Assembly (NCBI GenBank): GCA_021776235.1
Contig: JAJFGG010000050.1
Coordinates: forward strand, 1-64,000
Source of the DNA: Alphaproteobacteria bacterium
Lineage (GTDB): Bacteria > Pseudomonadota > Alphaproteobacteria > GCA-2731375
Length of the DNA: 64,000 nt
Reading direction: 5' to 3'
Shown: positions 1 to 64,000 of the stretch, piece after piece
How the letters are laid out: each line of letters starts with the position of its first letter
Position numbering within the stretch: the stretch's first letter is position 1
Position numbers and translations under genes: made by a program
The notes under the pieces: generated by a model
Seen by the model: the letters and a program-made list of their open reading frames with translations, nothing else
What the model was told of the DNA's origin: nothing
Databases searched by the model: none

Positions 1-208
1 CTTTTTCCATAAGGATATCACGCATGACCTCCGCCTCGGCTGGTCCGTGGCGGCCAACACCGCCGGTCACGACGAAACGCCCGCTGCCCGACTGTTCCGC
101 TATCCTCGCCGCGCCTTCCGCGCGCCGCCGTAACGAACCGCTGGGGGAGCCATCGGCGCGCACCGCCGCGCCAAAGACCACCAGATAAGGCACTGGCATC
201 TCGGCCAT
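1..208 (-). CDS. YdcF/SanA-like DUF218 protein, N-terminal part (cut by window edge)
   Basis: Only the first 69 residues are inside the window; the rest lies beyond base 1. The visible part has a beta strand (PYLVVFGAAV), then a basic patch (SLRRRAEGAARIA), then FVVTGGVGRHGPAEAEVMRDIL. The TGG-x(5)-GP-x-EA-x-VM pattern is the hallmark of the DUF218 (YdcF/SanA/ElyC) fold, whose members act in envelope or polyisoprenoid-linked processes. The start was chosen at the ATG preceded by AAGGAT. There is no N-terminal membrane segment, so it resembles cytoplasmic YdcF more than SanA. Function beyond the family is not inferable. Confidence 0.75.
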   Translation of the reverse strand, partial: MAEMPVPYLVVFGAAVRADGSPSGSLRRRAEGAARIAEQSGSGRFVVTGGVGRHGPAEAEVMRDILMEK

Positions 209-262
209 CAACACCTATCCTTCACAGAACACGGCGCAAGGTTTGAAATTGCATACATCAGC

Positions 263-2179
263 CTATTGATTTGCAGGCAGGCTTTCGCAGAAGCCCGGCG
301 GTGTTGGGGCGTCGTTGCTGCCGATTTGATACTTTCGCCACCTTGTTGGCGATCCGAGCCATTTTTCAAAATTGCCGATTGCCTTTTTCAGTTTTCGAGA
401 CCTGGGATCGTTACCGCTATAATTTTTTAGTTTGGCAAATTTTCTCTCAAAAAAGGCCTTGTGGGCGTCACGTTGGCTCTCGGTGAAGGTGAAGAATATC
501 TGCCCTGACGTCATATCTTCCAGCCCAAGCGCGATACCATAAGCCAGTTTTTTTACACCCGGGCCCGGCTTGATGGACAATGGCGGCCGCAGTACACCGA
601 CCAGACGTGTATTCGAGGGACCGGGAATATTGTTCTTGTCGATCCATTGCCGGTTCCACTGCATGCGTTTTTCCAACCGGCGCTGGCTGCCCAGGGCCTT
701 CTCAAGAACGGTCTCGTGAACACTTGCCCGGGAGCCCGGAGGCACCCAATTGAAATTGTCCTCACCGATGAACAATTCATACTCCCAATTCTCCCGCGGC
801 ATCTTGTAGCGGCCAGACCACTTGAAAGGATAGCTCCAGTTCGGGTCCTGATACGGGGTGGCGTCACGCAACGCAATGTAGGGCCGCTTGAGTTGGATCG
901 GTTGGCCGGCCGGTTTGTGGTTTTTCATGAAGCTCAACTCGACCCCGATAACATCGCAGCCCAATTGATCGCCTCGAAAGTAGTGGTTCTCAAGGCCGAA
1001 TTGCAGCTCGAAACCATATTCAGGATCAAAGGATTGGATTAATGACCTTGCCGGTACGCCGCTGATATGCACGGGCGTTCCGTTGACCGTAACCTGGTAG
1101 GTGAAGGCATCCGCATCGAGGGATGCCAATTTATCCGCCTGCACGGTAAAGACCGTGTAACCCACACCTCTGATGTCTCCGGACTGGCGCCGCTCGCGCA
1201 AGGTGCTTAGGGAAGGCGCATACCAGAAATTTTGTTTCCTGATCGCGGGCTGGGCATGTGCCGCGCCGATCAGCCCTGGCCAATGCCAGCCCGTATCCGG
1301 GCGACAGCCGCGGACCCATTGCTTCACGCTGTCCGCGTCCTCCAGCGCGCAGTGTTCGCCGTAGGGGCAGCGCAGCTCGACCAGGGATTCAAGGCCGGTC
1401 AATTTGGCGGCTGCCCTCAGGCATAGTTTGGTGACGACGGCGCTGTTGGCGTTGTTGTTCCCGGTACGAGGCTCCATGCGCAGTTCAGCCTGGTAACTGT
1501 GTCCGACCTGCGGCAGTTCGATATAGTCCGGAAAGCGGCCAACATCGATCACGCTTTCGTAGGCCGCACGTTGAACCGGCCGGACCGGTTCAATCATCAT
1601 TTTGCCCTGGCTCAGAAAATTGCCGGTGTTCTCGAAATCTGTGATCTTTATCGCGATGGGCAGGCGCTGCCCCTTGAGGGAGGCCAATGCCTGGCTGAAA
1701 TCCGCCGACCGGCGACCCAAATAACGGATGATGGACTGGCTGACCGCCGCGCTCGCTTCTTCGGGTGAACTGGGATAAACCTCCCGCCAGTCCGGTTCTA
1801 TCAAGCCAAAGTTCACGTTGGTGGGTTGCCGGCCTTGCTGAAGACGCCTGATATTCATCCAGAACGCATAATCCGCGACCCGGGCATTGAGTTCGCCGGG
1901 GTCGACTTTGATTTCCAGAACATATTCAGATACATCACTGGCCGGCGCGAAATCCTGCTGATTGAAGATACCGCGAAGCCGGGAAATCAGCTTCTTCCTT
2001 GCTTGCAGCTTGAATTCGTTGACGCCACCGGCGGGCCAGCTATTGACGATCTCGTCGTGGAATTCAGCAGCGATCCTGACGCCGATCACCTGCGCCGCCG
2101 CGCCACCGACGATAAGCAATGGCGTAACTGCGGAAATTAGTGTGAACAACGCGACATGGATGAAAATGCTTCGGGTCAT
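263..2179 (-). CDS. Uncharacterised exported protein, 638 aa
   Basis: I do not recognise this family. The N terminus is a clear Sec signal peptide (hydrophobic residues about 5-24, ending GGAAAQ), so the protein is probably periplasmic or envelope-bound. The remainder is soluble-looking and rich in Trp, Tyr and Phe with no obvious repeats or membrane segments. There are Cys-containing segments near residues 250-295 (LCLRAAAKL, LRCPYGEHC, GCRPDTGW) that could form disulfides. It overlaps the preceding minus-strand gene by 4 bases (ATGA), so the two are translationally coupled and probably act together. Uncertain: any enzymatic function. Confidence 0.7.
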   Translation of the reverse strand: MTRSIFIHVALFTLISAVTPLLIVGGAAAQVIGVRIAAEFHDEIVNSWPAGGVNEFKLQARKKLISRLRGIFNQQDFAPASDVSEYVLEIKVDPGELNARVADYAFWMNIRRLQQGRQPTNVNFGLIEPDWREVYPSSPEEASAAVSQSIIRYLGRRSADFSQALASLKGQRLPIAIKITDFENTGNFLSQGKMMIEPVRPVQRAAYESVIDVGRFPDYIELPQVGHSYQAELRMEPRTGNNNANSAVVTKLCLRAAAKLTGLESLVELRCPYGEHCALEDADSVKQWVRGCRPDTGWHWPGLIGAAHAQPAIRKQNFWYAPSLSTLRERRQSGDIRGVGYTVFTVQADKLASLDADAFTYQVTVNGTPVHISGVPARSLIQSFDPEYGFELQFGLENHYFRGDQLGCDVIGVELSFMKNHKPAGQPIQLKRPYIALRDATPYQDPNWSYPFKWSGRYKMPRENWEYELFIGEDNFNWVPPGSRASVHETVLEKALGSQRRLEKRMQWNRQWIDKNNIPGPSNTRLVGVLRPPLSIKPGPGVKKLAYGIALGLEDMTSGQIFFTFTESQRDAHKAFFERKFAKLKNYSGNDPRSRKLKKAIGNFEKWLGSPTRWRKYQIGSNDAPTPPGFCESLPANQ

Positions 2180-3117
2180 TGCATGATCACTCCAATTATC
2201 GTCGGGCCAATAGCTGGATCTGGCAAGGTAACCTGCCCGGAGATGATTGCCGTAGTGCTATCGTCACGGGTTACACTTGCCGAAATTGTGCTGCCGGCGG
2301 CGATGGCGGTCGCCGAAAGGCTGATCGGGTGGTTCCACATGGCGCTGTAATGCTGCACCCGGCGCGTGTTTTTTATGGCGCGTTCCAGTTCGAAACGCCA
2401 ATCAAGGGTCAGACCGGCGGTCGGTTCGACGTCCGCTGCCGCGCCCAGCCATACTGTTTCGCCGCGATAACCGGCGCGCGGCTTCAATGTCAGATCCGTT
2501 GTTTGACCGGCCGCGGATATCGTCACCCGCAGGGTCCGGCTTTCGTTGCCAAAGATTGGCAGTTTCCCGGCATGGGGCCTGATCAGAACGATGTGCCGGC
2601 GCCTGAAGTCGCCGGTGATCGTTAGTTGCTGACGGTGAAAAGAGGCCACCGGCCTTTCGACCCAGGGCAAGCCATCGGCTTTGACGTGGAAGGCGCGCGT
2701 TGCCAAAAAGCCGGTCGCAACAAGATGCCTGACTTTCGTCCGCGCCGGCACGACCAGACGGCTCCTGGTGCCGGGCCCATCGATGTCCTGGATTTCGACC
2801 GTTCTGGCGCGATCATGTTGCGCATTGTTAATGACGATGGTGCCGAAGTTGGCCGGCACCAATGCCATAAACGCCACGGCGGTAATCACAATCACCCCGA
2901 GGAACCAACGCCGTTGCATGATCCTTTCGTCGATAAAAGTCTGCAGCTCCGCCTTTCGGTTTTTCGAAACCAAATTGCCGAGAAAGGCAATCCAGGCGAA
3001 CAGGCCGCCCAGGCCCAGCAAGCCGCCGATCACCGGAAACAGGTCCGTGAAATAAAGCACCCAGCCCAGCATCAGGGTGCCGGTCAGGATCAGAAGCAAG
3101 AGATTAAGGAAGAACAT
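2176..3117 (-). CDS. Uncharacterised membrane protein, 313 aa
   Basis: Three hydrophobic segments are visible near residues 3-22, 27-48 and 71-90. The second and third are separated by a basic cytoplasmic loop (SKNRKAELQ...MQRRW). The remaining ~220 residues are hydrophilic and beta-rich, presumably outside the cytoplasm. I recognise no family. Its stop overlaps the start of the exported 638-residue protein, giving a two-gene unit with an N-terminally anchored partner followed by a secreted partner. The pair could be an envelope-associated assembly, but that is inference from topology and gene order only. Confidence 0.7.
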   Translation of the reverse strand: MFFLNLLLLILTGTLMLGWVLYFTDLFPVIGGLLGLGGLFAWIAFLGNLVSKNRKAELQTFIDERIMQRRWFLGVIVITAVAFMALVPANFGTIVINNAQHDRARTVEIQDIDGPGTRSRLVVPARTKVRHLVATGFLATRAFHVKADGLPWVERPVASFHRQQLTITGDFRRRHIVLIRPHAGKLPIFGNESRTLRVTISAAGQTTDLTLKPRAGYRGETVWLGAAADVEPTAGLTLDWRFELERAIKNTRRVQHYSAMWNHPISLSATAIAAGSTISASVTRDDSTTAIISGQVTLPDPAIGPTIIGVIMQ

Positions 3118-3306
3118 TGCCTGCCACCCGCAAAAGAAACCTGGGCTTTCTCCAAAATCAGTGAAGGCCGGGTTGCACAGTGTATCGAAACGAGAAATTC
3201 GCGCAAATAGCGTTGCATCTGTGCCAATCGGTTGGTACCCGCTTTGGCCGGGTTGGAAGAAAGGCGCGATGGTGACTACAATACGGACAGGGAAGGAGTA
3301 CCACGC

Positions 3307-4455
3307 ATGATAAAGAGATTTTCAAGCCTGTTCGCCGGACACATCGACCTCGGCGACATGGGACAGGAGGCAACACCGGCCAACGAGCGGCGATATTCCG
3401 ATGCCCAACTGGCCACGATTTTCGACAAGACGGAGGCCATGGCCCGCTGTATGGATGACCTGGGCTACGATACTTTTTGGCTGGCCGAGCATCATTTTCA
3501 GCGCGAAGGTTATGAATGCATTCCCAATCTGCTGATGATGGGGGTGCACCTGGCGCATCTGACCAAGAATTTGCGTATCGGTTGTGGTTTCAATATCGCG
3601 CCCATGTGGCATCCCTTGCGCCTGGCCGAGGATTTCGCCATGGCGGACCATATGACCAAGGGCCGGGTGGTCTTTGGCGTCGGCCGGGGCTACCACACCC
3701 GAGAGGTGGAAAGCCTGGGCGGGCCGATGCTTGACAAGGACGCCAACCGCGAGATCTTCGAGGAACAGGTCGACATCATCTTCAAGGCCTTTAACAACGA
3801 GGCTTTTTCCCACGAAGGCAAATATTACACATTGCCGGCCGAAGTGCCCTACCGCGGTTATGACCTGAAGGAATTGACCCTGGTGCCCCGGCCCCGGAGT
3901 CTGCCGGTGGAATGCTGGCAGCCCGTGGTCAGCGCGACCCCGCGGGGCCTGGATTTCATGGTCAAGCACGGCATCAAGGGCGTGATCGGCGGCGGCTCCG
4001 CCCTGATGGCGGAAAGTTCCGTATTGGCTTTCCAGGAGGCCAATCAACGGGCCGGTAAAGAGACCAAGCTGGGCGAGGATTTGTGTTTTGGCATTTCCTA
4101 TCATCTGGCGCCGACCCGGGAACAGGCCCTCAACGAGGCCAGACCGTATTACGAAGAGCACGGCAAGATGTTCGCGCCCCTTGGTTTCATGGGCCCCATG
4201 GAGGACGAACAGCTCGCCGCCCTGGGCCGGCGCGGCGGCTGGGCCGACAGCGGCCTGGCCAGCCTGGAAACTTCCTGCGAACGGGGGGCCTGGTATTGCG
4301 GTCCGCCCGAGGGCTTCGTGGAATACCTTCAGGAACTGGGCGAGAAATACCCGGGCCTGGAAATGGTCAACGTGCAATCCAGCATGGGCACGCCATTGGC
4401 GGTCATGCTGGAGCAACTGGAATGGTTCGCCAAGGACGTGATGCCAAAGGTGTAG
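3307..4455 (+). CDS. LLM-class (luciferase-like) flavin-dependent oxidoreductase
   Basis: A 382-residue protein with the luciferase-like monooxygenase TIM-barrel pattern. Visible blocks are GYDTFWLAEHHF near residue 60, LRIGCGFNIAPMWHPLRLAEDFAMADHMTKGR near 95-125 (split here only by description) and VVFGVGRGYH. The EHHF and RLAED-x-A-x-AD motifs are typical of FMNH2/F420-using members. The start at this ATG is supported by GGAAGGAG seven bases upstream; an upstream in-frame extension lacks a ribosome site. It probably oxygenates a small organic substrate using reduced flavin from a separate reductase. Substrate is unknown; nearby catabolic genes suggest a degradative role. Confidence 0.88.
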   Translation: MIKRFSSLFAGHIDLGDMGQEATPANERRYSDAQLATIFDKTEAMARCMDDLGYDTFWLAEHHFQREGYECIPNLLMMGVHLAHLTKNLRIGCGFNIAPMWHPLRLAEDFAMADHMTKGRVVFGVGRGYHTREVESLGGPMLDKDANREIFEEQVDIIFKAFNNEAFSHEGKYYTLPAEVPYRGYDLKELTLVPRPRSLPVECWQPVVSATPRGLDFMVKHGIKGVIGGGSALMAESSVLAFQEANQRAGKETKLGEDLCFGISYHLAPTREQALNEARPYYEEHGKMFAPLGFMGPMEDEQLAALGRRGGWADSGLASLETSCERGAWYCGPPEGFVEYLQELGEKYPGLEMVNVQSSMGTPLAVMLEQLEWFAKDVMPKV

Positions 4456-4470
4456 GCATTACATTAAGGA

Positions 4471-5088
4471 CTATTGCCGTTGCGGGCGCCGCGCGACAAG
4501 TCGGACGACGGCCGCCGGCTTGCCGGGAAAGCGCCCGCCGCGCCGGATCACGGTTTTCTCCTGCAACAGCAGGATTTCCGCTCTATCGAGGGATTGGCGC
4601 AAAAGGGCACTTGAATACAGGCGGTCCGGATCGTCCGGGCCGCCGAATTCGTTATCGGCATGTGCCTTTCCATAGGCTTCGAAAATCAGCACGCCGTCGG
4701 GCTTCAAGGCCTGGTACATGGCGTTGAGCAGGATCTGCTGTTCGCGAGAATCCGAGTGGATAAAGAACGTGACCACCAGGTCGAAGGCCGCAACAGGCCA
4801 ATTCCAATTGATAAGATCGGCCTGCAGGGTCTGAATGGAAACGCCCCGATCTGCGGCCAGCGCCCGCGCTTTTGCCAGGGCATTGTTGGAGAGGTCCACC
4901 GAGAGAACGTTCAGGCCTTGCTCCGCCAGCCAGACGCCGTTGCGCCCCTCGCCATCGGCCACGGCCAATACGCGGGCGCCAGGGATTAGTCGGTCTGTCT
5001 GCGTGACCAGAAAGTCATTTGGTTCGGTACCGAACAGATAATCCTTACCCGCGTATCTCTCTTCCCAGAATTTCTGCCTATCCTTCAT
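4471..5088 (-). CDS. Class I SAM-dependent methyltransferase, TehB-like
   Basis: 205 residues. The N-terminal FWEERYAGKDYLFGTEPNDFL block and the Rossmann motif I variant ARVLAVADGEGRNGVWLA, followed by the acidic VLSVDLS strand, place it with small TehB/thiopurine-type methyltransferases. Motif I reads ADGEGR rather than the usual GCGEGR, which is common in this subgroup. It converges on the luciferase-like gene with only 15 bases between the stops and no obvious terminator. Substrate cannot be read; tellurite or thiol methylation are family precedents only. Confidence 0.8.
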   Translation of the reverse strand: MKDRQKFWEERYAGKDYLFGTEPNDFLVTQTDRLIPGARVLAVADGEGRNGVWLAEQGLNVLSVDLSNNALAKARALAADRGVSIQTLQADLINWNWPVAAFDLVVTFFIHSDSREQQILLNAMYQALKPDGVLIFEAYGKAHADNEFGGPDDPDRLYSSALLRQSLDRAEILLLQEKTVIRRGGRFPGKPAAVVRLVARRPQRQ

Positions 5089-5118
5089 GCGGTCATGTCC
5101 GAATCTGTGCGACGCCGA

Positions 5119-5856
5119 TTAATCTATCTTGTTTTCGTCCTTGTACATGACCTTGGCCCTGGTGGTGCGGACCCAGTCTTCGATCTGTTGCATGGACTGG
5201 TATTTGGCCATATCAAATTGGTCCCAGTGGCGGATTTCCTCCAGTTCCTTTTTCCAGCGTTTATAGGGGGGCTGGGCCGGCGGGCCGAAACACATGATAT
5301 CCAGCACGGACAGATCATCGGGTACGCCCAATAGAGGCTTAAAGGCGTTTTGCGCCTCTTCCTGGCCGATGGCGGTGACCCACCAGACCGCATAACCCAG
5401 GGCGGAGGCTGCCAGGTGCGCTGACATGGTGGCCGCCGCCACGCTTTGCAGCAATATGCGCTCGGCGTTCTGGTGGTACATTTTGTCCAGATCCGAGCCG
5501 TCGCCCAGCACCGGGAAGGCGCGGGTAAAGCGGAAATCGCCGACCACGGCGATCAGTCCCGGCGCGGTCTTCATGCCGGCATAATTCGGTGTCGGAAATT
5601 TCATTTTCAGTTTGCCCCGCCGCCGCGCCTCCGCCACGAAATAATCGCCAAGCTGTTCTTTCAACGCCGGCTCTGTCACCACGATAAAATGCCACGGCTG
5701 CGCGTTGGCCCCGGATGGCCCATGGCGCGCCGCTTCCAGGATCAGATCGTAATGCTCACGCGGCATTTCGAAATCAGCATCGAACGCCCGGGATGTGCAC
5801 CGGTCCCGCACCACCTCCATCAAGGCCACGTAAGCGGCGGGTATGGCTGACGCCAT
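5119..5856 (-). CDS. Nitroreductase family FMN oxidoreductase
   Basis: 245 residues with the nitroreductase fold: the FMN-phosphate binding stretch DRCTSRAFDADF at the N terminus, RHGPSGANAQPWHFIVV next, and a C-terminal LGVPDDLSVLDIMCFGPPA. These enzymes reduce nitro, quinone or enone substrates with NAD(P)H. The start is the ATG with GGGAGGAT 6-8 bases upstream. A longer reading frame upstream would overlap the divergent MetX-like gene and lacks this support. It is divergently arranged with that hydrolase, so a shared promoter region of about 120 bases lies between them. Confidence 0.87.
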   Translation of the reverse strand: MASAIPAAYVALMEVVRDRCTSRAFDADFEMPREHYDLILEAARHGPSGANAQPWHFIVVTEPALKEQLGDYFVAEARRRGKLKMKFPTPNYAGMKTAPGLIAVVGDFRFTRAFPVLGDGSDLDKMYHQNAERILLQSVAAATMSAHLAASALGYAVWWVTAIGQEEAQNAFKPLLGVPDDLSVLDIMCFGPPAQPPYKRWKKELEEIRHWDQFDMAKYQSMQQIEDWVRTTRAKVMYKDENKID

Positions 5857-5974
5857 AATGTGATCCTCCCATTGATGTTTCGCCATTCTTAGCAAATCGT
5901 CCGGAACGGGCGAAACGAATTCGGGCATGCTACAATTCCGGCCAAGGGCCTGGCGCAAAGGGAAGGGAATTAGG

Positions 5975-7012
5975 ATGCTGCTTTCGACGTCGATGTTGTT
6001 CGAGGCGCGCAATTTTGCACTGGAGCTGGGCGGCGCCCTGGCCGAACTGACCCTGGCCTACGAGACCTACGGCACCCTGAACGCCGCCGCCGACAACGCA
6101 ATTTTGCTGTGTCATGGCTACACTTCGAACCCCCATGCCGCCGGCGATGGGGCGGGATGGTGGCATAACCTGATCGGGCCCGGCCGGGCGATTAATACGG
6201 ACCACTACTATGTCATCTGCAGCAATATGATCGGATCAGCCTTTGGCAGCACGGGACCGGGCAGCCCGGACCCCGCCACGGGTGCCCCCTATGGTCGCGG
6301 TTTTCCCGAAATAACGACCGGTGACATGGTGTCCGCACAGGCCTTGCTGCTGGATGATCTTGGCGTTGGGCAACTGGCCGCCGTGGTTGGTTTTTCCTAC
6401 GGTGGCTATCTGACTTTCCAATGGGGTGTCAGCCATCCGGACCGGATGCGCGCCCTGGTCCCGGTCGCCACCTGGAACAAGAGCCGCGGCGGAGTGGAAT
6501 CGATCATCGAGATCGAGGACCGCTTCGCGCAATGCCCGGGCTGGAACGGTGGGGATTATTACGGCCGGGAAGAAGAAAGCGGTGTGCGTGACATGCTGGT
6601 CAGCCTGCGGGTCGAAACCCTGCGCGGTTACGGGGTTGACCGTGCGTTGGCCGACCGGCTGGGCAGCGAGGCCGCGGCAAACGAGGGCCTGGAGAAACTT
6701 GGGCGTCAGTGGGCCGGCCAGTTTGATGCCAATGCCCTGATCGTCCTGCGCCGGGCGGCGGTGCTCTTCAACGCCTGGGACAACGCCGCCAATATCAAGG
6801 CGCCCCTGCTGTATGTCCTATCCAATACGGACCAGCGTTTCCCGGCATCGGAACTTGCCAAGCCGACCATGGCGCATCTGCTGGCCAGCGGCGTGGACGC
6901 CAGCTATGTGGAAATCGACAGCCCGTACGGCCATCTCGCGCCGACCGAGGACTGGCAAAAATGGGCCGGTGATCTGGAGGCCTTCCTCGATCGCCATGGG
7001 TTGGGCGTTTAG
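5975..7012 (+). CDS. Alpha/beta hydrolase, homoserine O-acetyltransferase (MetX)-like
   Basis: 345 residues. It follows the MetX layout: LTLAYETYGTLNAAADNAILL, the oxyanion region LCHGYTSNPHAAG, SNMIGSAFGSTGPGS, then the nucleophile elbow GFSYGGYLTFQWG, and a late His in YGHLAPTEDWQ. True MetX enzymes usually have GGSMGGMQ and GHDAF, so the different elbow and His context suggest a related acyltransferase or hydrolase rather than methionine synthesis. The ATG used here has AAGGGAAGGG about ten bases upstream. An MFS transporter follows 140 bases downstream on the same strand. Confidence 0.82.
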   Translation: MLLSTSMLFEARNFALELGGALAELTLAYETYGTLNAAADNAILLCHGYTSNPHAAGDGAGWWHNLIGPGRAINTDHYYVICSNMIGSAFGSTGPGSPDPATGAPYGRGFPEITTGDMVSAQALLLDDLGVGQLAAVVGFSYGGYLTFQWGVSHPDRMRALVPVATWNKSRGGVESIIEIEDRFAQCPGWNGGDYYGREEESGVRDMLVSLRVETLRGYGVDRALADRLGSEAAANEGLEKLGRQWAGQFDANALIVLRRAAVLFNAWDNAANIKAPLLYVLSNTDQRFPASELAKPTMAHLLASGVDASYVEIDSPYGHLAPTEDWQKWAGDLEAFLDRHGLGV

Positions 7013-7152
7013 GCGCGCGTCTAACGCCAGAAGATTGGTTCGAGCAGCGCTGTCGGAATTCCAATGACGGTCAGGCAGCATCAATATCCCCTGGCCGCAA
7101 CAGCCGATCGTTGTTATTGACATTGCCGCCCTTATTTCGGACCCGCTGGCCC

Positions 7153-8346
7153 ATGAAACCCAACTTCCTCATCGCTTTCTCCTGTGGCCATGGCGCCATA
7201 GATTTGGTGCCGATTGCGATGTACATCCTTATCCCGGCCTTCGGCACGGCCATGGGGCTATCGCCGGTTGAGGTCGGGCTGCTGTTCATGATCCACAGTC
7301 TCGGCGCCTCCCTGGCCTTTTTACCGGCGGGAATGCTGGCCGATCATGTGGCCAATCGCGGCATTTTGCTGGCCGCGACATTCTTCTGGGTTGCCATCGG
7401 TTATTTCACGGCTTCGTTCGCCGACGGTTTCTGGGCTTTCGCAATCCTGATTGCGATTGCCGGTATGGGCGACGCTGCCTGGCATCCCATTGCCACGGGC
7501 GTGCTGGCGCAAATGCATAAGACAAGACGCGCTTATGCCATCGGTATGCATGCCGTTGGCGGCCATGTTTCCGAGGTTATAGCGTTGCCCGCAGCCGGCT
7601 TGCTGCTGGCCTTATGGGATTGGCGCCTCGCCATGCAGGTGCTGGTCGTCCCCACATTGCTCATGGGATGCTTCTTTATTTTCGTCGCGCCAAAAGTACC
7701 GCGGCACGTCAACTCCCGGCCAACGCGGGCAGACTTCGCGGCGATCTGGCAGGTCTGGACCACAAGGGCGGGATTGCGGGTTATTGCGCTCTTTACCTCG
7801 TATAACATGGGGCTTTTCGCGATCATCACCATGACCCCGCTTTATCTCAAAGCTAATCACGGCTTCGCCTGGCTTGATACGGCCATCGCGCTCTCCGTGA
7901 TGATGCTGTTAGGCGCACTGGCGCAGCCATGGATGGGCAGGATATCCGACAATGTCGGGCGGCGGCCGTTGATCGTCTTCGGCAACGCAATTGCGGCCGG
8001 CGCGGCATTTGCCGCCTGGCTGTCATCCTCCTTCGCGCTCACGCTTATTGCCCTGGGGGTCGCGCTGACCGTGCTGGTGGCCATTCGGTCCGTGCTGCTG
8101 GCGGCGGCCGTCGACCACGCCGGCGGGCGCGAAGGTACCAGCCTGGGCCTGACCTTTGCCTTCATGGACGGCTTCGCCGCCTCTGCCGCGGTATTGGCCG
8201 GGCTTGCCGGCGAGAGTGATCTGGCGAATGCCTTCCTACTGGCAAGCGGCTTTTCCTTGCTGGCGTTTGTCCTTGCTGTCGCCACACCGGATACCGCAGG
8301 CGCGACACCGGATACTTCGACTGCCGGACAATATACCGCGCCGTAA
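7153..8346 (+). CDS. Major facilitator superfamily transporter
   Basis: 397 residues with about twelve hydrophobic segments. The loop between helices 2 and 3 reads AGMLADHVANRG, a form of the MFS G-x3-D-x3-R signature, and the matching C-terminal half loop is GRISDNVGRRPLIV. These repeated loops mark the two six-helix bundles. An in-frame TTG 42 bases upstream is an alternative start; neither has a strong ribosome site. It lies between a MetX-like hydrolase and an acyl-CoA dehydrogenase, so uptake or efflux of an organic acid is plausible, but substrate is not readable. Confidence 0.85.
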   Translation: MKPNFLIAFSCGHGAIDLVPIAMYILIPAFGTAMGLSPVEVGLLFMIHSLGASLAFLPAGMLADHVANRGILLAATFFWVAIGYFTASFADGFWAFAILIAIAGMGDAAWHPIATGVLAQMHKTRRAYAIGMHAVGGHVSEVIALPAAGLLLALWDWRLAMQVLVVPTLLMGCFFIFVAPKVPRHVNSRPTRADFAAIWQVWTTRAGLRVIALFTSYNMGLFAIITMTPLYLKANHGFAWLDTAIALSVMMLLGALAQPWMGRISDNVGRRPLIVFGNAIAAGAAFAAWLSSSFALTLIALGVALTVLVAIRSVLLAAAVDHAGGREGTSLGLTFAFMDGFAASAAVLAGLAGESDLANAFLLASGFSLLAFVLAVATPDTAGATPDTSTAGQYTAP

Positions 8347-8519
8347 GTTGCTTCCGGGCTATTCCGGGTCATTGGATGGCGTCCACAGGCCATGCGGCGG
8401 TTTCGCGAGTTTTTTGCGGCATGGCGCCGGATTGCCGCTCTTTGATAAGGGTCAAGGTAGGACCACATCCTGCCGGTTAGATTTCAGCCATCTTTCCAAT
8501 GATGAAGGGCTGTCGGCAG

Positions 8520-9791
8520 ATGGATTTCGGCTTTTCGGACCGGTCCATGGAATTACAGGGCACGGTGCGCCGATTCATGCAGGACTATGTTCTGCCCCAC
8601 GAACACGCCTATCACGCGGATGTTTCCAAGGGCATCTATCCGCCGCAAGTGGTGGAAGACCTGAAGGCGCTGGCCAAGGATGAGGGGCTTTGGAACTTCT
8701 TTCTCCCAGCCCTGCCCAAGGACGCGCCCGGCACCGGGCTTGGCAATCTCGAATATGCGCCGCTGGCGGAAATCATGGGGCGGATTTATTGGGCCTCTGA
8801 AGTTTTCAACTGCAATGCACCGGACAGCGGCAATATGGAGTTGTTGCATCTGTTCGCGACGCCGGCACAAAAGGAACGTTGGCTGAAGCCTTTGTTCGAA
8901 GGCGAAATTCGCTCCTGTTTCATGATGACCGAGCCCGACGTCGCCTCGTCCGACGCCACCAACATCCAATTCTCCATCCGCCGGGCTGGCGACGACTATA
9001 TTCTGGATGGACGCAAATGGTTCATCACCGGCGCCCTGGATCCCCGCGCCAAGTTGGGCATTGTCCTCGGCGTGACGGACCCGGACGGCCCGCGGCACGC
9101 ACAGCACAGCCAGGTGATGTTCCCCATGGCTACGCCGGGCATCGAGATCGAGCGGAATATCAGCTACATGAACCATCTGGCACCCGAAGGGACCTGCGAA
9201 GTGGTTTTCCGCGGCGTCCGTGTGCCGGCGGACAATCTGCTGGGTGAGGAAGGCGCGGGTTTTGCCATGGCCCAGGCGCGCCTGGGGCCGGGGCGCATCC
9301 ACCATTGCATGCGCTCCATCGGGCAATGCGAAGTGGCGCTGGATCTGATGTGTCAACGGGCCCTGGAACGCCGGGCCTTCGGCAAATATCTGCATGAATA
9401 CGGCAATATCGGCGATTGGATCGCCGAGGCCAGGATCGAGATAGAGCAGGCCCGCTTGCTGGTGCTGAAGACCGCCTGGATGATCGACCGGGAAGGCAAC
9501 CGCGCGGCGCGGAAAGAGATCTCCATGATCACTGCCCTAGTGCCGCCCTTGCAGACCAAGATCGTAAACCGTGCGATCCAGGTTTTCGGTGCCATGGGCC
9601 TCTCGCCGGATACGCCGCTGCCGTATTTGTGGAGTTGGGGGCGGGCGCTGCAAATCCTCGATGGCCCCGACGAGGTGCACCTGCGCGCGGTCGCGCAACA
9701 CGAGATCAAACGTGCCCAAGAGGAGCGCGGCAACAGCGTCGTCCCCGAAGGCTATCGGCAAAGCCGTTTCGTACCGCCAAAGGCGGAGTAG
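8520..9791 (+). CDS. Acyl-CoA dehydrogenase family protein (ACAD10/11-type)
   Basis: 423 residues, normal for the family. Visible features are the N-terminal helical domain, the FAD/substrate signature CFMMTEPDVASSDATN, the beta-domain DGRKWFITGA, and the C-terminal ALQILDGPDEVHLRAVAQ. The DGPDEVH pattern is typical of the ACAD10/11-like branch, which oxidises long or branched, sometimes hydroxylated, acyl-CoAs using an electron-transfer flavoprotein. The start ATG has AAGG about a dozen bases upstream; two codons MMK upstream are an alternative. A decayed partial copy of its C-terminal 87 codons lies 1.2 kb downstream. Confidence 0.93.
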   Translation: MDFGFSDRSMELQGTVRRFMQDYVLPHEHAYHADVSKGIYPPQVVEDLKALAKDEGLWNFFLPALPKDAPGTGLGNLEYAPLAEIMGRIYWASEVFNCNAPDSGNMELLHLFATPAQKERWLKPLFEGEIRSCFMMTEPDVASSDATNIQFSIRRAGDDYILDGRKWFITGALDPRAKLGIVLGVTDPDGPRHAQHSQVMFPMATPGIEIERNISYMNHLAPEGTCEVVFRGVRVPADNLLGEEGAGFAMAQARLGPGRIHHCMRSIGQCEVALDLMCQRALERRAFGKYLHEYGNIGDWIAEARIEIEQARLLVLKTAWMIDREGNRAARKEISMITALVPPLQTKIVNRAIQVFGAMGLSPDTPLPYLWSWGRALQILDGPDEVHLRAVAQHEIKRAQEERGNSVVPEGYRQSRFVPPKAE

Positions 9792-9951
9792 CCAGGCGGG
9801 CCGCTCGGATTTGCGGGGAAAGTGGGGGGCGCATTGGTTCGTGTTGCGGCCCAGATCTCAGGTTAATTCACAATTCAAGACGCCACTCCGTTGTTCAACA
9901 AATTGACGTAACCCGCGCAATCCTAATCTCTTAAGATCGGAACGCACCTTT

Positions 9952-10632
9952 TTACGACTCCGGCTTTTCGAAAACTTGGTGGCTTAAACCTTGAATCAAT
10001 TTTCTTGTTGTCAAATTTATCGATTTTTCGATACTCGCCGCAATCGCCGTTTCTTCCGGCCAAAAGCTGAAGGCATGTTGGCAGTAAGTCTCATCAACCA
10101 ATGAGCTATAACGCCTTGCAATGGTGGGAGCGCCTTCGGACAGAAATTCAACGTCTATTCCGATTGACGTACTGTTGGCCCAATGTCGACACATGCCACG
10201 AATTTTTCGCAGGCGGCTGTTAATGTCAACTGTCGCAATTATGTTCACGAAATTATGGGAACTTTCTTCAATAACGAATGCATAATCCAAAGCGCTTCTG
10301 ACGTAGTTTTCAAGATCATTCTCAAGATAATAGGAAGCGTGAAATGTTTCGGTTATTGGCGAACTTCCCATGCGAGTTGTTGTTCTTTTAAGTCCGCTGC
10401 TGAATAATTTGTCGCCCTTGCGAGGTGCCACAACATAGATGCCGGATACCTTAATACGGTTCAGGCTTCCAGATAGTATGTCTTTGTCCGCTCTAAACTT
10501 CTCCACAGAAACTGTCATAGTATAGGGATGTACGAGTTTCCTTTCTAAACAAGCCGAAATAAGTAGCAGCGCAAAACACGACAAAGAAATTGTGATAATT
10601 GTTTTAACAACTCTACGGCGATTTTTCATCAC
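9952..10632 (-). CDS. Uncharacterised lipoprotein, 226 aa
   Basis: The N terminus is a type II signal peptide: basic residues (KNRRRVVK), a hydrophobic core, then the lipobox LISAC with Cys near residue 28. The mature protein is about 200 residues, hydrophilic, with no family I can name. Base composition is visibly more AT-rich than neighbouring catabolic genes, and both flanks carry remnants of other genes, so it may have been acquired by transfer. Membrane localisation is well supported; function is unknown. Confidence 0.7.
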   Translation of the reverse strand: MMKNRRRVVKTIITISLSCFALLLISACLERKLVHPYTMTVSVEKFRADKDILSGSLNRIKVSGIYVVAPRKGDKLFSSGLKRTTTRMGSSPITETFHASYYLENDLENYVRSALDYAFVIEESSHNFVNIIATVDINSRLRKIRGMCRHWANSTSIGIDVEFLSEGAPTIARRYSSLVDETYCQHAFSFWPEETAIAASIEKSINLTTRKLIQGLSHQVFEKPES

Positions 10633-10779
10633 GTGAATTGGACCTATTTTTATGCAACCTACAATACTGTTATCAATCTTAGTACCATTTGTCTAGCACA
10701 GTGGCTTCATATTCATTTAAGGAAAATGATGGGTGTCGGATCTTGTTGGGGTCTACCATCGGATTTTGAATAGTAAACT

Positions 10780-10960
10780 TCTGGCTTCCAGCGCCTTGAT
10801 GATCCTGCGGATCGATCAGCGGTGCTGGCCGGCCGCTACGGCGATCTTGGTCACGGAGTAGCTGTGCGCGGTAAGCCCTCGTATGCAAATGCGGCCGCCG
10901 CCATCCGCATGAATTCTCTCGCGCCGCTCGCCTCGCGCGGTGACGTGATAAATCCTGCTG
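10780..10960 (-). pseudogene. Possible decayed REP-associated (RAYT-type) transposase C terminus
   Basis: Read across frameshifts on the minus strand, pieces appear in order: REASGAREFMRMAAAAFAYEG, then YSVTKIAVAAGQHRS, then IRRIIKALEA. This resembles the HTH tail of RAYT transposases, where REAR...A...GYS...IA...GVHYSTVSR is usual. The pieces lie in different frames and no intact ORF exists, so it could only be a relic. The similarity is weak and judged by eye. Confidence 0.3.
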
Positions 10961-10996
10961 GCATATGTACAATTCAAGACCCGGCGACAATTTGCC

Positions 10997-11262
10997 TGAT
11001 CACGGCAGTGGTGCCGCCGTTGCAGACCAGGATCGTTAATCGAGCGATCCAGGTTTTCGCTGCCATGGGCCTCTCGCCGGATACGTCACTGCCGTACCTG
11101 TGGAGTTGGGGGCGAGCCCTGCAAATCCTGGATGGCCTGGACGAATTGCATCTGCGCGCGGTCACCCACCACAAAATCAAACGCGTCCAGGAGGAACGCG
11201 GCAACAACGTCATCCCCGAAAGCTACCGCCAAAGCCGCTTCGTGCTGCCGACTGCAGGATAG
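10997..11262 (+). pseudogene. 3' fragment of an acyl-CoA dehydrogenase gene
   Basis: The 87 codons from ITAVVPPLQTRIVNRAIQVF to the stop match the C terminus of the intact dehydrogenase ending at 9791; I count 71 identical residues of 87 by hand. Homology begins sharply at TGATCAC and no upstream dehydrogenase coding is present, so this is a truncated paralog or duplicated tail. The intact and fragment copies have diverged at many silent sites too, meaning the event is old or the fragment comes from a second related gene. An in-frame reading extends upstream through unrelated sequence, so translation cannot be excluded. Confidence 0.85.
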
Positions 11263-11303
11263 GGCAGCGGCGCCACAGCAATAGTGAATCAACTATGGTC
11301 TAT

Positions 11304-11684
11304 TTACCTATCGGTATCGGGCTCTTGCATTATCCATTGACGTGCTTCGGGCATACTGCGGAAAATCTGGCAGTCGTCAGCCTCGTAGTTGCAATACGCC
11401 GTGTACATTCTGGTCACTCCGAAATTTAGATCATCGTTCGCGATAAATGCTATGCGGGATGGCTTTGAATAGGTTGACCCATAGGCAATCCGCCGTAAAT
11501 CATCGGCAGAGATAGAAATTTCGGTGACCTCCCGCAGGTCGATTATTCGGTTGAACGTCGCATTGTATTCTCCGTCCTCGCGTATTTGCTGCCGGACAGC
11601 AAGAACCTCGTCGGCGTTCAAAACACCATTTCCACGACCCATAACAACCCTGCGGGCTGTGTCGATTTCATATGAATAGGGCAT
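11304..11684 (-). CDS. Small STAS/SpoIIAA-like hypothetical protein
   Basis: 126 residues beginning MPYSYEIDTARRVVMGRGNG. The opening strand pair, the central RIIDLREVTEISISADDLRRIA and the later SRIAFIANDDLNFGVTRMY resemble alphaproteobacterial proteins with a STAS-like alpha/beta fold (two strands, then I-D-L-R, then an A-F-V strand). No partner kinase or anti-sigma factor is adjacent. The start is the ATG opening the conserved MPYSYE; a longer form starting 57 bases upstream is possible. Role unknown. Confidence 0.6.
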   Translation of the reverse strand: MPYSYEIDTARRVVMGRGNGVLNADEVLAVRQQIREDGEYNATFNRIIDLREVTEISISADDLRRIAYGSTYSKPSRIAFIANDDLNFGVTRMYTAYCNYEADDCQIFRSMPEARQWIMQEPDTDR

Positions 11685-11917
11685 CACGAAAAAATTTAGG
11701 TTTCTCGCATGATTTGTCAAATCATTTGCCCCTATCGGCAAGGCGGGGGGATTGGACCTGAAATTTGCCGCGCCCCCGGCCGCAGCGCGATTGACAATTC
11801 AGGACCGGAGCCCGGCGCGCCGCGTATCGGTCCGCAAGGTGCTTCTCGTTGCCTGGGATATCCCGTAGACTGGCGACAATTTTCCAACCTTCGTGTTAAC
11901 TCAAACAGAGGAATTCC

Positions 11918-12244
11918 ATGACCGCTTTTTATGAACTTCGCCAGTACAAAGTGCTTCCGGGTAAGATCGACGAATGGGTCAAAATCATGGAAGACGAGAT
12001 AATCCCATTCCAGGTCTCGAAAGGTATGGTGATTTGCGGCAGCTTCCAGGGCGAAGATGACGACAGCGTCTATGTCTGGTTGCGCCGCTTCGAAAGCGAG
12101 GCGCAACGGGAAGCGCTCTACAAGGCCGTCTACGAGTCGGACTACTGGAAAAACGAGATGGCTCCCAGGGTTCCCGACTATCTGGACCGGCCGAACAATG
12201 TAGTGACGCGGATTATCCCGACGGGGAAATCCACCGTCCGCTGA
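11918..12244 (+). CDS. NIPSNAP family protein
   Basis: 108 residues. The pattern YELRQYKVLPGKIDEWV at the N terminus and the VYVWLRRFES middle strand identify the NIPSNAP fold, a dimeric ferredoxin-like barrel. Bacterial members often sit in catabolic clusters and have poorly known functions. A ribosome site CAGAGGAAT precedes the ATG. It lies immediately upstream of a DUF2478 gene and the Rieske dioxygenase genes on the same strand and may be co-transcribed with them. Confidence 0.88.
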   Translation: MTAFYELRQYKVLPGKIDEWVKIMEDEIIPFQVSKGMVICGSFQGEDDDSVYVWLRRFESEAQREALYKAVYESDYWKNEMAPRVPDYLDRPNNVVTRIIPTGKSTVR

Positions 12245-12330
12245 GGCAGGCATATTGAAGCCTGTCCCGATGTCGCATAGATTTGCGGGCGGCGACATCG
12301 GATGGATCGGATGGATCGGATGAACCGGGC

Positions 12331-12864
12331 ATGAGTGAAACGACATTTGCGGCTGCGGTGTATGCGCGTGATTTGCAGGATCGTAATGCGCTGTCTGACT
12401 TCGCGGCGGAATTGCGCGCCAGGGGGGTGCGTGTCGGCGGCCTGGTCCAGGACGTTTTGCGGGACGGCGCGGGCAAAATGACCGGCATCGACATGGTGGC
12501 GCTTGATACCGGGCAGCGGATCGCCATTAACCGTCCGACCAGGGAAAATCTGGAAAACAAGACCTGTTCATTGGATACCTCGGCCCTGACGGAATCGACA
12601 GAGGCCCTGCGCCGGGCGATTCGCGAAGGCGTGGATTTGATCGTGCTGGAGAAATTCGGCGAACAGGAACAAAAAGGCCAGGGCCTGAACGATGAAATAT
12701 TCATGGCCATCGCCGAGGAAATTCCCCTGCTGATCGCAGTGCCCGAATTCGCCCTGGATCTGTGGCAGGAACGCACGGGCGCCATGGGCGAGACCCTGCC
12801 TTACAGTATCGATGCCTTCCAACGCTGGTGGGCCACAGCGCGCCCGGACCGGCAGGCCGGGTAA
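12331..12864 (+). CDS. DUF2478 domain protein
   Basis: 177 residues. The sequence FAAAVYARDLQDRNALSDFA, then RGVRVGGLVQDV, and later VDLIVLEKFGEQEQKGQG matches DUF2478, a P-loop-related family found near molybdenum or iron-cofactor genes. The canonical Walker lysine is not visible. Fifteen bases separate its stop from the Rieske alpha subunit, so the two are likely co-expressed; a cofactor or regulatory role for the oxygenase is possible but unproven. A 9-base unit (ATCGGATGG) is repeated three times just upstream of the start. Confidence 0.78.
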   Translation: MSETTFAAAVYARDLQDRNALSDFAAELRARGVRVGGLVQDVLRDGAGKMTGIDMVALDTGQRIAINRPTRENLENKTCSLDTSALTESTEALRRAIREGVDLIVLEKFGEQEQKGQGLNDEIFMAIAEEIPLLIAVPEFALDLWQERTGAMGETLPYSIDAFQRWWATARPDRQAG

Positions 12865-12879
12865 AACGGGTAGCGCAGG

Positions 12880-14199
12880 ATGTCGTCGCGGGAGATGATC
12901 ACAGACAGCGCCGATCCGGCCCGCTTTCGTGTCGATCGGCGGATTTATACCGATCCGGATATCTTTGCCCACGAACTGCGCCGGATATTTGAACGCACCT
13001 GGGTCTATCTCTGCCACGAAAGCCAGATCCCGGGCCATGGCGACTATTACGCCAGTTATATCGGCGCCCAGCCGGTTTTTGCTATCCGTCAGCGCGATGA
13101 CCGGATCGGGGCCTTCATCAACGCCTGTTCGCATCGCGGCGCCGTTCTGACGCCGCGCAGGCAAGGCCGGGCCCGCACCCTGGTCTGCCGTTTCCACGGC
13201 TGGTGCTTCAATACGGACGGTGATTGCATCCGGGTCAAGGACGAGGCGGAGGGCTGGCCGAACGGCATCGGACGGGAAAAATATGGCCTGACCCCGGTGC
13301 CCCGCGTTGCCAATTACCGCGGTTTCGTCTTTGCCTGTCTCGACCCGGGCGTGGGCGGGTTGGCGGATCATCTGGGCGCGGCCCGGCCCTTTATCGATCT
13401 GCTGTCGGATCAATCACCCGACGGTTTGGAAGTGGTTCCCGGCCAGCAGACCTATCTGATCCGCGGTAATTGGAAGATGCAGGCCGAGAACGGCGTCGAT
13501 GGCTATCATGTCAGCACGGTCCACCGGATCTTTGGCCAGGCCATGGGCCGGCGCGAGGCCCTGGGCGACAATGCCGACAAGCGGCCGACGGAAGCGGGCC
13601 GCATCAAGGGCACCGTTGCCAGTGGCTGCTATGACCTGGGGCATGGCCACAACATGATATGGGCCGGCCGGGCAAATCCGGCGGTGGCGCCGTTGTTCGA
13701 GGCCGAAGAGGCGCTGTTGCAGCGCTTTTCCAGGGAGAAAGTTGATTGGATGCTGCGCCGTGGCCGCAACCTGTTTCTGTTTCCCAACGTGCAGCTGATG
13801 GACCAGTCCTCCACCCAGATCAGGGTGTTCCGCCCTCTGGCCCCGAACCGCACCGAAGTCCGGGTCTATTGCATCGCCCCCAAAGGGGAAAGCCGGGCGG
13901 CACGCATTGCCCGCCTGCGCAAGTTCGAGGATTTCTTCATGGTCACGGGCATGGCCACGCCGGACGATCTGGCGGCCCTGGAAGATTGCCAAATCGGCGC
14001 CCTGGGCCGTCAGGCACGCTGGAACAATATGGAACGCGGCCTGGAAATGGTCACCGTGGGAGCGGATGCCCATGCCAAGGCACTCGCCGCCGAGGTGGTC
14101 AGCAGCGCCGCGCGGTGGGACCATGAAACCCTCTATCATGGCTATTTTCGTCAATGGGCCGCCCTGATGGCTGCTGAACACACTGCCCATGGAGACTGA
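12880..14199 (+). CDS. Aromatic-ring-hydroxylating dioxygenase, alpha subunit (Rieske)
   Basis: 439 residues. The Rieske [2Fe-2S] ligands are Cys83-Ser-His85 and Cys103-Arg-Phe-His106. The catalytic domain carries DGYHVSTVH with His210 and His215, expected ligands of the mononuclear iron, and Asp207 as the bridging acid. Such enzymes insert both atoms of O2 into an aromatic ring, or demethylate, using electrons from a ferredoxin or reductase not seen nearby. Its last 11 bases overlap the small beta-subunit gene. The convergent neighbours (LigA/LigB-like) could cleave a dihydroxylated product. Confidence 0.95.
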   Translation: MSSREMITDSADPARFRVDRRIYTDPDIFAHELRRIFERTWVYLCHESQIPGHGDYYASYIGAQPVFAIRQRDDRIGAFINACSHRGAVLTPRRQGRARTLVCRFHGWCFNTDGDCIRVKDEAEGWPNGIGREKYGLTPVPRVANYRGFVFACLDPGVGGLADHLGAARPFIDLLSDQSPDGLEVVPGQQTYLIRGNWKMQAENGVDGYHVSTVHRIFGQAMGRREALGDNADKRPTEAGRIKGTVASGCYDLGHGHNMIWAGRANPAVAPLFEAEEALLQRFSREKVDWMLRRGRNLFLFPNVQLMDQSSTQIRVFRPLAPNRTEVRVYCIAPKGESRAARIARLRKFEDFFMVTGMATPDDLAALEDCQIGALGRQARWNNMERGLEMVTVGADAHAKALAAEVVSSAARWDHETLYHGYFRQWAALMAAEHTAHGD

Positions 14200-14683
14200 G
14201 CTGTACCAACAGGTCCGGGATCTGTTGTATCTGGAGGCGGATCTGCTGGACCGTCAGCGCTGGGATGAATGGCTGGCCCTGTATGCGGACGACTGTGTCT
14301 ATTGGGTGCCCGCCTGGCTGTCCGAGGATGAGTTGGGTGACGATCCGGAGATGCAGGTCAACATGATCTACATTGTCGGCAAGCCCGGCCTGGCCGCCCG
14401 CCTGCACCGCATTTCCTCGGGCCAGGCCTATGCCGAACTGCCTCTCTCGCGGACCTCGCATCTGGTTGATACGGTGCGGATACTGGCCAGCGGGGAGGCC
14501 GCCGTTTCGGCTTCGGCGAAATGGCTGACGCTTTCCGTCGACGCCCGCATGGGCAAGCAGATCCGTGGTGGCTGGTACGAGTACGAGTTGCGCCGCGAGG
14601 CTGGCGCCTTACGCATCGGGCGCAAGAAAATTGTCCTGCTGGAAGACGTGATCGATGGCGCCGTCGATATTCATCAGATCTGA
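14189..14683 (+). CDS. Aromatic-ring-hydroxylating dioxygenase, beta subunit
   Basis: 164 residues of the SnoaL/NTF2-like cone fold. The signature LLYLEADLLDRQRWDEWLAL near the N terminus and YADDCVYWVPAW are typical of beta subunits, which scaffold the alpha3beta3 hexamer. It starts inside the alpha-subunit stop, giving tight translational coupling. No reductase or ferredoxin gene follows, so electron transfer must come from elsewhere in the genome. Confidence 0.93.
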   Translation: METELYQQVRDLLYLEADLLDRQRWDEWLALYADDCVYWVPAWLSEDELGDDPEMQVNMIYIVGKPGLAARLHRISSGQAYAELPLSRTSHLVDTVRILASGEAAVSASAKWLTLSVDARMGKQIRGGWYEYELRREAGALRIGRKKIVLLEDVIDGAVDIHQI

Positions 14684-14720
14684 AATCGTCGGATCAGACC
14701 GGGCCGCACACTGACGGGTC

Positions 14721-15668
14721 CTATTTCACGAAGACGATTTCAGGCAGGAAGGCCGAAACCAGCCAGTTCGGCGCATCGACGATCTCGGATATTTTCAGAT
14801 CGACGGCCACCGAGCACAGGACATAGGATTCCTGCCAGGACAGTCCCCGTTCCTCCATCAGATGGTCTATCATGTAACGGATCGCCTGCTGTGAGTTGGC
14901 GAAAAGGTCCGGGCCCTGGGCCGTGGTGGCATAGTAGGGCCCGGTATTGGTCGACGAACACAGCGGTCCGTGGGTTCTTAATCTGGGTTCGGCGAAGTTT
15001 TTTTGCGGTAGCAAGTCGAACTTCAAGGTGATGTTCGACCAGGTCTCAACGGCCGTGACACAGCATTCGCCGTCGCCCTGGGCGGCATGGGCATCGCCGG
15101 TGCTGAACAAGGCGCCTTCCACCTGCACCGGCAAATACAGGGTCGAGCCGACCGTGAGGTGCTTGTTGTCCATATTGCCACCGGTTTCCCGTGGCGGCAT
15201 GGTGGAATGGGCACCCGGCAGGGCCAGTGCATTGCCCATGATGCCGGCAAAGGCAGCCACGGGCACGGCGATATCGTCGCGCTGGCGCATGCGGGCATGG
15301 CTGCCGTCGGACAGGTCCCAGATCTGCAGATAGGCGTCCGGCACCTCTGCCTCGGGCAACAGCCCGCGGCCCTTGCGCACGGCCGTCCAGCCGAAGGAGG
15401 CGGCGAAGTCCATGGCGATGACCTCCACGGCAAGCACATCTCCGGGCGCGGCATCGCGTATATAAACCGGGCCGGTCAGGGGATGGCCGACAAAAGGTCC
15501 GCGGTTGAGCACGTCCTCGGCGCTGGAATCAGGATCATAGTAATTGTTTGCCGCATCCCGCGTATGGAAGGTTACCGTATCGCCCGCATCAATGCTCAGG
15601 CGCGGCGCGATCGCGTTGTCCCAGGTCTGATGGATTACATCCGAGTCCAGTTCGTAGTGATTGCTCAT
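14721..15668 (-). CDS. Acetamidase/formamidase family protein
   Basis: 315 residues. The opening HYELDSDVIHQTWDNAIAP, the substrate-loop TGPVYIRDAAPGDVLAVEV and the central GGNMDNKHLTVGSTLYLPV match the FmdA/AmdA fold of small-amide hydrolases. It ends the cupin-ligA-ligB-acetamidase minus-strand series, with an ATGA overlap with the LigB-like gene. The pairing with a ring-cleaving dioxygenase suggests hydrolysis of an amide in the same pathway, for example a carboxamide on the ring, but that is inference. Confidence 0.9.
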   Translation of the reverse strand: MSNHYELDSDVIHQTWDNAIAPRLSIDAGDTVTFHTRDAANNYYDPDSSAEDVLNRGPFVGHPLTGPVYIRDAAPGDVLAVEVIAMDFAASFGWTAVRKGRGLLPEAEVPDAYLQIWDLSDGSHARMRQRDDIAVPVAAFAGIMGNALALPGAHSTMPPRETGGNMDNKHLTVGSTLYLPVQVEGALFSTGDAHAAQGDGECCVTAVETWSNITLKFDLLPQKNFAEPRLRTHGPLCSSTNTGPYYATTAQGPDLFANSQQAIRYMIDHLMEERGLSWQESYVLCSVAVDLKISEIVDAPNWLVSAFLPEIVFVK

Positions 15669-16513
15669 GCCGCCTCCGCCATTTCCGGCCAGATGACAAA
15701 GCCGGTTCCCGAACGCCAGCTTTGCGACGGGGCATAGCCAAGCACATCCGCCGATCCCTTGGTAAAGGCCAGCGCCAGCGCCCAGGCCAGCAACTCAGCC
15801 GTGCCTCCCGATCCGGCTTCCTCCATTCTTTCCAAAGTACATTCGGTCAGAAGTTTCTCGTGATCGCCCTGGGCCAAAAGCTCCAGGAACCAGAGATCGA
15901 ACGCCTCATCGATAAAGAAATACCGTGGACCGCCCGGTTCATGGGACAATCCGCCCGTACCCACAACCGCGATCCGTTCGTTGCCTTGGTATTCGTTGAT
16001 GATACGCCGCAGGATTAGCCCGACTTCATAGGCGCGGCGCAATTCGGGGATTGGCGGTACGGTACAGTTCATGGTGATGGGAATGATCGCCCGCCCCATA
16101 CCGGGGTTAAGGTGTGCCAGGGGTACGGACACCGAGTCGTCGAATTGCATGTCTCGTTTGTGCGCCATGGCAAGGCCATGACGGGCCGCCTGGTTGACGA
16201 TAAAACGGGCCAGGGGCGCATGGCCATCGACCTGGTACTTCGCCAGATTAAGCCAGTCATCATACCAATCGGCCGGGCCAACATGTTGCACATCGACCCC
16301 AACGGTATATTCGGGCGTATTGCTAAGCGGCCAGTTCAACAGATGATCATTGCCGACAAGGAGCAGCAGATCGATCCTGCGTTCGTCCAGATGGTGGCGC
16401 ATTTTCTCGAATGCCGATAGGGCCATGACCTGTTCCTCCTGTGGCGCGGCATCGAACCAGCCGGTCAATCCGGGCGAATGGGTCATGGCCATGACTGCGG
16501 TGACCTTACTCAT
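15665..16513 (-). CDS. LigB-type extradiol dioxygenase catalytic subunit
   Basis: 282 residues. It opens with AVMAMTHSPGLTGWF, whose His is a likely Fe(II) ligand, and contains DLLLLVGNDHLLNW and VGTGGLSHEPGGP; the latter carries the catalytic His of the LigB fold. These enzymes open catechol-type rings next to a hydroxyl. The chosen ATG overlaps the end of the LigA-like gene by 8 bases; a longer frame upstream has no ribosome site. The alpha and beta chains are separate, as in protocatechuate 4,5-dioxygenase. Confidence 0.9.
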   Translation of the reverse strand: MSKVTAVMAMTHSPGLTGWFDAAPQEEQVMALSAFEKMRHHLDERRIDLLLLVGNDHLLNWPLSNTPEYTVGVDVQHVGPADWYDDWLNLAKYQVDGHAPLARFIVNQAARHGLAMAHKRDMQFDDSVSVPLAHLNPGMGRAIIPITMNCTVPPIPELRRAYEVGLILRRIINEYQGNERIAVVGTGGLSHEPGGPRYFFIDEAFDLWFLELLAQGDHEKLLTECTLERMEEAGSGGTAELLAWALALAFTKGSADVLGYAPSQSWRSGTGFVIWPEMAEAA

Positions 16514-16859
16514 TATGCTCTTTCTCCCGATCCCAGATTGTGCCGCCCAAGGCCTGTTGCGCTTCTTCTGCAAATGCATCCCGATAGGCCGTCATGGCCG
16601 GGTGATTGTTTGTCATACCGGTGGCGCCGTAAAACAGGCGCAATATATGCGGGATTAAGTACTGGTGGACGCCGATGTCCATGAGGCGGCGAATATCAAC
16701 ATCCTTCAACGCTTGATATTCCACGGTCGAGCAGCCGAATTCCCGGCACAGCGCGTCGAGATCGTTCAGCCAGCGATCACGCAATATGGCATCCTTACGG
16801 ACGTAGTAGATCATATCATTCAGCGGCAGGGTCTTATCAACCCGTTCGACGTTGCCCAT
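16506..16859 (-). CDS. LigA-like subunit of an extradiol ring-cleavage dioxygenase
   Basis: 117 residues, all helical, matching the small alpha chain of protocatechuate 4,5-dioxygenase-type enzymes: LNDLDALCREFGCSTVEYQA, then LMDIGVHQYLIPHILRLFYG. The LMDIGVHQ-x(3)-P motif forms the lid of the active site over the LigB chain. It overlaps the LigB-like gene by 8 bases. Gallate, protocatechuate and 2-aminophenol oxygenases use similar pairs, so substrate is open. Confidence 0.9.
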   Translation of the reverse strand: MGNVERVDKTLPLNDMIYYVRKDAILRDRWLNDLDALCREFGCSTVEYQALKDVDIRRLMDIGVHQYLIPHILRLFYGATGMTNNHPAMTAYRDAFAEEAQQALGGTIWDREKEHNE

Positions 16860-16885
16860 GCTGTCAGCCTCCTCGAATTAAACCG

Positions 16886-17257
16886 CTAACCCAATTTCCG
16901 TTGTCTCTTAGGATTTGGCAATCCCGGGCCCTTGGTGAAAACCAGGACCAGACGCTCTCCGTCCAACGTGGCAACGCCATGTTGAACGCCTTTTGGCACA
17001 AATACGACACTGCCTTTCTTGACGGCAACATCCTCCTGTTCAGCAAAGGTGACCATGCCGCGGCCGTCCATGCAGAAAAAGATTTCGTCCTGGTTCGGAT
17101 GGACATGTGTCTTGGTGAATTGCCCCGGTTCGTAGCAAACAATTTCGGAGACGATGATCTCCGATTGGAAAATCTTCTTGCGTACCAGCCGCGCATCCTT
17201 GTCGAACTCTACCAATTCGTCGAGATCCATCGCCGTGACCACATCGGTTAGCGCCAT
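16886..17257 (-). CDS. Single-domain cupin protein
   Basis: 123 residues. Cupin motif 1 is visible as HVHPNQDEIFFCMDG and motif 2 as GSVVFVPKGVQHG, with His-His-Glu and a later His to bind a metal. It lies 26 bases upstream of the LigA-like gene and reads into it, so is probably the first gene of the ring-cleavage operon. Small cupins in such operons may be dioxygenases, isomerases or sensors; the specific role is unknown. Confidence 0.9.
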   Translation of the reverse strand: MALTDVVTAMDLDELVEFDKDARLVRKKIFQSEIIVSEIVCYEPGQFTKTHVHPNQDEIFFCMDGRGMVTFAEQEDVAVKKGSVVFVPKGVQHGVATLDGERLVLVFTKGPGLPNPKRQRKLG

Positions 17258-17421
17258 GGTCCATGCAAGCCTTTTTCAATTTGTACGAAATTGCATCTGA
17301 ACAATGGCATAGTGTCGCCGCGAGCCAAAATTGATTTCTGGCGGTGCCGGGTGGCTGCCAGGAGATATTGCCAAGCGTGGCGTTGCAGGCGATGTTGCTA
17401 GCCAACGGTTGGCGAAATCTG

Positions 17422-17943
17422 ATGGGACCGCGGATGACGGATAGGGCGGCAATAGACGGCGGTTGTGTCGTCCGATTGGCCGAGGCAACAGATTGCGATG
17501 CCGTTGCCGGCCTGATGGGCGGACAGAACGATTATCATGTCGAATTGGTGCCCCACATGGTCAAGCAGGTTGGTCCCACGGGCACGAAAGCCTGGTGCGC
17601 CAGTCAACTGGCCGATCCAAGCTACACGATATTCCTGGCGGAAACGCCCGCTGGCGAGCCGCTTGGCCTCTTGATGCTGCACAACAAGATCTATCCCGAT
17701 ACCGCCGTGACCTACGGCGTGAACCTTGCCTTTATCGATGAGCTGTTCGTGACCGCCGGTCATCGCCGTCTCGGGATCGGCAAGGCCCTGATCATGGCCG
17801 CAAAAGATTACGCCGTCGCGGCGGGGTGTGAGGGCCTTAGCCTCAATGTCTGGGGTGCGAATAAACTGGCGATTGAAGCCTACAATGCCTTGGGTTTCGA
17901 GAACGTCTATCAACGCATGACCTGGCCACTGGACAAGCCTTAG
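17422..17943 (+). CDS. GNAT family N-acetyltransferase
   Basis: 173 residues. The acetyl-CoA binding motif VTAGHRRLGIGKALIMAAK (Q/R-x-x-G-x-G/A form), strand LAFIDELFV before it, and the C-terminal AIEAYNALGFENV are characteristic. Substrate is unknown. Two closely spaced ATGs (17422 and 17434) are both possible starts; neither has a strong ribosome site. It is divergent from the cupin operon. Confidence 0.88.
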   Translation: MGPRMTDRAAIDGGCVVRLAEATDCDAVAGLMGGQNDYHVELVPHMVKQVGPTGTKAWCASQLADPSYTIFLAETPAGEPLGLLMLHNKIYPDTAVTYGVNLAFIDELFVTAGHRRLGIGKALIMAAKDYAVAAGCEGLSLNVWGANKLAIEAYNALGFENVYQRMTWPLDKP

Positions 17944-17997
17944 ACGGCGGCGCTGCGGGCCACGGGATCCCGTGCAAGGGCGTTTCAGGCGCACGCC

Positions 17998-18243
17998 CTA
18001 ATGACGGCGGGCGGCAACGATCAGGGCATCGATGGTGGCCTCCCCCAAGGCCTTCATGGCTTCGAGGCGGTGCATCCCCTCGATCAGGACATAGCGGTTA
18101 TTGCCGCGGCGGACCTGGATCGGGATCTGTTGACCTTCTTCCAGAATGCTTTCGGCCAGTGTTTCCACCTTGTCAGGATCCAGGGTGCCGCGCCTTTTTG
18201 TCGGGACATAAATTTCCGCTACCTTGATCGCCAAACTTTCCAT
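17998..18243 (-). CDS. Small ParB-N/sulfiredoxin-like domain protein
   Basis: 81 residues, only the ParB N-terminal nuclease-like domain: IYVPTKRRGTLDPDKVETLAESILEEG, then PIQVRRGNNRYVLIEGMHRLEA. The GMHRLEA segment replaces the GERRWRA box of chromosome-partitioning ParB. The rest of ParB (HTH and dimer domains) is absent, so it is a stand-alone domain family rather than a partition protein. The start has GAGG seven bases upstream; the longer frame lacks that support. It may bind nucleotide or act in sulfur chemistry; function unknown. Confidence 0.8.
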   Translation of the reverse strand: MESLAIKVAEIYVPTKRRGTLDPDKVETLAESILEEGQQIPIQVRRGNNRYVLIEGMHRLEAMKALGEATIDALIVAARRH

Positions 18244-18445
18244 ATTTGCCTCGTTGTAAGCATACCGATAATTGAGCGGGCCATAAGACAATCTATGCCA
18301 TCGACAGGCGTCCGTGGCAATGAGGCGGATGCCATGGGCGGACACGGTTGAATGGCGGTGGCCCATTTCAGACAGTTTTGATACTGCTCGCGGCCCGCTA
18401 CGCCTAGCGCGTTGCGGTGCTATCGGGTTTGGCCAGCAAATTGGC

Positions 18446-18922
18446 TCAGTCCGGATTGCTTTTCATTGCCTTTCGCCGGGCCAGCCAGGCATCAAGCGAC
18501 CAATGGTCCCTGTGACGCAACAGCCAGATCGCGGCAAAGCCGCCAAGCGCGGCCAGCGCGATGGCATTGTTGCGGTTGACCGGGTAATTGTCTTCGATCA
18601 CGAACGGTGCCGATAGAATGGGCAGAATGACGATGACGGTCACCAGGTGCATGGCAAAAAGCAGTCCGTAGGATACGCTTCGCCAAAGCCCCAAGGCCGC
18701 CGCGATGCAGATCACAATCTGCACGCCGCCCATGAAATAGGGCAGGTTGGCGCCAATATCCAGGCCATGGAAATAGCCCCATATTCGCACATACTGTCCG
18801 GGCTCGATTATCTTGTTGACGGCCCAGACAAACAGAAACCAGACAAGCCCCAGACGCAATAGCAACAACCCCAGGGCGTCGCGCTTTTCGTTTCCCATGT
18901 GCAGCCAGTTCATCTCCGGCAT
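18446..18922 (-). CDS. DoxX-like small membrane protein
   Basis: 158 residues with four predicted membrane helices: LGLLLLRLGLVWFLFVWAV, LPYFMGGVQIVICIAAALG, YGLLFAMHLVTVIVIL and NNAIALAALGGFAAIWLL. The first-helix RLGL and FxxWAxxK patterns fit the DoxX/SURF4-like family, which is linked to quinone or thiosulfate redox in some members. The ATG has AAGGATCC upstream; another ATG 30 bases earlier is possible. It stands alone between convergent and divergent genes. Confidence 0.78.
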   Translation of the reverse strand: MPEMNWLHMGNEKRDALGLLLLRLGLVWFLFVWAVNKIIEPGQYVRIWGYFHGLDIGANLPYFMGGVQIVICIAAALGLWRSVSYGLLFAMHLVTVIVILPILSAPFVIEDNYPVNRNNAIALAALGGFAAIWLLRHRDHWSLDAWLARRKAMKSNPD

Positions 18923-19166
18923 GGAAGGATCCTTTGAAAAATTCGACGGCAATTTATTGTACCGTCATACTTGGCTTGAATGGTTCTGTTTGGTTCACAT
19001 TCCCGTCAACGCCCGGGCGCGGAGGTGCCGATGTGATCTGCCTGGCAGGGTGGTTGATGTCATCGGGTTGGTCGTGCTGCTGCGCCGGCGGCGTGCCGCA
19101 AAGCGTGGCATTCGGGCGGAATGGCGATAATATGGGCGGCAGGGTCAAACAGGAGGACGGAGTGGA

Positions 19167-20792
19167 ATGAGCGTGCGAAATTGTGATGTTGTCATTGTTG
19201 GCGCCGGATTCTCGGGGCTGTACCTTTTGCACCGTTTGCGTGGTCTGGGATATTCGATCCGAATGTTCGAGGCCGGGCATGATGTTGGCGGGACCTGGTA
19301 TTGGAACCGTTATCCGGGCGCACGGTGCGATGTGGAAAGCATGCAATATTCCTATTCCTTCTCCGAGGAATTGCAGCAGGAATGGAACTGGAGCGAACGC
19401 TTTTCGGCCCAGCCGGAGATCCTGGAATACGCCGGGCATGTGGCCGACCGCTTCGATCTGCGCCGCAGTATCGAATTTGCTACCACCGTAACCAGCGCCC
19501 ATTTTGACGAAGCGGACCGGCGATGGACCGTCGAGACCGACAAGGGCGAGCAACTTTCGGCGCAATTCTGCGTCATGGCCACGGGCTGTATATCGACGGC
19601 ACAGATCCCGGATTTCGAAGGCCTGGCTGAATATCAGGGCGATACCTACCATACGGGAAACTGGCCTCACGAAGGCGTTGATTTCTCGGGCCAGCGCATC
19701 GCGGTCATTGGCACCGGTTCGTCCGGTATCCAGGCCATTCCGGTCATAGCCGAGCAGGCGGCCCATGTGACCGTCTTCCAACGAACGGCAAATTATTCGT
19801 TGCCCGCGCGGAACGGCCCGATGACCACGGAATACGCCCGCTCGTGGAAGGACAATTACGCCGCCCTGCGGGAGCAGCAGCGCCAGACCCCCAAGGGCGC
19901 CCTTCGCGAATTCAATGATGTGTCGGGCCTGACGGTTTCGGAGGAAGAACGCACGGCGATGTACGAGGCGCGCTGGTCCCTTGGTGGCGCCTCTTTATTG
20001 GGCACTTACAGGGACATACTGACCAATGCCGAGGTCAACGAGACGGCGGCGGAATTCGCCCGCGAAAAGGTTCGCGCCATCGTCGATGACCCGGCTGTCG
20101 CCGAGCGGCTGGCGGCAAAGGGATATCCCATCGGCACCAAACGCATTTGCATCGACAGCGGCTATTTCGAAACCTTCAACCGCGATAGCGTGGTGCTGGT
20201 GGACATCAACGACACGCCGATCGAGCAGATCACGGCCAGCGGTCTGCGCACCAGCGGCCATTCCTATGAATTTGACGCGATCGTCTTCGCGACCGGCTTC
20301 GATGCCATGACGGGAACGTTGTTCAAGATTGATATCCAGGGACGCGGGGGCGCCACGTTGCGCGGAAAATGGAATGCCGGGCCCCGCACATACCTTGGCC
20401 TGATGTCCGAAGCCTTCCCGAATATGTTCATGGTCACCGGGCCCGGCAGCCCCTCGGTTCTGACCAACATGATGGTTTCGATCGAGCAGCATGTCGATTG
20501 GATAACCGATTGTCTGCTGCATATGCGGTCCCGCGGGCTGGAGACCATGGAGCCAACCCTGGAGGCGCAGGACGACTGGGTCGAACACGTCAACGTGGTC
20601 GCCCATCGAACGCTCTTTCCGCTGGCCGCGTCGTGGTACATGGGCGCGAATATCCCCGGCAAGCCGCGCATCTTCATGCCCTACGTAGGCGGCGCCGGCG
20701 TTTATCGAGAAATCTGCGATAAGGTTGTCGCTGATGGCTATGAAGGCTTCCGCTTTCATCCGGATCCGGCGAAACTGGCGGCTGCGGAATAG
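19167..20792 (+). CDS. Flavin-containing (Baeyer-Villiger-type) monooxygenase
   Basis: 541 residues. FAD-binding GAGFSG is near residue 12, followed by GTWYWNRYPGARCD, a strong cyclohexanone-monooxygenase marker. The BVMO fingerprint is present as YQGDTYHTGNWP, and the NADPH-binding GTGSSG follows. Such enzymes convert ketones to esters or lactones with O2 and NADPH. A strong GGAGG lies upstream of the ATG. An SDR 70 bases downstream could make the ketone from an alcohol, a classic alicyclic degradation pairing. Substrate range is not readable. Confidence 0.94.
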   Translation: MSVRNCDVVIVGAGFSGLYLLHRLRGLGYSIRMFEAGHDVGGTWYWNRYPGARCDVESMQYSYSFSEELQQEWNWSERFSAQPEILEYAGHVADRFDLRRSIEFATTVTSAHFDEADRRWTVETDKGEQLSAQFCVMATGCISTAQIPDFEGLAEYQGDTYHTGNWPHEGVDFSGQRIAVIGTGSSGIQAIPVIAEQAAHVTVFQRTANYSLPARNGPMTTEYARSWKDNYAALREQQRQTPKGALREFNDVSGLTVSEEERTAMYEARWSLGGASLLGTYRDILTNAEVNETAAEFAREKVRAIVDDPAVAERLAAKGYPIGTKRICIDSGYFETFNRDSVVLVDINDTPIEQITASGLRTSGHSYEFDAIVFATGFDAMTGTLFKIDIQGRGGATLRGKWNAGPRTYLGLMSEAFPNMFMVTGPGSPSVLTNMMVSIEQHVDWITDCLLHMRSRGLETMEPTLEAQDDWVEHVNVVAHRTLFPLAASWYMGANIPGKPRIFMPYVGGAGVYREICDKVVADGYEGFRFHPDPAKLAAAE

Positions 20793-20862
20793 GGCCTGCA
20801 TTCCAACGTCACGCAATGCGGTGGGAAAAGCCTGGCCAAAGGCCATGCAATAGGAGGGAGCG

Positions 20863-21663
20863 ATGGATACGGGGACCCGGCTGAGCGGCAAGGTGGCGAT
20901 CGTGACCGGCGGTGCGTCCGGCATCGGGGCCGAGACCGCCAGATTATTCGCCGGGCATGGCGCAATGGTGGTTGTCTGCGACGTCAATGCCGCGCTGGGG
21001 CAATCGATTGTCGAGGCCATCGGCGAAAGCGGCGGCGAGGCGGTTTTTCGCCCGCTTGACGTCACCGACGAAGAGCAATGGGCCGCCCTCGTCGCACAGA
21101 CCGAAACGGCCTATGGCAGGCTTGATGTGCTGACCAACATAGCGGGCATCTCCGGCCGTGATCCACAGCAGAATATCCAGACCGGCCTGACCGCCGGCGG
21201 CCTGCTGGAAGATCAGACATTGGCGAAATGGAACCAGATCATGGAAGTCAACGCGACGGGGACTTTTCTTGGTACGAAATGCGCTATCGCGCCCATGCGG
21301 CGGTCCGGCGGCGGCTCGATCATCAATATTTCGTCGATCTGCGGCATAATCGGCTCGTTCGCGAACGCCGCCTATCATGCATCGAAAGGCGCCGTGCGTA
21401 TATTCTCCAAGTCGGCGGCGATCCAATACGCCCCGGCCGGCATCCGGGTGAACTCCATCCATCCCGGTTTCGTCGACACGCCCATGACACAACCGGGCCA
21501 TGCCAACCCGGAGGTCGCGAAACAGCGCCTTGAGGCGACGCCGCTGGGCCGCTTCGGCACCCCCCGCGACATCGCCATGGGTTGCCTCTATCTGGCCTCG
21601 GACGAAGCGTCCTGGGTCACTGGTTCAGAGCTGGTGATCGACGGCGGCATGACGGCGAATTGA
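20863..21663 (+). CDS. SDR family NAD(P)-dependent oxidoreductase
   Basis: 266 residues. The Rossmann motif TGGASGIG is at residues 15-22, NIAGISG is the NAG-type motif, IINISSICG carries the catalytic Ser and AAYHASKGAV the Tyr-x3-Lys pair. Length and motifs fit classical 3-alpha/7-alpha-type short-chain dehydrogenases. A GGAGG ribosome site precedes the ATG. The position behind a Baeyer-Villiger monooxygenase suggests oxidation of an alcohol to the ketone substrate. Confidence 0.94.
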   Translation: MDTGTRLSGKVAIVTGGASGIGAETARLFAGHGAMVVVCDVNAALGQSIVEAIGESGGEAVFRPLDVTDEEQWAALVAQTETAYGRLDVLTNIAGISGRDPQQNIQTGLTAGGLLEDQTLAKWNQIMEVNATGTFLGTKCAIAPMRRSGGGSIINISSICGIIGSFANAAYHASKGAVRIFSKSAAIQYAPAGIRVNSIHPGFVDTPMTQPGHANPEVAKQRLEATPLGRFGTPRDIAMGCLYLASDEASWVTGSELVIDGGMTAN

Positions 21664-21828
21664 GGCCCGGTAATTCGATGGCGTCAATCCGGTCCAACGC
21701 CGGAAGACATTGGTGAATGCACTGGTTTTCGAATACCCCAGCAGGTGAACCACCCCTGGCCGGAGATCAAAATCCTGCTGACCCCGGCCCGGCGACTGGG
21801 GCGATGGCGGAGCGGATGTCATCGAGGC
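21664..21828 (-). pseudogene. Decayed AraC-family regulator C terminus
   Basis: Reading the minus strand across two frame changes recovers the DNA-binding tail of an AraC/OruR-type regulator: GLDDIRSAIA, then a frame change, then VVHLLGYSKTSAFTNVFRRW and TGLTPSNYR. The LLGYS-x(2)-SAF and RRW-x-G-x-TP-x(2)-YR blocks are diagnostic. No start or sensory domain remains. It lies between the SDR and the acyl-CoA ligase and was probably the operon's own activator before decay. Confidence 0.75.
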
Positions 21829-21945
21829 CCGGCGCCGCCCGGGGCGGCCCGCTCTGGCAGAGCTGCGGCAAAATGCCGGTCCAAACCGATCAGTTTATGG
21901 CATAAACAAGACAACCCGGAAAATCACCAAGGGAAGGCGACGACG

Positions 21946-23496
21946 ATGCCCATGATCGACCATGCCATAGCGCATCCAGATAGAATTGCCACGATTATGG
22001 CTGGGTCCGGGGAGAGCGTAACCTATGGTGAATTGAACGCGAGAAGTAACCGTTTGGCCAATTACCTGTACGCGGCGGGCCTGCGCGCCGGCGACGTTCT
22101 CGCCCTCTATATGGAAAACAATATCCGCTATCATGAAGTTTACTGGGCGACCGTGCGGTCGGGCATGTATCTGTGCGCAGTGAACAGGCACCTCACCGCG
22201 GAAGAGGTCACATATATCATCAACGATTCAGGCGCGAAGGCCATTGTCACGTCCGCCGGTTTGACGGCGACGGCAGCGGAGATTTTGCCCGCAATAGACA
22301 ATTGCCCCGTGCGTCTGATGATCGACGGCGCGGTTGCCGGGTACGAGGCTTATGAAGACCTCGTCGCGGCGCAGCCAAGCGGCCCCCTGGCGCATGAGCC
22401 GCGCGGCGATTTCATGAATTATTCTTCCGGTACCACCGGGCGGCCGAAGGGTATCAAGCGTCCCCTGAGCGGCGAAACTTTCGCCGAACCGTCCCTGCTC
22501 GATGGCCTCGTCAGGACGCTGTATGATATTGGCCCGGACACTATTTACCTCTCCCCCGCACCGCTTTATCACGCCGCCCCCTTGGGCTTTACCGCCGGCG
22601 TCCATAGCCTCGGCGGGACCAATGTGATCATGGAACGGTTCGACCCTGTCGGTGCTTTGCGCCTGATCGAAAAATACCGGGTGACCCACAGCCAATGGGT
22701 GCCGACCATGTTCGTTCGCATGCTGAAGCTGGATGAGGCGGACCGGGCCGGTCATGATCTCTCCACCCACCGGGTCGCCATCCATGCCGCCGCGCCGTGC
22801 CCTATTGATGTGAAGCGCCAGATGCTCGCGTGGTGGGGTCCCATTATCTGGGAGTATTATGGCGGCACCGAGCTCAATGGCATGACCGTTTGCAGCAGTG
22901 AACAATGGTTGGCGCACCCGGGATCCGTCGGCAGCTCCATATTGGGCGTTCTGCACATTTGCGACGAGGCGGGCGAGGAATTGCCCCTGGGTGAGACCGG
23001 CTCCATCTACTTCGAGCGGGACGAGATGACATTCGAGTATCACGGAGATCCCGAGAAGACCGCAACCGCCAGCCATCCCAGGCATCCGTTTTGGACCAAG
23101 CTGGGCGATGTCGGCTATCTCGATGCAGATGGCTTCCTGTACCTGACCGACCGGGAATCGTTCATGATCATTTCCGGCGGCGTCAACATCTACCCACAGG
23201 AGATCGAGGACTGCATCGTCATGCATCCCAAGGTCGCCGATGTTGCCGTCTTTGGCGTGCCGAACCCTGACTTTGGCGAAGAGGTCAAGGCCGTCGTGCA
23301 GCCCGCGCCGGGCCTTGCGCCTTCGGACGAACTTGGGGCTGAAATTCTGGCCTATGCGCAGGACAAGCTGGCGCATTACAAGATCCCGCGTTCAATCGAT
23401 TTCGAAGCCGAACTTCCACGCCTCGAGACAGGCAAGCTCTATAAGCGCCTATTGAAGGATCGCTATTGGGGCAACAAGAACAGCCGTATTGTATAA
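21946..23496 (+). CDS. Acyl-CoA synthetase (AMP-forming)
   Basis: 516 residues. AMP-binding motif MNYSSGTTGRPKGIKR is near residue 155, YGGTELNGM is the adenine-binding A5 box, and YLTDRESFMIISGGVNIYPQ contains the A7-A8 hinge. The C-terminal catalytic Lys lies in LPRLETGKLYKR. These enzymes activate carboxylic acids as acyl-CoA. The ATG used has AAGGGAAGG upstream; a long upstream extension overlaps the AraC relic and is not credible. It likely completes the monooxygenase/SDR catabolic set. Confidence 0.93.
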   Translation: MPMIDHAIAHPDRIATIMAGSGESVTYGELNARSNRLANYLYAAGLRAGDVLALYMENNIRYHEVYWATVRSGMYLCAVNRHLTAEEVTYIINDSGAKAIVTSAGLTATAAEILPAIDNCPVRLMIDGAVAGYEAYEDLVAAQPSGPLAHEPRGDFMNYSSGTTGRPKGIKRPLSGETFAEPSLLDGLVRTLYDIGPDTIYLSPAPLYHAAPLGFTAGVHSLGGTNVIMERFDPVGALRLIEKYRVTHSQWVPTMFVRMLKLDEADRAGHDLSTHRVAIHAAAPCPIDVKRQMLAWWGPIIWEYYGGTELNGMTVCSSEQWLAHPGSVGSSILGVLHICDEAGEELPLGETGSIYFERDEMTFEYHGDPEKTATASHPRHPFWTKLGDVGYLDADGFLYLTDRESFMIISGGVNIYPQEIEDCIVMHPKVADVAVFGVPNPDFGEEVKAVVQPAPGLAPSDELGAEILAYAQDKLAHYKIPRSIDFEAELPRLETGKLYKRLLKDRYWGNKNSRIV

Positions 23497-23506
23497 AAGT
23501 GAACCC

Positions 23507-24721
23507 TCACTGCATCCATTTGAAGAGAGCCGAGGGCGCGGCAGGGATCATGTAGAAACGGGCATTCCATTCCGCGCCGGCGACATCGTCGGGCTGGATG
23601 ACGGAATAGTGGATCTCGGCGCCAAAACGCACGGGGACTTTGCCAAACTGCAGGGTTTTTGTGATGCCGATGCCTATGGGAACGGTAAATGCATTGTCAT
23701 TGTCCTGTTCCCAGTTTGCGAGGATATTCGGGGCGGCGCCGATGGAGGTGGTCTCGTCCAGGCTGTAGAAGACAAAGTATTGCAGGTTTGTCAGGTTGAC
23801 GTCGTCGCGGTCGTCATCGCCTTCGAAATCAAAGAACTGCTGGGCCAGAAAACCAAATTTCCATTTCGAGCCCAAATAGACCGCCAGCGCCGATGGTCCC
23901 GCCAACCACTTTCCCGTACCCAGAATGTCCTCGGACGCGGTTGGAACACCCAGATCGAAGCCGGCGCCCCAAACGACCTTCCCCTCGTCCAGGGAAATGG
24001 GCTTGCTGGGCGAAAACAGGCCATTGTAGTACATATCGCCAAAGTCGGTCGTACGGCCGCTGAAAAGGTCAATCGGGGCCGGCGGCGAGCCTTCCGGCGG
24101 CACGATGGTGCCACCCGGGCCGGTACTGAAATCCCGTTGCGCGCCGGTGAGCCTGTCCTGGTCGAGCGGCATGCTGGGCACGTTCCAGATCACCCGGTTG
24201 ATGAGGTTCCAGTCCTGGTTGAGGCGCTTGGGGAACTGCGCAATGCCCATATAGTTGTATTTTTCCGCCGTCTTGCCGTTGGCCGGGTTTTCCATGCGGG
24301 TCAAATCGAACTGGGTGAACAGCATCGCGACGTTGCCGAGGGGGTTGTCCATCAAAGCCGACATCTGCGCCAGGGTCGGTTCGCAGCCGGCTCTCAGAAC
24401 ATCGCCCAGATCCGCGTCGATGTCTCTCTTGAACGCCAGACATTCCGCCGAGTTTGCCTTCTCTGCCTCGGCTTGGTCCTTCGCGTCGGCCAACTGAAAC
24501 GGCCTGTCCGGCTCTCCCATCGAGCGGCCAAACGGTTTTTCAATAGCCTCAAGATTGATCTCGAACGCCACTGTGTCGTGCGGCGGCGCAACCTTGTTAT
24601 CCGGGGCAGTCGTTTGCGGCACGGCTAGTTTTTCCGCCGCCAGGACCTGTGGCGCGGCTATCAACCCGAAGCCCATGAGCGCCATCGCGCCCATCAAGAC
24701 CATATACCTTCGCTCACTCAC
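23507..24721 (-). CDS. Outer-membrane MetA-type (phenol degradation) barrel-like protein
   Basis: 404 residues with a Sec signal peptide ending VLAAE. The C-terminal half has alternating strands and the blocks LGTGKWLAGPSALAVYLGS, FFDFEGDDDRDDVN and APNILANWEQDNDNAFTVPI, ending in an aromatic-rich strand. These match the Phenol_MetA_deg/transporter family of outer-membrane barrels linked to hydrophobic substrate uptake. It is convergent with the acyl-CoA ligase, with 10 bases between stops. Placement next to a degradation set fits substrate import, by inference. Confidence 0.78.
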   Translation of the reverse strand: MSERRYMVLMGAMALMGFGLIAAPQVLAAEKLAVPQTTAPDNKVAPPHDTVAFEINLEAIEKPFGRSMGEPDRPFQLADAKDQAEAEKANSAECLAFKRDIDADLGDVLRAGCEPTLAQMSALMDNPLGNVAMLFTQFDLTRMENPANGKTAEKYNYMGIAQFPKRLNQDWNLINRVIWNVPSMPLDQDRLTGAQRDFSTGPGGTIVPPEGSPPAPIDLFSGRTTDFGDMYYNGLFSPSKPISLDEGKVVWGAGFDLGVPTASEDILGTGKWLAGPSALAVYLGSKWKFGFLAQQFFDFEGDDDRDDVNLTNLQYFVFYSLDETTSIGAAPNILANWEQDNDNAFTVPIGIGITKTLQFGKVPVRFGAEIHYSVIQPDDVAGAEWNARFYMIPAAPSALFKWMQ

Positions 24722-25232
24722 GAGCTTCGCCCCTTTCCATCAAATCAGCGATCAATGCCTAAGAAGTACATGTTTTCGCTTGTCCCGCGATGTTGTTCCA
24801 AGCTGAAATTCTCCCACGAATATCGTCACGCCGCTACCGCTTTGGCATCGGCGCCGGCGTGTAACCATCCCAGTTGCCCCTCGGACATCACCGGGACCGA
24901 GGTCTATCACCAAATCGACGGCGGTCGATGACTGGGCCCGGGATCGATTGCCGCCGCTCAACCCCCGTGCCCGGCGCCGGTCGGCGAAGCCCTCGTAATC
25001 GCGAAGGGCACCACACTAATCGGATAGACCATCAGCCTGTGATGCCAGTGAAGGTTTTTCAGCTGATTTTTTGCCCGATTGATGTGATTTATTGGTAGTG
25101 TCAAGAATGCCGCGCATTTTTGTTTTCCGCTCCTTGGCTGGTCTGGCGATATCTGCCAACCATCCGAAAGCGCATGTCTGGCCTGCACTTTCCATTCGTC
25201 CGCCAGGCCGCAGTCGCGGCGGACGCGGAACC
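24722..25232. other. Intergenic stretch, no gene recognised
   Basis: About 510 bases between the minus-strand outer-membrane protein and the plus-strand YqgE-like gene. It must hold both promoters. Short ORFs here show no family pattern or ribosome site that I can support. No strong hairpin was seen. Confidence 0.5.
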
Positions 25233-25871
25233 ATGGCCATGATTGGCCGGCTGCTTGGCGGCCTGATGTTTGCCGCATTCCTGTCGGCCGGCGGCGCGGC
25301 AATGCAAGGGACCGTGTCGGCAGACGCAACGCCGGCGGCGGCCGGCAAAACCGCTGGCCGTCTGCTGGTCGCTTCGCCCCGTTTGCGGGATACCAGGTTC
25401 GCCGAGAGCGTCGTCATTCTGTTGCGCCATGATGACCGTGGCGCGAAGGGCCTGATCGTCAATCGGCTGATACTGTTGAAGCCGGCGGCGGAACTGGTGG
25501 AGCTTGTCGTCGGCAAGCGTCCTGCGGGCGATGGTGGCCGCGATGTTCGTATCCAGTTTGGCGGGCCCGTTCGGACCCTGGAATGGATTTTCCTGCATTC
25601 AAACGATTATGCCGGTACTGGCACGACGGCGGTAACCGACCGGATATCGTTGACCAGCGATCCTGAAATCCTGCGTGCCCTGGCCAAAGGCAGGGGGCCG
25701 GCCAAGGGATTTTTCGCCATTGGCTATGCGGGCTGGGGGCCCGGTCAATTGGAGAACGAGATCCGGCGTAAGGACTGGGTGATGCTTCCGCCCGACGACG
25801 GTCTTGTGCTTGACGGCGATATACACTTGATATGGCGGCGGGCCATGGACAAGCGAACCGTTGATCTTTGA
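25233..25871 (+). CDS. YqgE/AlgH family protein with signal peptide
   Basis: 212 residues. The YqgE/AlgH (DUF179) pattern is clear: LLVASPRLRDTRFAESVVIL, GAKGLIVNRL, IQFGGPVRTLEWIFLHS, and GFFAIGYAGWGPGQLENEI. Unusually, about 35 residues precede it, with a hydrophobic segment (LLGGLMFAAFLSAGGAAM) that looks like a Sec signal. Typical YqgE is cytoplasmic, so this is a probably exported paralog. The ATG start is chosen to give this signal; ribosome site is weak. Function of the family is unclear. Confidence 0.88.
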   Translation: MAMIGRLLGGLMFAAFLSAGGAAMQGTVSADATPAAAGKTAGRLLVASPRLRDTRFAESVVILLRHDDRGAKGLIVNRLILLKPAAELVELVVGKRPAGDGGRDVRIQFGGPVRTLEWIFLHSNDYAGTGTTAVTDRISLTSDPEILRALAKGRGPAKGFFAIGYAGWGPGQLENEIRRKDWVMLPPDDGLVLDGDIHLIWRRAMDKRTVDL

Positions 25872-25994
25872 GCGCTCGGTACGAGGGGTCTAATGGGTGA
25901 CCCTACAGGTAGGTAAACGGGACAATTTTACCAGTTGACGGAACCGCCTCTGGCATGTCCAACCATGAGTCAGGATTGCGGCGAAGGCCTGGTT

Positions 25995-26078
25995 TCACAA
26001 AGCGGCTTGCGGCATTGACCGCAGAAACAGGGCAGCGCCGACGCACAGGGTGACGCCGATGAGGAAGGGGGCGCTGCG
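25995..26078 (-). pseudogene. Possible MFS transporter C-terminal scrap
   Basis: On the minus strand about 26 codons read APFLIGVTLCVGAALFLRSM and end in a stop. This looks like the last helix of an MFS transporter. In-frame stops lie just upstream, so no complete gene exists. The match is by eye and short. Confidence 0.3.
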
Positions 26079-26116
26079 CTTTTATATGGAGACGGCCGCT
26101 TCGCTGGGCTGGGCCC

Positions 26117-26165
26117 AAAAAAAAAAAATTTCCCAGCTGGGGGAGGTCGCTTACCAGCTGGGAAA
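26117..26165 (-). terminator. Rho-independent terminator, minus strand
   Basis: On the minus strand a perfect 12-bp stem (TTTCCCAGCTGG with its complement at 26129-26140 and 26154-26165) with a 13-base loop is followed by twelve Ts (A-tract at 26117-26128). It has no minus-strand gene immediately upstream now. Confidence 0.85.
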
Positions 26166-26352
26166 GAGAGAGAGAAGATGGCATCATCGTGGGCAAAAAG
26201 AATTAACAACCTGTTAATGCCACCAGGCATCGCCGTCGCGCTATTTCCCTGCATCTTCCGTATGGCGCGGCCTGCGAGACCCCTCGCGCTGGTCATTTAT
26301 TGCGCGCCCGTACGAACAAGGACCTAGCCGGTGTACGGCTAAGCCCTTGAAA

Positions 26353-26363
26353 TAATTGGCTCC
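26353..26363. repeat. Candidate attL: repeat of tRNA-Asn 3' end
   Basis: The 11 bases TAATTGGCTCC recur at 30552-30562, where they include the CCA end and last acceptor bases of tRNA-Asn. The copies are in direct orientation and flank the AT-rich island. Expected chance occurrence of a given 11-mer in 64 kb is low but not negligible. Confidence 0.5.
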
Positions 26364-26722
26364 TCTTTGTGGATGCCTATCGAACCATGTGCCTCGCGCC
26401 GGAGCCTGATTTTCGGCGCTTGCTGGAGGGAGCTCGTGGTCCGCACTCGGCTGCGTAATTGGAGATTTTCGATTGCTAGCTCTGACCACTTTCGATGTTG
26501 ATGCGATAGGCACTTCTCTTTACAAGGCGCCTCGCCGCGGTCATCAAAGGGGTGCCATTCAAGGATGGATTTAAGCAAATCAACCACGCCGCCTGAGATC
26601 GCCGTCACCAATTTTCGGGCATAGCTCGGTGGCCTTTTGTAATTACTCCTATATGGCAGTATCATTACCGTAGCGACTCAGTGCCGTAAACGTGGTCTAT
26701 ATTTTGGTGGGAGTGCCGACTG

Positions 26723-28384
26723 GTGTCTGAAAAGCTTAGTCTTGCTTCAAAAGGTATGGTGAAGCAGCCTGGTTCTTCGGAGGTATCACCGCTCTCGAAA
26801 GAACTCGTGATAGGATTTGTTGGATACGCGGGGGCAGGTTGTTCAATAGCTGCAAAACGTTTAGAATTATTTCTCCAGCAAGTACATTATAAAGTTGAAT
26901 TTATAAAGCTTAGTTCTCTTATTGAGAGATCATCGGTCACAAAACCCAAGGCCGTGATCGATCATGGAGTTGGCGCGGGACAATCGCGCCTTGAACGCGC
27001 TTCGACGCTTCAAGATCTAGGTGATAAAATACGGGATCAGCACGGCCATCACGCAGTTGCCGCCCTATCAATCAAAGAAATCATTGACCTTAGGGGAAGG
27101 GCTGCTCCTGGAGAGCAAAAAATCGCATTTATGCTTGATTCAATAAAGCACTCGGATGAAGTCGAGCTGCTTCGCCGTGTTTATGACCAGTCGTTTCGAC
27201 TTATTGCTGTTCATTGCGATCGAACCAAGCGCGAAGGAAGACTCATCGGTGAAGTGACATCAAATGCCAAATATGCCGGTGTCCCAAGAAATGACGTTTT
27301 GACCTATATGGAAAGAGATGAGAAAGATCCAGATCGAAGACACGGTCAACAGGTTCGAGACGCTTTTTATTTGGCTGATTTCTTTATTGACAACAATGCG
27401 AACGGGCAAAGTGGGGAACAGTTAAACGACGACCTCGCGCGCTTCGTCCAACTTCTCCTTGGCTCCGGCCTCTTCCGACCGACTAGAAGCGAACGCGCGA
27501 TGTACCACGCTCATGCTGCGGCGTTGCAATCATCGTGCCTCTCGAGACAAGTAGGAGCGGCCTTAATGGCCTCAGATGGAGTGATTGTCTCAACGGCGAC
27601 CAACGATGTTCCGAAATTTGGCGGTGGTGTTTATGACGAAGATAGTGAACCAGATAATCGTTGCTTTGCTTGGGAATGGACAGACGGGAGCCTAGAATTT
27701 GTTGGATGTCATAACCAACGGAGGAAGAAATTCTTGCGAGAGAATATGGTCACCTGGATGGCAGATAAGCTTACAAACGGGCTTGCAGCAGCTGCGCATC
27801 CAGTTCCAAGCGAAGGCACAGATACCGCAGGGAGGGCGCGGGAAGAGGCTGTGAAAGCTATTCGGAAGTATTTCATGGAGAACGCTGAACTAATGGAAGG
27901 GTTGCCAGGTGTAAAGGATATTGTGGAGTATTCACGTTCAATCCATGCTGAAATGAATGCTGTTCTTTCAGCGGCCCGCAATGGCGTTTCTCCCGTTGGC
28001 ACTACGCTTTTCTGTACTACCTATCCTTGCCACAACTGCGCACGTCACCTTGTTACCGCGGGAGTGCAGGCAGTGCACTATATAGAACCATATGTGAAGA
28101 GTCTGGCTACGGAATTGCATTCAGACTCCATAGTAAGTGAACTGCCTGCACCGAAACCGGGCATGCAGGTTCCTAAGCCAACGCATATGTTAATTTCACC
28201 GTTTACAGGTGTAGGGCCACGAATGTTCGAAGATTTTTTTACGAGTAGAACAGAAATGAAAAGCAATGACGGTTCCTATATCGCGCCCAAAGGAGGGGAA
28301 CCGCCGCATGCGGTGAGATTGCTCGATTTGAAGCTAGTAGAAGAGGGGGCGGCAGCACTTATAGGTGAGGCACCCAATGCCTAA
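26723..28384 (+). CDS. Anti-phage-type dCTP/dCMP deaminase with N-terminal P-loop domain
   Basis: 553 residues in two parts. The N-terminal half starts with a P-loop-like strand and turn, GFVGYAGAGCSIAAKRL (about residues 31-47), where the usual Walker Lys is replaced by Cys, as in the AvcD/defence deaminases. The C-terminal deaminase has the zinc ligands His408-Ala-Glu and Cys436-x2-Cys439 (PCHNC). FGGGVYDEDSEPDN in between is also typical. Family members deplete dCTP/dCMP during phage infection and are held off by an RNA or nucleotide signal. Start is GTG with GGGAG upstream. The next gene overlaps by 8 bases. Composition is AT-richer than the core genes. Confidence 0.88.
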   Translation: MSEKLSLASKGMVKQPGSSEVSPLSKELVIGFVGYAGAGCSIAAKRLELFLQQVHYKVEFIKLSSLIERSSVTKPKAVIDHGVGAGQSRLERASTLQDLGDKIRDQHGHHAVAALSIKEIIDLRGRAAPGEQKIAFMLDSIKHSDEVELLRRVYDQSFRLIAVHCDRTKREGRLIGEVTSNAKYAGVPRNDVLTYMERDEKDPDRRHGQQVRDAFYLADFFIDNNANGQSGEQLNDDLARFVQLLLGSGLFRPTRSERAMYHAHAAALQSSCLSRQVGAALMASDGVIVSTATNDVPKFGGGVYDEDSEPDNRCFAWEWTDGSLEFVGCHNQRRKKFLRENMVTWMADKLTNGLAAAAHPVPSEGTDTAGRAREEAVKAIRKYFMENAELMEGLPGVKDIVEYSRSIHAEMNAVLSAARNGVSPVGTTLFCTTYPCHNCARHLVTAGVQAVHYIEPYVKSLATELHSDSIVSELPAPKPGMQVPKPTHMLISPFTGVGPRMFEDFFTSRTEMKSNDGSYIAPKGGEPPHAVRLLDLKLVEEGAAALIGEAPNA

Positions 28385-28898
28385 CGAAACGTTACTAAAG
28401 TTTCCGGTAGATCTTGATGGGGCGCCAATCCAAGTCAGAAAGGCCGAGGGAACGCTCGATTTATTCGGAGGCAATGACAAGGGCAGTGGCAGAATTGTTT
28501 TTGTCGATGTTGATGCACTGTCAGAGGAAATTCTGCTGCGAATAATCGCGAGGAATGCCATTGCATCGGTCGTTGATCTTCGGCCACGACCTGTTTTTAT
28601 GAGGCCACGATTTAGGCATAAACGGGTTGTGTCTTATCTGTACCGGCGTAATGTCCTGTATATTGAATATGCTTTTCTACTTTTGAGTATGTCCAAGTCC
28701 CCTTATACAGCGAAAAAGAAGAGTGGATCTGCTGACGAAGAAATAGAAAATGCGCTGAAGCGTGGTCTGACGATGTTTCTTTATGATGAAGAAGCGAAAG
28801 TAGCCGGTTTAATGGATGATGTGCGACGTAGGTTGAAACGGTTGTCCTCATTCTCAGCTGAATTGCATCCACGTGCGCTGGCGACGAATCGTTCCTAA
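28377..28898 (+). CDS. Small DUF488-like protein coupled to the defence deaminase
   Basis: 173 residues, no confirmed family. Residues about 62-98 (IASVVDLRPRPVFMRPRF, then YLYRRNVLYIEYAF) resemble the DUF488 core, in which a strand carrying Asp-x-Arg is followed by a basic segment and a second strand. The C terminus is helical and basic (KRGLTMFL, DDVRRRLKRLSS). The ATG lies inside the deaminase stop and has GGTGAGG upstream; a GTG 12 bases earlier is an alternative. Strict coupling suggests joint function: regulator, nucleotide sensor or partner enzyme. The coupling is seen; the role is inferred. Confidence 0.72.
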   Translation: MPNETLLKFPVDLDGAPIQVRKAEGTLDLFGGNDKGSGRIVFVDVDALSEEILLRIIARNAIASVVDLRPRPVFMRPRFRHKRVVSYLYRRNVLYIEYAFLLLSMSKSPYTAKKKSGSADEEIENALKRGLTMFLYDEEAKVAGLMDDVRRRLKRLSSFSAELHPRALATNRS

Positions 28899-29067
28899 CG
28901 CCTGATTCTTAACGAGAATATATTGAGAATTTGTTGTGGAATGATCGCTCCTCTATTTCCGAACAGCGGTCGATCGAACGGTAGACCCGGAATTTTTTAC
29001 GGATATCGGACGGTGACGTAAGCTACGTTTTTGGTGTTTGTCGGTCTTCAACGAGAGGGGATCAGCG

Positions 29068-29163
29068 ATGACGAAGCGAAAGCAGCAAAAGGCGGAGTTC
29101 AAGGTGCGGGTTGCCCTTGAGGCTCTGAAGGGGGAGCAGACGGTTGGATGTCGATTTGTTTGA
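29068..29163 (+). pseudogene. IS3-family transposase orfA stub
   Basis: MTKRKQQKAEFKVRVALEAL then KGEQTVG is the start of an IS3-type OrfA (usual form KRK...EFKAKVALEALKGEKTV). It runs out after 27 recognisable codons, into four unrelated codons and a stop. No orfB or right end follows, so an IS end was left behind by deletion or recombination. Confidence 0.8.
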
Positions 29164-29194
29164 TGATTGAGCCGGCATCATAAATGAGTAAAAA

Positions 29195-30148
29195 TCAAAT
29201 GCACATCGCTTCAGGCTTTATTGGTTCACAGGCCCATATACCGTGATCATATTCGCTGCAAAAATGATCTATGAAGGCGCTTTGCATCTGATCACATTTA
29301 TTTATTTCTACTGCATTATTGATGGACCAATGCGTACTAGCGGGTGTTTTCAAGGGAAAAAATAGCCCTTGGCAAATTTGTTGCGCATAATCCACCTCCC
29401 ATGCAAGTGGTAAATATACGCGGTGAACAATATCGTTGCACCACTGGTAAATTTTTTTGAGAATTAGGAATGTGACCGCCTTGAAGTCGAAGTAGCTATT
29501 ATTTTTCTCGATAAAGTCGTAGTGGAAAAGGTGTTTTAGGCGAGGTGTGTCGCCTGTTTTGTTGTAGATTTCAACAGCAACAAGGCGGAAGAATTTTGCT
29601 TCAAGGGCTTGTCGTAAGACAAATACGGAAACGATCCGTGCAGTCTTGTGGTCAAAATGAAGATATTGATTTCGAAAAGCGGATTGAACCGCGAGTTGTT
29701 GGCTAATACGAAAGACCTCCCATGTGTGGACACTGTATGATTTGTGACCATGAAAAAAAGTGTAGGTGGGATTTTTCTGGCGTTCGAGGTATTCCGCAAT
29801 AGGCTTCAGATCGTGAATGAAGTCCCTTACAAGCTCATGGTATCTCATAAGGTCTTTGTACTGGGGTTTAGTGTGGTTTCCTTGAATGTTATTTACAAGA
29901 CTATCAAAGCATAGCTTCGCGACGACAAGGTTTGCTCTGCAATAGCCGTCAGCTTCACTTTTTTTTTCAAATGATTGTTTCGTGGAAAAAACCCAGCTGA
30001 CCAAATATTCCTTCTTGTATGATTTTTTGACATGGCGTTGCATTAGCCAACTGAGGTGATTTGCAAAGTCAGTAATAGCTCCCTCCGCCGAAATACGGAT
30101 TTTATCATGACCATCGATTTTCTTAAGAAGTGTCTCGGCGGGGGTCAT
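29195..30148 (-). CDS. Unrecognised 317-aa protein in the island
   Basis: No family recognised. The protein is AT-rich in coding, helical, with many Tyr, Phe, His and Lys residues. The middle has LRQALEAKFFRLVAVEIYNK and a later IYQWCNDIVHRVYLP, a layout reminiscent of HEPN-type helical bundles that carry a late R/N-x-x-x-H segment, but I cannot confirm that. No signal peptide or membrane segment. It is transcribed toward the IS stub on the opposite strand from the deaminase pair. In a defence-type island an abortive-infection role is a guess. Confidence 0.6.
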   Translation of the reverse strand: MTPAETLLKKIDGHDKIRISAEGAITDFANHLSWLMQRHVKKSYKKEYLVSWVFSTKQSFEKKSEADGYCRANLVVAKLCFDSLVNNIQGNHTKPQYKDLMRYHELVRDFIHDLKPIAEYLERQKNPTYTFFHGHKSYSVHTWEVFRISQQLAVQSAFRNQYLHFDHKTARIVSVFVLRQALEAKFFRLVAVEIYNKTGDTPRLKHLFHYDFIEKNNSYFDFKAVTFLILKKIYQWCNDIVHRVYLPLAWEVDYAQQICQGLFFPLKTPASTHWSINNAVEINKCDQMQSAFIDHFCSEYDHGIWACEPIKPEAMCI

Positions 30149-30517
30149 TTTCGTGCCCTCAGTGGGTTGCGTCCTTAGGTGGTACTATATGAGATTTGCG
30201 CCCTGGCGGGTACCGCCAAATCTGAGTAGGTCTCTGCAGTTGCGAGCAAGACGCGCACGCGGAGCCGTAAATATGCTTCCGCGCGCCCGAATTAGCCACG
30301 CAGGCTTGCGACCACGTCATCATAAACACTCAGTTCGTGTCGCATAAAGTTAACTGTAATTCGTTCGATAAAATCAGGGTCAGGATTTTCACCGATGCCC
30401 TCCAGGCTTGGCTTAACTTGTCTCCGGGTACGGAATTGCCCCGCTTGGTCGCAGTTGGGTTTTTTCTCAGAAAAGCTTGCGTACCCCTGGCGTGCCCTGA
30501 GCTTATTTTCTATAAAA
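30149..30517. other. Intergenic stretch, no gene recognised
   Basis: About 370 bases between the island protein and the tRNA terminator. It holds the upstream region of the minus-strand 317-residue gene. Short ORFs show no ribosome site or family pattern. Confidence 0.5.
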
Positions 30518-30547
30518 AAAGGGTTAGCTGATGAAGGCTAACCCTTT
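30514..30547 (-). terminator. Rho-independent terminator of tRNA-Asn (possibly bidirectional)
   Basis: An 11-bp perfect stem (AAAGGGTTAGC with its complement, 30518-30528 and 30537-30547) has an 8-base loop. On the minus strand it is followed by a run of Ts, directly after the tRNA. Confidence 0.88.
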
Positions 30548-30551
30548 GTTT

Positions 30552-30562
30552 TAATTGGCTCC
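30552..30562. repeat. Candidate attR within tRNA-Asn 3' end
   Basis: TAATTGGCTCC matches 26353-26363 exactly. It contains the TGG complement of the CCA end. The intact tRNA is on this side, as expected when an element integrates into a tRNA 3' end and restores it. Confidence 0.5.
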
Positions 30563-30631
30563 CCGGGCAAGACTCGAACTTGCGACAAGGCGGTTAACAG
30601 CCGCCTGCTCTACCAACTGAGCTACCGGGGA
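30556..30631 (-). tRNA. tRNA-Asn (anticodon GTT)
   Basis: 76 bases including an encoded CCA. The acceptor stem TCCCCGG pairs with CCGGGGA, discriminator G. The D-arm contains AGCTCAGTTGGTAGAGC and the T-loop reads GTTCGAGTC. The anticodon GTT is at 30596-30598 on the minus strand, position 34 of the tRNA. A terminator follows within 10 bases. Confidence 0.97.
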
Positions 30632-30759
30632 TCAGTTGGCCGGCGCGGCTTGGGACCGCGCAGCGGGCGTTTATTACCAGATACCGCGCGGCTGCGCCAG
30701 TCGGAAAGACTCTAATGCGTGGGTGAATTCCAGGTTCTGCTTGACTCTCGAAGAAATGA

Positions 30760-30774
30760 GAACAAAATAGGAAC
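30760..30774 (+). promoter_or_regulatory. LexA (SOS) box, direct-repeat type
   Basis: GAAC, seven bases, GAAC; a third GAAC follows at 30781-30784. The GAAC-N7-GAAC (GTTC-N7-GTTC) form is the alphaproteobacterial LexA site. It lies about 30-45 bases upstream of the imuA start and predicts DNA-damage induction of imuA-imuB-dnaE2. Confidence 0.88.
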
Positions 30775-30805
30775 ATAATTGAACTCATACGGAAAGGGCC
30801 GTGCC

Positions 30806-31768
30806 GTGACGAGATCCGGGCGGGGGGCTGCGGTTGCCGCGTTGCGCCGGCGCGTTGCGGCCATCAGGGCCACAAAGGCTATTGATACCGCCATGCAGGG
30901 CGCCCCGGCCCCTCCCTTGACCCTGGGGGTGGCGGCGATTGACCGCATCCTGCCGGGCGGCGGCCTGGCCCGCGGCGCCCTGCATGAAGTGTTGGGCGGC
31001 CATGACCGGGCGCCGAACGGCCATGCGAGCAATGGGGGCGGGGCGGCATTGGCTTTCACGGCGGTGCTGGCGGCCCGGCGGGCCGCCGCAGTAGAAAACG
31101 CCGGGCCGCAAGATAGCACGGGCAATGGCCAGGTGCTGTGGTGCCCGGCGCGCCCGGGGCTGTACGGGCCGGGTCTGGCGGCCTTTGGCCTTGGCCCGGG
31201 GCAGTTGATCCTGGTCCATGCCCGGGATGATCAACAGCGCCTGTGGGCCATGGAGGAGGGCCTGAAATGCACCGGCCTGGCCATGGTGGTGGGCGAGGTG
31301 GGGCGTCTGGACCTGGGGCAAAGCCGGCGTTTGCAACTGGCGGCGGAGGCCTCGGGCGTCACCGCCCTGTTGCTGCCCCGAAAACCCGCATTGGGGCCGG
31401 ACGGTGACAGCCCGGGCCTGAGCGCCGGCTTGACCCGCTGGCGGATCACCGCCCTGCCCAGCGCGCCGACAACCAGCGCGCCGACAACCAGTGCGCCGAC
31501 AGGGGGTTATGCGGGTATCGGCGCCCCCCGCTGCCGGGTCGAATTGCTGCGCTGCAAGGGCGGCCGGCCCGGGGACTGGCTGTTGCAATGGAACGGCGAC
31601 GGCTTCAGCTGCCTGCCTGCGGGGGAGGCAAACGCTGCCGGGGACGGACAGCACGGGCATGAGCACGGGCATGAAGATGATGGCGAACGGACAGAAACGA
31701 ATCCTCTCCCTGTGGCTGCCGCAATGGCCGACGGACCGGCTGTACCGCGCCTGGCGGCGCGCCCCTAG
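30806..31768 (+). CDS. imuA: ImuA, translesion synthesis accessory protein
   Basis: 320 residues. GVAAIDRILPGGGLARGALHEV near residue 50 and LAMVVGEVGRLDLGQSRRLQLAAEASG further on match ImuA, a RecA/SulA-related protein that joins ImuB and DnaE2 in error-prone repair. Start at GTG 30806 has GGAAAGG eight bases upstream; an in-frame TTG 27 bases earlier overlaps the LexA box region. Near residue 225 a 15-base unit repeats three times, coding Ser-Ala-Pro-Thr-Thr. The last 98 bases overlap imuB. Confidence 0.9.
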   Translation: MTRSGRGAAVAALRRRVAAIRATKAIDTAMQGAPAPPLTLGVAAIDRILPGGGLARGALHEVLGGHDRAPNGHASNGGGAALAFTAVLAARRAAAVENAGPQDSTGNGQVLWCPARPGLYGPGLAAFGLGPGQLILVHARDDQQRLWAMEEGLKCTGLAMVVGEVGRLDLGQSRRLQLAAEASGVTALLLPRKPALGPDGDSPGLSAGLTRWRITALPSAPTTSAPTTSAPTGGYAGIGAPRCRVELLRCKGGRPGDWLLQWNGDGFSCLPAGEANAAGDGQHGHEHGHEDDGERTETNPLPVAAAMADGPAVPRLAARP

Positions 31769-33374
31769 GGCGGCGTGGCCGGACGATTGCACGGCGCGGG
31801 AGCTGGGGCGGGAGCGGCCCCTGGCCCTAATCATGGCCGGGCAGGGCCAGCAGGCCGGTCAACAGGCCGGTCAGCGCATTGGCGCCGTCAATGGCGCGGC
31901 GGCCGAAGCCGGCGTGCAGGCGGGCATGATGCTGACCGATGCCAGGGCGCTGCTGCCGGGCCTGTCGGTCCAGCCCATGGCGCCGGAGGAGGATGCCCGC
32001 GCCCTGGCCGGCCTGGCCGATTGGTGCGGCCGTTACAGCCCCTGGATCAGCCTTGACGAAGAGGCGGCGGGGCAATACGGCATCTGCCTCGATGTCACGG
32101 GCTGTGCCCATCTGTTCGGTGGCGAAGCGGCCATGCTGGATGATTTGTCACGGCGCCTGGCGGCTTTCGCCATCCAGGCCCGGATGGCCATCGCCGACAG
32201 CCTGGGCGCGGCCTGGGCCACAGCGCGTTATGGGGCCCGTTATGGCGACAGCACGGCGATTGTCCCCGTTGGCGGCGCCAGGGCGGCCCTGGCCCGCTTG
32301 CCCGTGGCGGCCTTGCGCCTGTCGCCCGCCGCGGCGGATGCCCTGGCACGCCTTGGCCTGGGGCGGATTGGCGAATTATGCTCCCTGCCGCGCGGGGCCC
32401 TGAGCGCCCGCTTCGGCCGCGAGGTGACCGATCGCCTGGACCAGGCCCTGGGCCGGGCTCCCGAGCCGCTTTCGCCGCGCCCGCCCCGCACCAGTTTCTG
32501 GAGCCGCCTGGCCTTTGCCGAGCCCATTGGCCACCGCGACCATATCGCGCGGGCCGCCGGGCAATTGGTGGCGGAGCTGTGCGCCGCGCTGGCGCGGGAG
32601 GAACGCGGCGCCCGGCGCCTGGAGCTGCGCCTGTATCTGGCCGACGGCACGGTGCAGCGGATCGCCGCGGGCCTGAACCGGGCCAGCCGGGACCCGGCCC
32701 ATCTGTTGCGCCTGCTGGCCGAACACCTGCCCAGCCTGGAGGCCAATTTCGGCGCCGATCTGATGCTCCTCATGGCCGGGCAAAGCGACCCCCTGCCGGC
32801 CGGGCAGGACAGCCTGGATGGCGCCGCCGCCCAGATCTGCTCCGGGGACGGACCCGGGGCCGGCCCCGGGGCAGATCTGGCGCCCCTGCTGGACCGCCTG
32901 GGCAACCGCCTGGGCGCCGCCAATGTTGCCCGTTTCGCATCCGTGCAAAGCCATCTGCCGGAGCGCGCCGTCCGCCTGGTGCCGCCCCTGACGCCGGCAG
33001 CCGGGGCAGGGCCCGGCGTGGAAACGACGGCGCCCTGGCGCCACATGGCCCGGCGCCCGGTGCATCTGCTGCCGCGCCCGGAACCGATCGAGGCGGTGGC
33101 CGAGGTGCCCGACGGCCCGCCGGTGCTGTTTCGCTGGCGCGGCATCGCCCACCGGGTGCAGCGCGGCGACGGCCCCGAACGCATCGCGCCGGAATGGTGG
33201 CATGACATGCAGGCCGAAACCGCCGCCCCGGCTGATTTAGCCGGGGAAACCCGCGATTATTACCGTATCGAGGACAGCCGGGGACAGCGTTACTGGCTGT
33301 ACCGCCGGGGCCTGTATGGCGGGGCGGGCGGGCCGTCTCCGCCCGCGTGGTACCTGCATGGCTTTTTTGCCTGA
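31671..33374 (+). CDS. imuB: ImuB, inactive Y-family polymerase homolog
   Basis: 567 residues. The opening RILSLWLPQWPTDRLYR takes the place of the active-site hDhDxFfaxVE motif of Y-family polymerases; the first metal-binding Asp is gone, which is normal for ImuB. ICLDVTGCAHLFGGE and the helix-hairpin region LARLGLGRIGELCSLPRGAL are conserved. ImuB acts as a clamp-binding adaptor between ImuA and DnaE2. Start ATG is not certain; Met codons are clustered (MKMMANG), all inside the end of imuA. Confidence 0.92.
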   Translation: MKMMANGQKRILSLWLPQWPTDRLYRAWRRAPRAAWPDDCTARELGRERPLALIMAGQGQQAGQQAGQRIGAVNGAAAEAGVQAGMMLTDARALLPGLSVQPMAPEEDARALAGLADWCGRYSPWISLDEEAAGQYGICLDVTGCAHLFGGEAAMLDDLSRRLAAFAIQARMAIADSLGAAWATARYGARYGDSTAIVPVGGARAALARLPVAALRLSPAAADALARLGLGRIGELCSLPRGALSARFGREVTDRLDQALGRAPEPLSPRPPRTSFWSRLAFAEPIGHRDHIARAAGQLVAELCAALAREERGARRLELRLYLADGTVQRIAAGLNRASRDPAHLLRLLAEHLPSLEANFGADLMLLMAGQSDPLPAGQDSLDGAAAQICSGDGPGAGPGADLAPLLDRLGNRLGAANVARFASVQSHLPERAVRLVPPLTPAAGAGPGVETTAPWRHMARRPVHLLPRPEPIEAVAEVPDGPPVLFRWRGIAHRVQRGDGPERIAPEWWHDMQAETAAPADLAGETRDYYRIEDSRGQRYWLYRRGLYGGAGGPSPPAWYLHGFFA

Positions 33375-33412
33375 GGCGGGGCTAAAATGACTACGCAGGT
33401 ATATTCATCACA

Positions 33413-33560
33413 CAGTCGCCCTCGCGAAAGCGGGGGCCCATGCCTGAGAGCATGCGCGTGATCAGCGCTGCAGAGCATCCCGCCCTGCGTCCTGCCCGCT
33501 ACCTCCGGGCGGCTGTCTCTATGCCTCAGGCATGGATTCCCGCCTGCGCGGGAATGACGG
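33413..33560. repeat. Pair of inverted REP-like repeats in the imuB-dnaE2 spacer
   Basis: Two 36-base arms, 33413-33448 and 33525-33560, are in inverted orientation and match at about two-thirds of positions. The right arm holds a perfect 8-bp palindrome ATTCCCGC-CTGC-GCGGGAAT; both share CCATGCCTGAG. This resembles a proteobacterial REP doublet. The right arm would code MDSRLRGND in frame with dnaE2, so that upstream extension is repeat-derived and not the real start. Confidence 0.75.
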
Positions 33561-33582
33561 CAAGCGATGGCCAGATCTGGCC

Positions 33583-36500
33583 ATGACTTATGCCGAACTG
33601 CAGGTGACCTCCAATTTCAGCTTTCTGCGCGGCGGCTCCCATCCGGATGAACTGGCCATTACCGCCGCCGCCTTGGGCCTGTCGGCCATTGCCATAACCG
33701 ACCGCAACAGCCTGGCCGGGGTGGTCCGGGCCCACAAGGCGGCGAAAGACGCCGGCATCCGCCTGCTGGTCGGGGCCCGGCTGGACCTGCAGCAGGCGGT
33801 CGCTCCAGGGCCCGGCCCGGACAGAGAAGGGGGCCTCAGCCTGCTCTGTTTTCCCACCGACCGGGCTGCCTATGGCCGGCTGTCGCAACTTTTGACCGTG
33901 GGCCGGCGCCGGGCCCCGAAAGGGCAATGCTGGCTTACCCTGGGGGATGTTTTCGCCCACGCCCAGGGGCAGATTTTCGTCGCCCTGGCGCCAAATGAAC
34001 CGGACGCCGCCTTTGCCGGGCAGCTTGGCGAACTGGGCCAACGCTGGCCGGGACGCTGTTACCTGGCCGGTCATTATCTCTATTCCGGCGATGACCGCCG
34101 CCGCCTGGTCCGCCTGGCCGGCCTGGCCGAGGCGGCGCAAACGCCCCTGCTGGCGACCAACGATGTGCATTATCACAGCCCCGGCCGGCGGCCCCTGCAG
34201 GATGTGCTGGTCTGCATCCGGGAACACTGCACCCTGGCCGGGGCCGGCTTTCATCTCGAGGCCAATGCCGAGCGGCACCTGAAGGGCGGGGCCGAGATGG
34301 GCCGGCTGTTCGCCGACCATCCCGAGGCCGTGGCCCGCACGGTGGAAGTGGCCGAACGCTGTCATTTCTCCCTGGACGAGTTGCGTTACGAATACCCCGC
34401 CGAACCGGTGCCCCGGGGCCGCAGCGCGCAACAGGAACTGGAACATTTGACCTGGCGCGGCGCGCACGAACGTTATGGCGATAGCATCGAGCCCGGCGTG
34501 CAGGAACTGCTGCGCCACGAACTGGCCCTGGTCGGCGAACTGGATTACGCGCCCTATTTCCTGACCGTGCACGATATCGTCCGCTTTGCCAGGGAGCGGG
34601 GCATTCTCTGCCAGGGCCGGGGCTCGGCCGCCAATTCCGCCGTTTGCTATTGCCTGGGCATCACGGCGGTGGATCCCTCGCGCCTGGATCTTTTGTTCGA
34701 ACGCTTTATTTCGGCCGAGCGTGACGAGCCGCCCGATATCGATGTGGATTTCGAGCACGAGCGGCGCGAAGAGGTGATCCAGTACGTCTATGAAAAATAC
34801 GGCCGCGACCGCGCCGGCATGACCGCCACGGTGATTACCTATCGGGCCAAAAGCGCGATCCGCGAGGTCGGCAAGGCCCTGGGCCTGTCCCTGGATGCGG
34901 TCGGCGCCCTGGCCGGCAATGTCTGGGGCTGGGGCGGCGATCAGGTCGAAGGCGACAAGGTGCGCGAAATCGGCCTCAACCCGGACGATCCCACCGTGGC
35001 CATGGCGATCCGCCTGGCGCGCGAACTGGCCGGCTTTCCCCGCCATCTGTCCCAGCACGTGGGCGGCTTCGTCATCACCCGCGGCCCGCTATCGGAGGTG
35101 GTGCCGATCACCAACGCGGCCATGGCCGGGCGCACGGTGATCGAATGGGACAAGAACGATCTGGACGCCCTGGGCATCTTGAAGATCGATCTGTTGTCCC
35201 TGGGCATGCTGACCTGCATTCGCAAGAGCTTTGACCTGATCGAAAAGCATTACGGCCGGAAACTGAGCCTGGCCAGCGTGCCGGCCGAGGACGAAGCGGT
35301 TTACGACATGCTCTGCCGGGCCGATTCCATTGGCGTCTTCCAGGTTGAAAGCCGGGCCCAGATGACCATGCTGCCGCGCCTGCGGCCGCGCAATTTCTCT
35401 GATCTGGTGATCGAGGTGGCGATCGTCCGGCCCGGGCCCATTCAGGGCGACATGGTGCACCCCTATCTGCGCCGCCGGGCCGGCAAGGAACGGGTGGATT
35501 TCCCCTCCCGGGATCTGGAGGCGGTCCTGGGCAAGACCCTGGGCATTCCCCTGTTTCAGGAGCAGGCCATGCGCATTGCCATCGTCGCCGCCGGCTTCAC
35601 CCCGTCCGAGGCCGACCGCCTGCGCCGCGCCATGGCCACCTTCCGCCATACGGGCACCATCCACACCTTCCGCCACAAGATGATCGAGGGCATGGCCGCG
35701 CGCGGCTACGACAGGGACTTCGCCGAACGTTGTTTCAAGCAGATCGAGGGCTTTGGCGAATACGGCTTTCCGGAAAGCCACGCGGCCTCGTTCGCCCTGC
35801 TGGTCTATGTCTCCGCCTGGCTGAAACGGCATTACCCGGCCGTCTTTGCCTGCGCCCTGTTGAACAGCCAGCCCATGGGCTTCTACGCCCCGGCCCAGAT
35901 CGTGCGCGACGCCCGCGAACATGGGGCCGAGGTGCGCCCCGTCGATATCAACCATTCGGACTGGGATTGCACGCTCGAGGCCGATAGCCCCGTCAGTCAC
36001 TTGGCCAGGCATCCGGCCCCGCACCCGGCCCGGCATCCGGCCCGGCATCCAGCTCTGCGCCTCGGCCTGCGGCAGATCAGGCATTTCCCGGCGGCGGCGG
36101 CGGAGATCCTGGTAGAGGCACGGGGCAGGGGCTATGCGGGGCCGGAGGATCTGTGGCGGCGCACCGGTCTGGGCGCGGGCGAATTGGAAAAACTGGCCAA
36201 TGGCGATGCCTGGCGTTCCACCGGGCTGGACCGCCGGGCCGCCCTGTGGGCCCTGAAACGCCTCAACCAGCCGGAACTGCCCCTGTTCGCCGCCGCGCAG
36301 ATCCGCCCGCCCAGCGCCCATGCGCCCACAGAGGCCGCCGTCGCCCTGCCCGACATGCCCATCGGCGAACAGGTGGTGCAGGATTACGGCAACCTGCGCC
36401 TGTCCCTGAAGGATCATCCCCTGCGCCTGTTGCGGCCGGCCCTGGCGGCGCGGCGGATCATCGAGAACGAGGCCCTGTTGAACCTGTCCCATGGCGCCCG

Positions 36501-36867
36501 GGTGACGGTGGCCGGCCTGGTTCTGGTGCGGCAACGGCCGGGCACCGCCAAGGGGGTGATCTTCATCACCATCGAGGATGAGGGCGCCGTCGCCAACATC
36601 ATCGTCCGCCCGCCGATCTTCGAGCGCTTCCGCCGGGTTGTCCTGTCCGCCCGCCTGCTGGCGGCGAAGGGCCGGGTCGAGCGCGAGGGCATGGTGATCC
36701 ACCTGCTGGCCGAGGAACTGAGCGATCTGTCGGGGGATCTGGACAGCCTGCGCGAAGACCCCGGCCTGGACCCGCACAACCCGGCCTTCGCCCGCCGCCG
36801 CCGCACGGGCCACCCCCGCAACGCCAACCCTGCCGCGCCCATCCCCCCGCCCCGGAGTTTTCGTTAG
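33583..36867 (+). CDS. dnaE2: DnaE2, error-prone DNA polymerase III alpha subunit
   Basis: 1094 residues. The PHP domain opens with LQVTSNFSFLRGGSHPDELA, the DnaE2 form (DnaE1 has YSLLDGA). The polymerase core has GRGSAANSAVCYCLGI, PPDIDVDFEHERREEVIQYV with catalytic Asp residues, and later the FPESHAASFALLVY block. The C terminus retains an OB-fold region. It is shorter than DnaE1 and is the catalytic part of the ImuA/B mutasome. Near residue 810 a tandem His-Pro-Ala-Arg repeat is inserted. Start chosen at MTYAEL, after the REP repeat. Confidence 0.95.
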   Translation: MTYAELQVTSNFSFLRGGSHPDELAITAAALGLSAIAITDRNSLAGVVRAHKAAKDAGIRLLVGARLDLQQAVAPGPGPDREGGLSLLCFPTDRAAYGRLSQLLTVGRRRAPKGQCWLTLGDVFAHAQGQIFVALAPNEPDAAFAGQLGELGQRWPGRCYLAGHYLYSGDDRRRLVRLAGLAEAAQTPLLATNDVHYHSPGRRPLQDVLVCIREHCTLAGAGFHLEANAERHLKGGAEMGRLFADHPEAVARTVEVAERCHFSLDELRYEYPAEPVPRGRSAQQELEHLTWRGAHERYGDSIEPGVQELLRHELALVGELDYAPYFLTVHDIVRFARERGILCQGRGSAANSAVCYCLGITAVDPSRLDLLFERFISAERDEPPDIDVDFEHERREEVIQYVYEKYGRDRAGMTATVITYRAKSAIREVGKALGLSLDAVGALAGNVWGWGGDQVEGDKVREIGLNPDDPTVAMAIRLARELAGFPRHLSQHVGGFVITRGPLSEVVPITNAAMAGRTVIEWDKNDLDALGILKIDLLSLGMLTCIRKSFDLIEKHYGRKLSLASVPAEDEAVYDMLCRADSIGVFQVESRAQMTMLPRLRPRNFSDLVIEVAIVRPGPIQGDMVHPYLRRRAGKERVDFPSRDLEAVLGKTLGIPLFQEQAMRIAIVAAGFTPSEADRLRRAMATFRHTGTIHTFRHKMIEGMAARGYDRDFAERCFKQIEGFGEYGFPESHAASFALLVYVSAWLKRHYPAVFACALLNSQPMGFYAPAQIVRDAREHGAEVRPVDINHSDWDCTLEADSPVSHLARHPAPHPARHPARHPALRLGLRQIRHFPAAAAEILVEARGRGYAGPEDLWRRTGLGAGELEKLANGDAWRSTGLDRRAALWALKRLNQPELPLFAAAQIRPPSAHAPTEAAVALPDMPIGEQVVQDYGNLRLSLKDHPLRLLRPALAARRIIENEALLNLSHGARVTVAGLVLVRQRPGTAKGVIFITIEDEGAVANIIVRPPIFERFRRVVLSARLLAAKGRVEREGMVIHLLAEELSDLSGDLDSLREDPGLDPHNPAFARRRRTGHPRNANPAAPIPPPRSFR

Positions 36868-37100
36868 GCGAATTTCAGGATGGTCCGGGCCAGGCGAAAC
36901 CCGGCAAGGTGATACACCGCCTGAAAAATCTAGCCCGGCGGTCCGGGTACGGTGGCGTCATACAGCTCCCATGCCCACGGCCGGCGCAAGAGCCGCACCG
37001 CAAAATATAGATAGGCCTGCCATCGGATTTTGAGGAATGATGCTGTTGCTATTTGCCGGAATTGGCTTCAAGCAGGATACACCTAACTAAAGGAGCGGAT
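36868..37100. other. Spacer with a partial copy of a recurrent motif
   Basis: About 230 bases before the racemase-like gene. It contains CCATCGGATTTTGA (37020-37033), also found at 10756. A minus-strand reading gives WQAYLYFAVRLLRRPWAW, perhaps a gene relic, but no family is evident. Confidence 0.4.
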
Positions 37101-37847
37101 ATGTCACAGGATGCCTTGGGCTGGCGCTGCAAGTTCGCGGTCGTCGCCCCCTCCACCAACACCATCGTGCAGCCGGACATGGAAGCCTGGCGGCCCGCGG
37201 GCGTGACCAACCATTTTGGCCGCATCTATGTGCCCAACATGGCGGTTCACAATGATGAGGATTTCCTGGCTCTGGTTGATGCCATTGGTGGCGAATTGTA
37301 TGCCACCGTCGACCGCTGCAAGACCTTTGCTCCCGATTATTTGATCATGGGCATGTCCGCCCTGATGTTCTGGGACGGCAGGGACGCTTCGGAAAAACGC
37401 ATGGCCGATCTTTCCCAGCATGCGGGCGTGCCCGTATCGGCGGGATCCTTTGCCTGCGAGGCGGCGCTCAATCTATCGGGCGCCAAACGGATCGCCGTGA
37501 TCTCACCCTACATGCCCATTTCCGATGTGAACGTAACCCGGTTTTTCGAAGATTGCGGCTTCACCGTCGCCAGGTTCGTGGGCCTGCGATGTAACAGCCC
37601 CATCGCCATCGCGGAAGTTCAACCCGACACCTTGCGGCAGCATCTGCTGGCGATGGACGGCGATGACATCGACGCCATCGTTCAGGTCGGCACCAATCTT
37701 TCAATGGTCGCCCTGGCCCAGGAAATGGAAGCGCGATTGGGCAAACCGGTCATCGCGATCAATGCCGCAACCTACTGGCACGCCCTGCGCGCCAACGGCA
37801 TTGCGGATCAGTTCACCGGGCACGGCCCGTTGTTTGAGAGCCACTAA
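37101..37847 (+). CDS. Asp/Glu racemase-fold protein, maleate isomerase/arylmalonate decarboxylase-like
   Basis: 248 residues. VVAPSTNTIVQPDMEAW near the N terminus, LIMGMSALMFWDG, and VQVGTNLSMVALAQEME are typical for the maleate cis-trans isomerase branch. In characterised isomerases two Cys residues do the chemistry. Here the corresponding spots read GMSA (near residue 86) and GTNL (Gly at residue 197), so neither expected Cys is present. AAAGGAGCGG precedes the ATG. Either a different chemistry or a non-catalytic role is implied. Confidence 0.8.
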   Translation: MSQDALGWRCKFAVVAPSTNTIVQPDMEAWRPAGVTNHFGRIYVPNMAVHNDEDFLALVDAIGGELYATVDRCKTFAPDYLIMGMSALMFWDGRDASEKRMADLSQHAGVPVSAGSFACEAALNLSGAKRIAVISPYMPISDVNVTRFFEDCGFTVARFVGLRCNSPIAIAEVQPDTLRQHLLAMDGDDIDAIVQVGTNLSMVALAQEMEARLGKPVIAINAATYWHALRANGIADQFTGHGPLFESH

Positions 37848-37878
37848 TAGGGCGGCTTCTGGATCGCACCGTGCCTGA

Positions 37879-38403
37879 TTATTTGACTGTCATGCAGGCG
37901 CATTCCGCCAGTTGATTGACCTTTTGGGAGACGCTGCCCATAAGCAGCGCTTTAAGAGGCCCATAGCCACGCGTGCCGATAACGATCAGATCGGCCTTTG
38001 TACTTTCCACCATTTTCAGAATTCGGTTGGCGGCGTCGCCTTCGGCAAATCTGGTAATGACATCCTTGGCGCCCTTGTCATTGGCGATGCCGACCGCGTG
38101 ATCAATTATCCGGCTGGCAAGCGCCTCCATGACATCGTGGGAAACTCTGTTTTGCTCAGCCCGGCTGGCAAAGGCGATCAAACCGCCTTGAATGTTTTTG
38201 GTGTCGGGTTTCTGAACCGACGGTTCCCGGACAAGGTGTTCAATTTCAGTCATCCGGCGAAACGCGGACGGCGGTTCGCCATGCAACAGGACATGGCCGA
38301 TGACAAGCTTGGCCTCGTATTTCACGGCAAGATCGGCCGCGGCATGGACGGCTTTTGTGCCATGATCCGAGCCGTCGGTTGCAACAAGTATAGTCTCGAA
38401 CAT
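37879..38403 (-). CDS. Universal stress protein (UspA) family
   Basis: 174 residues. It opens with FETILVATDGSDHGTKAVHAA and ends with LIVIGTRGYGPLKALLMGSV, the ATP-binding G-x2-G-x(9)-G(S/T) pattern of UspA. A single domain, so it would form dimers. The start is the second Met of the frame. Convergent with the racemase-fold gene, 31 bases between stops. Confidence 0.9.
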   Translation of the reverse strand: MFETILVATDGSDHGTKAVHAAADLAVKYEAKLVIGHVLLHGEPPSAFRRMTEIEHLVREPSVQKPDTKNIQGGLIAFASRAEQNRVSHDVMEALASRIIDHAVGIANDKGAKDVITRFAEGDAANRILKMVESTKADLIVIGTRGYGPLKALLMGSVSQKVNQLAECACMTVK

Positions 38404-38624
38404 TTTGTCCCCCACCCTGGTCCATGGCGCCGCGCCGGAACCGAAGTATCTCTGAAACCGTCACCTGTGTCTGCAATCAAGTACGGAATGCAGGCAGAAA
38501 TACATCACCTGTCGAAGATGCGTGGTCTTACGGCGGCGTAACGGCACCCGAAGCTATGAATTTACTATTCAAGATCCGACGCCAAGCCTTTTGGGTGGCC
38601 CGTGCTTGGAACTCCGGGTCCCGG
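38404..38624. other. Spacer carrying a copy of a dispersed motif
   Basis: Between the USP and arsR genes. Bases 38559-38581 (AATTTACTATTCAAGATCCG and three more bases) match, in reverse complement, the motif at 10756-10780 with three differences. No gene supported. Confidence 0.4.
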
Positions 38625-38936
38625 TCACTGGCAGCACGCGGCAATGTCCGGATGGCCATCGCAGCAATCATGGAGGAGATAGGCAATCACCGCGCCAAGC
38701 TGGGGGAACTCGGCGCGGTATCTTATATGCCTGGATATCCGCTCCGAGCTGACCAGCCCGGCATGCTCCAATGCCGCGAGATGGAATGAGAGCCGCGACG
38801 AGGCCGCGCCGAGTGCTTCGCCGACATCGCCGGCAAACGCGCCGTCCGATCCACACTGGACCAGATACCGCACAATTCTAAGACGCGTTTCCTGTGACAG
38901 CGCGCTCAGCGCATCAAGGGCTTGACTTTCGTTCAT
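38625..38936 (-). CDS. ArsR/SmtB-family regulator
   Basis: 103 residues. ALSQETRLRIVRYLVQCG, then AASSRLSFHLAALEHAGLVS (recognition helix) and RISRHIRYRAEF form the winged HTH. Metal-sensing members carry Cys in the recognition helix; here Cys residues are instead at the C terminus (HDCCDGHPDIAACCQ), a different possible thiol/metal site. It is divergent from a DUF6428 gene with 45 bases between, a pairing typical of arsenic resistance loci. Confidence 0.93.
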   Translation of the reverse strand: MNESQALDALSALSQETRLRIVRYLVQCGSDGAFAGDVGEALGAASSRLSFHLAALEHAGLVSSERISRHIRYRAEFPQLGAVIAYLLHDCCDGHPDIAACCQ

Positions 38937-38938
38937 AA

Positions 38939-38962
38939 TTCAATACCTATTGAAATATTGAA
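38939..38962. promoter_or_regulatory. Probable ArsR operator in the divergent spacer
   Basis: Inverted repeat TTCAATA-N10-TATTGAA lies directly between the arsR and DUF6428 starts, and contains AT-rich promoter-like sequence. Position and symmetry fit an ArsR-type operator controlling both genes. Confidence 0.65.
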
Positions 38963-38981
38963 ATAACCTAAGGTATACACC

Positions 38982-39533
38982 ATGAACATTCCCCTCGCAA
39001 CGAATGCCCCTCTGGCAACCCTGGAAACTATGCTTGCCGTCCTGGCGGAGCGTCCGGAAAACGAGCTTGTCTTCGTCTATGACGGAAGGGAAATCTCTGC
39101 TGATTATCATGTTACGGAATTGAAGGCCGTTACCATCGACGCGATCGACTGCGGGCGCAACCGTGACAGAACAATGGAGACGGTGGTCCAGTTGCTGGAC
39201 GGCCCTGCGCAAGCTGCGGGATCCTACCTGGACACAGGCAAATTCGCCGGCATCGCCGAAACGTCCATGGCGGCGATCCCTGCCTTGAAAACCGGCAAAC
39301 TCTACTTTGAGTTTGCACCGGAGAATGCCGCTCTGAACAAACTGGAAGCCGGTTCCGTCGCTTACGCCGATGGCCGTACCATCATTACACTGGTCGCCAT
39401 CAGCGCCGCCTGCAAGCCGGCGCAGCACTGGCTGAATGATAATGCTGTACCATCTTGCGGGATAGTTGAAACAACGAAATCCGCAACATGCTGCGGGACG
39501 GGCAAGGCACAATCGGCTTGTTGCGCTGCGTGA
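38982..39533 (+). CDS. DUF6428 family protein
   Basis: 183 residues. LATLETMLAVLAERPENELVF, ISADYHVTELKAVTIDAIDCG and METVVQLLDGP are the blocks found in DUF6428 proteins next to arsR in proteobacteria. The tail is Cys-rich (CGIVETTKSATCCGTGKAQS, then CCAA), suggesting thiol or metalloid binding. The TATACACC-ATG start region is just behind the ArsR operator. No arsC or efflux gene is adjacent, so the local function is unknown. Confidence 0.82.
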   Translation: MNIPLATNAPLATLETMLAVLAERPENELVFVYDGREISADYHVTELKAVTIDAIDCGRNRDRTMETVVQLLDGPAQAAGSYLDTGKFAGIAETSMAAIPALKTGKLYFEFAPENAALNKLEAGSVAYADGRTIITLVAISAACKPAQHWLNDNAVPSCGIVETTKSATCCGTGKAQSACCAA

Positions 39534-39622
39534 GAAAGTACGACAACGGGAACGAAGAAGGGGAACATTATACTATAGTCCTTGGGCCTTGGGCTTGGGA
39601 ACTTTTGACCTAGGTTTATGGG

Positions 39623-39783
39623 ATGGCACGACAGGCGCGAATTGTTCTCCCGGTCTTGTCCCATCACCTTACCCAGCGGGGCAACCGGCGACAGGGTTTG
39701 TTGCCGCCTGGCAGGAAATGTTTGGCCGGCGCCTCACGGCCCTGCCGATGGGGCGGCCGAGGAAGGCCGCAGAAACCGATTAA
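39623..39783 (+). pseudogene. Internally deleted REP-associated tyrosine (RAYT) transposase
   Basis: The start reads MARQARIVLPVLSHHLTQRG then NRRQG, the RAYT/IS200-like N terminus. The end, in another frame, reads FVAAWQEMFGRRLTALPMG and GRPRK, the usual C terminus. The catalytic His-x-His and Tyr helix between them are missing. Just downstream CCCACTTTTAG units follow, commonly seen next to such genes. It cannot transpose by itself. Confidence 0.82.
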
Positions 39784-39792
39784 CAATAAACT

Positions 39793-39830
39793 GTCCCCAC
39801 TTTTAGGTCCCCACTTTTAGCCACTTTTAG
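39793..39830. repeat. Short tandem repeat after the RAYT relic
   Basis: GTCCCCACTTTTAG occurs twice head-to-tail (39793-39806, 39807-39820), followed by a partial CCACTTTTAG (39821-39830). This is a typical tail of RAYT units. Confidence 0.75.
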
Positions 39831-40213
39831 GGTTAGGTCTTGGCCTTCCGACCAGGCCTTCGGCGATGCATGTGCCAACCACACGCTCAGCCACCAACCC
39901 TAGCAGCCAGACTAAACCACACCGATTTCCTCATCTGCGGCTTGTCCGACACCTGCCGCCCGAGCCAATGGCAGCCGCATCGCCACGGCAAGGGTCCGGC
40001 AACCACCTTGACGATGGCGGACATTGCAACGTCACGTCCGGGGGTGCTTGTCAGTACCACAATTAAGGCCGAATGCAGGCGGGTCATTGCGGCGTGCCAA
40101 ATTAGCCACCCGCTGTTCGTCGCCCGCCGTGCCGGCCAGGAACTTGCCTTAACACTTTCCTAACAAGAGTCCAGGTAATCTGGCTTGCCTACAGATGAAA
40201 CAACGAGGGCATC
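39831..40213. other. Gene-free stretch before the YHS gene
   Basis: About 380 bases. Overlapping short ORFs exist on both strands but none shows a family pattern. It must hold the YHS promoter. Confidence 0.5.
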
Positions 40214-40717
40214 ATGGCACAACGCAGAGCTTCCAAGATCTTGACCTGGTTTCGAGACGTGCCCCTCCTGTGCGCTTGCCTTTTTGCCGCGCTTTTGCTC
40301 GTTCTGGGGGCTGTCGATATGGTAAATGCCACGGAAGCGCCAAAACATATCAATGTCGATGCGAAGGGATACTCAATCGATCATTACGACCCGGTTGCCT
40401 ACTTCACGGAAGGTCAACCCCGTCGCGGCAATTCGGAACACAGGGCGGAATACAAAGGCGCGAAATATGCCTTTGCCTCGCAAGAGAACCGCGACCGGTT
40501 CCTTGGCGATCCGGACAAGTACGTTCCGCAATACGGCGGTTATTGTGCCTATGGCGTGGTACATGGCGGCAAATCGGATGTCGATCCGGAAGTCTGGGAT
40601 ATCGTGGATGGCAAGCTTTATCTGATGATCAGCGGGGGCACGATGTCCGTATGGCAGAAGAGAAAACAAATCTATATCAAAATGGCCGATAAAGCTTGGA
40701 AATCCATCACAAATTGA
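40214..40717 (+). CDS. YHS domain-containing exported/membrane protein
   Basis: 167 residues. An N-terminal hydrophobic segment (VPLLCACLFAALLLVLGAV) is a signal or anchor. The YHS domain includes GYSIDHYDPVAYF, AEYKGAKYAFASQENRDRF and PQYGGYCAYGV, with Cys and His that bind metals in related proteins. Exported YHS proteins are often induced by metal or redox stress. It is 27 bases upstream of a histidine kinase on the same strand, suggesting a sensing pair. Confidence 0.88.
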   Translation: MAQRRASKILTWFRDVPLLCACLFAALLLVLGAVDMVNATEAPKHINVDAKGYSIDHYDPVAYFTEGQPRRGNSEHRAEYKGAKYAFASQENRDRFLGDPDKYVPQYGGYCAYGVVHGGKSDVDPEVWDIVDGKLYLMISGGTMSVWQKRKQIYIKMADKAWKSITN

Positions 40718-40744
40718 TGGGCTTAAGAAGAAAAATGACTCGAA

Positions 40745-42265
40745 TTGTCATCAATTTTTCATAAATTTCGGAATCGTATATTTGCAAGGGTGTTGTTTTT
40801 TTTATGCACCTCTGTATTCACAATACTGTTTTCTTCATTTTATCTATTTGACAAGATTGAATACGAAGAGAAACGCAACGATTTAATCGACCGCCAAAAG
40901 CGTATCACACAAAGCCAGGCGATCATTGTACCTCAATACATCATCGACGATAACGAGGAGGCGATCACGCTGTCCCTGACCGGTATCTTGTCCAACCCCA
41001 TCATTGTGGGTGTCGCGATCTATGGACAGGACGGAAATGCCCTCTACAAATTCGGGAAGTTTCAGTCCTCGAAGTACCAGCTATTCAGGTCAAGCCACGA
41101 CATCACGATCTTTGACGGCGCCGCCGTTCGGCCGCTTGGCGAATTGCAGACGGTCGCGACAGAACGGCACATTGTGGAAGGTTTGCAGCAACGACGACGT
41201 TTCTATGCCCTGATCTTTGCCGTGCTGTTTATCGTCATTGTCTTGGCCGTTTATGCCTCTATCCATTCAATTGTCGCCATACCCCTGAACCGATTGGTCG
41301 CGGCGATCAAGGGTGCCAGCGATGACGTGCCGGTCTCTGTCGGCTGGTCCAGTGAGAACGAAATCGGCTTGCTCATTAAGGAATTCGAGAGCCTGCAGAA
41401 CCGCCAGTTCCGGTCGCAGTTGCAGCTTCAGGAAGAGCTTGGCCGGCGCGAGAAAATGCTGGCCGACCTGGTCGTGATGAAGAACGCCGCCGAGCAGGCA
41501 AGCCGGGCAAAATCAGAATTTCTTGCTACCATGAGCCATGAACTCCGCACCCCTCTGAACGCGATCATCGGCTTTTCCGAGGTTATCAAGGACGAGACAT
41601 TCGGGTCGGTCGGCAGCGCCCAATATCGCGACTATGCCAACGATATCAATACATCGGGGCAACACCTGCTTGGCCTGATCAACGACATTCTGGACTTGGC
41701 CAAGATCGAGTCCGGTTCAGCCGAACTGAATGACGAAGAGGTCGACATCGAAGCGATGTTTCACGCCGCTCTTAACTTGGTGGCGCGCGATGCCGAGCGC
41801 GGCGCAATCAAGCTTGAGCTTGACCTTCCCGACGATCTTCCGACACTACGCGCTGACGCACGCAAACTGAAGCAGGTGCTGCTCAACCTACTCTCTAACG
41901 CAGTCAAATTCACCGCTCCAGGCGGCGCCGTGACGCTTACCGCCTGGTGCCGGGCAGACAAGGGTCATACCATCCAGGTCAGGGATACGGGCATCGGTAT
42001 CGCGCCCAACGATATCCCGAAGGCGTTGTCACAGTTCGGCCAGGTCGACGCGGCTTTAAACCGCCGATATGAGGGCACCGGCCTGGGGCTGCCACTGACC
42101 AAGGCGCTGATCGAGTTGCACGACGGCGTCCTGGAGCTACGAAGCGCAGTCGGTGTCGGCACCACGGTCACGGTGAGTTTTCCGGCCGAGCGTACCGCAA
42201 CTTCGTTGCAAAATTCAGAGCTGGCAGATTTGCCCCGTGAAAACATAGGGTCACAGAAAGCATAG
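40745..42265 (+). CDS. Membrane sensor histidine kinase
   Basis: 506 residues. Membrane helices at about 14-34 and 157-180 bracket a ~120-residue periplasmic sensor; a HAMP-like linker and coiled coil follow (LQLQEELGRREKMLAD). HisKA has MSHELRTPLNAIIGFSEVI with the phospho-His; the ATPase has LLNLLSNAVKFT (N), DTGIGIAPNDIP (G1) and GTGLGLPLTKAL (G2). It starts at TTG and no response regulator gene is adjacent, so its partner is elsewhere. The tail ENIGSQKA overlaps short repeats and could be eroded. Confidence 0.93.
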   Translation: MSSIFHKFRNRIFARVLFFLCTSVFTILFSSFYLFDKIEYEEKRNDLIDRQKRITQSQAIIVPQYIIDDNEEAITLSLTGILSNPIIVGVAIYGQDGNALYKFGKFQSSKYQLFRSSHDITIFDGAAVRPLGELQTVATERHIVEGLQQRRRFYALIFAVLFIVIVLAVYASIHSIVAIPLNRLVAAIKGASDDVPVSVGWSSENEIGLLIKEFESLQNRQFRSQLQLQEELGRREKMLADLVVMKNAAEQASRAKSEFLATMSHELRTPLNAIIGFSEVIKDETFGSVGSAQYRDYANDINTSGQHLLGLINDILDLAKIESGSAELNDEEVDIEAMFHAALNLVARDAERGAIKLELDLPDDLPTLRADARKLKQVLLNLLSNAVKFTAPGGAVTLTAWCRADKGHTIQVRDTGIGIAPNDIPKALSQFGQVDAALNRRYEGTGLGLPLTKALIELHDGVLELRSAVGVGTTVTVSFPAERTATSLQNSELADLPRENIGSQKA

Positions 42266-42297
42266 GGTCAGATCCCGGTGCGCCAGCTTGGCCCGGC

Positions 42298-43512
42298 CTA
42301 CTCCGCGGCGGCGGCGCGGTTCTTCTCGGCGGCCCGGGCCGCCTTGGCGAAATGCGCCTCGTCGAAATTGTACAAATGGGCCCCGCCCATGAATATGCTC
42401 TCGGCGGTTTCCCGGCTGACGTTGGCCAGCAGATTGTTGGCCACGTTGGGAAAGTTCGAATCGAAATGCGGGTAGTCGGTGGATATGCACATGCGCTCGG
42501 CGCCGATCAGGCCGGCGGTCGCCTCGATTTCCGGCTCGCTGCCTTCCACCGCGGCCCAGCAGTTGCGCTGGAAGTATTCCCTGGGCGTGAGGGATAGATA
42601 GGGCGCGTGGGAATCCCGGTATTGCGGATAGTCCCATTCTATGCGGGTCAATATGCCCGGCACCCACGAATTCTGTGCTTCCAGGAAGCCGACCCTGAGC
42701 TTTGGATAGAATTCGAAGACGCCGCCGATCAGCATGGCGATCAAGGCCTGCTGCATCTCGATCCAGTGGCTGGCAACATGGCGGTAGAAGCGGTTCTCGC
42801 CATAGAGAACGTTCATGTGCGAATAGGCCGCGCCGGTGCCCTCGTGCAGACCAAGGGTGACGTCGAGTTCCTCGTGCAGGGCCAGCAGGGGGTTCCAGTA
42901 ATTGGAATGCCAGAAATGGCCATTGACGCTGTTCGGTCGCACGAATGAGCCGACGGCGCCAAGCTCGGTGACGCAGCGCACCAGTTCGGCGCAGGCCAGG
43001 TTGACATCGTGCGGCGGCAGCATGGCCGCGAACTTCAACTGGTCGGGACTGTGCTGGCAGAATTCGTGCACCCAGTTGTTGTAGGCCTGGGCCAGGGCCA
43101 GGGAAAGCCGCGGGTCCATGCCGTCCCGGGCCAACAGGCTCAACCCCATGGTCGGAAACAGCACCGCGATGTCAATGCCCTCCAGCTCCATGCCCATGAT
43201 CTGCGCTTCGCCGTCGTAGCCGCGCTCGATGGCGAAATCCAGGCGCCCGCCCTCGGCAATCCGCGAGCCGGACAACGGCTGCGAGGTGTCGGCTTTCCTG
43301 AGACCATGGTGCGGTTTGCGGTGCTGCTGGGTTTCAAGGTCGAAGGTCGTCGGTTGACCGTCGACGACGATCATGCCGCGGGTCCGCTTGCCGTCCGCCC
43401 CCATGGGCAGGCTCACCCGGTCGCGGAAGGCCCGGTCCAGGTAGCGGTCGAACAGATCCACGGGCTCCATAATGTGCATGTCACAGTCAACAAAACGCAT
43501 TCCGTCCTTCAT
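42298..43512 (-). CDS. Amidohydrolase family (amidohydrolase-2/ACMSD-like) metal-dependent hydrolase
   Basis: 404 residues. It begins with RFVDCDMHIMEPVDLFDRY, where Asp-x-His is the first metal site; LGLHEGTGAAYSH, RVGFLEAQNSWVPGIL and the late CISTDYPHFDSNF with a catalytic Asp are typical of the amidohydrolase-2 group. Members decarboxylate or hydrolyse aromatic or cyclic intermediates. The ATG chosen follows GGGGATCGG; a 30-codon longer frame is not supported. It is followed on the same strand, by 100 bases upstream, by nothing linked; probably monocistronic. Confidence 0.92.
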   Translation of the reverse strand: MKDGMRFVDCDMHIMEPVDLFDRYLDRAFRDRVSLPMGADGKRTRGMIVVDGQPTTFDLETQQHRKPHHGLRKADTSQPLSGSRIAEGGRLDFAIERGYDGEAQIMGMELEGIDIAVLFPTMGLSLLARDGMDPRLSLALAQAYNNWVHEFCQHSPDQLKFAAMLPPHDVNLACAELVRCVTELGAVGSFVRPNSVNGHFWHSNYWNPLLALHEELDVTLGLHEGTGAAYSHMNVLYGENRFYRHVASHWIEMQQALIAMLIGGVFEFYPKLRVGFLEAQNSWVPGILTRIEWDYPQYRDSHAPYLSLTPREYFQRNCWAAVEGSEPEIEATAGLIGAERMCISTDYPHFDSNFPNVANNLLANVSRETAESIFMGGAHLYNFDEAHFAKAARAAEKNRAAAAE

Positions 43513-43619
43513 TGTCCGATCCCCTTTTGCCTGGAATATCCCGCCGTTTTCCGATGCCACGATGCTAGCAACATCCCCGGTCCCGGTAAATGCCGGCGGC
43601 AACGGCCAATATAAGGCCG

Positions 43620-44273
43620 CTAACGGCGGAACCGGCCGTGGCGCAAAAAGGCCCCGGTCTGCTGGATCACCTGGTCATGATCGCAGATGAAGGTGTGGTG
43701 GGCATCAATGACGATGCTGTCCGCGGCGCCGTCGAGGCGGGTGTTGGCAAGTTCGACGGTGCCGTCATGGGCCTGTCCCGCGCCAAAAAACAGGTTCACA
43801 TAGGAGATGAAGTGAAGGGGGTGGAAATGCCGTTGGCCGGCGATAATGCCGATTTCGGCATCGGGCACGCCAAGGGCCAGCAGGGCCGGGGAATGTTCCG
43901 CCAGATCCTGCAGGGGCAGGCCGAAGATGGCCTGGGAGAACGGCCAGGCGCCAAAGCGCGAGACCACGCCCGCGCCCTGGTTGGGTGTGGCGATCATGAC
44001 GATGCGCCCGAGCCTGACCGGCGGCTCCGCCGCCAGGGCGCCGCGGATGATTATGCCGCCCAGGGAATGCCCGACGAAATGCACCGGGCCGTCGAAGGCC
44101 TGCTCCCGAAGCCAATGGCGAAAGGCCTCGATGTGGCCGGCCAGACGGCGGCGGCGGCTGGGATAAGACCAGCACTGGGCGGCGAAGCCCAGGTCATCAA
44201 GGCTCCGTTGCAGGCGGGTCATGCTGCTGCACCTCCGCCCCAGGCCATGCAGCAATACGACGGGTTCGCTCAC
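43620..44273 (-). CDS. Alpha/beta hydrolase, lipase/PGAP1-like
   Basis: 217 residues. VVLLHGLGRRCSSMTRL (oxyanion region), FVGHSLGGIIIRGAL with the nucleophile Ser in GHSLG, and HHTFICDHDQVIQ with the catalytic His define a triacylglycerol-lipase-type hydrolase. The start is GTG overlapping the upstream acyltransferase stop by 4 bases (GTGA), so it is coupled to it. A longer ORF runs into the acyltransferase and is not used. Likely acts on a lipid or ester linked to the acyltransferase product. Confidence 0.88.
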   Translation of the reverse strand: MSEPVVLLHGLGRRCSSMTRLQRSLDDLGFAAQCWSYPSRRRRLAGHIEAFRHWLREQAFDGPVHFVGHSLGGIIIRGALAAEPPVRLGRIVMIATPNQGAGVVSRFGAWPFSQAIFGLPLQDLAEHSPALLALGVPDAEIGIIAGQRHFHPLHFISYVNLFFGAGQAHDGTVELANTRLDGAADSIVIDAHHTFICDHDQVIQQTGAFLRHGRFRR

Positions 44274-45685
44274 GCCGCGGGCGCCTCGACTTCGAAATAA
44301 TGCGCAATGGCGTTGGCGTAATATTGCAGCATGGGCAATTCGCCCGGTTTCACGCAATAAAGGCCGTCCTTTTCCTCCACCAGGTGGCGCAGGGTCAGCA
44401 TGCGAAGACCTACCGTCAGGGCATAATCGGCGTCCGCGTGGGGCACATAGATCTGCGCGCTCTTCGCCTCCAGCCGGCTTTTCAGGGCATGGGCCGCGAC
44501 CTTGAGGTCCAATTCGCTGATGGCCTGATCGCCCTGCCGGGTGAAAACGGTCGCCATCAATGACACCGGCAAGACGGGTACGATCTCCCCAACCTTGTCC
44601 ATCAGGTGCTGGCCTAGGGCTTCGACGTGGGCGCGCCGGCCCTGCTCGTCCGACGACGCCTGTGCCGCCATCCAGGCCCGGGCCGAGACAGGCGGGCCGA
44701 AATTGACGCAGGCGTAACCGAAACGGTACCACTTGCCCCTGGCCATCAGGGCGAAGTTATGGCCGATAAAGCCGAAGGTCTTTTTCAGGGCAAAGCCGGC
44801 CGAGCGCCGTTCGGCGCCCGCCTCCAACGAACGGACAAGCGTCCGGTCTTCGAACACCCTGTCATAGTTGATGCCGACCGGGATAAAGACCACATCCTTG
44901 GCGCCGTCCGTCTCCAGCGCCTTCAGCATGTAATTCAGCAGACCCAGCCGGGGCGGGCGCAGGCGTCCATTGCGGCTTAAACCGCCTTCGGGATAGACCG
45001 CCTGGACGACGCCGGCCGCGGTCGCCATGCCCACATAGCGCTCCAGAACCAGGCGGTACAGGGCATCACCTGAATCCCGTCTGACGAAATAGGCGCCAAG
45101 GGAACGGATCAAGGTCTGCAACGGCCAGATGCGGGCCCATTCGCCCACTGCGTAACTAAGCGCCGTGCGCGCCGCCGCCAGGTAGGCGACCAGCACGTAA
45201 TCCATGTTGGAGCGGTGGTTCATGACAAAGACGACGCTGGTCTCGGGGTCCACCGCGGCCAGTCCGGCCTCGTCGGAATAGCCCAGGCGGACCCGGTACA
45301 GCCATTCGGCGATGCGCCGGGCCGCCCAGGCGCCGAAGCGAAAGTATATATAGGCATTGAAGGCCGGCACGATCTCGCGGGCATAGCGGGCCACGTCGGC
45401 CATCAGCACTTCGCGGGGAATGTTGTCGGCCGCGCTTTGCACCGCCACCGCCGCCATGATCTCGGGGTCATAGATCAGCCGGTCGATCAGGACCTTGCGC
45501 TGGGTCAGCTTGAAGGATTGGATTTTCAGGTCGAGCCTGGTGTTGATCTCCGCCACCACCCGGTTGACGCGCCGGCGCAGGAACCAGCGCGCGCCGGGAA
45601 GCAGAAACCGGTCGAGCACGGACCAGGCCGCCAGCAGCAGCACCAGCGCCGCCAGCCAGAGCGGAATGGCAATTGTTTCACTCAC
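44270..45685 (-). CDS. Glycerol-3-phosphate/lysophosphatidate acyltransferase (PlsB-like)
   Basis: 471 residues. Acyltransferase block I is NHRSNMDYVLV (H-x4-D), block III is YPEGGLSRNGRLRPP, and block IV is FIPVGINYDRVFEDR. A membrane segment is at residues 8-26. The layout matches PlsB/DHAPAT-type 1-acyltransferases, though shorter than E. coli PlsB (about 800). It makes lysophosphatidate or related lipid at the inner membrane. Immediately precedes and is coupled with the small lipase-like gene. Confidence 0.87.
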   Translation of the reverse strand: MSETIAIPLWLAALVLLLAAWSVLDRFLLPGARWFLRRRVNRVVAEINTRLDLKIQSFKLTQRKVLIDRLIYDPEIMAAVAVQSAADNIPREVLMADVARYAREIVPAFNAYIYFRFGAWAARRIAEWLYRVRLGYSDEAGLAAVDPETSVVFVMNHRSNMDYVLVAYLAAARTALSYAVGEWARIWPLQTLIRSLGAYFVRRDSGDALYRLVLERYVGMATAAGVVQAVYPEGGLSRNGRLRPPRLGLLNYMLKALETDGAKDVVFIPVGINYDRVFEDRTLVRSLEAGAERRSAGFALKKTFGFIGHNFALMARGKWYRFGYACVNFGPPVSARAWMAAQASSDEQGRRAHVEALGQHLMDKVGEIVPVLPVSLMATVFTRQGDQAISELDLKVAAHALKSRLEAKSAQIYVPHADADYALTVGLRMLTLRHLVEEKDGLYCVKPGELPMLQYYANAIAHYFEVEAPAA

Positions 45686-45822
45686 CAGCAGACCTCCCCG
45701 AATGCTGATGCAGACTACCCGCCGCGGCCGCGTCGGTCACCCCTGGAATAGCAAGCTCCGGCGGTCTTCGTTGGCGCGGGAAGATTTGCCGTCTGGATGC
45801 GGCAACCCATTCGGACGGTGTT

Positions 45823-48579
45823 CTATGTGACGATGTTGAGCATGTTGGCGGTGCTGCCGCCGCCCTGGCCGTTCAGGCGCATTTGATTGGTCAGGTTCAT
45901 CGAAGAGGCGACGCCGCTAATGGCCGAAAGGGCGCCCTGCAACTGGGCCAGGCGTTCGGCGTCGGCCGGCTTGATGCTGTTGTTCAAGGCGCTTAGGGGG
46001 TCATCCTCGGGACCGACGGCGATAAAGCGGAACATCTTGCGCACCTCGCGCAGGGCATTGTCGATCAGGACACCGGCGTCCGCCGCGCCCCTGGTTGTGG
46101 ACAGGGAGATATCTCCGGCCATGCCCAGTTCGAAGATCTTGGCCTCGGCCACATCGGTTTCTTCATCGTCCAGGCCGGCGGGTTCCGCATACAGCACGGC
46201 CTCGGTCAGGCCGAGAGAGGCAAGGGCGTCGGAACCCTCGGGCCCGGCGATGATCTCCACCACCGCGCCATTCTTGGCCTCGATCTTCAGGGCCGAGTCG
46301 ACCGAGCCGCGCTCCAGCGTGCTGCTGCCATATTGACCCATGGCGTTATTGATCTTGACGGCCAGTAAACCCAGGCTGTCATCGGTTTCGATTTCAATGC
46401 GTTTGGTCGCGCCGCCGTCGACCCGGATGGAGAAGTACTGCCCCGGCCGCGCGGTGGTCAGGCTCAACACTTCCGTTCCCGGTTCTTCCGGCATATCACC
46501 GGTGGTCAGGCCAAGGCGGCTGATCACGGACGTGGCCGTGGCGTCATAGGCGATGGCATTGCCGCTTTGACTGACGGCGCTGTGATCCTGATGGGCCCAG
46601 ACTTCCGTCCCGGTGTTATCCAGTTTCATGACGAAGGCGTCTTGCGCGCTGGCCGCGGCGCCGCCGTCAACGGCGCCTGTCGTGGCGCCGGTGACATAGA
46701 TTTCGTCGGCGCCGGCAGCTGCCTTGACGGCGATGCCGCCCAGGGTATCGGTGCTGGCGCTGCCCACATAGGTGGTAAATCCAACCGCGGCGGAGGCCCC
46801 GGAATCGATAATCTGGCTGACGAAACCGTCGGTGCCGCCGGAATGGGCGTTGACGATACTGCCCGACAGGGCCGCGTTGCTGGTCTGGCCCGAGAGATAG
46901 ACGTTGCCGCTGCTGCCCACGGCGATGCCACTGACCGCGCCGTCGCTGTTCAGGGCGCCCAGGTCGACCTCCCAATCCGGCGTTTGCGAGACGTCACTGT
47001 CAACATAGCGGCGCAGGATGGCGTTGCCGTCCTTTTCGCCAGCGACATAGATATTGCCCGATCCGTCCACCGCGACGGCCGTGGCGCGGTCGTTGCCGGT
47101 ACCGCCGAACTGCTTGTCCCAGACATGGGTGCCGCTGCTGTCCAGTTTGGTCAAATAGGCATCGGTGCCGCCCGCATGGGTCATCCCGGTGCTGATTTCA
47201 GATGCTGTCTGGCCTGCCACGAAGACGTTGCCGCTGGCATCCGTCGTCAAGGCCAGGGCGCTGTCGTTGGCATAGGGCGCGGCCTGACGGGTCCATTGTT
47301 CGGCCCCGGTACTGTCGAACTTGGTCACGAAGCTGTCGTAGTTGCCGCCATAGGCGGTCTCGGTCAATACACCCCGCGCGCTGCCCGCGATGACGATCTC
47401 GTCATTGACGTCAACGGCGACCGCAAAGCCGGAGGCGTCCTCGGTGGCGCCCAGCAGACGCGACCAGACCAGTTCGCCGGAAACATCGTATTTGCGCAAA
47501 TAGGCATCGTTTTCCGCCTGGTTGGCAAGGCCGCCCAGATCGCCGGCGGTGGAGCCGACCGAATAGACATTGCCCTGGCTGTCGACCGCAATGGCGCTGG
47601 CGCTGTCGGCTTCGGCCGTGTCGGTATCCGATCGGAAGGCATCATTGGGGCTGGTATTGCCCAGGTCGTCGACCTTCTGCACATAGCCCGAGGCATAGTC
47701 GCCGACGCTGCGGGTGCCGGCAATATAAAGGCCGGGTGTCTGATCGGAGGCATTGCCAAGGGTCACGGTTTCCGTGCTGTTCAAGTTCAGTTTCAGGCCG
47801 TACGAGGTTTCGCTGTGGCGTTCAGCCTGGATGGTCGAGGTGACACCGGCGCCGGACAACTGCGTATTGATGTAGTCGGCGACGTTATCCACATTCAGGG
47901 TGCCGCTGACCGCCGATAGGTCGATGTTGACGACCGTTGTGCCAACGGAATTGACCACGGTGATGTCAAAGGTTTCGTTGCCGACCAGTCCGCTGATGGC
48001 ATCCGTGCGGACCTCTGTCAGGCTGGCGCCTGTATGAAACAGGGTGGTGTATGTGGGATCCTTGGGAAAGCTCAGGGAACTGGTGATGCTGCTTTGCTGC
48101 AATCCGTAGAGCAGGGTGGTGTCTTCAAACTGCAGGCCTTCGACGAAGCTCTTGGCCTCGGCCAGATAACCGTCAAAGCGCTGCTGCAGTATGGTGGCGC
48201 GGCTGGTGGCGCCGGAATCGGATTCCGCATAGGTCGCCATTTCACGCAGCTTTGTCAGGCCGTTGAATAGTCCGAACAGGTTCTTGAACTGATCGTCGCC
48301 GGCCGTGTTGTTGACCTTCGGATCCTCGAGATCGATCAATGGACCGGTGGAAAAGATGCGTTGCAGTATCTCGTCGTAAGGATTGGATTGCGGCAGGGTC
48401 CAGGGCGGGATGACGGCAGGGTCCACCTTGGCGAAGGAACCGTTCAGCAGTTCCTCTTGTATCTTCGCGGCATGACCGGACAAGCCCAGTGAGACGCCGC
48501 TGGAGTAGTAGGCGCCAAGGACGTTGTTATCGAACGTCGCCACCTGGAATTGACTGTTGGCTGTTGGATTGATGGCCAT
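45823..48579 (-). CDS. SBBP-repeat protein resembling regulatory FlaEY
   Basis: 918 residues. Multiple copies of a beta-propeller/SBBP unit run through the middle: D-x-G-N-V/I-Y-V-A/S-G, for example VDSQGNVYSVGSTAGDLGG, TDASGNVFVAGQTASEI and VDGSGNIYVAGEKDGN. No signal peptide is evident. The N-terminal part and a flagellin-like block (ADYINTQLSGAGVTSTIQAE) plus a helical C terminus ending LNIVT look like flagellum-associated FlaEY proteins of Alphaproteobacteria. It is divergent from the carbohydrate operon. Flagellar role is an inference from family. Confidence 0.62.
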   Translation of the reverse strand: MAINPTANSQFQVATFDNNVLGAYYSSGVSLGLSGHAAKIQEELLNGSFAKVDPAVIPPWTLPQSNPYDEILQRIFSTGPLIDLEDPKVNNTAGDDQFKNLFGLFNGLTKLREMATYAESDSGATSRATILQQRFDGYLAEAKSFVEGLQFEDTTLLYGLQQSSITSSLSFPKDPTYTTLFHTGASLTEVRTDAISGLVGNETFDITVVNSVGTTVVNIDLSAVSGTLNVDNVADYINTQLSGAGVTSTIQAERHSETSYGLKLNLNSTETVTLGNASDQTPGLYIAGTRSVGDYASGYVQKVDDLGNTSPNDAFRSDTDTAEADSASAIAVDSQGNVYSVGSTAGDLGGLANQAENDAYLRKYDVSGELVWSRLLGATEDASGFAVAVDVNDEIVIAGSARGVLTETAYGGNYDSFVTKFDSTGAEQWTRQAAPYANDSALALTTDASGNVFVAGQTASEISTGMTHAGGTDAYLTKLDSSGTHVWDKQFGGTGNDRATAVAVDGSGNIYVAGEKDGNAILRRYVDSDVSQTPDWEVDLGALNSDGAVSGIAVGSSGNVYLSGQTSNAALSGSIVNAHSGGTDGFVSQIIDSGASAAVGFTTYVGSASTDTLGGIAVKAAAGADEIYVTGATTGAVDGGAAASAQDAFVMKLDNTGTEVWAHQDHSAVSQSGNAIAYDATATSVISRLGLTTGDMPEEPGTEVLSLTTARPGQYFSIRVDGGATKRIEIETDDSLGLLAVKINNAMGQYGSSTLERGSVDSALKIEAKNGAVVEIIAGPEGSDALASLGLTEAVLYAEPAGLDDEETDVAEAKIFELGMAGDISLSTTRGAADAGVLIDNALREVRKMFRFIAVGPEDDPLSALNNSIKPADAERLAQLQGALSAISGVASSMNLTNQMRLNGQGGGSTANMLNIVT

Positions 48580-48850
48580 GTACCGCTCAGCGCTGCTGGC
48601 TTCTCCGTCAATAATCCGCCTGGCCGGGCTGGCCGGCCGGGCGGGTGAACCCGAAATGGATTCACTTGATCTGGCAGTTTGCCATTGAACCGGTTAACGG
48701 GGGATGAATGGCAATGGTTAATGCGCAGACCCGCGCGGTGGATAAAGCCGTTGAGTTTTACGATGTATTAACCGCGACGATGGACACTTGCACAATTCGG
48801 CGCGGAACCCGACCCGCCGTGCATTGAATTTTAACGGTTCATCGGCCGGG
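48580..48850. other. Divergent promoter region between flaEY-like and sugar operon
   Basis: About 270 bases, partly low-complexity GC (GGCCGGGCTGGCCGGCC). It separates two divergent long units and should contain both promoters. I see no convincing sigma54 or sigma28 site. Confidence 0.5.
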
Positions 48851-50437
48851 ATGGCGCGTATGACTATTGAATACCTGAACATTCAACCAGGCGGCGCCGG
48901 TTCGCCAGCCACCGCGCGCGACAAAATTCATAACATCGAAGAACTGGCCCGCATGGCGGATGCGACCCGGGCCGCCGGCGGCCAGGTGGTCCTGGCGCAT
49001 GGCGTGTTCGATCTTTTGCACATGGGCCATGTCCGTCACCTGGAAGCGGCGCGTGCCGAGGGCGACCTTTTGATCGTTACCCTGACCGCCGACCGCTATG
49101 TCAACAAGGGGCCGGGACGCCCGGTTTTTCCCGAACTGACCCGGGCCGAAATGGTTGCCGCGCTGCGTTGCGTGGATGGGGTCGGCATTTCCAACTGGTC
49201 CACGGCCGAGGGCGTGCTGCGCTTTATCCGCCCGTCGGTCTTCATCAAAGGTCAGGACTATGCCAATGAAGCCGAGGATATCACGGGTGGTATTCGGCGC
49301 GAGCGGGAGCTGGTGGAAAGCTTCAACGGCCGCATCGTGTTCACCGATGATATTACGGATTCTTCGTCGGCCCTGATCAACCGCCATCTGAATGTCTATG
49401 ATTCCGAAGTCAATGACTATCTAAGCAATCTGCGTGACAACGATGTCGCAAGCCAGGTCGTCACGGCCCTGGAAGGCATTCAGAATCACAAGGTTCTGAT
49501 GATCGGCGAAGCGATCATCGACGAGTATCAGTATGCCGCGCCCATGGGCAAATCGGCCAAGGAGAATATTATAGCCTCGCGCTATGAGGGCCGTGAGGTC
49601 TTCGCCGGCGGCGTCATTGCCTCGGCCAATCATGTTGCCTCGTTTGTCGACCAGGTGGACGTCATTACCTGTATCGGCGAAGAGGATTCATACGAGGATC
49701 TGATCCTTGAAACCGCGGTGCAGAACGTAAACGTGCATTTCGTGCGCCTGCCGGGGGTCCCGACGATCCGCAAATGCCGCTTCGTGGATCCCGGTCACCT
49801 GCGAAAGCTGTTCGAAGTCTATCATTTTGACGATACCCCCCTGACGGGCCGCAAGGAAGACGAGGTCTGCAGCCTGATTGCCGAGCGGGCAGCGGATGTG
49901 GATCTGGTCATCGTGAATGATTTTGGCCACGGCATGCTGACACCGCGGTCCGTTGACCAGATTATTCGCCGCTCCCGCTTTCTGGCCGTCAATGCACAAA
50001 GCAACAGTGCCAATCACGGCTACAACATGGTCAACAAATACGCCCGCGCGGATTATGTCTGCATCGACGCGCCCGAGGCCCGATTGGCGGTGCGGGACCG
50101 TTTTTCCGACATCAGCGATCTTGTGCAGGGGCCATTGCGGGAACTGATCGATTGCGACCAGATCATCGTGACCCATGGGCAGAACGGCTGCATCACATTC
50201 GACAGCAAGAACGGTCTGGGCAAGGTGCCCGCCTTTACCCGCCAGGTGGTGGACACGGTGGGCGCGGGCGATGCCTTCCTGTCGGTTACCGCGCCGTTGG
50301 TGCAATCGAATGTGCCCATGGAACTGGTCGGCCTGATCGGTAATGCGGTGGGCGCCATGAAGGTCGGCATCGTCGGCCATCGGCAGTCCGTACAACGGGT
50401 GCCGCTGATGAAATTCCTGACGGCATTATTGAAATAA
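48851..50437 (+). CDS. Cytidylyltransferase-PfkB kinase fusion (HldE-like, reversed order)
   Basis: 528 residues. N-terminal nucleotidyltransferase: VVLAHGVFDLLHMGHVRHLE (GxFDxxHxGH) and VFIKGQDYANEAEDITGG. C-terminal PfkB/ribokinase-like kinase: FAGGVIASANHVASFVDQVD and the catalytic DTVGAGDAFLSVTAPL. In HldE (ADP-heptose synthesis) the kinase comes first; here the order is swapped. It likely phosphorylates and nucleotidylates a heptose-type sugar. Starts at ATG 48851 or 48860. Leads the operon; the next gene begins within its stop codon. Confidence 0.88.
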   Translation: MARMTIEYLNIQPGGAGSPATARDKIHNIEELARMADATRAAGGQVVLAHGVFDLLHMGHVRHLEAARAEGDLLIVTLTADRYVNKGPGRPVFPELTRAEMVAALRCVDGVGISNWSTAEGVLRFIRPSVFIKGQDYANEAEDITGGIRRERELVESFNGRIVFTDDITDSSSALINRHLNVYDSEVNDYLSNLRDNDVASQVVTALEGIQNHKVLMIGEAIIDEYQYAAPMGKSAKENIIASRYEGREVFAGGVIASANHVASFVDQVDVITCIGEEDSYEDLILETAVQNVNVHFVRLPGVPTIRKCRFVDPGHLRKLFEVYHFDDTPLTGRKEDEVCSLIAERAADVDLVIVNDFGHGMLTPRSVDQIIRRSRFLAVNAQSNSANHGYNMVNKYARADYVCIDAPEARLAVRDRFSDISDLVQGPLRELIDCDQIIVTHGQNGCITFDSKNGLGKVPAFTRQVVDTVGAGDAFLSVTAPLVQSNVPMELVGLIGNAVGAMKVGIVGHRQSVQRVPLMKFLTALLK

Positions 50438-51117
50438 TGGATGAAACAATGACAAAAAATCGCGTGGCCGCCATGCAGGCGCGGGTCGAAGACTATTTCA
50501 CCGAGCTCGCCCGGTTGCCGGAACAGACCGTGGTTACGGACGGCAAGGCGGCCGAAATGGCCATGGCGGATCTATTCCCCATTATGATCGGGCATTTTGC
50601 CCGGATGCGGGACGGCGACGGCAAATTGTTGTTCGTGGGCAATGGCGCCTCGGCTTCCATTGCCTCGCACATGGCTTTGGATTTCTCCAAGAACGGCAAG
50701 GTTCCGGCCCTGGCCTTCAATGACGCGGCAGCGCTGACGGCGCTGAGTAACGACGAAGGCTATGATCAGGTCTTTGCCAAGCAGATCGAATATTTTGCCG
50801 CCGAGACTGACCTTCTGATCGCAATATCCTCTTCCGGCAACTCGGAAAATATCGTCAAGGCAGTACAGGCAGCCCGCGCCAAGGGCTGTGGCGTGCTGAC
50901 CCTGTCGGGCCTTGGCGCGGACAACAAGCTGCGCCAGTTGGGGGATTACAATCTATTTGTCCCGTCCGGCGAATATGGCTTTGTCGAAGTGGTGCACGGC
51001 GGCTTGATCCACGCCTTGCTGGATATCTTCATGGGGTGGTCGGCGCGGACGGGTCTTTGGAACCGCTCCGATACGCCGCCCGCCGGCGAACCGGTGCAAA
51101 AGAGGGGCGTGGCATGA
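50437..51117 (+). CDS. SIS-domain sugar isomerase (GmhA-like)
   Basis: 226 residues. SIS motifs LLFVGNGASASIASHMALDF and DLLIAISSSGNSENIVKAV are GmhA-like; GmhA converts sedoheptulose-7-phosphate to heptose-7-phosphate. It is longer than GmhA (about 190). It overlaps the fusion stop by one base (TAATG) and the epimerase start by four (ATGA). Context suggests a heptose-like sugar. Confidence 0.88.
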   Translation: MDETMTKNRVAAMQARVEDYFTELARLPEQTVVTDGKAAEMAMADLFPIMIGHFARMRDGDGKLLFVGNGASASIASHMALDFSKNGKVPALAFNDAAALTALSNDEGYDQVFAKQIEYFAAETDLLIAISSSGNSENIVKAVQAARAKGCGVLTLSGLGADNKLRQLGDYNLFVPSGEYGFVEVVHGGLIHALLDIFMGWSARTGLWNRSDTPPAGEPVQKRGVA

Positions 51118-52121
51118 ACGAGGGTAACAATACAATGAATGTCATGGTGACGGGCGGCGGCGGCTACGTGGGATCATGCCTGATCCCAAAACTACTGGCC
51201 GCAGGTCACAAGGTGACCGTGTTGGACTTGTTCATCTATGGCATGGAGGTCTTCAACGGTGTCGGCGAGCATGCCAACCTGCGTTGCGTTCGCGGCGATA
51301 TCCGTGACCCGAAGGCGGTGGCCAAGGCCGTTGAAAACGCCGATGCGGTGATCCATCTGGCCTGCATCTCCAACGATCCAAGTTTCGAATTGAACCCGGA
51401 TCTGGGCCGCTCCATCAATTTTGATTGTTTCCAGCCGCTGGTCCGGGCCGCCAAGGACGCGGGCGTGCGGCGCTTTATCTACGCCTCCTCATCCTCGGTT
51501 TACGGCATCAAGAGCACGGACAACGTAACCGAGGAGCTGTCCCTGGAGCCCCTGACGGACTATTCAAAGTTCAAGGCCATGTGCGAAGAGGTTTTGGAGC
51601 GCGAGCGCGAACCGGGTTTTGTCACCCTGACCCTGCGTCCGGCCACGGTCTGCGGCTATGCCCCGCGCCTGCGCCTGGACCTGACCGTCAACATTCTGAC
51701 CAATCATGCCATCAACAACAACAAAATCACGGTTTTCGGCGGGGCGCAGAAACGGCCCAACATCAACGTCGAGGATATGACCGACCTATACGTCCAATGC
51801 CTGCAGTATCCCGACGAGATGATAGACGGCAAGGTGTTCAACGCCGGTTACGAGAACCATACGGTCAGTCAAATTGCCGAAATGGTGCGCCGCAATGTCG
51901 GCGACAAGGTGGATATCGTCACCACGCCGACCGACGATAACCGTTCCTACCACGTCTCTTCGGCCAAGATGCAGCGGGAACTGGGCTTTACCCCCCGGCA
52001 CAGCATCGATGATGCGGTGGCCAGCCTGACGGCGGCATTCAACGCGGGCAAAGTGCCAAATCCCATGACGGATGCCAGATATTACAACGTCAAGCTGATG
52101 CAGGACATCCAGCTACAATAG
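51114..52121 (+). CDS. NAD-dependent epimerase/dehydratase (extended SDR)
   Basis: 335 residues. NAD motif TGGGGYVGS (residues 13-21), IHLACISNDPSFELN, the catalytic SSSSVYG and YSKFK (Tyr-x3-Lys). It most resembles nucleotide-sugar 4-epimerases or 4,6-dehydratases. Start overlaps the isomerase stop (ATGA). Confidence 0.9.
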   Translation: MNEGNNTMNVMVTGGGGYVGSCLIPKLLAAGHKVTVLDLFIYGMEVFNGVGEHANLRCVRGDIRDPKAVAKAVENADAVIHLACISNDPSFELNPDLGRSINFDCFQPLVRAAKDAGVRRFIYASSSSVYGIKSTDNVTEELSLEPLTDYSKFKAMCEEVLEREREPGFVTLTLRPATVCGYAPRLRLDLTVNILTNHAINNNKITVFGGAQKRPNINVEDMTDLYVQCLQYPDEMIDGKVFNAGYENHTVSQIAEMVRRNVGDKVDIVTTPTDDNRSYHVSSAKMQRELGFTPRHSIDDAVASLTAAFNAGKVPNPMTDARYYNVKLMQDIQLQ

Positions 52122-52286
52122 GGCCGCCGCTTGCCGTTATCCGGTCCGGAATTGTCAGGAAGCGCCTTGTGCGGCCCGAAAGCCGGCCCCCGGATCGCCC
52201 TGAAAGACCAAAGGCGTAGGGCAATGTTAACCATTTTCACCCTTAATCAGTCCCATCTATCACTCGGATAGTCAGGACGTCAGGGT

Positions 52287-52922
52287 ATGCGTATCGGCAT
52301 CGATTTCGATAACACGATTGCAGGTTATGATGGCTTGTTCGCCACCTTGGCGGAGGAGCGCGGATTATTTCAACGGGCGCCGGTGGGCAAACGTGACCTG
52401 CGCGATGCCTTGCGCCAACGGCCCGAAGGCGAACTGACCTGGCGGCGTCTGCAGGCAACCGCCTATGGCAGCCGCATGGGGGACGCCGAATTGCAGGATG
52501 GCGTCGCACGTTTCATCCGGACCTGCGCTCAAACCGGCATTTCGGTATCCGTCGTCTCACACAAGACCCGGCATGCCAATTTTGCCTCCGACGGCGCGGA
52601 TTTGCGCCGGGCGGCGACGGCATGGATGGAAGAGCACGGCTTTTTCGACGTCACGGGCCTGAAATTATGCCGCGATGATATCCATTTCGAGGATACCCGC
52701 GCGGCCAAGGTCGCCAGGATCAGCCAATTGAACTGCCAATGGTTCATCGACGATCTGGAAGAGGTTTTCGCCGAACCCGGCTTTCCCAGTTTTGTCCGCG
52801 CGGTCCTGTACGACCCGCATGGCCGCGATCCGGCGGCCAAAGATCCGGGCCTGGGTGCCGATCTGCTGCGCTGCCGCCATTGGGATGAAATTGGAGGGCA
52901 TGTATTTGGCCCCGGGCATTAG
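52287..52922 (+). CDS. HAD-superfamily phosphatase-like protein
   Basis: 211 residues. The HAD motif I is at the start: MRIGIDFDNTIAGYD (nucleophile Asp and acid/base Asp). Motif II SVVSHKTRHA and the late CQWFIDDLEEVF (motif IV) follow. Likely dephosphorylates a sugar phosphate within the operon. It begins 165 bases after the epimerase and overlaps the following kinase by 23 bases. Confidence 0.85.
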   Translation: MRIGIDFDNTIAGYDGLFATLAEERGLFQRAPVGKRDLRDALRQRPEGELTWRRLQATAYGSRMGDAELQDGVARFIRTCAQTGISVSVVSHKTRHANFASDGADLRRAATAWMEEHGFFDVTGLKLCRDDIHFEDTRAAKVARISQLNCQWFIDDLEEVFAEPGFPSFVRAVLYDPHGRDPAAKDPGLGADLLRCRHWDEIGGHVFGPGH

Positions 52923-53952
52923 TATTGATACGCCCGAGGCGGCCGAGGCGGCGGCTACCGCTTTGCTGGGCAATCCGGTGCGCCAGGTCAGCCGGCAACG
53001 GGGTGGCGGCAACAACCGGCTGTACCGAGTCGAGGCGGCGGACGGCCGGCATTACGCCCTGAAAACATATTTGCAACGGCCCGGCGACGACCGCGATCGC
53101 CTGGGAGCGGAGTTTGGCGGCCTGTCATTCCTCGGCGCGCAGGGGTTGGAGCATCAGGTGCCCCGCGCCGTGGCCCGTGATCCGGCCCGCCATTGCGCCC
53201 TGTTTGGCTGGGTCGATGGCGACGCCGTGGGCCAGCCGACCCCCCGTGATCTGTTCGAAGCCCTGTGTTTCGTACTTGACCTATACCGCCTGGCACAACA
53301 GCCCGAGGCAGCGGCACTTTCCCTGGCATCGGAAGCCTGCCTGTCCGGCGCCGAGGTGGTGCGGCAAATAGATACACGTCTGGATCGCCTGTTGTCGATT
53401 GACGACCGGCGCCTGCGCCCGTTCCTGATCGATAGTTTTGCGCCGGTCTGCGAACGACACTGCGATCAGGCCATGCTGGGTTACCAGGACCAGAACATGA
53501 ATTTCTCCGAGCCCCTGGCGCCGATTGCCTTGACCCTGTCGCCCTCGGACTTCGGCTTTCACAACGCCATTCGCCGGTCTGACGGCCGCCTGGTCTTTGT
53601 CGATTTCGAATATTTTGGCTGGGATGATCCGGTGAAGCTGGTGGCGGATTTTCTCCTTCATCCTGGAATGAGCCTGGATGTGGAAATGCGCCGCCGTTTT
53701 CGCCGGGGCGCGGTGGCGGCCTTTGGCGGCGACCGTGGCTTCGATCTCCGACTGCGGGCGCTGTTTCCCCTCTATACCCTGCGCTGGTGTCTCATCCTGC
53801 TGAATGAATTCTTGCCCGAACGGTGGCAGCGCCGCGACTACGCCGGCGCCCACCAAGACCGGGAATTTGCCCTGAACAATCAACTGGCCAAGGCAACGGC
53901 CATGCTGCATCGCATTGATGACGCCAACACAGAGGTTTTTGATGATGATTAA
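52900..53952 (+). CDS. APH-family (aminoglycoside phosphotransferase-like) kinase
   Basis: 350 residues. GGGNNRLYRVEAADGRHYALK is the N-lobe nucleotide region. LSPSDFGFHNAI is a variant of the catalytic HxDxxxxN loop, and VFVDFEYFGWDDPVKL carries the DFE metal Asp. Such kinases phosphorylate choline, sugars or small alcohols. Start could be ATG 52900 (GGAGG too close) or TTG 52906, which spaces better. Overlaps the HAD gene by 23 bases. Confidence 0.82.
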   Translation: MYLAPGISIDTPEAAEAAATALLGNPVRQVSRQRGGGNNRLYRVEAADGRHYALKTYLQRPGDDRDRLGAEFGGLSFLGAQGLEHQVPRAVARDPARHCALFGWVDGDAVGQPTPRDLFEALCFVLDLYRLAQQPEAAALSLASEACLSGAEVVRQIDTRLDRLLSIDDRRLRPFLIDSFAPVCERHCDQAMLGYQDQNMNFSEPLAPIALTLSPSDFGFHNAIRRSDGRLVFVDFEYFGWDDPVKLVADFLLHPGMSLDVEMRRRFRRGAVAAFGGDRGFDLRLRALFPLYTLRWCLILLNEFLPERWQRRDYAGAHQDREFALNNQLAKATAMLHRIDDANTEVFDDD

Positions 53953-54802
53953 TCTAGCCGCATTGGAGCGTGAGGCGCATGCCATATACGAGCCGCTGGC
54001 GCTGGACCGCCGCTCGCGGGATCTGCGCCGTCTGGTCGTACGCGGCCTGGTGGGTGGTGGCCGGGGCCATCTGGGCTCGGCCTTGTCGGCTATCGAAATC
54101 GTACGCGTCCTGTATGACGATATCATGGCGCATAATCCCGAAAAGCATAATTGGCAGGACCGGGACCGTTTTCTGCTGTCCAAGGGCCATGGCTGCCTGG
54201 CGCAATATGCAATTCTGGCCGACCACGGCTACTTCTCCAAGGGTGAGCTTGACCGGTTTTGCCGCTTTGACGGCATTCTGGGCGGACATCCTGATGCCGG
54301 AAAAGTTCCCGGCGTGGAAGCCTCGACCGGGGCCCTGGGACATGGCCCGTCAATAGGTGTCGGCATGGCGGTGGCGGCCAAGTTGAAGGGCGCGGCGCAC
54401 CGCATCTTTGTCGTTACCGGCGACGGTGAAATCAACGAAGGCTCGGTCTGGGAGGCGGCCATGACGGCCGGCAAGCACAAGCTCGACAACTTCACGATCA
54501 TTGTCGATTACAACAAGCTGCAATCCTACCAGCGCACAGAGGTTGTCCAGGACCTGGAGCCGCTGACGTCAAAATGGGAAAGCTTTGGTTTCGCCGTCCG
54601 GAATGTCGATGGCCATGACGTGGAAGGCCTGCAACGGACATTTTCCACGCTTCCCTTTGCCACCGGGCGGCCCAATGCGGTGATCGCCCATACCATCAAG
54701 GGCCGGGGCGTGGCGCACGCCGAGGGCGACCCCGCCTGGCACCACAAATCCAACATGAGCGCCGCGGAAATAGCCGGCGTTCTGCAGGCCATAGGGGACT
54801 GA
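53942..54802 (+). CDS. Transketolase N-terminal (TPP-binding) subunit
   Basis: 286 residues. GGGRGHLGSALSAIEIV, LSKGHGCLAQYAILAD and the thiamine diphosphate motif GDGEINEGSVWEAA...DYNKLQ define the pyrophosphate half. The protein stops where fused transketolases would continue; the pyrimidine half is the next gene. GAGG lies six bases before the ATG. It ends two bases before the next start. Split transketolases in sugar loci transfer two-carbon units. Confidence 0.92.
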   Translation: MMINLAALEREAHAIYEPLALDRRSRDLRRLVVRGLVGGGRGHLGSALSAIEIVRVLYDDIMAHNPEKHNWQDRDRFLLSKGHGCLAQYAILADHGYFSKGELDRFCRFDGILGGHPDAGKVPGVEASTGALGHGPSIGVGMAVAAKLKGAAHRIFVVTGDGEINEGSVWEAAMTAGKHKLDNFTIIVDYNKLQSYQRTEVVQDLEPLTSKWESFGFAVRNVDGHDVEGLQRTFSTLPFATGRPNAVIAHTIKGRGVAHAEGDPAWHHKSNMSAAEIAGVLQAIGD

Positions 54803-54804
54803 GC

Positions 54805-55749
54805 ATGCGCAAAACCTGTCTCGACGTAGTCTACGAACTGGCCAAGCAGGATGAACGAGTGGTCTTTATCGGTTCTGACCTGGGGGCCGGCACCCTGGAT
54901 CAATTCCGCGATGAAATGCCAGACCGTTTCTTTATGGAAGGGGTCTCGGAGCAGAATTTGATCGGCATGGCCGCCGGCCTGGCCATGGAGGGCTATATTC
55001 CCTATGTCAACACCATTGCCACCTTCATCACCCGGCGCTGTTACGAGCAGTTGGCTGTGGATCTGTGTCTGCATAATCTGCCCGTGAAGCTGATCGCCAA
55101 TGGCGGCGGTCTGGTCTATGCCCCCTTGGGTCCGACGCATCTGGCGATCGAGGATCTGGCGATCCTGCGCGCCTTGCCCCGGATGACCGTGTTCGCACCC
55201 TGCGACAAGGACGAGATGGCGCGCCTGGTGCCCCAGACCCTGGACCTGGAGGGGCCCTGTTATATCCGTCTGGCCAAGGGCGGCGACGAGGTTGTCTCCG
55301 ACCCCGCCCATGGTTTCACCATGGGCCGCGCCATCACGCTGCGGCAGCCGGGCAAGGTATTGATTATCGGCACCGGCATCACCTCCACCCGGGCCCTGCA
55401 TGCGGCGAACGAGCTGGCGGACGAGGGCATCGAATGCGGCGTCCTGCATATGCATACGGTCAAGCCCCTGGATGAAGCCGCCATTTTGTCCAGTCTGGAC
55501 CAGGTGGATCTGCTGGTGACGGTGGAAGAACACACCTTGGTCGGCGGTTTGGGAAGCGCGGTGGGTGATCTGCTGTTCGATCAGGCGCCGGCATCGGCAA
55601 GCCGTCTGCTGCGTCTGGGCATTCCGGACAGGTTCGCCGACAAATACGGCACCCAGGACGAATTGTTGGAATACTACGGCCTTCAGGGGCCGCAAATAGC
55701 CCAGCGGATTCGTGACACTTTATCCGGCGCCGGGAAACAGGTGGCATGA
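54805..55749 (+). CDS. Transketolase C-terminal (pyrimidine-binding) subunit
   Basis: 314 residues. FFMEGVSEQNLIGMAAGLAM holds the Glu that activates TPP; TFITRRCYEQLAVDLCLHNL and a C-terminal transketolase domain (VLHMHTVKPLDEAAIL) follow. With the preceding gene it completes one transketolase. Overlaps the oxygenase start by 4 bases. Confidence 0.92.
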   Translation: MRKTCLDVVYELAKQDERVVFIGSDLGAGTLDQFRDEMPDRFFMEGVSEQNLIGMAAGLAMEGYIPYVNTIATFITRRCYEQLAVDLCLHNLPVKLIANGGGLVYAPLGPTHLAIEDLAILRALPRMTVFAPCDKDEMARLVPQTLDLEGPCYIRLAKGGDEVVSDPAHGFTMGRAITLRQPGKVLIIGTGITSTRALHAANELADEGIECGVLHMHTVKPLDEAAILSSLDQVDLLVTVEEHTLVGGLGSAVGDLLFDQAPASASRLLRLGIPDRFADKYGTQDELLEYYGLQGPQIAQRIRDTLSGAGKQVA

Positions 55750-56573
55750 ACCTGGAATTGCCACAGGTGAACGGCTTTCTGCGCGCGGACGAGGCCGCGT
55801 TGGGGGCGCAATTCCTTGAACATGGCTATGTCGTTGCGCCCGTCGCGGATTTAGGGGCGTTGCATAACCTGCGCGGGGCCCTGGCCGAGACGGCCGCCCA
55901 GCATCTGGGGCTGGGCAAACCGGACGATCCGGGCGCCTTGCTGGACGATATTCATAGTCAGGTCAAGGCCACGGCGCTGAATGCCCTGCGGATGGCGGTG
56001 ATCAACGGGGTTAATAACCTGCCCTGGGCCCGGCAAGTCTATTTCGAACTGGCCCGGCCCTTGCTCGAGACCATCGTCGGCAACGAACTGGCCATGCAGC
56101 GGCGTTTGAACCTGTCCATCCAGATGCCCGGTGACGACTCTTCGCTGTTGGCGGTGCATGCCGATGTCTGGGATGGCGACTCGCCATTTGAAGTCGTTGT
56201 CTGGCTGCCCCTGGTGGATTGTTTCAATACCAAGACTATGTTTCTGCTGCCGCCCGACAAGGGCAGGACGGTGGAAGCGCGCATGGGAGACTTCGACGGC
56301 GGCGATACGGATGATCTGTTCGCGGCGATTGAGGATGATTTGTTCTGGTTGGACGTTCCCTACGGCAACGTCCTGTTGTTCAACCAGAATTTGATGCATG
56401 GCAATCGTATCAACCGCGAGGGCGGCACCCGTTGGACCATGAATTGCCGCTTCAAGGGGCTGTTTTCTCCCTATGCCGGCAAGCGTCTGGGCGAATTTTT
56501 CGAACCCATCACGGTTCGCCCCGCCAGCCGTGTCGGCATGAGCCATGCATTGCCGGGAGGTTTTGTTGAATAA
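55746..56573 (+). CDS. Sporadic carbohydrate-cluster 2OG-Fe(II) oxygenase
   Basis: 275 residues. HADVWDG carries the His-x-Asp iron pair, and LMHGNRINREGGTRW has the distal His with an Arg for 2-oxoglutarate. The protein resembles the 2OG-Fe oxygenase repeatedly found beside LIC12192-family proteins in scattered surface-carbohydrate loci, as here. Substrate, presumably a sugar or sugar-lipid, unknown. Reads into the next gene with an 8-base overlap. Confidence 0.82.
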   Translation: MNLELPQVNGFLRADEAALGAQFLEHGYVVAPVADLGALHNLRGALAETAAQHLGLGKPDDPGALLDDIHSQVKATALNALRMAVINGVNNLPWARQVYFELARPLLETIVGNELAMQRRLNLSIQMPGDDSSLLAVHADVWDGDSPFEVVVWLPLVDCFNTKTMFLLPPDKGRTVEARMGDFDGGDTDDLFAAIEDDLFWLDVPYGNVLLFNQNLMHGNRINREGGTRWTMNCRFKGLFSPYAGKRLGEFFEPITVRPASRVGMSHALPGGFVE

Positions 56574-56970
56574 CCGCCGGGGGCATCGCGGCTATATCGC
56601 CTCCCGTCCCGTTCGCGGGCAGGAATGGCCGCAGCATGTGCAAAACCTGGTGGTTCGCGACTATGCCCAGCGCAATGACCTGCATTATCTGCTCAGCGCC
56701 ACGGAATACGCCATGGATGCCTGCTATATGAACCTGGACACGGTGCTGGGTGAACTGGACCACATTGAAGGGATTGTCTGTTTTTCCCTGTTCATGTTGC
56801 CGGCCCGGGCGGAACGGCGCCTTGCCCTGTACCAACGGATTTTCGATTCGGGTGGTGATTTGCACGGCGCCTTGGAAAATATGGCGATCCGGGGGCCGGA
56901 GGATGCCGCCCGCCTGGAAGACATCTTCATGGTGGATCGTCACGCAGCATCATCCCAGGCGGGGTATTAG
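56566..56970 (+). CDS. Sporadic carbohydrate-cluster protein, LIC12192 family
   Basis: 134 residues. GHRGYIASRPVRGQEWPQHVQNLVVRDYA (described in two blocks: GHRGYIASRPVRG and QNLVVRDYA) and GIVCFSLFMLP match the LIC12192 family of unknown function. TTG start is chosen because GGGAGG lies five bases upstream, inside the oxygenase end; an ATG 21 bases earlier is possible. Its constant pairing with the oxygenase suggests one step or complex. Confidence 0.8.
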   Translation: MNNRRGHRGYIASRPVRGQEWPQHVQNLVVRDYAQRNDLHYLLSATEYAMDACYMNLDTVLGELDHIEGIVCFSLFMLPARAERRLALYQRIFDSGGDLHGALENMAIRGPEDAARLEDIFMVDRHAASSQAGY

Positions 56971-56976
56971 GGCATC

Positions 56977-57639
56977 ATGGCTTATGTGGATTTCGTAGGC
57001 GCCGTGCATAAATCAACCAAACGTGACTATGTTCAGCGGGTGGTGGAGCATGACAAGGCTGAATGCGCCGAAGTGGCCGGCCAATTCGGCCAGGATTATT
57101 GGGACGGCGACCGGCGTTATGGCTTCGGCGGGTATCATTATGATGGCCGCTGGCGGGTGGTGGCGGATGCCATGGTGGCCCATTACGACCTGCAGCCGGG
57201 CGCCAGAATTCTCGATATTGGCTGCGGCAAGGGCTTTCTGCTCTATGAATTCAGCCAGGCCTTGAAAGGCGCCCGGCTTAGCGGCATCGATATCTCGGAA
57301 TACGGCATCGAAAACGCCAAGGAAGAGGTTCGGCCGAACCTCACGCTTGGCAATTGCAAGGATCTGCCGTACGACGATAACGAATTCGATTTCGTATATT
57401 CAATCAATACCTTTCATAATCTTTTTAACTTTGAACTTTACCCTTCATTGCAGGAAATGCAGCGGGTTGGCCGGGGCTCAAAGCACATCACGATCGAGAG
57501 TTATCGCAACGAGCGCGAGAAGGCGAACCTGCTTTATTGGCAGCTTACCTGCCGCGCGTTCATGATGCCGGCGGAATGGGAATTCACCTTCCAACAGGCC
57601 GGTTACGATGGCGACTATGGCTATATCACTTTCGAATAG
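56977..57639 (+). CDS. SAM-dependent methyltransferase (1)
   Basis: 220 residues. GARILDIGCGKGFLLYEF is motif I; ISEYGIENAKEEV and DLPYDDNEFDFVYSINTFHNL complete the class I fold. Starts 7 bases after the LIC12192 stop, so part of the operon. Likely methylates a sugar or lipid-linked glycan. Confidence 0.88.
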   Translation: MAYVDFVGAVHKSTKRDYVQRVVEHDKAECAEVAGQFGQDYWDGDRRYGFGGYHYDGRWRVVADAMVAHYDLQPGARILDIGCGKGFLLYEFSQALKGARLSGIDISEYGIENAKEEVRPNLTLGNCKDLPYDDNEFDFVYSINTFHNLFNFELYPSLQEMQRVGRGSKHITIESYRNEREKANLLYWQLTCRAFMMPAEWEFTFQQAGYDGDYGYITFE

Positions 57640-57673
57640 GCGAAACTAAAAAGGCAGGTACCCAGGTAGAAAC

Positions 57674-58351
57674 ATGGCACGGACCAAGGAAGCACAATAC
57701 GAGGACTGCCTGCGGGCGGCGGAAGAATCAGGCATTGATAACCTGGGCGTCATGACCAATCAGGTTTGGCGTGACGACCCACGCCGCCTGGCCATCTTGC
57801 TCTCCCGTTACAAATTCGTCGGCAAAATGCTGTCAGGCAAGCGCCGGGTGGTGGAGGTTGGCTGTGGCGACGCCTTCGGCAGCCGCGTGGTGCAGCAGGA
57901 AACCGGCGAATTGACGGTGTTGGACATCGATCCGGTGTTCATCGCCGATATTAAACTGCGCATGCATCCTGATTGGCCCCTGACGGCGGCGACCCATGAC
58001 ATGCTGTCGGGCCCGTATCCGGGCATCTTCGATGCCGCTTACAGCCTCGACGTATTGGAACATATTCCGGCGGCGGAGGAACAAACCTTTCTCCACAACA
58101 TTGTCGCCTCCCTCAACAAAGATGGTGTGCTGATCGTTGGCATGCCATCCCTGGAAAGCCAGGAATACGCCTCGCCGCAAAGCAAGATCGGCCACATAAA
58201 CTGCAAGCACGGGTCCGATCTAAAGGCCCTGATGGCGCAATTCTTTGACAACGTCTTTGTATTTTCCATGAATGACGAGGTCGTGCACACGGGTTATTGG
58301 CCCATGGCTCATTATTATCTGGCGCTATGCTGTGGTAAGCAGCGGTTCTAG
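57674..58351 (+). CDS. SAM-dependent methyltransferase (2)
   Basis: 225 residues. Motif I RRVVEVGCGDAFGSRVV, motif II LTVLDID, and FDAAYSLDVLEHIP are clear. It differs from the first methyltransferase, so two separate methyl groups may be placed. It overlaps the following reductase start. Confidence 0.88.
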   Translation: MARTKEAQYEDCLRAAEESGIDNLGVMTNQVWRDDPRRLAILLSRYKFVGKMLSGKRRVVEVGCGDAFGSRVVQQETGELTVLDIDPVFIADIKLRMHPDWPLTAATHDMLSGPYPGIFDAAYSLDVLEHIPAAEEQTFLHNIVASLNKDGVLIVGMPSLESQEYASPQSKIGHINCKHGSDLKALMAQFFDNVFVFSMNDEVVHTGYWPMAHYYLALCCGKQRF

Positions 58352-59210
58352 CGCGAACGGCGCGCTGATCGTCGGCGGCGACAGTATGATCGGTGCCGCC
58401 ATGTTCGAGTACTTTTCTGCGCAGGGCTGGCGAGTTCAGGCAACGACCCGGCGCCGGGACCACGTTGACGCGGTGCATCCCTATTTGGATCTGTCGGCCC
58501 CGAGCCAGGATCTTCCGGCCGCGGATTTCGTTATCCTCGCCGCCGCCATTGCCCGCATTGGCGATTGCGAGTCTCAACCAGAGTCGACCCGGCGCATCAA
58601 CGTCGACGGCACCTTGAGTGTCGCCCGAGATTTGGCCGGGCAGGGCAGTCATGTCCTGTTGCTGTCCAGCGACAAGGTCTTTGACGGCACAATTCCCATG
58701 CGCCGCCGCCATGACGAACCGTGCCCGGCCTGTGCCTACGGCGAACAGAAGGCGGTCGCCGAAGCCGGCGTCCTGGCCCTGGGCGATCAGGGCGCCGTCT
58801 TGCGCCTAAGCAAGGTGTTGGAACCCGGTCTGGACTTATTGACCGGCTGGGCCAGGGATCTTGATGCAGGGCAACCCATCACACCCTTCCATGATTTGTA
58901 CCTGGCGCCGGTGAGGGTCGCCATGGTGGCGCGGATCGCAGCGCATATCGCCGACGAACGGGCGGCGGGCATCTATCACTGCACCGGCGCCGCGGATCAC
59001 TCTTACGTGGATCTGGCACGTATTCTGGTGGCTGGAATGGACCGCGATCCGGAATTGATCCAACCAATATCATGCGAGGCTGCGAACCTTCCCGCCGCGG
59101 CCCGCCCCCGTCATACCACTCTTGAAATGACAGTGGAGCAAGCCCGTTGGGGACTGACAGCGCCGTTGTTCGAGGTCACGGCGAACGACGTCATCGGATG
59201 CCTTGGATAG
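58332..59210 (+). CDS. RmlD/sugar-nucleotide reductase-like SDR
   Basis: 292 residues. ALIVGGDSMIGAAMFEYF is the NAD motif, LLLSSDKVFDG and YGEQKAVAEAG (Tyr-x3-Lys) resemble RmlD (dTDP-4-dehydrorhamnose reductase). The start is a GTG inside the methyltransferase end, with no strong ribosome site. It would finish a deoxy- or reduced sugar and ends the operon; the ABC-F gene converges 25 bases later. Confidence 0.85.
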   Translation: MVSSGSSANGALIVGGDSMIGAAMFEYFSAQGWRVQATTRRRDHVDAVHPYLDLSAPSQDLPAADFVILAAAIARIGDCESQPESTRRINVDGTLSVARDLAGQGSHVLLLSSDKVFDGTIPMRRRHDEPCPACAYGEQKAVAEAGVLALGDQGAVLRLSKVLEPGLDLLTGWARDLDAGQPITPFHDLYLAPVRVAMVARIAAHIADERAAGIYHCTGAADHSYVDLARILVAGMDRDPELIQPISCEAANLPAAARPRHTTLEMTVEQARWGLTAPLFEVTANDVIGCLG

Positions 59211-59234
59211 ATCATAAACAGGGGTCGCCGCAGG

Positions 59235-61103
59235 CTACAATTTCGCTGCTTCAAGCGCCTCTTCTGCCGTCATCCAGGCCGTTTCGGCCTCGGCAATAGC
59301 TTTTTCCATTTGTGAGCGTTGCAGGTTCAGGCCGGCCAACTTTTCCGGAGCCTCCTGATACAGGGCGGGATCGGCCAGGGCATGGGCGATACGCTGCTGT
59401 TCCGCTTGCAGTTTGGACATGTTTTTTTCCGCTTCCTTGACGATCTTACGCAGGGGAGCGAGACGCTGGCGGGCCTGAGCATTGGCGCGGCGGGCGGCGC
59501 GGCGGTCTTTTTCCGATCCTTGATTGCCGTCCTTGGAAGCCTCTGTACGCAGGGACATGCGGCGATAGTCATCAATGTCGCCTTCCCAGGGCCTAACCTG
59601 GCCGTCAGCGACCAGCCATAACCGGTCCGTGGTCAGTTCCAGCAAATGACGGTCATGGCTGATCAACAGGACGGCGCCGGAAAAGTCGTTCAGGGCCTGC
59701 ACCAGGGCCTGGCGGGCGTCCACGTCCAGATGGTTGGTCGGTTCGTCCAGGATCAACAGATGCGGCGCCTTGGCGGTGATCAGGGCCAGAACCAGGCGGG
59801 CCCGTTCGCCGCCCGACAAATGTTGCACTGCCGTCTCCGCCTTGTCCTGGATCAGGCCAAAGGTGCCCAGCCGGGCCCGCAGGGCGGCCTCTTTCAGATC
59901 GGGCAAGAGGCGCTGCAAATGGGCGACAGGGCTGTCCTGGGGCTGCAAATCCTCGATCAGATGCTGGGCGAAAAATCCGATGCGCAGCTTGCCGCTGCGC
60001 CGGATATCACCCGCCATGGGCGCCAGGCGCCCTTCGATCAGTTTCGCCAGGGTGGATTTGCCGTTGCCGTTGCGGCCCAACAATGCGATCCGGTCCTTGC
60101 CATCAATACGCAGATCCAGCCCCGACAGGATCGGCACTCCGGCTTCATAACCCGCCGCCGCCCGGTCCAGGCTGACAATGGGTGAACGCAATTCATCCGG
60201 TTCGGGAAAGCGAAAATTGACCGATGGATCAACCGCTGCCTCGGCGATGGGCTGCATGCGGGCCAGCGCCTTCAGGCGGCTTTGCGCCTGTCGCGCCTTG
60301 TTGGCCTGATAGCGAAACCGGTCGACAAAGGCCTGCATATGCTTGCGTGCGGCGTCCTGGCGCAGACGCAGGCGTTCCTGTTGTTCCTGCCGTTCGCGCC
60401 GGGTTGCCTCGAAAGTATCGTAGCCGCCGCGGTACAAGGTCAAAACACCCTGGTCTACATGCAGTATGGCGGTAACGGCATTGTTCAACAGGTCCCGGTC
60501 ATGGCTGACCAGCAGCACCGTGTGGGGGTAACGGCGCAGATAGTCTTCCAGCCACAAGGTGCCTTCGAGATCGAGATAGTTGGTTGGCTCGTCCAGCAGC
60601 AACAAATCCGGCGCGGCGAACAGCACCGCGGCCAGCGCCACCCGCATGCGCCAGCCGCCCGAGAACGACGACAGCGGGCGCCCCTGGGCCGCTTCGTCAA
60701 AGCCCAGGCCGGCCAAAATGGCGGCAGCGCGGGACGGGGCCGAATGAGCATCGATATCCAGCAGCCGTTGGTGAATTTCGCCAATGCGCTCCGGTTCGCT
60801 GGCGTGCTCGGCCTCGGCCAATAGGGCCGCGCGCTCGGTATCCGCCTCCAGCACATTGTCTATCAGGGTTTGCGGGCCGCCCGGCGCCTCCTGCGCCACC
60901 ATCCCCATGCGGGCCCGGCGGGCGCAGCGAATACTGCCGCCATCGCCGGAAATATTGCCCAGGATCAAGTTCAGCAGGGTACTTTTGCCAGCCCCGTTGC
61001 GGCCAACCACGCCGACCTTGTGGCCGGCCGGTATGTGGGCCGATGCGTTGTTCAGAATATCCCGCCCGCCGATGCGGTATGTTAGATCATTGATGTGCAG
61101 CAT
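59235..61103 (-). CDS. ABC-F family ATPase
   Basis: 622 residues. Two ATPase halves: Walker [10 protein letters not shown] and GRNGNGKST, signatures [15 protein letters not shown] and [13 protein letters not shown], Walker [13 protein letters not shown] and [13 protein letters not shown] charged linker and coiled coil follow. No membrane helices. ABC-F proteins act on ribosomes. Divergent from ndk. Confidence 0.95.
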
Positions 61104-61202
61104 GGGGGGTATCTAGCACGGTTGCGGGGCAGAGGCGAAGCCGATATAAACCGCCCGCATTTTTCTTTTTTACTCGTTTCAGGACAGGGAAACTTCTTAG
61201 CC

Positions 61203-61625
61203 ATGGGCATCCAACGTACCTTCTCGATAATCAAACCCGACGCGACCCGGCGTAACCTGACCGGTCAGATTGCCGCCCGCCTGGAAGCCGCCGGCTTGCG
61301 CATCATTGCCTCAAAGCGGCTTTGGATGACCCGGGCGCAGGCCGAGGGCTTTTATGCCGTGCACAAGGAACGGCCGTTCTTCGGTGACCTGTGCGCCTTC
61401 ATGACCTCTGGCCCGGTGGTGGTTCAGATCCTGGAAGGCGAAGACGCCATCGCCAAAAACCGGGACGTGATGGGCGCCACCAATCCGGCGGAGGCGGCGG
61501 AAGGCACCATCCGCAAGGATTTCGCGGAAAGTATCGAGGCTAATTCGGTGCATGGCTCCGATGCGCCGGAAACGGCCGCGGAAGAAATCGCCTATTGGTT
61601 CGCGGCAACCGAGATCGTCGGCTAG
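61203..61625 (+). CDS. ndk: Nucleoside diphosphate kinase
   Basis: 140 residues, the usual size. [18 protein letters not shown], and [14 protein letters not shown] with the phospho-His, and [18 protein letters not shown]. Makes NTPs from NDPs using ATP. AGGGAAA lies upstream of the ATG. Confidence 0.97.
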
Positions 61626-61640
61626 GCAGGGCCGAATGGC

Positions 61641-62480
61641 ATGTTGCACCGCGAACCCCTGCGGGCCATAGACGACCAGGAAGTCGCTGACTTCGCGCGC
61701 GATGGCGCCGTGCTGTTGAAGGGGCTGTTCGATCTTGATTGGATCGAATTGCTGGCAGAGGCGGTGGAGGCGGACAAGGCCGCGCCGGGCCCCATGGTGC
61801 GTTACAATACGCCGCCGGGGGACGCCGGCGAATTCTTCGTCGATTTTCAGTTATGGCAGCGTTGGGAAGGGGCCCGGCATTTTGCCTTCGAAGGCCCTGG
61901 TGGGGCCATTGCGGCCCGCATGATGGGCGCCGCTTCGATCAACTATTACCACGACCATTTGTTGGTAAAGGAACCGGGCACTGCCGAGAAGACGCCCTGG
62001 CATCATGACCAACCCTATTATCCCGTTGACGGCGGGATGGTTGGTTCCATCTGGCTACCTCTGGACCCAGTGCCCAGGAATGTCTGTGTGGAGTATGTCG
62101 CCGGCTCCCACCGCTGGGGCCGCTGGTTCGCACCGCAATTCTTCAAATCCGGCAATCCGGACCTACAGGTTCAAGATCCCCGATTTGAAACCATCCCGGA
62201 TTTCGATGCGCAGCGTGAGCAGCATGAACTGTTATCCTGGGATTTGGCATTGGGCGATTGCATATTTTTCCACGGTCTGACAGTCCACGGCGCGCCGGGC
62301 AACCTATCGGTCCAGGGCCGGCGGCGGGCCTATGCGACCCGCTGGCTGGGCGAGGATGCGCGCTATGCCACAAGGATTGGGCAGATCTCGCCGCCCATTG
62401 AAGGTCACGGCCTGAAGCCTGGCGACGCAATGGACTGTGAAATGTTTCCGAGAGTCTGGCCCGTTACCACCGGGCCATGA
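61641..62480 (+). CDS. Phytanoyl-CoA dioxygenase family protein
   Basis: 279 residues. WHHDQPYYPVDGG holds the His-x-Asp iron ligands; FHGLTVHGAPGN has the distal His; RRRAYATRWLG an Arg for 2OG. Fe(II)/2-oxoglutarate hydroxylase. 15 bases after ndk, though a functional link is not obvious. Distinct from the carbohydrate-locus oxygenase. Confidence 0.9.
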   Translation: MLHREPLRAIDDQEVADFARDGAVLLKGLFDLDWIELLAEAVEADKAAPGPMVRYNTPPGDAGEFFVDFQLWQRWEGARHFAFEGPGGAIAARMMGAASINYYHDHLLVKEPGTAEKTPWHHDQPYYPVDGGMVGSIWLPLDPVPRNVCVEYVAGSHRWGRWFAPQFFKSGNPDLQVQDPRFETIPDFDAQREQHELLSWDLALGDCIFFHGLTVHGAPGNLSVQGRRRAYATRWLGEDARYATRIGQISPPIEGHGLKPGDAMDCEMFPRVWPVTTGP

Positions 62481-62495
62481 AACGAATCTTTGCAA

Positions 62496-63512
62496 TCAGG
62501 GTCCGTCGTAGCGTACGACTTCCTGATCGATGGCCCCGAATATGGTGTTGCCCTCGGCATCCGGCATCTCGATGTGAATATGATCGCCGAACGTCATAAA
62601 GGGCGTCTTGGGCGCGCCATCATTGATGGTTTCGAGCATCCGCAGTTCTGCGATACAGGAATAGCCGACCCCGCCCTCGGCCAGGGCGGAACCATGCCCG
62701 GTATCCTGTTTATTGGAAACCGTGCCCGAGCCAATGATGGTGCCGGCGCCCAGGGGACGTGATTTCGCGGCATGCGCGATCAAAGTGGGAAAATCGAAGG
62801 TCATGTCGATGCCGGCATTGGCGCGGCCAAAGGGCTGGCCATTCAGATCGCAGTACAAGGGCAGATGCAGCCGGCCGCCGTCCCAGGCCTGGCCCAGTTC
62901 GTCCGGCGTCACGGCGACCGGTGAGAAGGCGGTGGACGGTTTGCCATGGAAAAAGCCGAAACCTTTTTCCAGTTCGCCGGGTATCAGACCGCGCAGGGAC
63001 ACATCATTGACCAGCATCAAAAGCTGGATGTGCTGGCCAGCCTCTGCCACGCCTACGCCCATGGGCACATCGTCGACGAGGACGGCGACCTCGGCCTCGA
63101 AATCAATGCCCCAGTCCGCCGAGGCCACGGCAATCGGATCATAGGGACCGATAAAGCTGTCGGAACCGCCCTGGTACATCAATGGATCGGTCCAGAAGCT
63201 GGCCGGCATTTCGGCGCCACGGGCCCGGCGTACAAGTTCCACATGATTGACATAGGCGCTGCCGTCAGCCCATTGATAGGCTCGGGGCAGGGGCGAGGCC
63301 AGATCGACCGGGTCCAGATCGAAGGCGCCTCTGGCCGTGCCGGCGGCCAGGGTTTCGGCCAATTCCGCCAATCGCGGCGCCAGGTTCTGCCAGTCGTCCA
63401 GGGCATCCTGCAGGTTGGCGGCGATCTCCGGGCTCGCCACGGCGCGGTCAAGATCGTTGCTGACGACAAGTAGTTGGCCGTCGCGGCCCGCTTTCAATGA
63501 GGCAAGCTTCAT
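62496..63512 (-). CDS. Fumarylacetoacetate hydrolase family protein
   Basis: 338 residues. FEAEVAVLVDDVPMGV has acidic metal ligands, then MLVNDVSLRGLIP, GAGTIIGSGTVSNK and MTFGDHIHIEMPDAEGN. It cleaves acyl-pyruvate or fumarylacetoacetate-type C-C bonds. 5 bases downstream of a DsbA-like isomerase on the same strand, a common pairing in aromatic catabolism. Confidence 0.92.
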   Translation of the reverse strand: MKLASLKAGRDGQLLVVSNDLDRAVASPEIAANLQDALDDWQNLAPRLAELAETLAAGTARGAFDLDPVDLASPLPRAYQWADGSAYVNHVELVRRARGAEMPASFWTDPLMYQGGSDSFIGPYDPIAVASADWGIDFEAEVAVLVDDVPMGVGVAEAGQHIQLLMLVNDVSLRGLIPGELEKGFGFFHGKPSTAFSPVAVTPDELGQAWDGGRLHLPLYCDLNGQPFGRANAGIDMTFDFPTLIAHAAKSRPLGAGTIIGSGTVSNKQDTGHGSALAEGGVGYSCIAELRMLETINDGAPKTPFMTFGDHIHIEMPDAEGNTIFGAIDQEVVRYDGP

Positions 63513-63516
63513 GTTC

Positions 63517-64000
63517 TCATCCTTCGCGCAACCGTTCGCGTAACAATTCCATGCGGTCGTAACCCCAGAATATCTCGCCGTCCAGGACGAAACTGGGTAC
63601 ACCGAAGACGCCCAGTTTTTCGGTCTCGCGGCGCAAGGCGTCGTGCTGCCTGCGGCCTTCACCTTGCAGGTAATCGGCGAAGCCGGTCACGTCAGCGCCG
63701 ACTTCGGCCAACACGTCCGTAATGGCGGCGGCATCATCGACCTCCAACTCGTGGTTCCAGAAGCGCTTGAATATGCGGTCGTTATAGGGGCGAAAGACAT
63801 CCTGCGCCTGGGCGTACTGCATGCCGATGGCGGCGGGGGATGAATCATAGATCCGGCGCGGGCCGCGTACGGTCAGGCCCCGTTTGTTGGCCCAGCGCCG
63901 CATGTCCATGTAGGCATAACGCACTTTGCGCCATTCCGTTTCGCTGCGCGTTTCCACCGCGCCGAGAAAGGACGGAATATCCAACGTGAAGTGACGCCAT
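63517..64000 (-). CDS. DsbA-like 2-hydroxychromene-2-carboxylate isomerase family, cut by window edge
   Basis: The coding continues past base 64000, in frame (WRHFTLDIPSFLGAVETRSE). The C terminus, GVPSFVLDGEIFWGYDRMEL, is the cis-Pro region and last strand of the DsbA/HCCA isomerase thioredoxin fold. The helical insert (YAQAQDVFRPYNDRIFKRFW) matches HCCA isomerases, which use glutathione. The N-terminal active site is outside the window. Confidence 0.88.
   Translation of the reverse strand, partial: WRHFTLDIPSFLGAVETRSETEWRKVRYAYMDMRRWANKRGLTVRGPRRIYDSSPAAIGMQYAQAQDVFRPYNDRIFKRFWNHELEVDDAAAITDVLAEVGADVTGFADYLQGEGRRQHDALRRETEKLGVFGVPSFVLDGEIFWGYDRMELLRERLREG

Follow-up and report, generated by a model that had tools for sequence, protein, structure and literature searches.

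An anti-phage dCTP deaminase with an overlapping, co-inherited DUF488-like gene: a candidate two-gene unit with a putative clamp-docking subunit

The closest described systems are the AvcID type III toxin-antitoxin systems, known from two Vibrio species (V. cholerae and V. parahaemolyticus) and from E. coli ETEC. In these the enzyme AvcD, which deaminates dC nucleotides, is kept inactive by an RNA, AvcI, until infection leads to the loss of that RNA (PMC10511110). The deaminase considered here is encoded in the window, the whole 64,000-nucleotide stretch of alphaproteobacterial DNA that was analysed. It belongs to the same two-domain family as AvcD, with which it shares the intact HAE/PCxxC active site and a mobile-element setting. 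AvcD, however, works with the AvcI RNA, and no protein partner follows the validated ETEC copy on plasmid p58, where a convergent gene begins 11 nt beyond the deaminase. The window deaminase is followed by a protein partner with which it is probably coupled and belongs to another branch of the deaminase tree. For deaminases outside the branch that uses the AvcI RNA, a protein subunit with a replication-clamp motif offers a specific, testable answer to the question of how phage is sensed.

The first-pass annotation described the first gene as a 553-residue fusion of a degenerate P-loop domain to a zinc deaminase (HAE 408, PCHNC 435-439) with the layout of AvcD and the anti-phage dCTP deaminases. 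Each of these features was found at the position given, and the protein is of the type proposed. With 434.3 bits it passed the curated equivalog cut-off (400 bits) of NCBIfam NF041025, 'anti-phage dCTP deaminase', and it matched the PADLOC dCTPase model with an E-value of 4.6e-146. In the AF2 model (pLDDT 82) two domains are seen, a P-loop domain that resembles adenylate kinase and one with the fold of dCMP deaminases. For the former the top Foldseek match was 3lw7, an adenylate-kinase-related P-loop protein (TMt 0.77). Its P-loop is degenerate, reading G34-YA-G37-A-G39-CS; the three glycines are invariant among the relatives aligned and the Walker lysine is missing. The deaminase domain matched Pfam PF00383 (E 2.3e-14) and resembled the dCMP deaminases 5c2o, 2hvw and 1vq2 in structure, and the zinc site HAE...PCxxC is intact in the window protein as well as in all 117 relatives examined. 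The window deaminase thus combines a P-loop kinase-like domain with an intact zinc deaminase site and, judged by these matches, is an anti-phage dCTP deaminase of the AvcD type with an intact active site. The features of the locus are collected in Table 1.

Table 1. Coordinates of the features of the deaminase-partner locus in the window.
Feature	Position	Strand	Evidence
AvcD-type anti-phage dCTP deaminase (553 aa, starting with GTG)	26723-28384	+	NF041025, PADLOC dCTPase, AF2 model
Degenerate P-loop, adenylate-kinase-like domain, N-terminal, about residues 27-246	26801-27460	+	Alignment, Foldseek
Zinc deaminase domain, about residues 255-515	27485-28267	+	Pfam PF00383, structure matches
HAE 408-410, zinc ligand and catalytic Glu	27944-27952	+	Motif intact in 117/117 relatives
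PCHNC 435-439, zinc ligands	28025-28039	+	P435, C436, H437 and C439 invariant (25-sequence alignment)
8-nt gene overlap ATGCCTAA, with AGGTGAGG before the ATG	28377-28384	+	Sequence
Partner protein P0002, 173 aa, ATG start	28377-28898	+	One of 54 family members encoded immediately after a deaminase gene
LLKFP, residues 6-10, N-terminal strand-like motif	28392-28406	+	Type found in 42/54 relatives
TLDLF, residues 26-30, degenerate clamp-binding-type motif in disordered linker	28452-28466	+	Family motif; linker pLDDT about 62
Divergent DUF488-like domain, residues 39-165	28491-28871	+	hhalign; pLDDT above 90 over most
D67-L-R69, conserved DxR of the family	28575-28583	+	R69 invariant, D67 at least 90% (54 sequences)

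The second gene had been said to start inside the deaminase stop codon. The overlap itself was borne out; strictly, the start is not inside the stop codon, since with an overlap of 8 nt (ATGCCTAA) the ATG lies 5 nt ahead of it. In 47 of the 54 related loci the partner start lies no further downstream than the stop codon of the deaminase; the overlap is 4 nt in 22 loci and 8 nt in eight. Translational coupling of the two window genes through this overlap is probable.

When P0002 was used by itself as the query, no relatives were found in plasmids, phages, viral contigs, genome contigs or the 61 relatives. For this reason deaminase loci were collected (numbered L, as in L058) and their downstream ORFs read. 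A partner HMM, built at first from the 11 nearest neighbours, had gathered 59 downstream ORFs when it ceased to grow; they represent 54 distinct partners. These 54 relatives of the second ORF lie directly downstream of relatives of the first, more than expected by chance. On a tree of 117 deaminases the partner marks one clade (53 of 54 loci), with two label changes compared with 38.7 by shuffling; the only exception inside the clade is a viral contig (L112). The clade spans four phyla, the Pseudomonadota, Acidobacteriota, Myxococcota and Nitrospirota. The first-pass annotation had proposed a two-gene unit and had suggested counting how often relatives of the small protein occur next to the deaminase. 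For an unbiased test, genomes of the class (385) and of the phylum (398) were searched with the partner profile. All 11 strong matches lie beside a deaminase, and seven of the 14 deaminase-bearing genomes of the class sample have the partner. The linkage is solid, and with the clade marking and the overlap geometry it upholds that proposal: the two overlapping genes appear to form a real, widespread and co-inherited anti-phage unit. Weak genome matches to the partner profile (E 1e-7 to 1e-3) were discarded, nearly all being ordinary DUF488 proteins with the CHR motif. A long frame at L160 is among the weak matches and stands outside the identified DUF488 proteins. In two alphaproteobacterial plasmids, genes for a ThiF-type adenylyltransferase and/or a multiubiquitin domain lie beside partner-bearing deaminases (L021 5477-7479 and L022 1-354).

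The AF2 model of P0002 (pLDDT 85.8) has high confidence across most of residues 39-170 and low confidence in residues 1-38. A resemblance of its core to DUF488, noted earlier from the sequence, is confirmed at the level of the family. Eight of the 54 members matched Pfam DUF488 (PF04343; best E 3.2e-10), and hhalign of the partner profile against the DUF488 alignment gave 96.7% (E 4e-10); P0002 by itself had no Pfam DUF488 match. What the partners share with DUF488 is a core with a D-x-R..P motif. The DxR and one tyrosine are kept across the partner family, and the rest of the domain shows little conservation (mean column identity 17%). The partners differ from DUF488 in lacking C.E..CHR, which is invariant in the nine DUF488 proteins aligned here and missing in 54/54 partners, in carrying an extra disordered N-terminal tail with two linear motifs, and in having a deaminase neighbour in every strong case. 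In 18 of 54 partners no cysteine follows residue 60. With C.E..CHR missing throughout the family, the domain is best taken as a degenerate and probably non-enzymatic DUF488 derivative. Matches of P0002 to PADLOC PDC-M45B (E 0.029) and NCBIfam FecI (E 0.11) were not significant, and comparing the partner with the PDB by Foldseek and VIA-align brought up nothing informative (best Z 6.3).

Proteins that carry a beta-sliding-clamp-binding motif include PolC, DnaE, Hda, UmuC and many transposases. The bacterial consensus is QL[S/D]LF or QxxLF, and the hexapeptide QLSLPL binds tightly (PMC12309361); the motif has been described in transposases (PMC4549789). Like these proteins, the partners have motifs of the QxxLF/QLxLPF type in a disordered segment. 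A QxxLF or a QLxLxF/L hexapeptide occurs in the disordered tail of 44 of the 54 partners, compared with a mean of 3.4 and a maximum of 10 after shuffling, and stricter patterns are matched by 40 of 54 partners against 0.7% of background 40-aa windows. Both the pentapeptide and the hexapeptide (QLxLPF-type) forms occur in the family. The motif lies in the low-confidence tail of the partner model, as expected of a linear motif. These results argue strongly that the partner tail would bind the DnaN beta sliding clamp. The copy in the window partner differs from that of the known clamp-binding proteins in being degenerate: TLDLF lacks the glutamine and fails the strict QxxLF pattern, which makes clamp binding least certain for the window partner. 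Several near relatives also lack the glutamine. From the clamp-type motif to the DxR core the spacing is nearly constant (mostly 38-41 residues), and this could reflect a structural role or docking on the deaminase instead of clamp binding. A strand-like motif (LRLV, VVGFP, ILSFP; LLKFP in the window) is present in 42 relatives against a shuffle mean of 8.4; this LxLV/VVxFP motif possibly docks on the deaminase.

Deaminases outside the partner clade often have a short downstream ORF of 47-112 aa instead. The same clamp motif was found in 18 of 64 such loci (17 without the doubtful L050) compared with 0.75 after shuffling, and in 10 of 1555 control positions; the motifs include QLSLPL, QLSLDF, QLELDF, QMPLF and others. 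In these ORFs an N-terminal clamp motif is followed by a VISF/LxLV-type motif and then by a C-terminal part that reads as helix-like from the sequence. The loci are L011, L051, L071, L074, L076, L083, L088, L095, L098, L102, L103, L108, L114, L127, L128, L131 and L133. These short ORFs would represent a second type of partner for anti-phage dCTP deaminases, one without DUF488. Since two unrelated families carry the same motif pair beside the same enzyme, the motif is likely to be functional and the adaptor to link the deaminase to the clamp, and we consider this recurrence the strongest argument for both. At four loci of a separate deaminase clade (L006, L012, L013, L015) a different ORF of 60-80 aa lies just downstream of the deaminase; it has a WPxWxK or SxWxK motif and no clamp motif, and is a possible third partner type.

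At six related loci (L020, L043, L057, L058, L060, L091) a TIR-APAZ protein has the partner domain as its N-terminal part. A short pAgo is encoded after it, except in L091, where a single protein of 1136 aa contains both the fusion and the pAgo. The three loci searched with PADLOC (L043, L058, L091) matched Aga_TIR-PNTD1-PNTD2 and pAgo_I, and the five fusions on the tree form one clade. The likeness to SPARTA lies in this joining of the partner domain to TIR-APAZ and short pAgo. It ends where the closest TIR-APAZ models of PADLOC begin with the TIR domain, and where the window has the stand-alone partner only, TIR-APAZ and pAgo being absent. That the partner domain stays beside the deaminase in the fusions is as expected of a module that would communicate with the deaminase.

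Our preferred reading, with a probability of about 0.6, is that of a two-gene nucleotide-depletion module in which the partner is a regulatory subunit that docks on the clamp and thereby ties the deaminase to the replisome. As a member of the AvcD/dCTP deaminase family, the window deaminase would convert dCTP/dCMP to dUTP/dUMP on infection and thereby act against phage. The second gene would supply a translationally coupled, co-inherited regulatory subunit made of a catalytically degenerate DUF488-like domain and a disordered two-motif tail, with the LxLV/VVxFP motif docking it on the deaminase and the QxxLF/QLxLPF motif binding the DnaN clamp. Capture or collapse of host replication by the phage, or replication of phage DNA on clamps, would then free the deaminase or concentrate it on the fork, the partner either restraining or recruiting the enzyme. 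In other deaminase branches the same job might be done by the motif-only short protein (47-112 aa), in the E. coli/Vibrio branch by the AvcI RNA, and in the fusion sub-branch by a partner carried on the TIR-APAZ protein of a short Argonaute system. With the partner fused in this way, the deaminase would be a second effector of guide-directed immunity.

The second gene may instead encode a protein antitoxin that has taken the place of the AvcI RNA, keeps the deaminase inactive by binding it directly and is lost or displaced on infection, with QLxLF as part of the deaminase interface and no clamp ligand. We consider this unlikely, since antitoxins usually precede the toxin and the partner follows the deaminase, and since an antitoxin leaves unexplained both the two clamp-binding forms and their recurrence in unrelated small proteins. 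Co-inheritance of the partner with the deaminase would fit an antitoxin, as would the lack of a downstream partner in the AvcI-controlled ETEC AvcD (AvcI biology: PMC10511110). The upstream DNA, hardly conserved in the partner clade, is consistent with the absence of an AvcI-like RNA that an antitoxin would replace. In comparisons not matched for divergence, which weakens them as support for an antitoxin, the partner clade gave one matching upstream pair against 340 coding-control pairs and the other deaminases gave 10 against 113. This low conservation hints that the partner clade has no AvcI-like RNA. A search of Rfam, which may lack AvcI, returned no RNA match upstream of the window deaminase, again in keeping with an antitoxin. 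In two viral contigs (L106, L111) 173 nt upstream of the deaminase are conserved at 75%, the only such case in the partner clade; this stretch may be a promoter or an RNA.

That the second gene is a DUF488-type enzyme acting on the deaminase product or another nucleotide in a two-step pathway is improbable. The DUF488 relation is real and the DxR and tyrosine are conserved, but the C.E..CHR motif is missing in every partner, a third of the family (18/54) has no cysteine after residue 60, and little else of the domain is conserved. Still less credible is a deaminase that acts alone beside an unrelated passenger. The validated AvcD proteins of E. coli and Vibrio, which have no such gene or none described (PMC10511110), would favour it; it is rejected by the deaminase tree, where the partner changes only twice, and is at odds with the linkage, with the overlap in 47 of 54 loci and with fusions that keep the domain beside the deaminase.

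The reading of the partner as a clamp-docking subunit would extend beyond the window. We hold it slightly less than evenly probable that co-encoded clamp-binding adaptors, either DUF488-like or tiny linear-motif proteins, are the general means of control for anti-phage dCTP deaminases other than those of the E. coli/Vibrio branch, and that some adaptors are welded to short-Argonaute/TIR systems, making guide immunity and the depletion of NAD and dCTP one replisome-tied machine. In the fusion loci nucleotide depletion and short-Argonaute immunity are found in one operon. In the open-access literature, a scope that leaves subscription papers and bioRxiv outside, we found no description of a clamp-binding motif among anti-phage effectors, no paper in which DUF488, the sliding clamp or a short Argonaute is linked to a dCTP deaminase in this sense, and no description of the partner, in line with the first-pass view that the second part is undescribed. 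The locus would therefore pair a known effector with an undescribed, clade-defining subunit, whose clamp-docking motif suggests an undescribed link between dCTP-deaminase defence and the replication machinery. To our knowledge no earlier link between this defence and the replisome has been made. Defence-finding tools that call the deaminase alone miss half of the system.

A foreign composition had been noted for the pair, and the values agree: G+C is 0.486 for the deaminase and 0.460 for the partner against about 0.60 in the surroundings. A third gene, reaching to tRNA-Asn (30556-30631), is also G+C-poor, and the pair therefore probably lies in an acquired segment. Conservation with relatives begins at about 30537 and continues onward, which places the end of the segment at the 3' side of the tRNA. 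In the search for an empty site the contigs of the relatives were found to end near the tRNA, and an att repeat of the tRNA 3' end was looked for without success. Between the pair and the tRNA, positions 29195-30148 (minus strand) encode a 317-aa protein (G+C 0.42) with no Pfam, NCBIfam, PADLOC or PHROG match, possibly cargo of the same segment. At about 29069-29165 (plus strand) lies the apparent, truncated start of an IS3-type OrfA (MTKRKQQKAEFKVRVALEALKGEQTV), which would be the remnant of a transposase next to the two genes. The stretch 30556-36867 holds the tRNA-Asn followed by apparent imuA, imuB and dnaE2 (SOS mutasome), named from their ORF sequences only. Upstream of the deaminase, positions 26123-26219 form a stretch of about 97 bp that is partly an inverted repeat (CCCAGCTGGG...CCAGCTGGG) and recurs at 77-78% in two genomes of the same genus, at other places.

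Follow-up and report, generated by a model that had tools for sequence, protein, structure and literature searches.

Twelve sugar genes lie on the + strand at positions 48860–59210 of the window (the whole 64-kb stretch of DNA analysed here). Nearly all of them are contiguous or overlapping, and their content and order are as the original prediction gave them. The genes, together with the divergent neighbour and a promoter element, are as follows (gene labels as used below).

48860–50437, +, HldEsw: nucleotidyltransferase (N-terminal) and PfkB/HldA-like kinase (C-terminal); Pfam CTP_transf_like followed by PfkB
50437–51117, +, SIS: GmhA-like sugar-phosphate isomerase (TIGR00441, gmhA)
51114–52121, +, EPI: probable NDP-heptose C4-dehydrogenase/epimerase (Pfam Epimerase; 6vo6/6vo8)
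52287–52922, +, HAD: probable sugar phosphatase (invariant residues)
52900–53952, +, APH: APH-like kinase (invariant residues)
53942–54802, +, TKN: split transketolase, ThDP-binding half (Pfam Transketolase_N, 147.9 bits; 6yak)
54805–55749, +, TKC: pyrimidine-binding and C-terminal half of the split transketolase (6yaj)
55746–56573, +, 2OG: 2OG-Fe(II) oxygenase (TIGR04324)
56566–56970, +, LIC: LIC12192-family protein with predicted serine-recombinase fold (TIGR04323; model and fold match)
56977–57639, +, MT1: class I methyltransferase (Pfam Methyltransf_25/11)
57674–58351, +, MT2: class I methyltransferase (Pfam Methyltransf_11)
58332–59210, +, RmlD: RmlD-like NAD(P)-dependent reductase (TIGR01214, 124.7 bits, under the cut-off of 224.05)
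45823–48579, −: divergent FlaEY-like protein with SBBP repeats
48757–48773, +: CtrA-like box TTTA-N7-TTAACC in the divergent promoter region

The start of HldEsw is corrected from 48851 to the ATG at 48860, which is conserved in the five genus sequences aligned. Overlaps are seen for HldEsw/SIS (1 nt), SIS/EPI (4 nt), HAD/APH (23 nt), APH/TKN (11 nt), TKC/2OG (4 nt), 2OG/LIC (8 nt) and MT2/RmlD (20 nt), and short gaps for TKN/TKC (2 nt), LIC/MT1 (6 nt) and MT1/MT2 (34 nt). These sizes depend in part on gene starts that we picked: LIC is taken to start at a TTG by comparison (an ATG at 56545 is possible) and RmlD at a GTG of our choice. EPI and HAD are separated by 165 nt (52122–52286), and three genus members (L082, L083, and L084) have unrelated genes at this point. 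The twelve genes therefore probably form two transcription units split at this gap, so the predicted twelve-gene operon holds for content and order but not as a single unit; we use "operon" below for the whole set. The identical 12-gene order is found in other families (L034 and L046) and in the MAG loci L088, L092, and L094, and the arrangement is thus more than chance.

Site scans were run with consensus sequences that we take to be those of CtrA and sigma-54. The CtrA-like box is the sole match in the 64 kb, with 0.05 expected for this consensus, and is present in all five aligned genus sequences. Sigma-54 control of the operon was rejected, since the scan upstream was empty and the CtrA-like box alone was present. 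Sigma-54-like sites do precede two of the genome's own flagellin genes. A sigma-70 scan gave no signal (5 sites vs 4.8 expected).

Heptose enzymes and the split transketolase

The heptose logic proposed for the operon is supported by family and solved-structure matches. HldEsw has the nucleotidyltransferase domain first, the reverse of the kinase-first HldE, and positions 320–443 of the HldE profile (NF008454) align to its residues 24–147. With 151.9 bits it falls outside this equivalog family (cut-off 521), as SIS does for GmhA (101.1 bits, cut-off 209.45), while the solved relatives of SIS are phosphoheptose isomerases. The closest solved relative of EPI by sequence is 6vo6/6vo8 (132 bits, with the runner-up at 93), which we take to be the GDP-heptose C4-dehydrogenase Cj1427 from Campylobacter. 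By this likeness EPI is a probable NDP-heptose C4-dehydrogenase or epimerase. Neither HAD nor the APH-like kinase matched any Pfam or NCBIfam family at E 0.001. HAD has invariant D6, D8, T10, S91, K141, D155, and D156 residues in 37 sequences (36 of the 42 in a thinned set, plus the window) and is a probable sugar phosphatase, and the kinase has invariant K55, E71, D217, N222, and D235 residues in 38 (37 of 43, plus the window). Canonical HldE, GmhA and a full-length transketolase are encoded elsewhere in the same genome, so the operon represents a dedicated second set.

The split transketolase has retained its ThDP-binding and catalytic residues. The GDG..N motif and His residues of TKN are visible in the window sequence against the 6yak alignments, and the catalytic Glu is found in all 23 TKC orthologues aligned, which were chosen out of more found. 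The acceptor site, on the other hand, is altered and carries the motif APLGPTH starting at nt 55120. The canonical Asp is absent in 23/23 orthologues (Leu in 22, Asn in one), and so is the canonical His (Gly in 22, Ser in one). We take these residues to be D469 and H461 of E. coli transketolase, and likewise assume their roles. All 23 orthologues do have the H of GPTH, as well as a conserved Arg2. A second split transketolase in the same genome has Ala at the position of the acceptor-site Asp, and loss of this residue is therefore not specific to this pathway.

From the sequence, the altered site would suit a keto sugar as acceptor, with a C2-branched product. That the transketolase might build a two-carbon-extended or branched sugar, as originally predicted, is hence plausible, backed both by this site and by published, though unproven, proposals of split transketolases acting on keto sugars (PMC12247030). 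The enzyme might instead merely feed SIS with sedoheptulose-7-phosphate or octulose phosphate, so that an unbranched, linear heptose or octose would end up on the flagellin. The SIS/GmhA logic does require a ketose phosphate, and the residues retained in every TKC orthologue agree with such a role, but a full-length transketolase is already present in the genome and both canonical acceptor residues are missing throughout, which would still allow octulose phosphate. We regard the linear product as a realistic possibility, if short of probable.

The 2OG oxygenase and the LIC12192 protein

The adjacent 2OG and LIC genes encode the two members of the NCBIfam "sporadic carbohydrate cluster", and both score above cut-off (2OG vs TIGR04324: 300.7 bits, cut-off 150; LIC vs TIGR04323: 136.1 bits, cut-off 55). 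The 2OG protein has the HxD...H triad and the distal Arg of its class, with H138, D140, H218, and R229 invariant in 47 sequences (46 hand-chosen loci plus the window). Its structural neighbours are PhyH-like (PtlH, 2rds: Z 16.2, rmsd 3.6, 213 aligned), and it had no match in phage and plasmid collections.

LIC has no sequence relative among solved structures (best E 1.2). A fold search with its model gave 4bqq as the best match (Z 14.1, rmsd 2.9, 129 aligned), and matches 1–31 were all serine recombinases or recombinase-like transposon proteins (Z 9.4–14.1), followed by a row at Z 7.0. The model thus predicts the fold of the serine recombinase catalytic domain, in common with phiC31 integrase and gamma-delta resolvase. 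Unlike these, LIC (∼134 aa) has no DNA-binding domain, and Arg replaces the Ser nucleophile. The nucleophile of resolvase is Ser10; the corresponding position in LIC, with the register taken from the fold-alignment ranges, is Arg15 in 58/58 sequences (57 of the 58 in a thinned set, plus the window). LIC would then be a case of sugar metabolism reusing a recombinase fold. The protein is absent from 3 of 11 genus genomes.

Flagellar context and the missing glycosyltransferase

Family scans of the twelve genes found no glycosyltransferase, flippase or polymerase, so the original prediction was right that the operon lacks a glycosyltransferase. Its corollary, that the product must be attached by others, can now be made specific. 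The missing enzyme is probably a TPR-GT41 protein of FlmG-like layout, encoded on another contig of the same genome (C13:13048-15999), 359 nt from a flagellin gene. In relatives, the operon directly adjoins TPR-GT41, flagellin, FlbT, and FlaF genes. A family scan found all four alongside the operon in L046, and in L088 they lie with the twelve genes and a FlaEY-like gene inside 20.8 kb. The FlmG-type arrangement, a TPR and glycosyltransferase protein beside flagellin, is seen in L046, L088, and the genome's own C13.

The divergent, FlaEY-like SBBP-repeat protein is probably flagellar as well. Its N-terminal part is linked to LIC and flagellar genes in other genomes: among 385 genomes of the class, 27 have the FlaEY-like N-terminus, 33 have LIC and 14 have both, vs 2.3 expected (hypergeometric p 6e-10, uncorrected for relatedness); in 10 of these 14 genomes the two lie on one contig. 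Flagellar markers accompany 13 of 80 loci in one set (flagellin itself 7) and 11 of 29 in another. The count excludes three GT41-only loci (L129, L139, and L144), and the 29-locus set contains two loci without a 2OG or LIC match (L058 and L059, the latter included for a LIC match that scored below cut-off and contained a stop). Within flanks of at most 10 kb, 67 of the 80 loci have no counted marker, among them all 17 with a Bradyrhizobium title. In a tree of the 2OG protein (66 of the 80 loci plus the window, 14 near-identical Bradyrhizobium loci being dropped), the window clade has 12 rows (support 99/98), of which 8 have a flagellar marker and 4 are short or cut loci.

Similar cassettes are also found away from flagella, in Bradyrhizobium, in cyanobacteria (L129, L130, and L144) and on one phage-like contig. 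Among the cultured carriers of the module are Thalassobaculum and Azospirillum, where the setting may be different. The one Bradyrhizobium copy examined in this respect, L136, has membrane and C-methyltransferase-like genes around it but no flagellin. Such settings, and the heptoses of Campylobacter, which are described as capsular (PMC10680097), would suit a sugar for a surface polysaccharide (O-antigen, capsule or exopolysaccharide) or a glycolipid, the FlaEY-like neighbour being incidental. We find this doubtful, since in the window clade and other lineages the operon adjoins the FlaEY-like gene or a TPR-GT41 gene together with flagellin, and since the operon has none of the flippase, polymerase and glycosyltransferase genes scanned for. 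The Bradyrhizobium copies were considered as the bradyrhizose cluster (PMC4743980), but since they include genomes titled B. diazoefficiens and B. japonicum, no such link is claimed.

It is very improbable that the product is a small diffusible molecule or some other metabolite not destined for the surface. 2OG oxygenases are common in antibiotic-type clusters. Split transketolases with presumed ketone acceptors occur in streptomycete antibiotic clusters (PMC12247030), yet scans of the twelve genes found no export, resistance or assembly-line gene, and the flagellar linkage also speaks against it.

Flagellin O-glycosylation is thus the likeliest use of the sugar. Absence of NeuB had been considered as an argument for a heptose-derived flagellin sugar, but was ruled out by four NeuB matches in the genome itself, and a nonulosonic acid could therefore be its flagellin sugar. 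The operon-carrying genus member G359 had no NeuB match. The PF01973 (MptE-like) profile gave no match in the genome, which carries little weight as to Maf transferases given that its control matches were archaeal only.

Proposed pathway and comparison with known systems

On balance, we think it likely that the genes form a pathway dedicated to making a heptose-derived, tailored and nucleotide-activated sugar that O-glycosylates flagellin, with reactions and product as we infer them here. Judging from their families, SIS would turn a ketose phosphate into an aldose phosphate, to which HldEsw would add a 1-phosphate through its kinase half; HAD would then remove the other phosphate, and the nucleotidyltransferase half of HldEsw would give an NDP-heptose. 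EPI, like its nearest solved relative, may then form a 4-keto sugar. Given its altered acceptor site, the split transketolase would add a ketol (C2) unit, the most probable recipient being the 4-keto sugar and not an aldose phosphate. APH, RmlD, the 2OG oxygenase with LIC as partner, and MT1/MT2, listed here in no particular order, would complete the sugar. In the cytoplasm, flagellin would receive it from TPR-GT41, just as in Caulobacter it receives pseudaminic acid from FlmG.

A more detailed version is put forward tentatively, and is somewhat unlikely to hold in full: a Gram-negative, nine-carbon, C2-branched sugar, made from an NDP-heptose via its 4-keto form by addition of a glycolaldehyde unit by the split transketolase with its rebuilt site, tailored by 2OG and the Ser-lacking LIC, and passed by TPR-GT41 to flagellin. 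Flagellin glycans would gain a new class with such a sugar, and its enzyme would be a natural transketolase with a ketone acceptor, a type that a 2025 review describes as unproven and uncharacterised in vitro (PMC12247030). If the general pathway is right, the "sporadic carbohydrate cluster" pair can be assigned to a pathway with its transferase and target, flagellin glycosylation acquires a heptose/transketolase route beside the nonulosonic-acid routes already known, and a transketolase that forms C–C bonds, probably on a ketone acceptor, becomes available.

Literature searches found no paper on the "sporadic carbohydrate cluster" and, among the matches listed, zero occurrences of LIC12192, SpoChoClust or TIGR04323. 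Transketolase combined with "flagellin glycosylation" returned only unrelated papers, judged by title and abstract start, and on the same basis no paper dealt with this cluster.

The pathway has counterparts for several of its parts. Capsular GDP-heptose modification in Campylobacter jejuni (Cj1427 and partners) shares the isomerase, kinase and nucleotidyltransferase logic and the Cj1427-like enzyme, whereas the operon has a swapped HldE fusion, a split transketolase, a 2OG oxygenase, LIC and APH, and a flagellar context. The transketolases of the miharamycin and amipurimycin clusters are likewise split, lie in sugar clusters and have a presumed keto-sugar acceptor; these candidates are all from streptomycetes, while the operon is Gram-negative and flagellum-linked (PMC12247030). 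AviB1/AviB2 and YerE also use ThDP to add a C2 branch to a keto sugar, as proposed here, but the unit they move is an acetyl from pyruvate, whereas the operon enzyme belongs to the transketolase family (PMC4753412). FlmG of Caulobacter, for which cytoplasmic O-glycosylation is proposed, resembles the operon-linked TPR-GT41 in combining TPR and glycosyltransferase parts and in being encoded beside flagellin; it differs in length (596 aa vs ∼980 aa) and in its donor, pseudaminic acid as against the predicted heptose-derived sugar (PMC7591256). Finally, the NCBIfam descriptions of TIGR04323 and TIGR04324 come without a function, and to these the operon adds conserved partners, a predicted fold for LIC and, within one lineage set, a flagellar setting.

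Layout of the sugar genes

The window sequence and family scans place twelve sugar genes, all on one strand, at 48860–59210. In order, they encode an HldE-like swapped fusion (HldEsw), a GmhA-like SIS isomerase, an NAD-dependent epimerase/dehydrogenase (EPI), a HAD protein, an APH-like kinase (APH), the two halves of a split transketolase (TKN and TKC), a TIGR04324 2OG oxygenase (2OG), a TIGR04323 protein (LIC12192, here LIC), two methyltransferases (MT1 and MT2) and an RmlD-like reductase. Nine of the 11 junctions overlap or leave at most 6 nt, the exceptions being MT1/MT2 (34 nt) and EPI/HAD (165 nt). Unrelated genes occupy the EPI/HAD gap in three genus members, placed exactly between both genes (L082:3006–6358, L083:5172–6380 and L084:3014–6407); read by eye, they include cyclic-nucleotide-binding-like and aminotransferase-like frames. 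Because this point carries unrelated genes in three relatives, two transcription units with a break at EPI/HAD are likely. The original prediction of a twelve-gene operon thus holds for the gene set and its mostly tight junctions, but probably not for a single unit.

At an E threshold of 0.001, neither Pfam nor NCBIfam offers a family match for HAD or APH; residues in the HAD and kinase active sites are nevertheless invariant across 37 and 38 aligned sequences, respectively. A second PhyH-type 2OG oxygenase (PF05721) lies near the operon at 61641–62480 and stays near it in two relatives (L045, L049).

Several corresponding functions are found elsewhere in the same genome (6.36 Mb, 174 contigs):

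C121:4208–5734, HldE, kinase-first
C31, GmhA-like gene
C140, full-length transketolase
C78, DXS
C159, another split transketolase

The operon is therefore not the housekeeping set for LPS-heptose or the pentose-phosphate pathway.

Predicted sugar chemistry

Judged from the sequences, the product is probably a heptose-type nucleotide sugar. The nearest solved relative of EPI is 6vo6/6vo8 (132 bits, the next 93), which we take to be Cj1427. For TKN and TKC the best solved match is the split transketolase of Carboxydothermus (6yak, 6yaj). All 23 TKC orthologues keep the catalytic Glu, but Leu (22) or Asn (one) replaces the Asp of the canonical GEDGPTH motif, and Gly (22) or Ser (one) replaces the canonical His. 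In canonical transketolases this Asp and His bind the hydroxyl and phosphate of the acceptor, and the changes would fit a non-standard acceptor. The split transketolase on C159 (L175:4304–6081, downstream of a PhyH-like frame) has Ala and Cys at these positions, so the loss extends beyond the pathway of the operon. There are published precedents for sugar branching: for miharamycin and amipurimycin it is proposed, though unproven, that split-gene transketolases place a hydroxyacetyl group on keto sugars, and all 13 candidates are streptomycete (PMC12247030); AviB1/AviB2 (proposed) and YerE add C2 branches to sugars (PMC4753412). Together with the acceptor-site loss these suggest a branch made by the transketolase, a reading we regard as rather unlikely.

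The predicted structure of LIC (mean pLDDT 91, built from 58 sequences) resembles the catalytic domain of serine recombinases (4bqq, Z 14.1, rmsd 2.9, 129 aligned; 2gm5, Z 12.7, rmsd 2.9, 116 aligned). Serine recombinases and recombinase-like transposon proteins make up the whole of the first 31 fold matches, with Z of at least 9.4, before a drop to 7.0; the top Foldseek matches agree. Unlike serine recombinases, LIC has an Arg at the position of the Ser nucleophile (Arg15, invariant in 58/58, with the register taken from structural-match ranges) and no DNA-binding domain, and is for these reasons probably not a recombinase. The 2OG model adopts a PhyH-like fold (PtlH 2rds, Z 16.2, rmsd 3.6, 213 aligned), which gives no substrate. 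LIC directly adjoins 2OG in 79 of the 80 named loci, all but L089, which is cut off by the end of its contig, and in 27 of the 29 unnamed ones; this tight pairing suggests that LIC is a partner of 2OG or an enzyme of the same step.

Distribution and sub-modules

Eight of the 11 genus genomes carry TIGR04323, as do 33 of the 385 genomes sampled from the class (29 above the cut-off). Searching named genomes with the 2OG alignment gave 248 confirmed relatives, 80 of which were kept (L080–L159). These are carried by many alphaproteobacterial MAGs, Azospirillum, Skermanella, Nitrospirillum, Reyranella, Magnetospirillum and Thalassobaculum, 17 Bradyrhizobium-titled loci, gamma- and betaproteobacterial MAGs, cyanobacteria, and one MAG each labelled Ignavibacteriota and Bacteroidota. 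Three sub-modules recur: HldEsw-SIS-EPI, HAD-APH-TKN-TKC (in many loci followed by two DegT aminotransferases) and 2OG-LIC-MT1.

In the Bradyrhizobium version (L136:589–19447), a pair of epimerases is joined by two DegT aminotransferases and a cupin-like gene, and the cassette is followed by genes for membrane proteins and one resembling a C-methyltransferase (read by eye). It might make an aminated form of the sugar that ends up in a glycolipid or polysaccharide. A phage-like contig (IMGVR_UViG_3300047552_000915, L161:1888–10009; L162 is 99.98% identical across 15,953 nt) holds a reduced cassette of a second epimerase, a kinase-less nucleotidyltransferase, SIS, EPI, MT2, TKN, TKC, 2OG, LIC and MT1, with no match to HAD or APH. 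It is flanked by a DnaB-like helicase on one side and terminase and portal genes on the other, and possibly serves virion or DNA modification.

Flagellar neighbours and a candidate glycosyltransferase

Divergent from the operon lies the following gene:

45823–48579, SBBP-repeat gene, presumably of the FlaEY type

In Caulobacter, FlaE and FlaY modulate flagellin expression (PMC8921679). The divergent region contains a CtrA-like box, TTTA-N7-TTAACC (48757–48773), the sole one in 64 kb (0.05 expected) and kept in 5/5 aligned genus sequences. Of 385 class genomes, 27 have the FlaEY-like N-terminal part and 14 of these also have LIC, against 2.3 expected (p 6e-10, kinship not corrected for); both share one contig in 10 of the 14. 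In genomes that lack the cluster or have it in another place, the FlaEY-like gene adjoins FlgI (L193), FlgI and FliG (L195), two flagellins (L194), or a NeuB-like synthase and FlgI (L197, L201), these neighbours (L193–L201) being named from translated frames read by eye, without family scans. In L198, L199 and L200 the FlaEY-like gene diverges from the operon's first half, and the 2OG-LIC half lies elsewhere, beside flagellin and a TPR protein with a GT41 domain (TPR-GT41). From these neighbours we infer that one type of flagellar locus holds either a nonulosonic or a heptose-type pathway.

In several relatives an opposing TPR-GT41 protein of ≈975 aa, its GT41 domain being PF13844, meets the operon end, followed by flagellin, FlbT and FlaF. 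These four were named by a family scan of L046; by similarity the same proteins, not all four everywhere, were found in L032, L034, L042, L048, L054, L086, L088, L094, L097, L098, L100 and L115. In L088 a stretch of 20.8 kb contains the FlaEY-like gene, the twelve genes in window order, and the genes for TPR-GT41, flagellin, FlbT and FlaF. The best TPR-GT41 homologue in the window's own genome is a 986-aa frame (C13:13081–15978, 37% identity) with a flagellin match 359 nt away and FlbT- and FlaF-like frames next (read by eye).

A tree was built from the 2OG proteins of the window and of 66 named loci, omitting 14 near-identical Bradyrhizobium rows. In it, loci with a flagellar marker cluster, with 6 changes against a shuffled mean of 12.8 (0 of 500 shuffles as low). 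The marker spans more than one clade. The window clade has 12 rows (support 99/98), eight with the marker; the other four are short contigs or loci starting within HldEsw.

Against a flagellar role, flagellar neighbours, as counted with flanks of up to 10 kb, are absent in 67 of the 80 named loci, similar modules without them also occur in cyanobacteria and one phage-like contig, and the genome has four NeuB matches. On balance, gene neighbourhood moderately favours flagellin as the use of the sugar.

By analogy, TPR-GT41 probably takes the part of FlmG for this sugar. In the cytoplasm, Caulobacter FlmG O-glycosylates flagellins, which its TPR domain binds (PMC7591256); it has 596 residues with TPR and GT-B domains, whereas the TPR-GT41 proteins seen here are ≈975 aa long with a GT41 domain.
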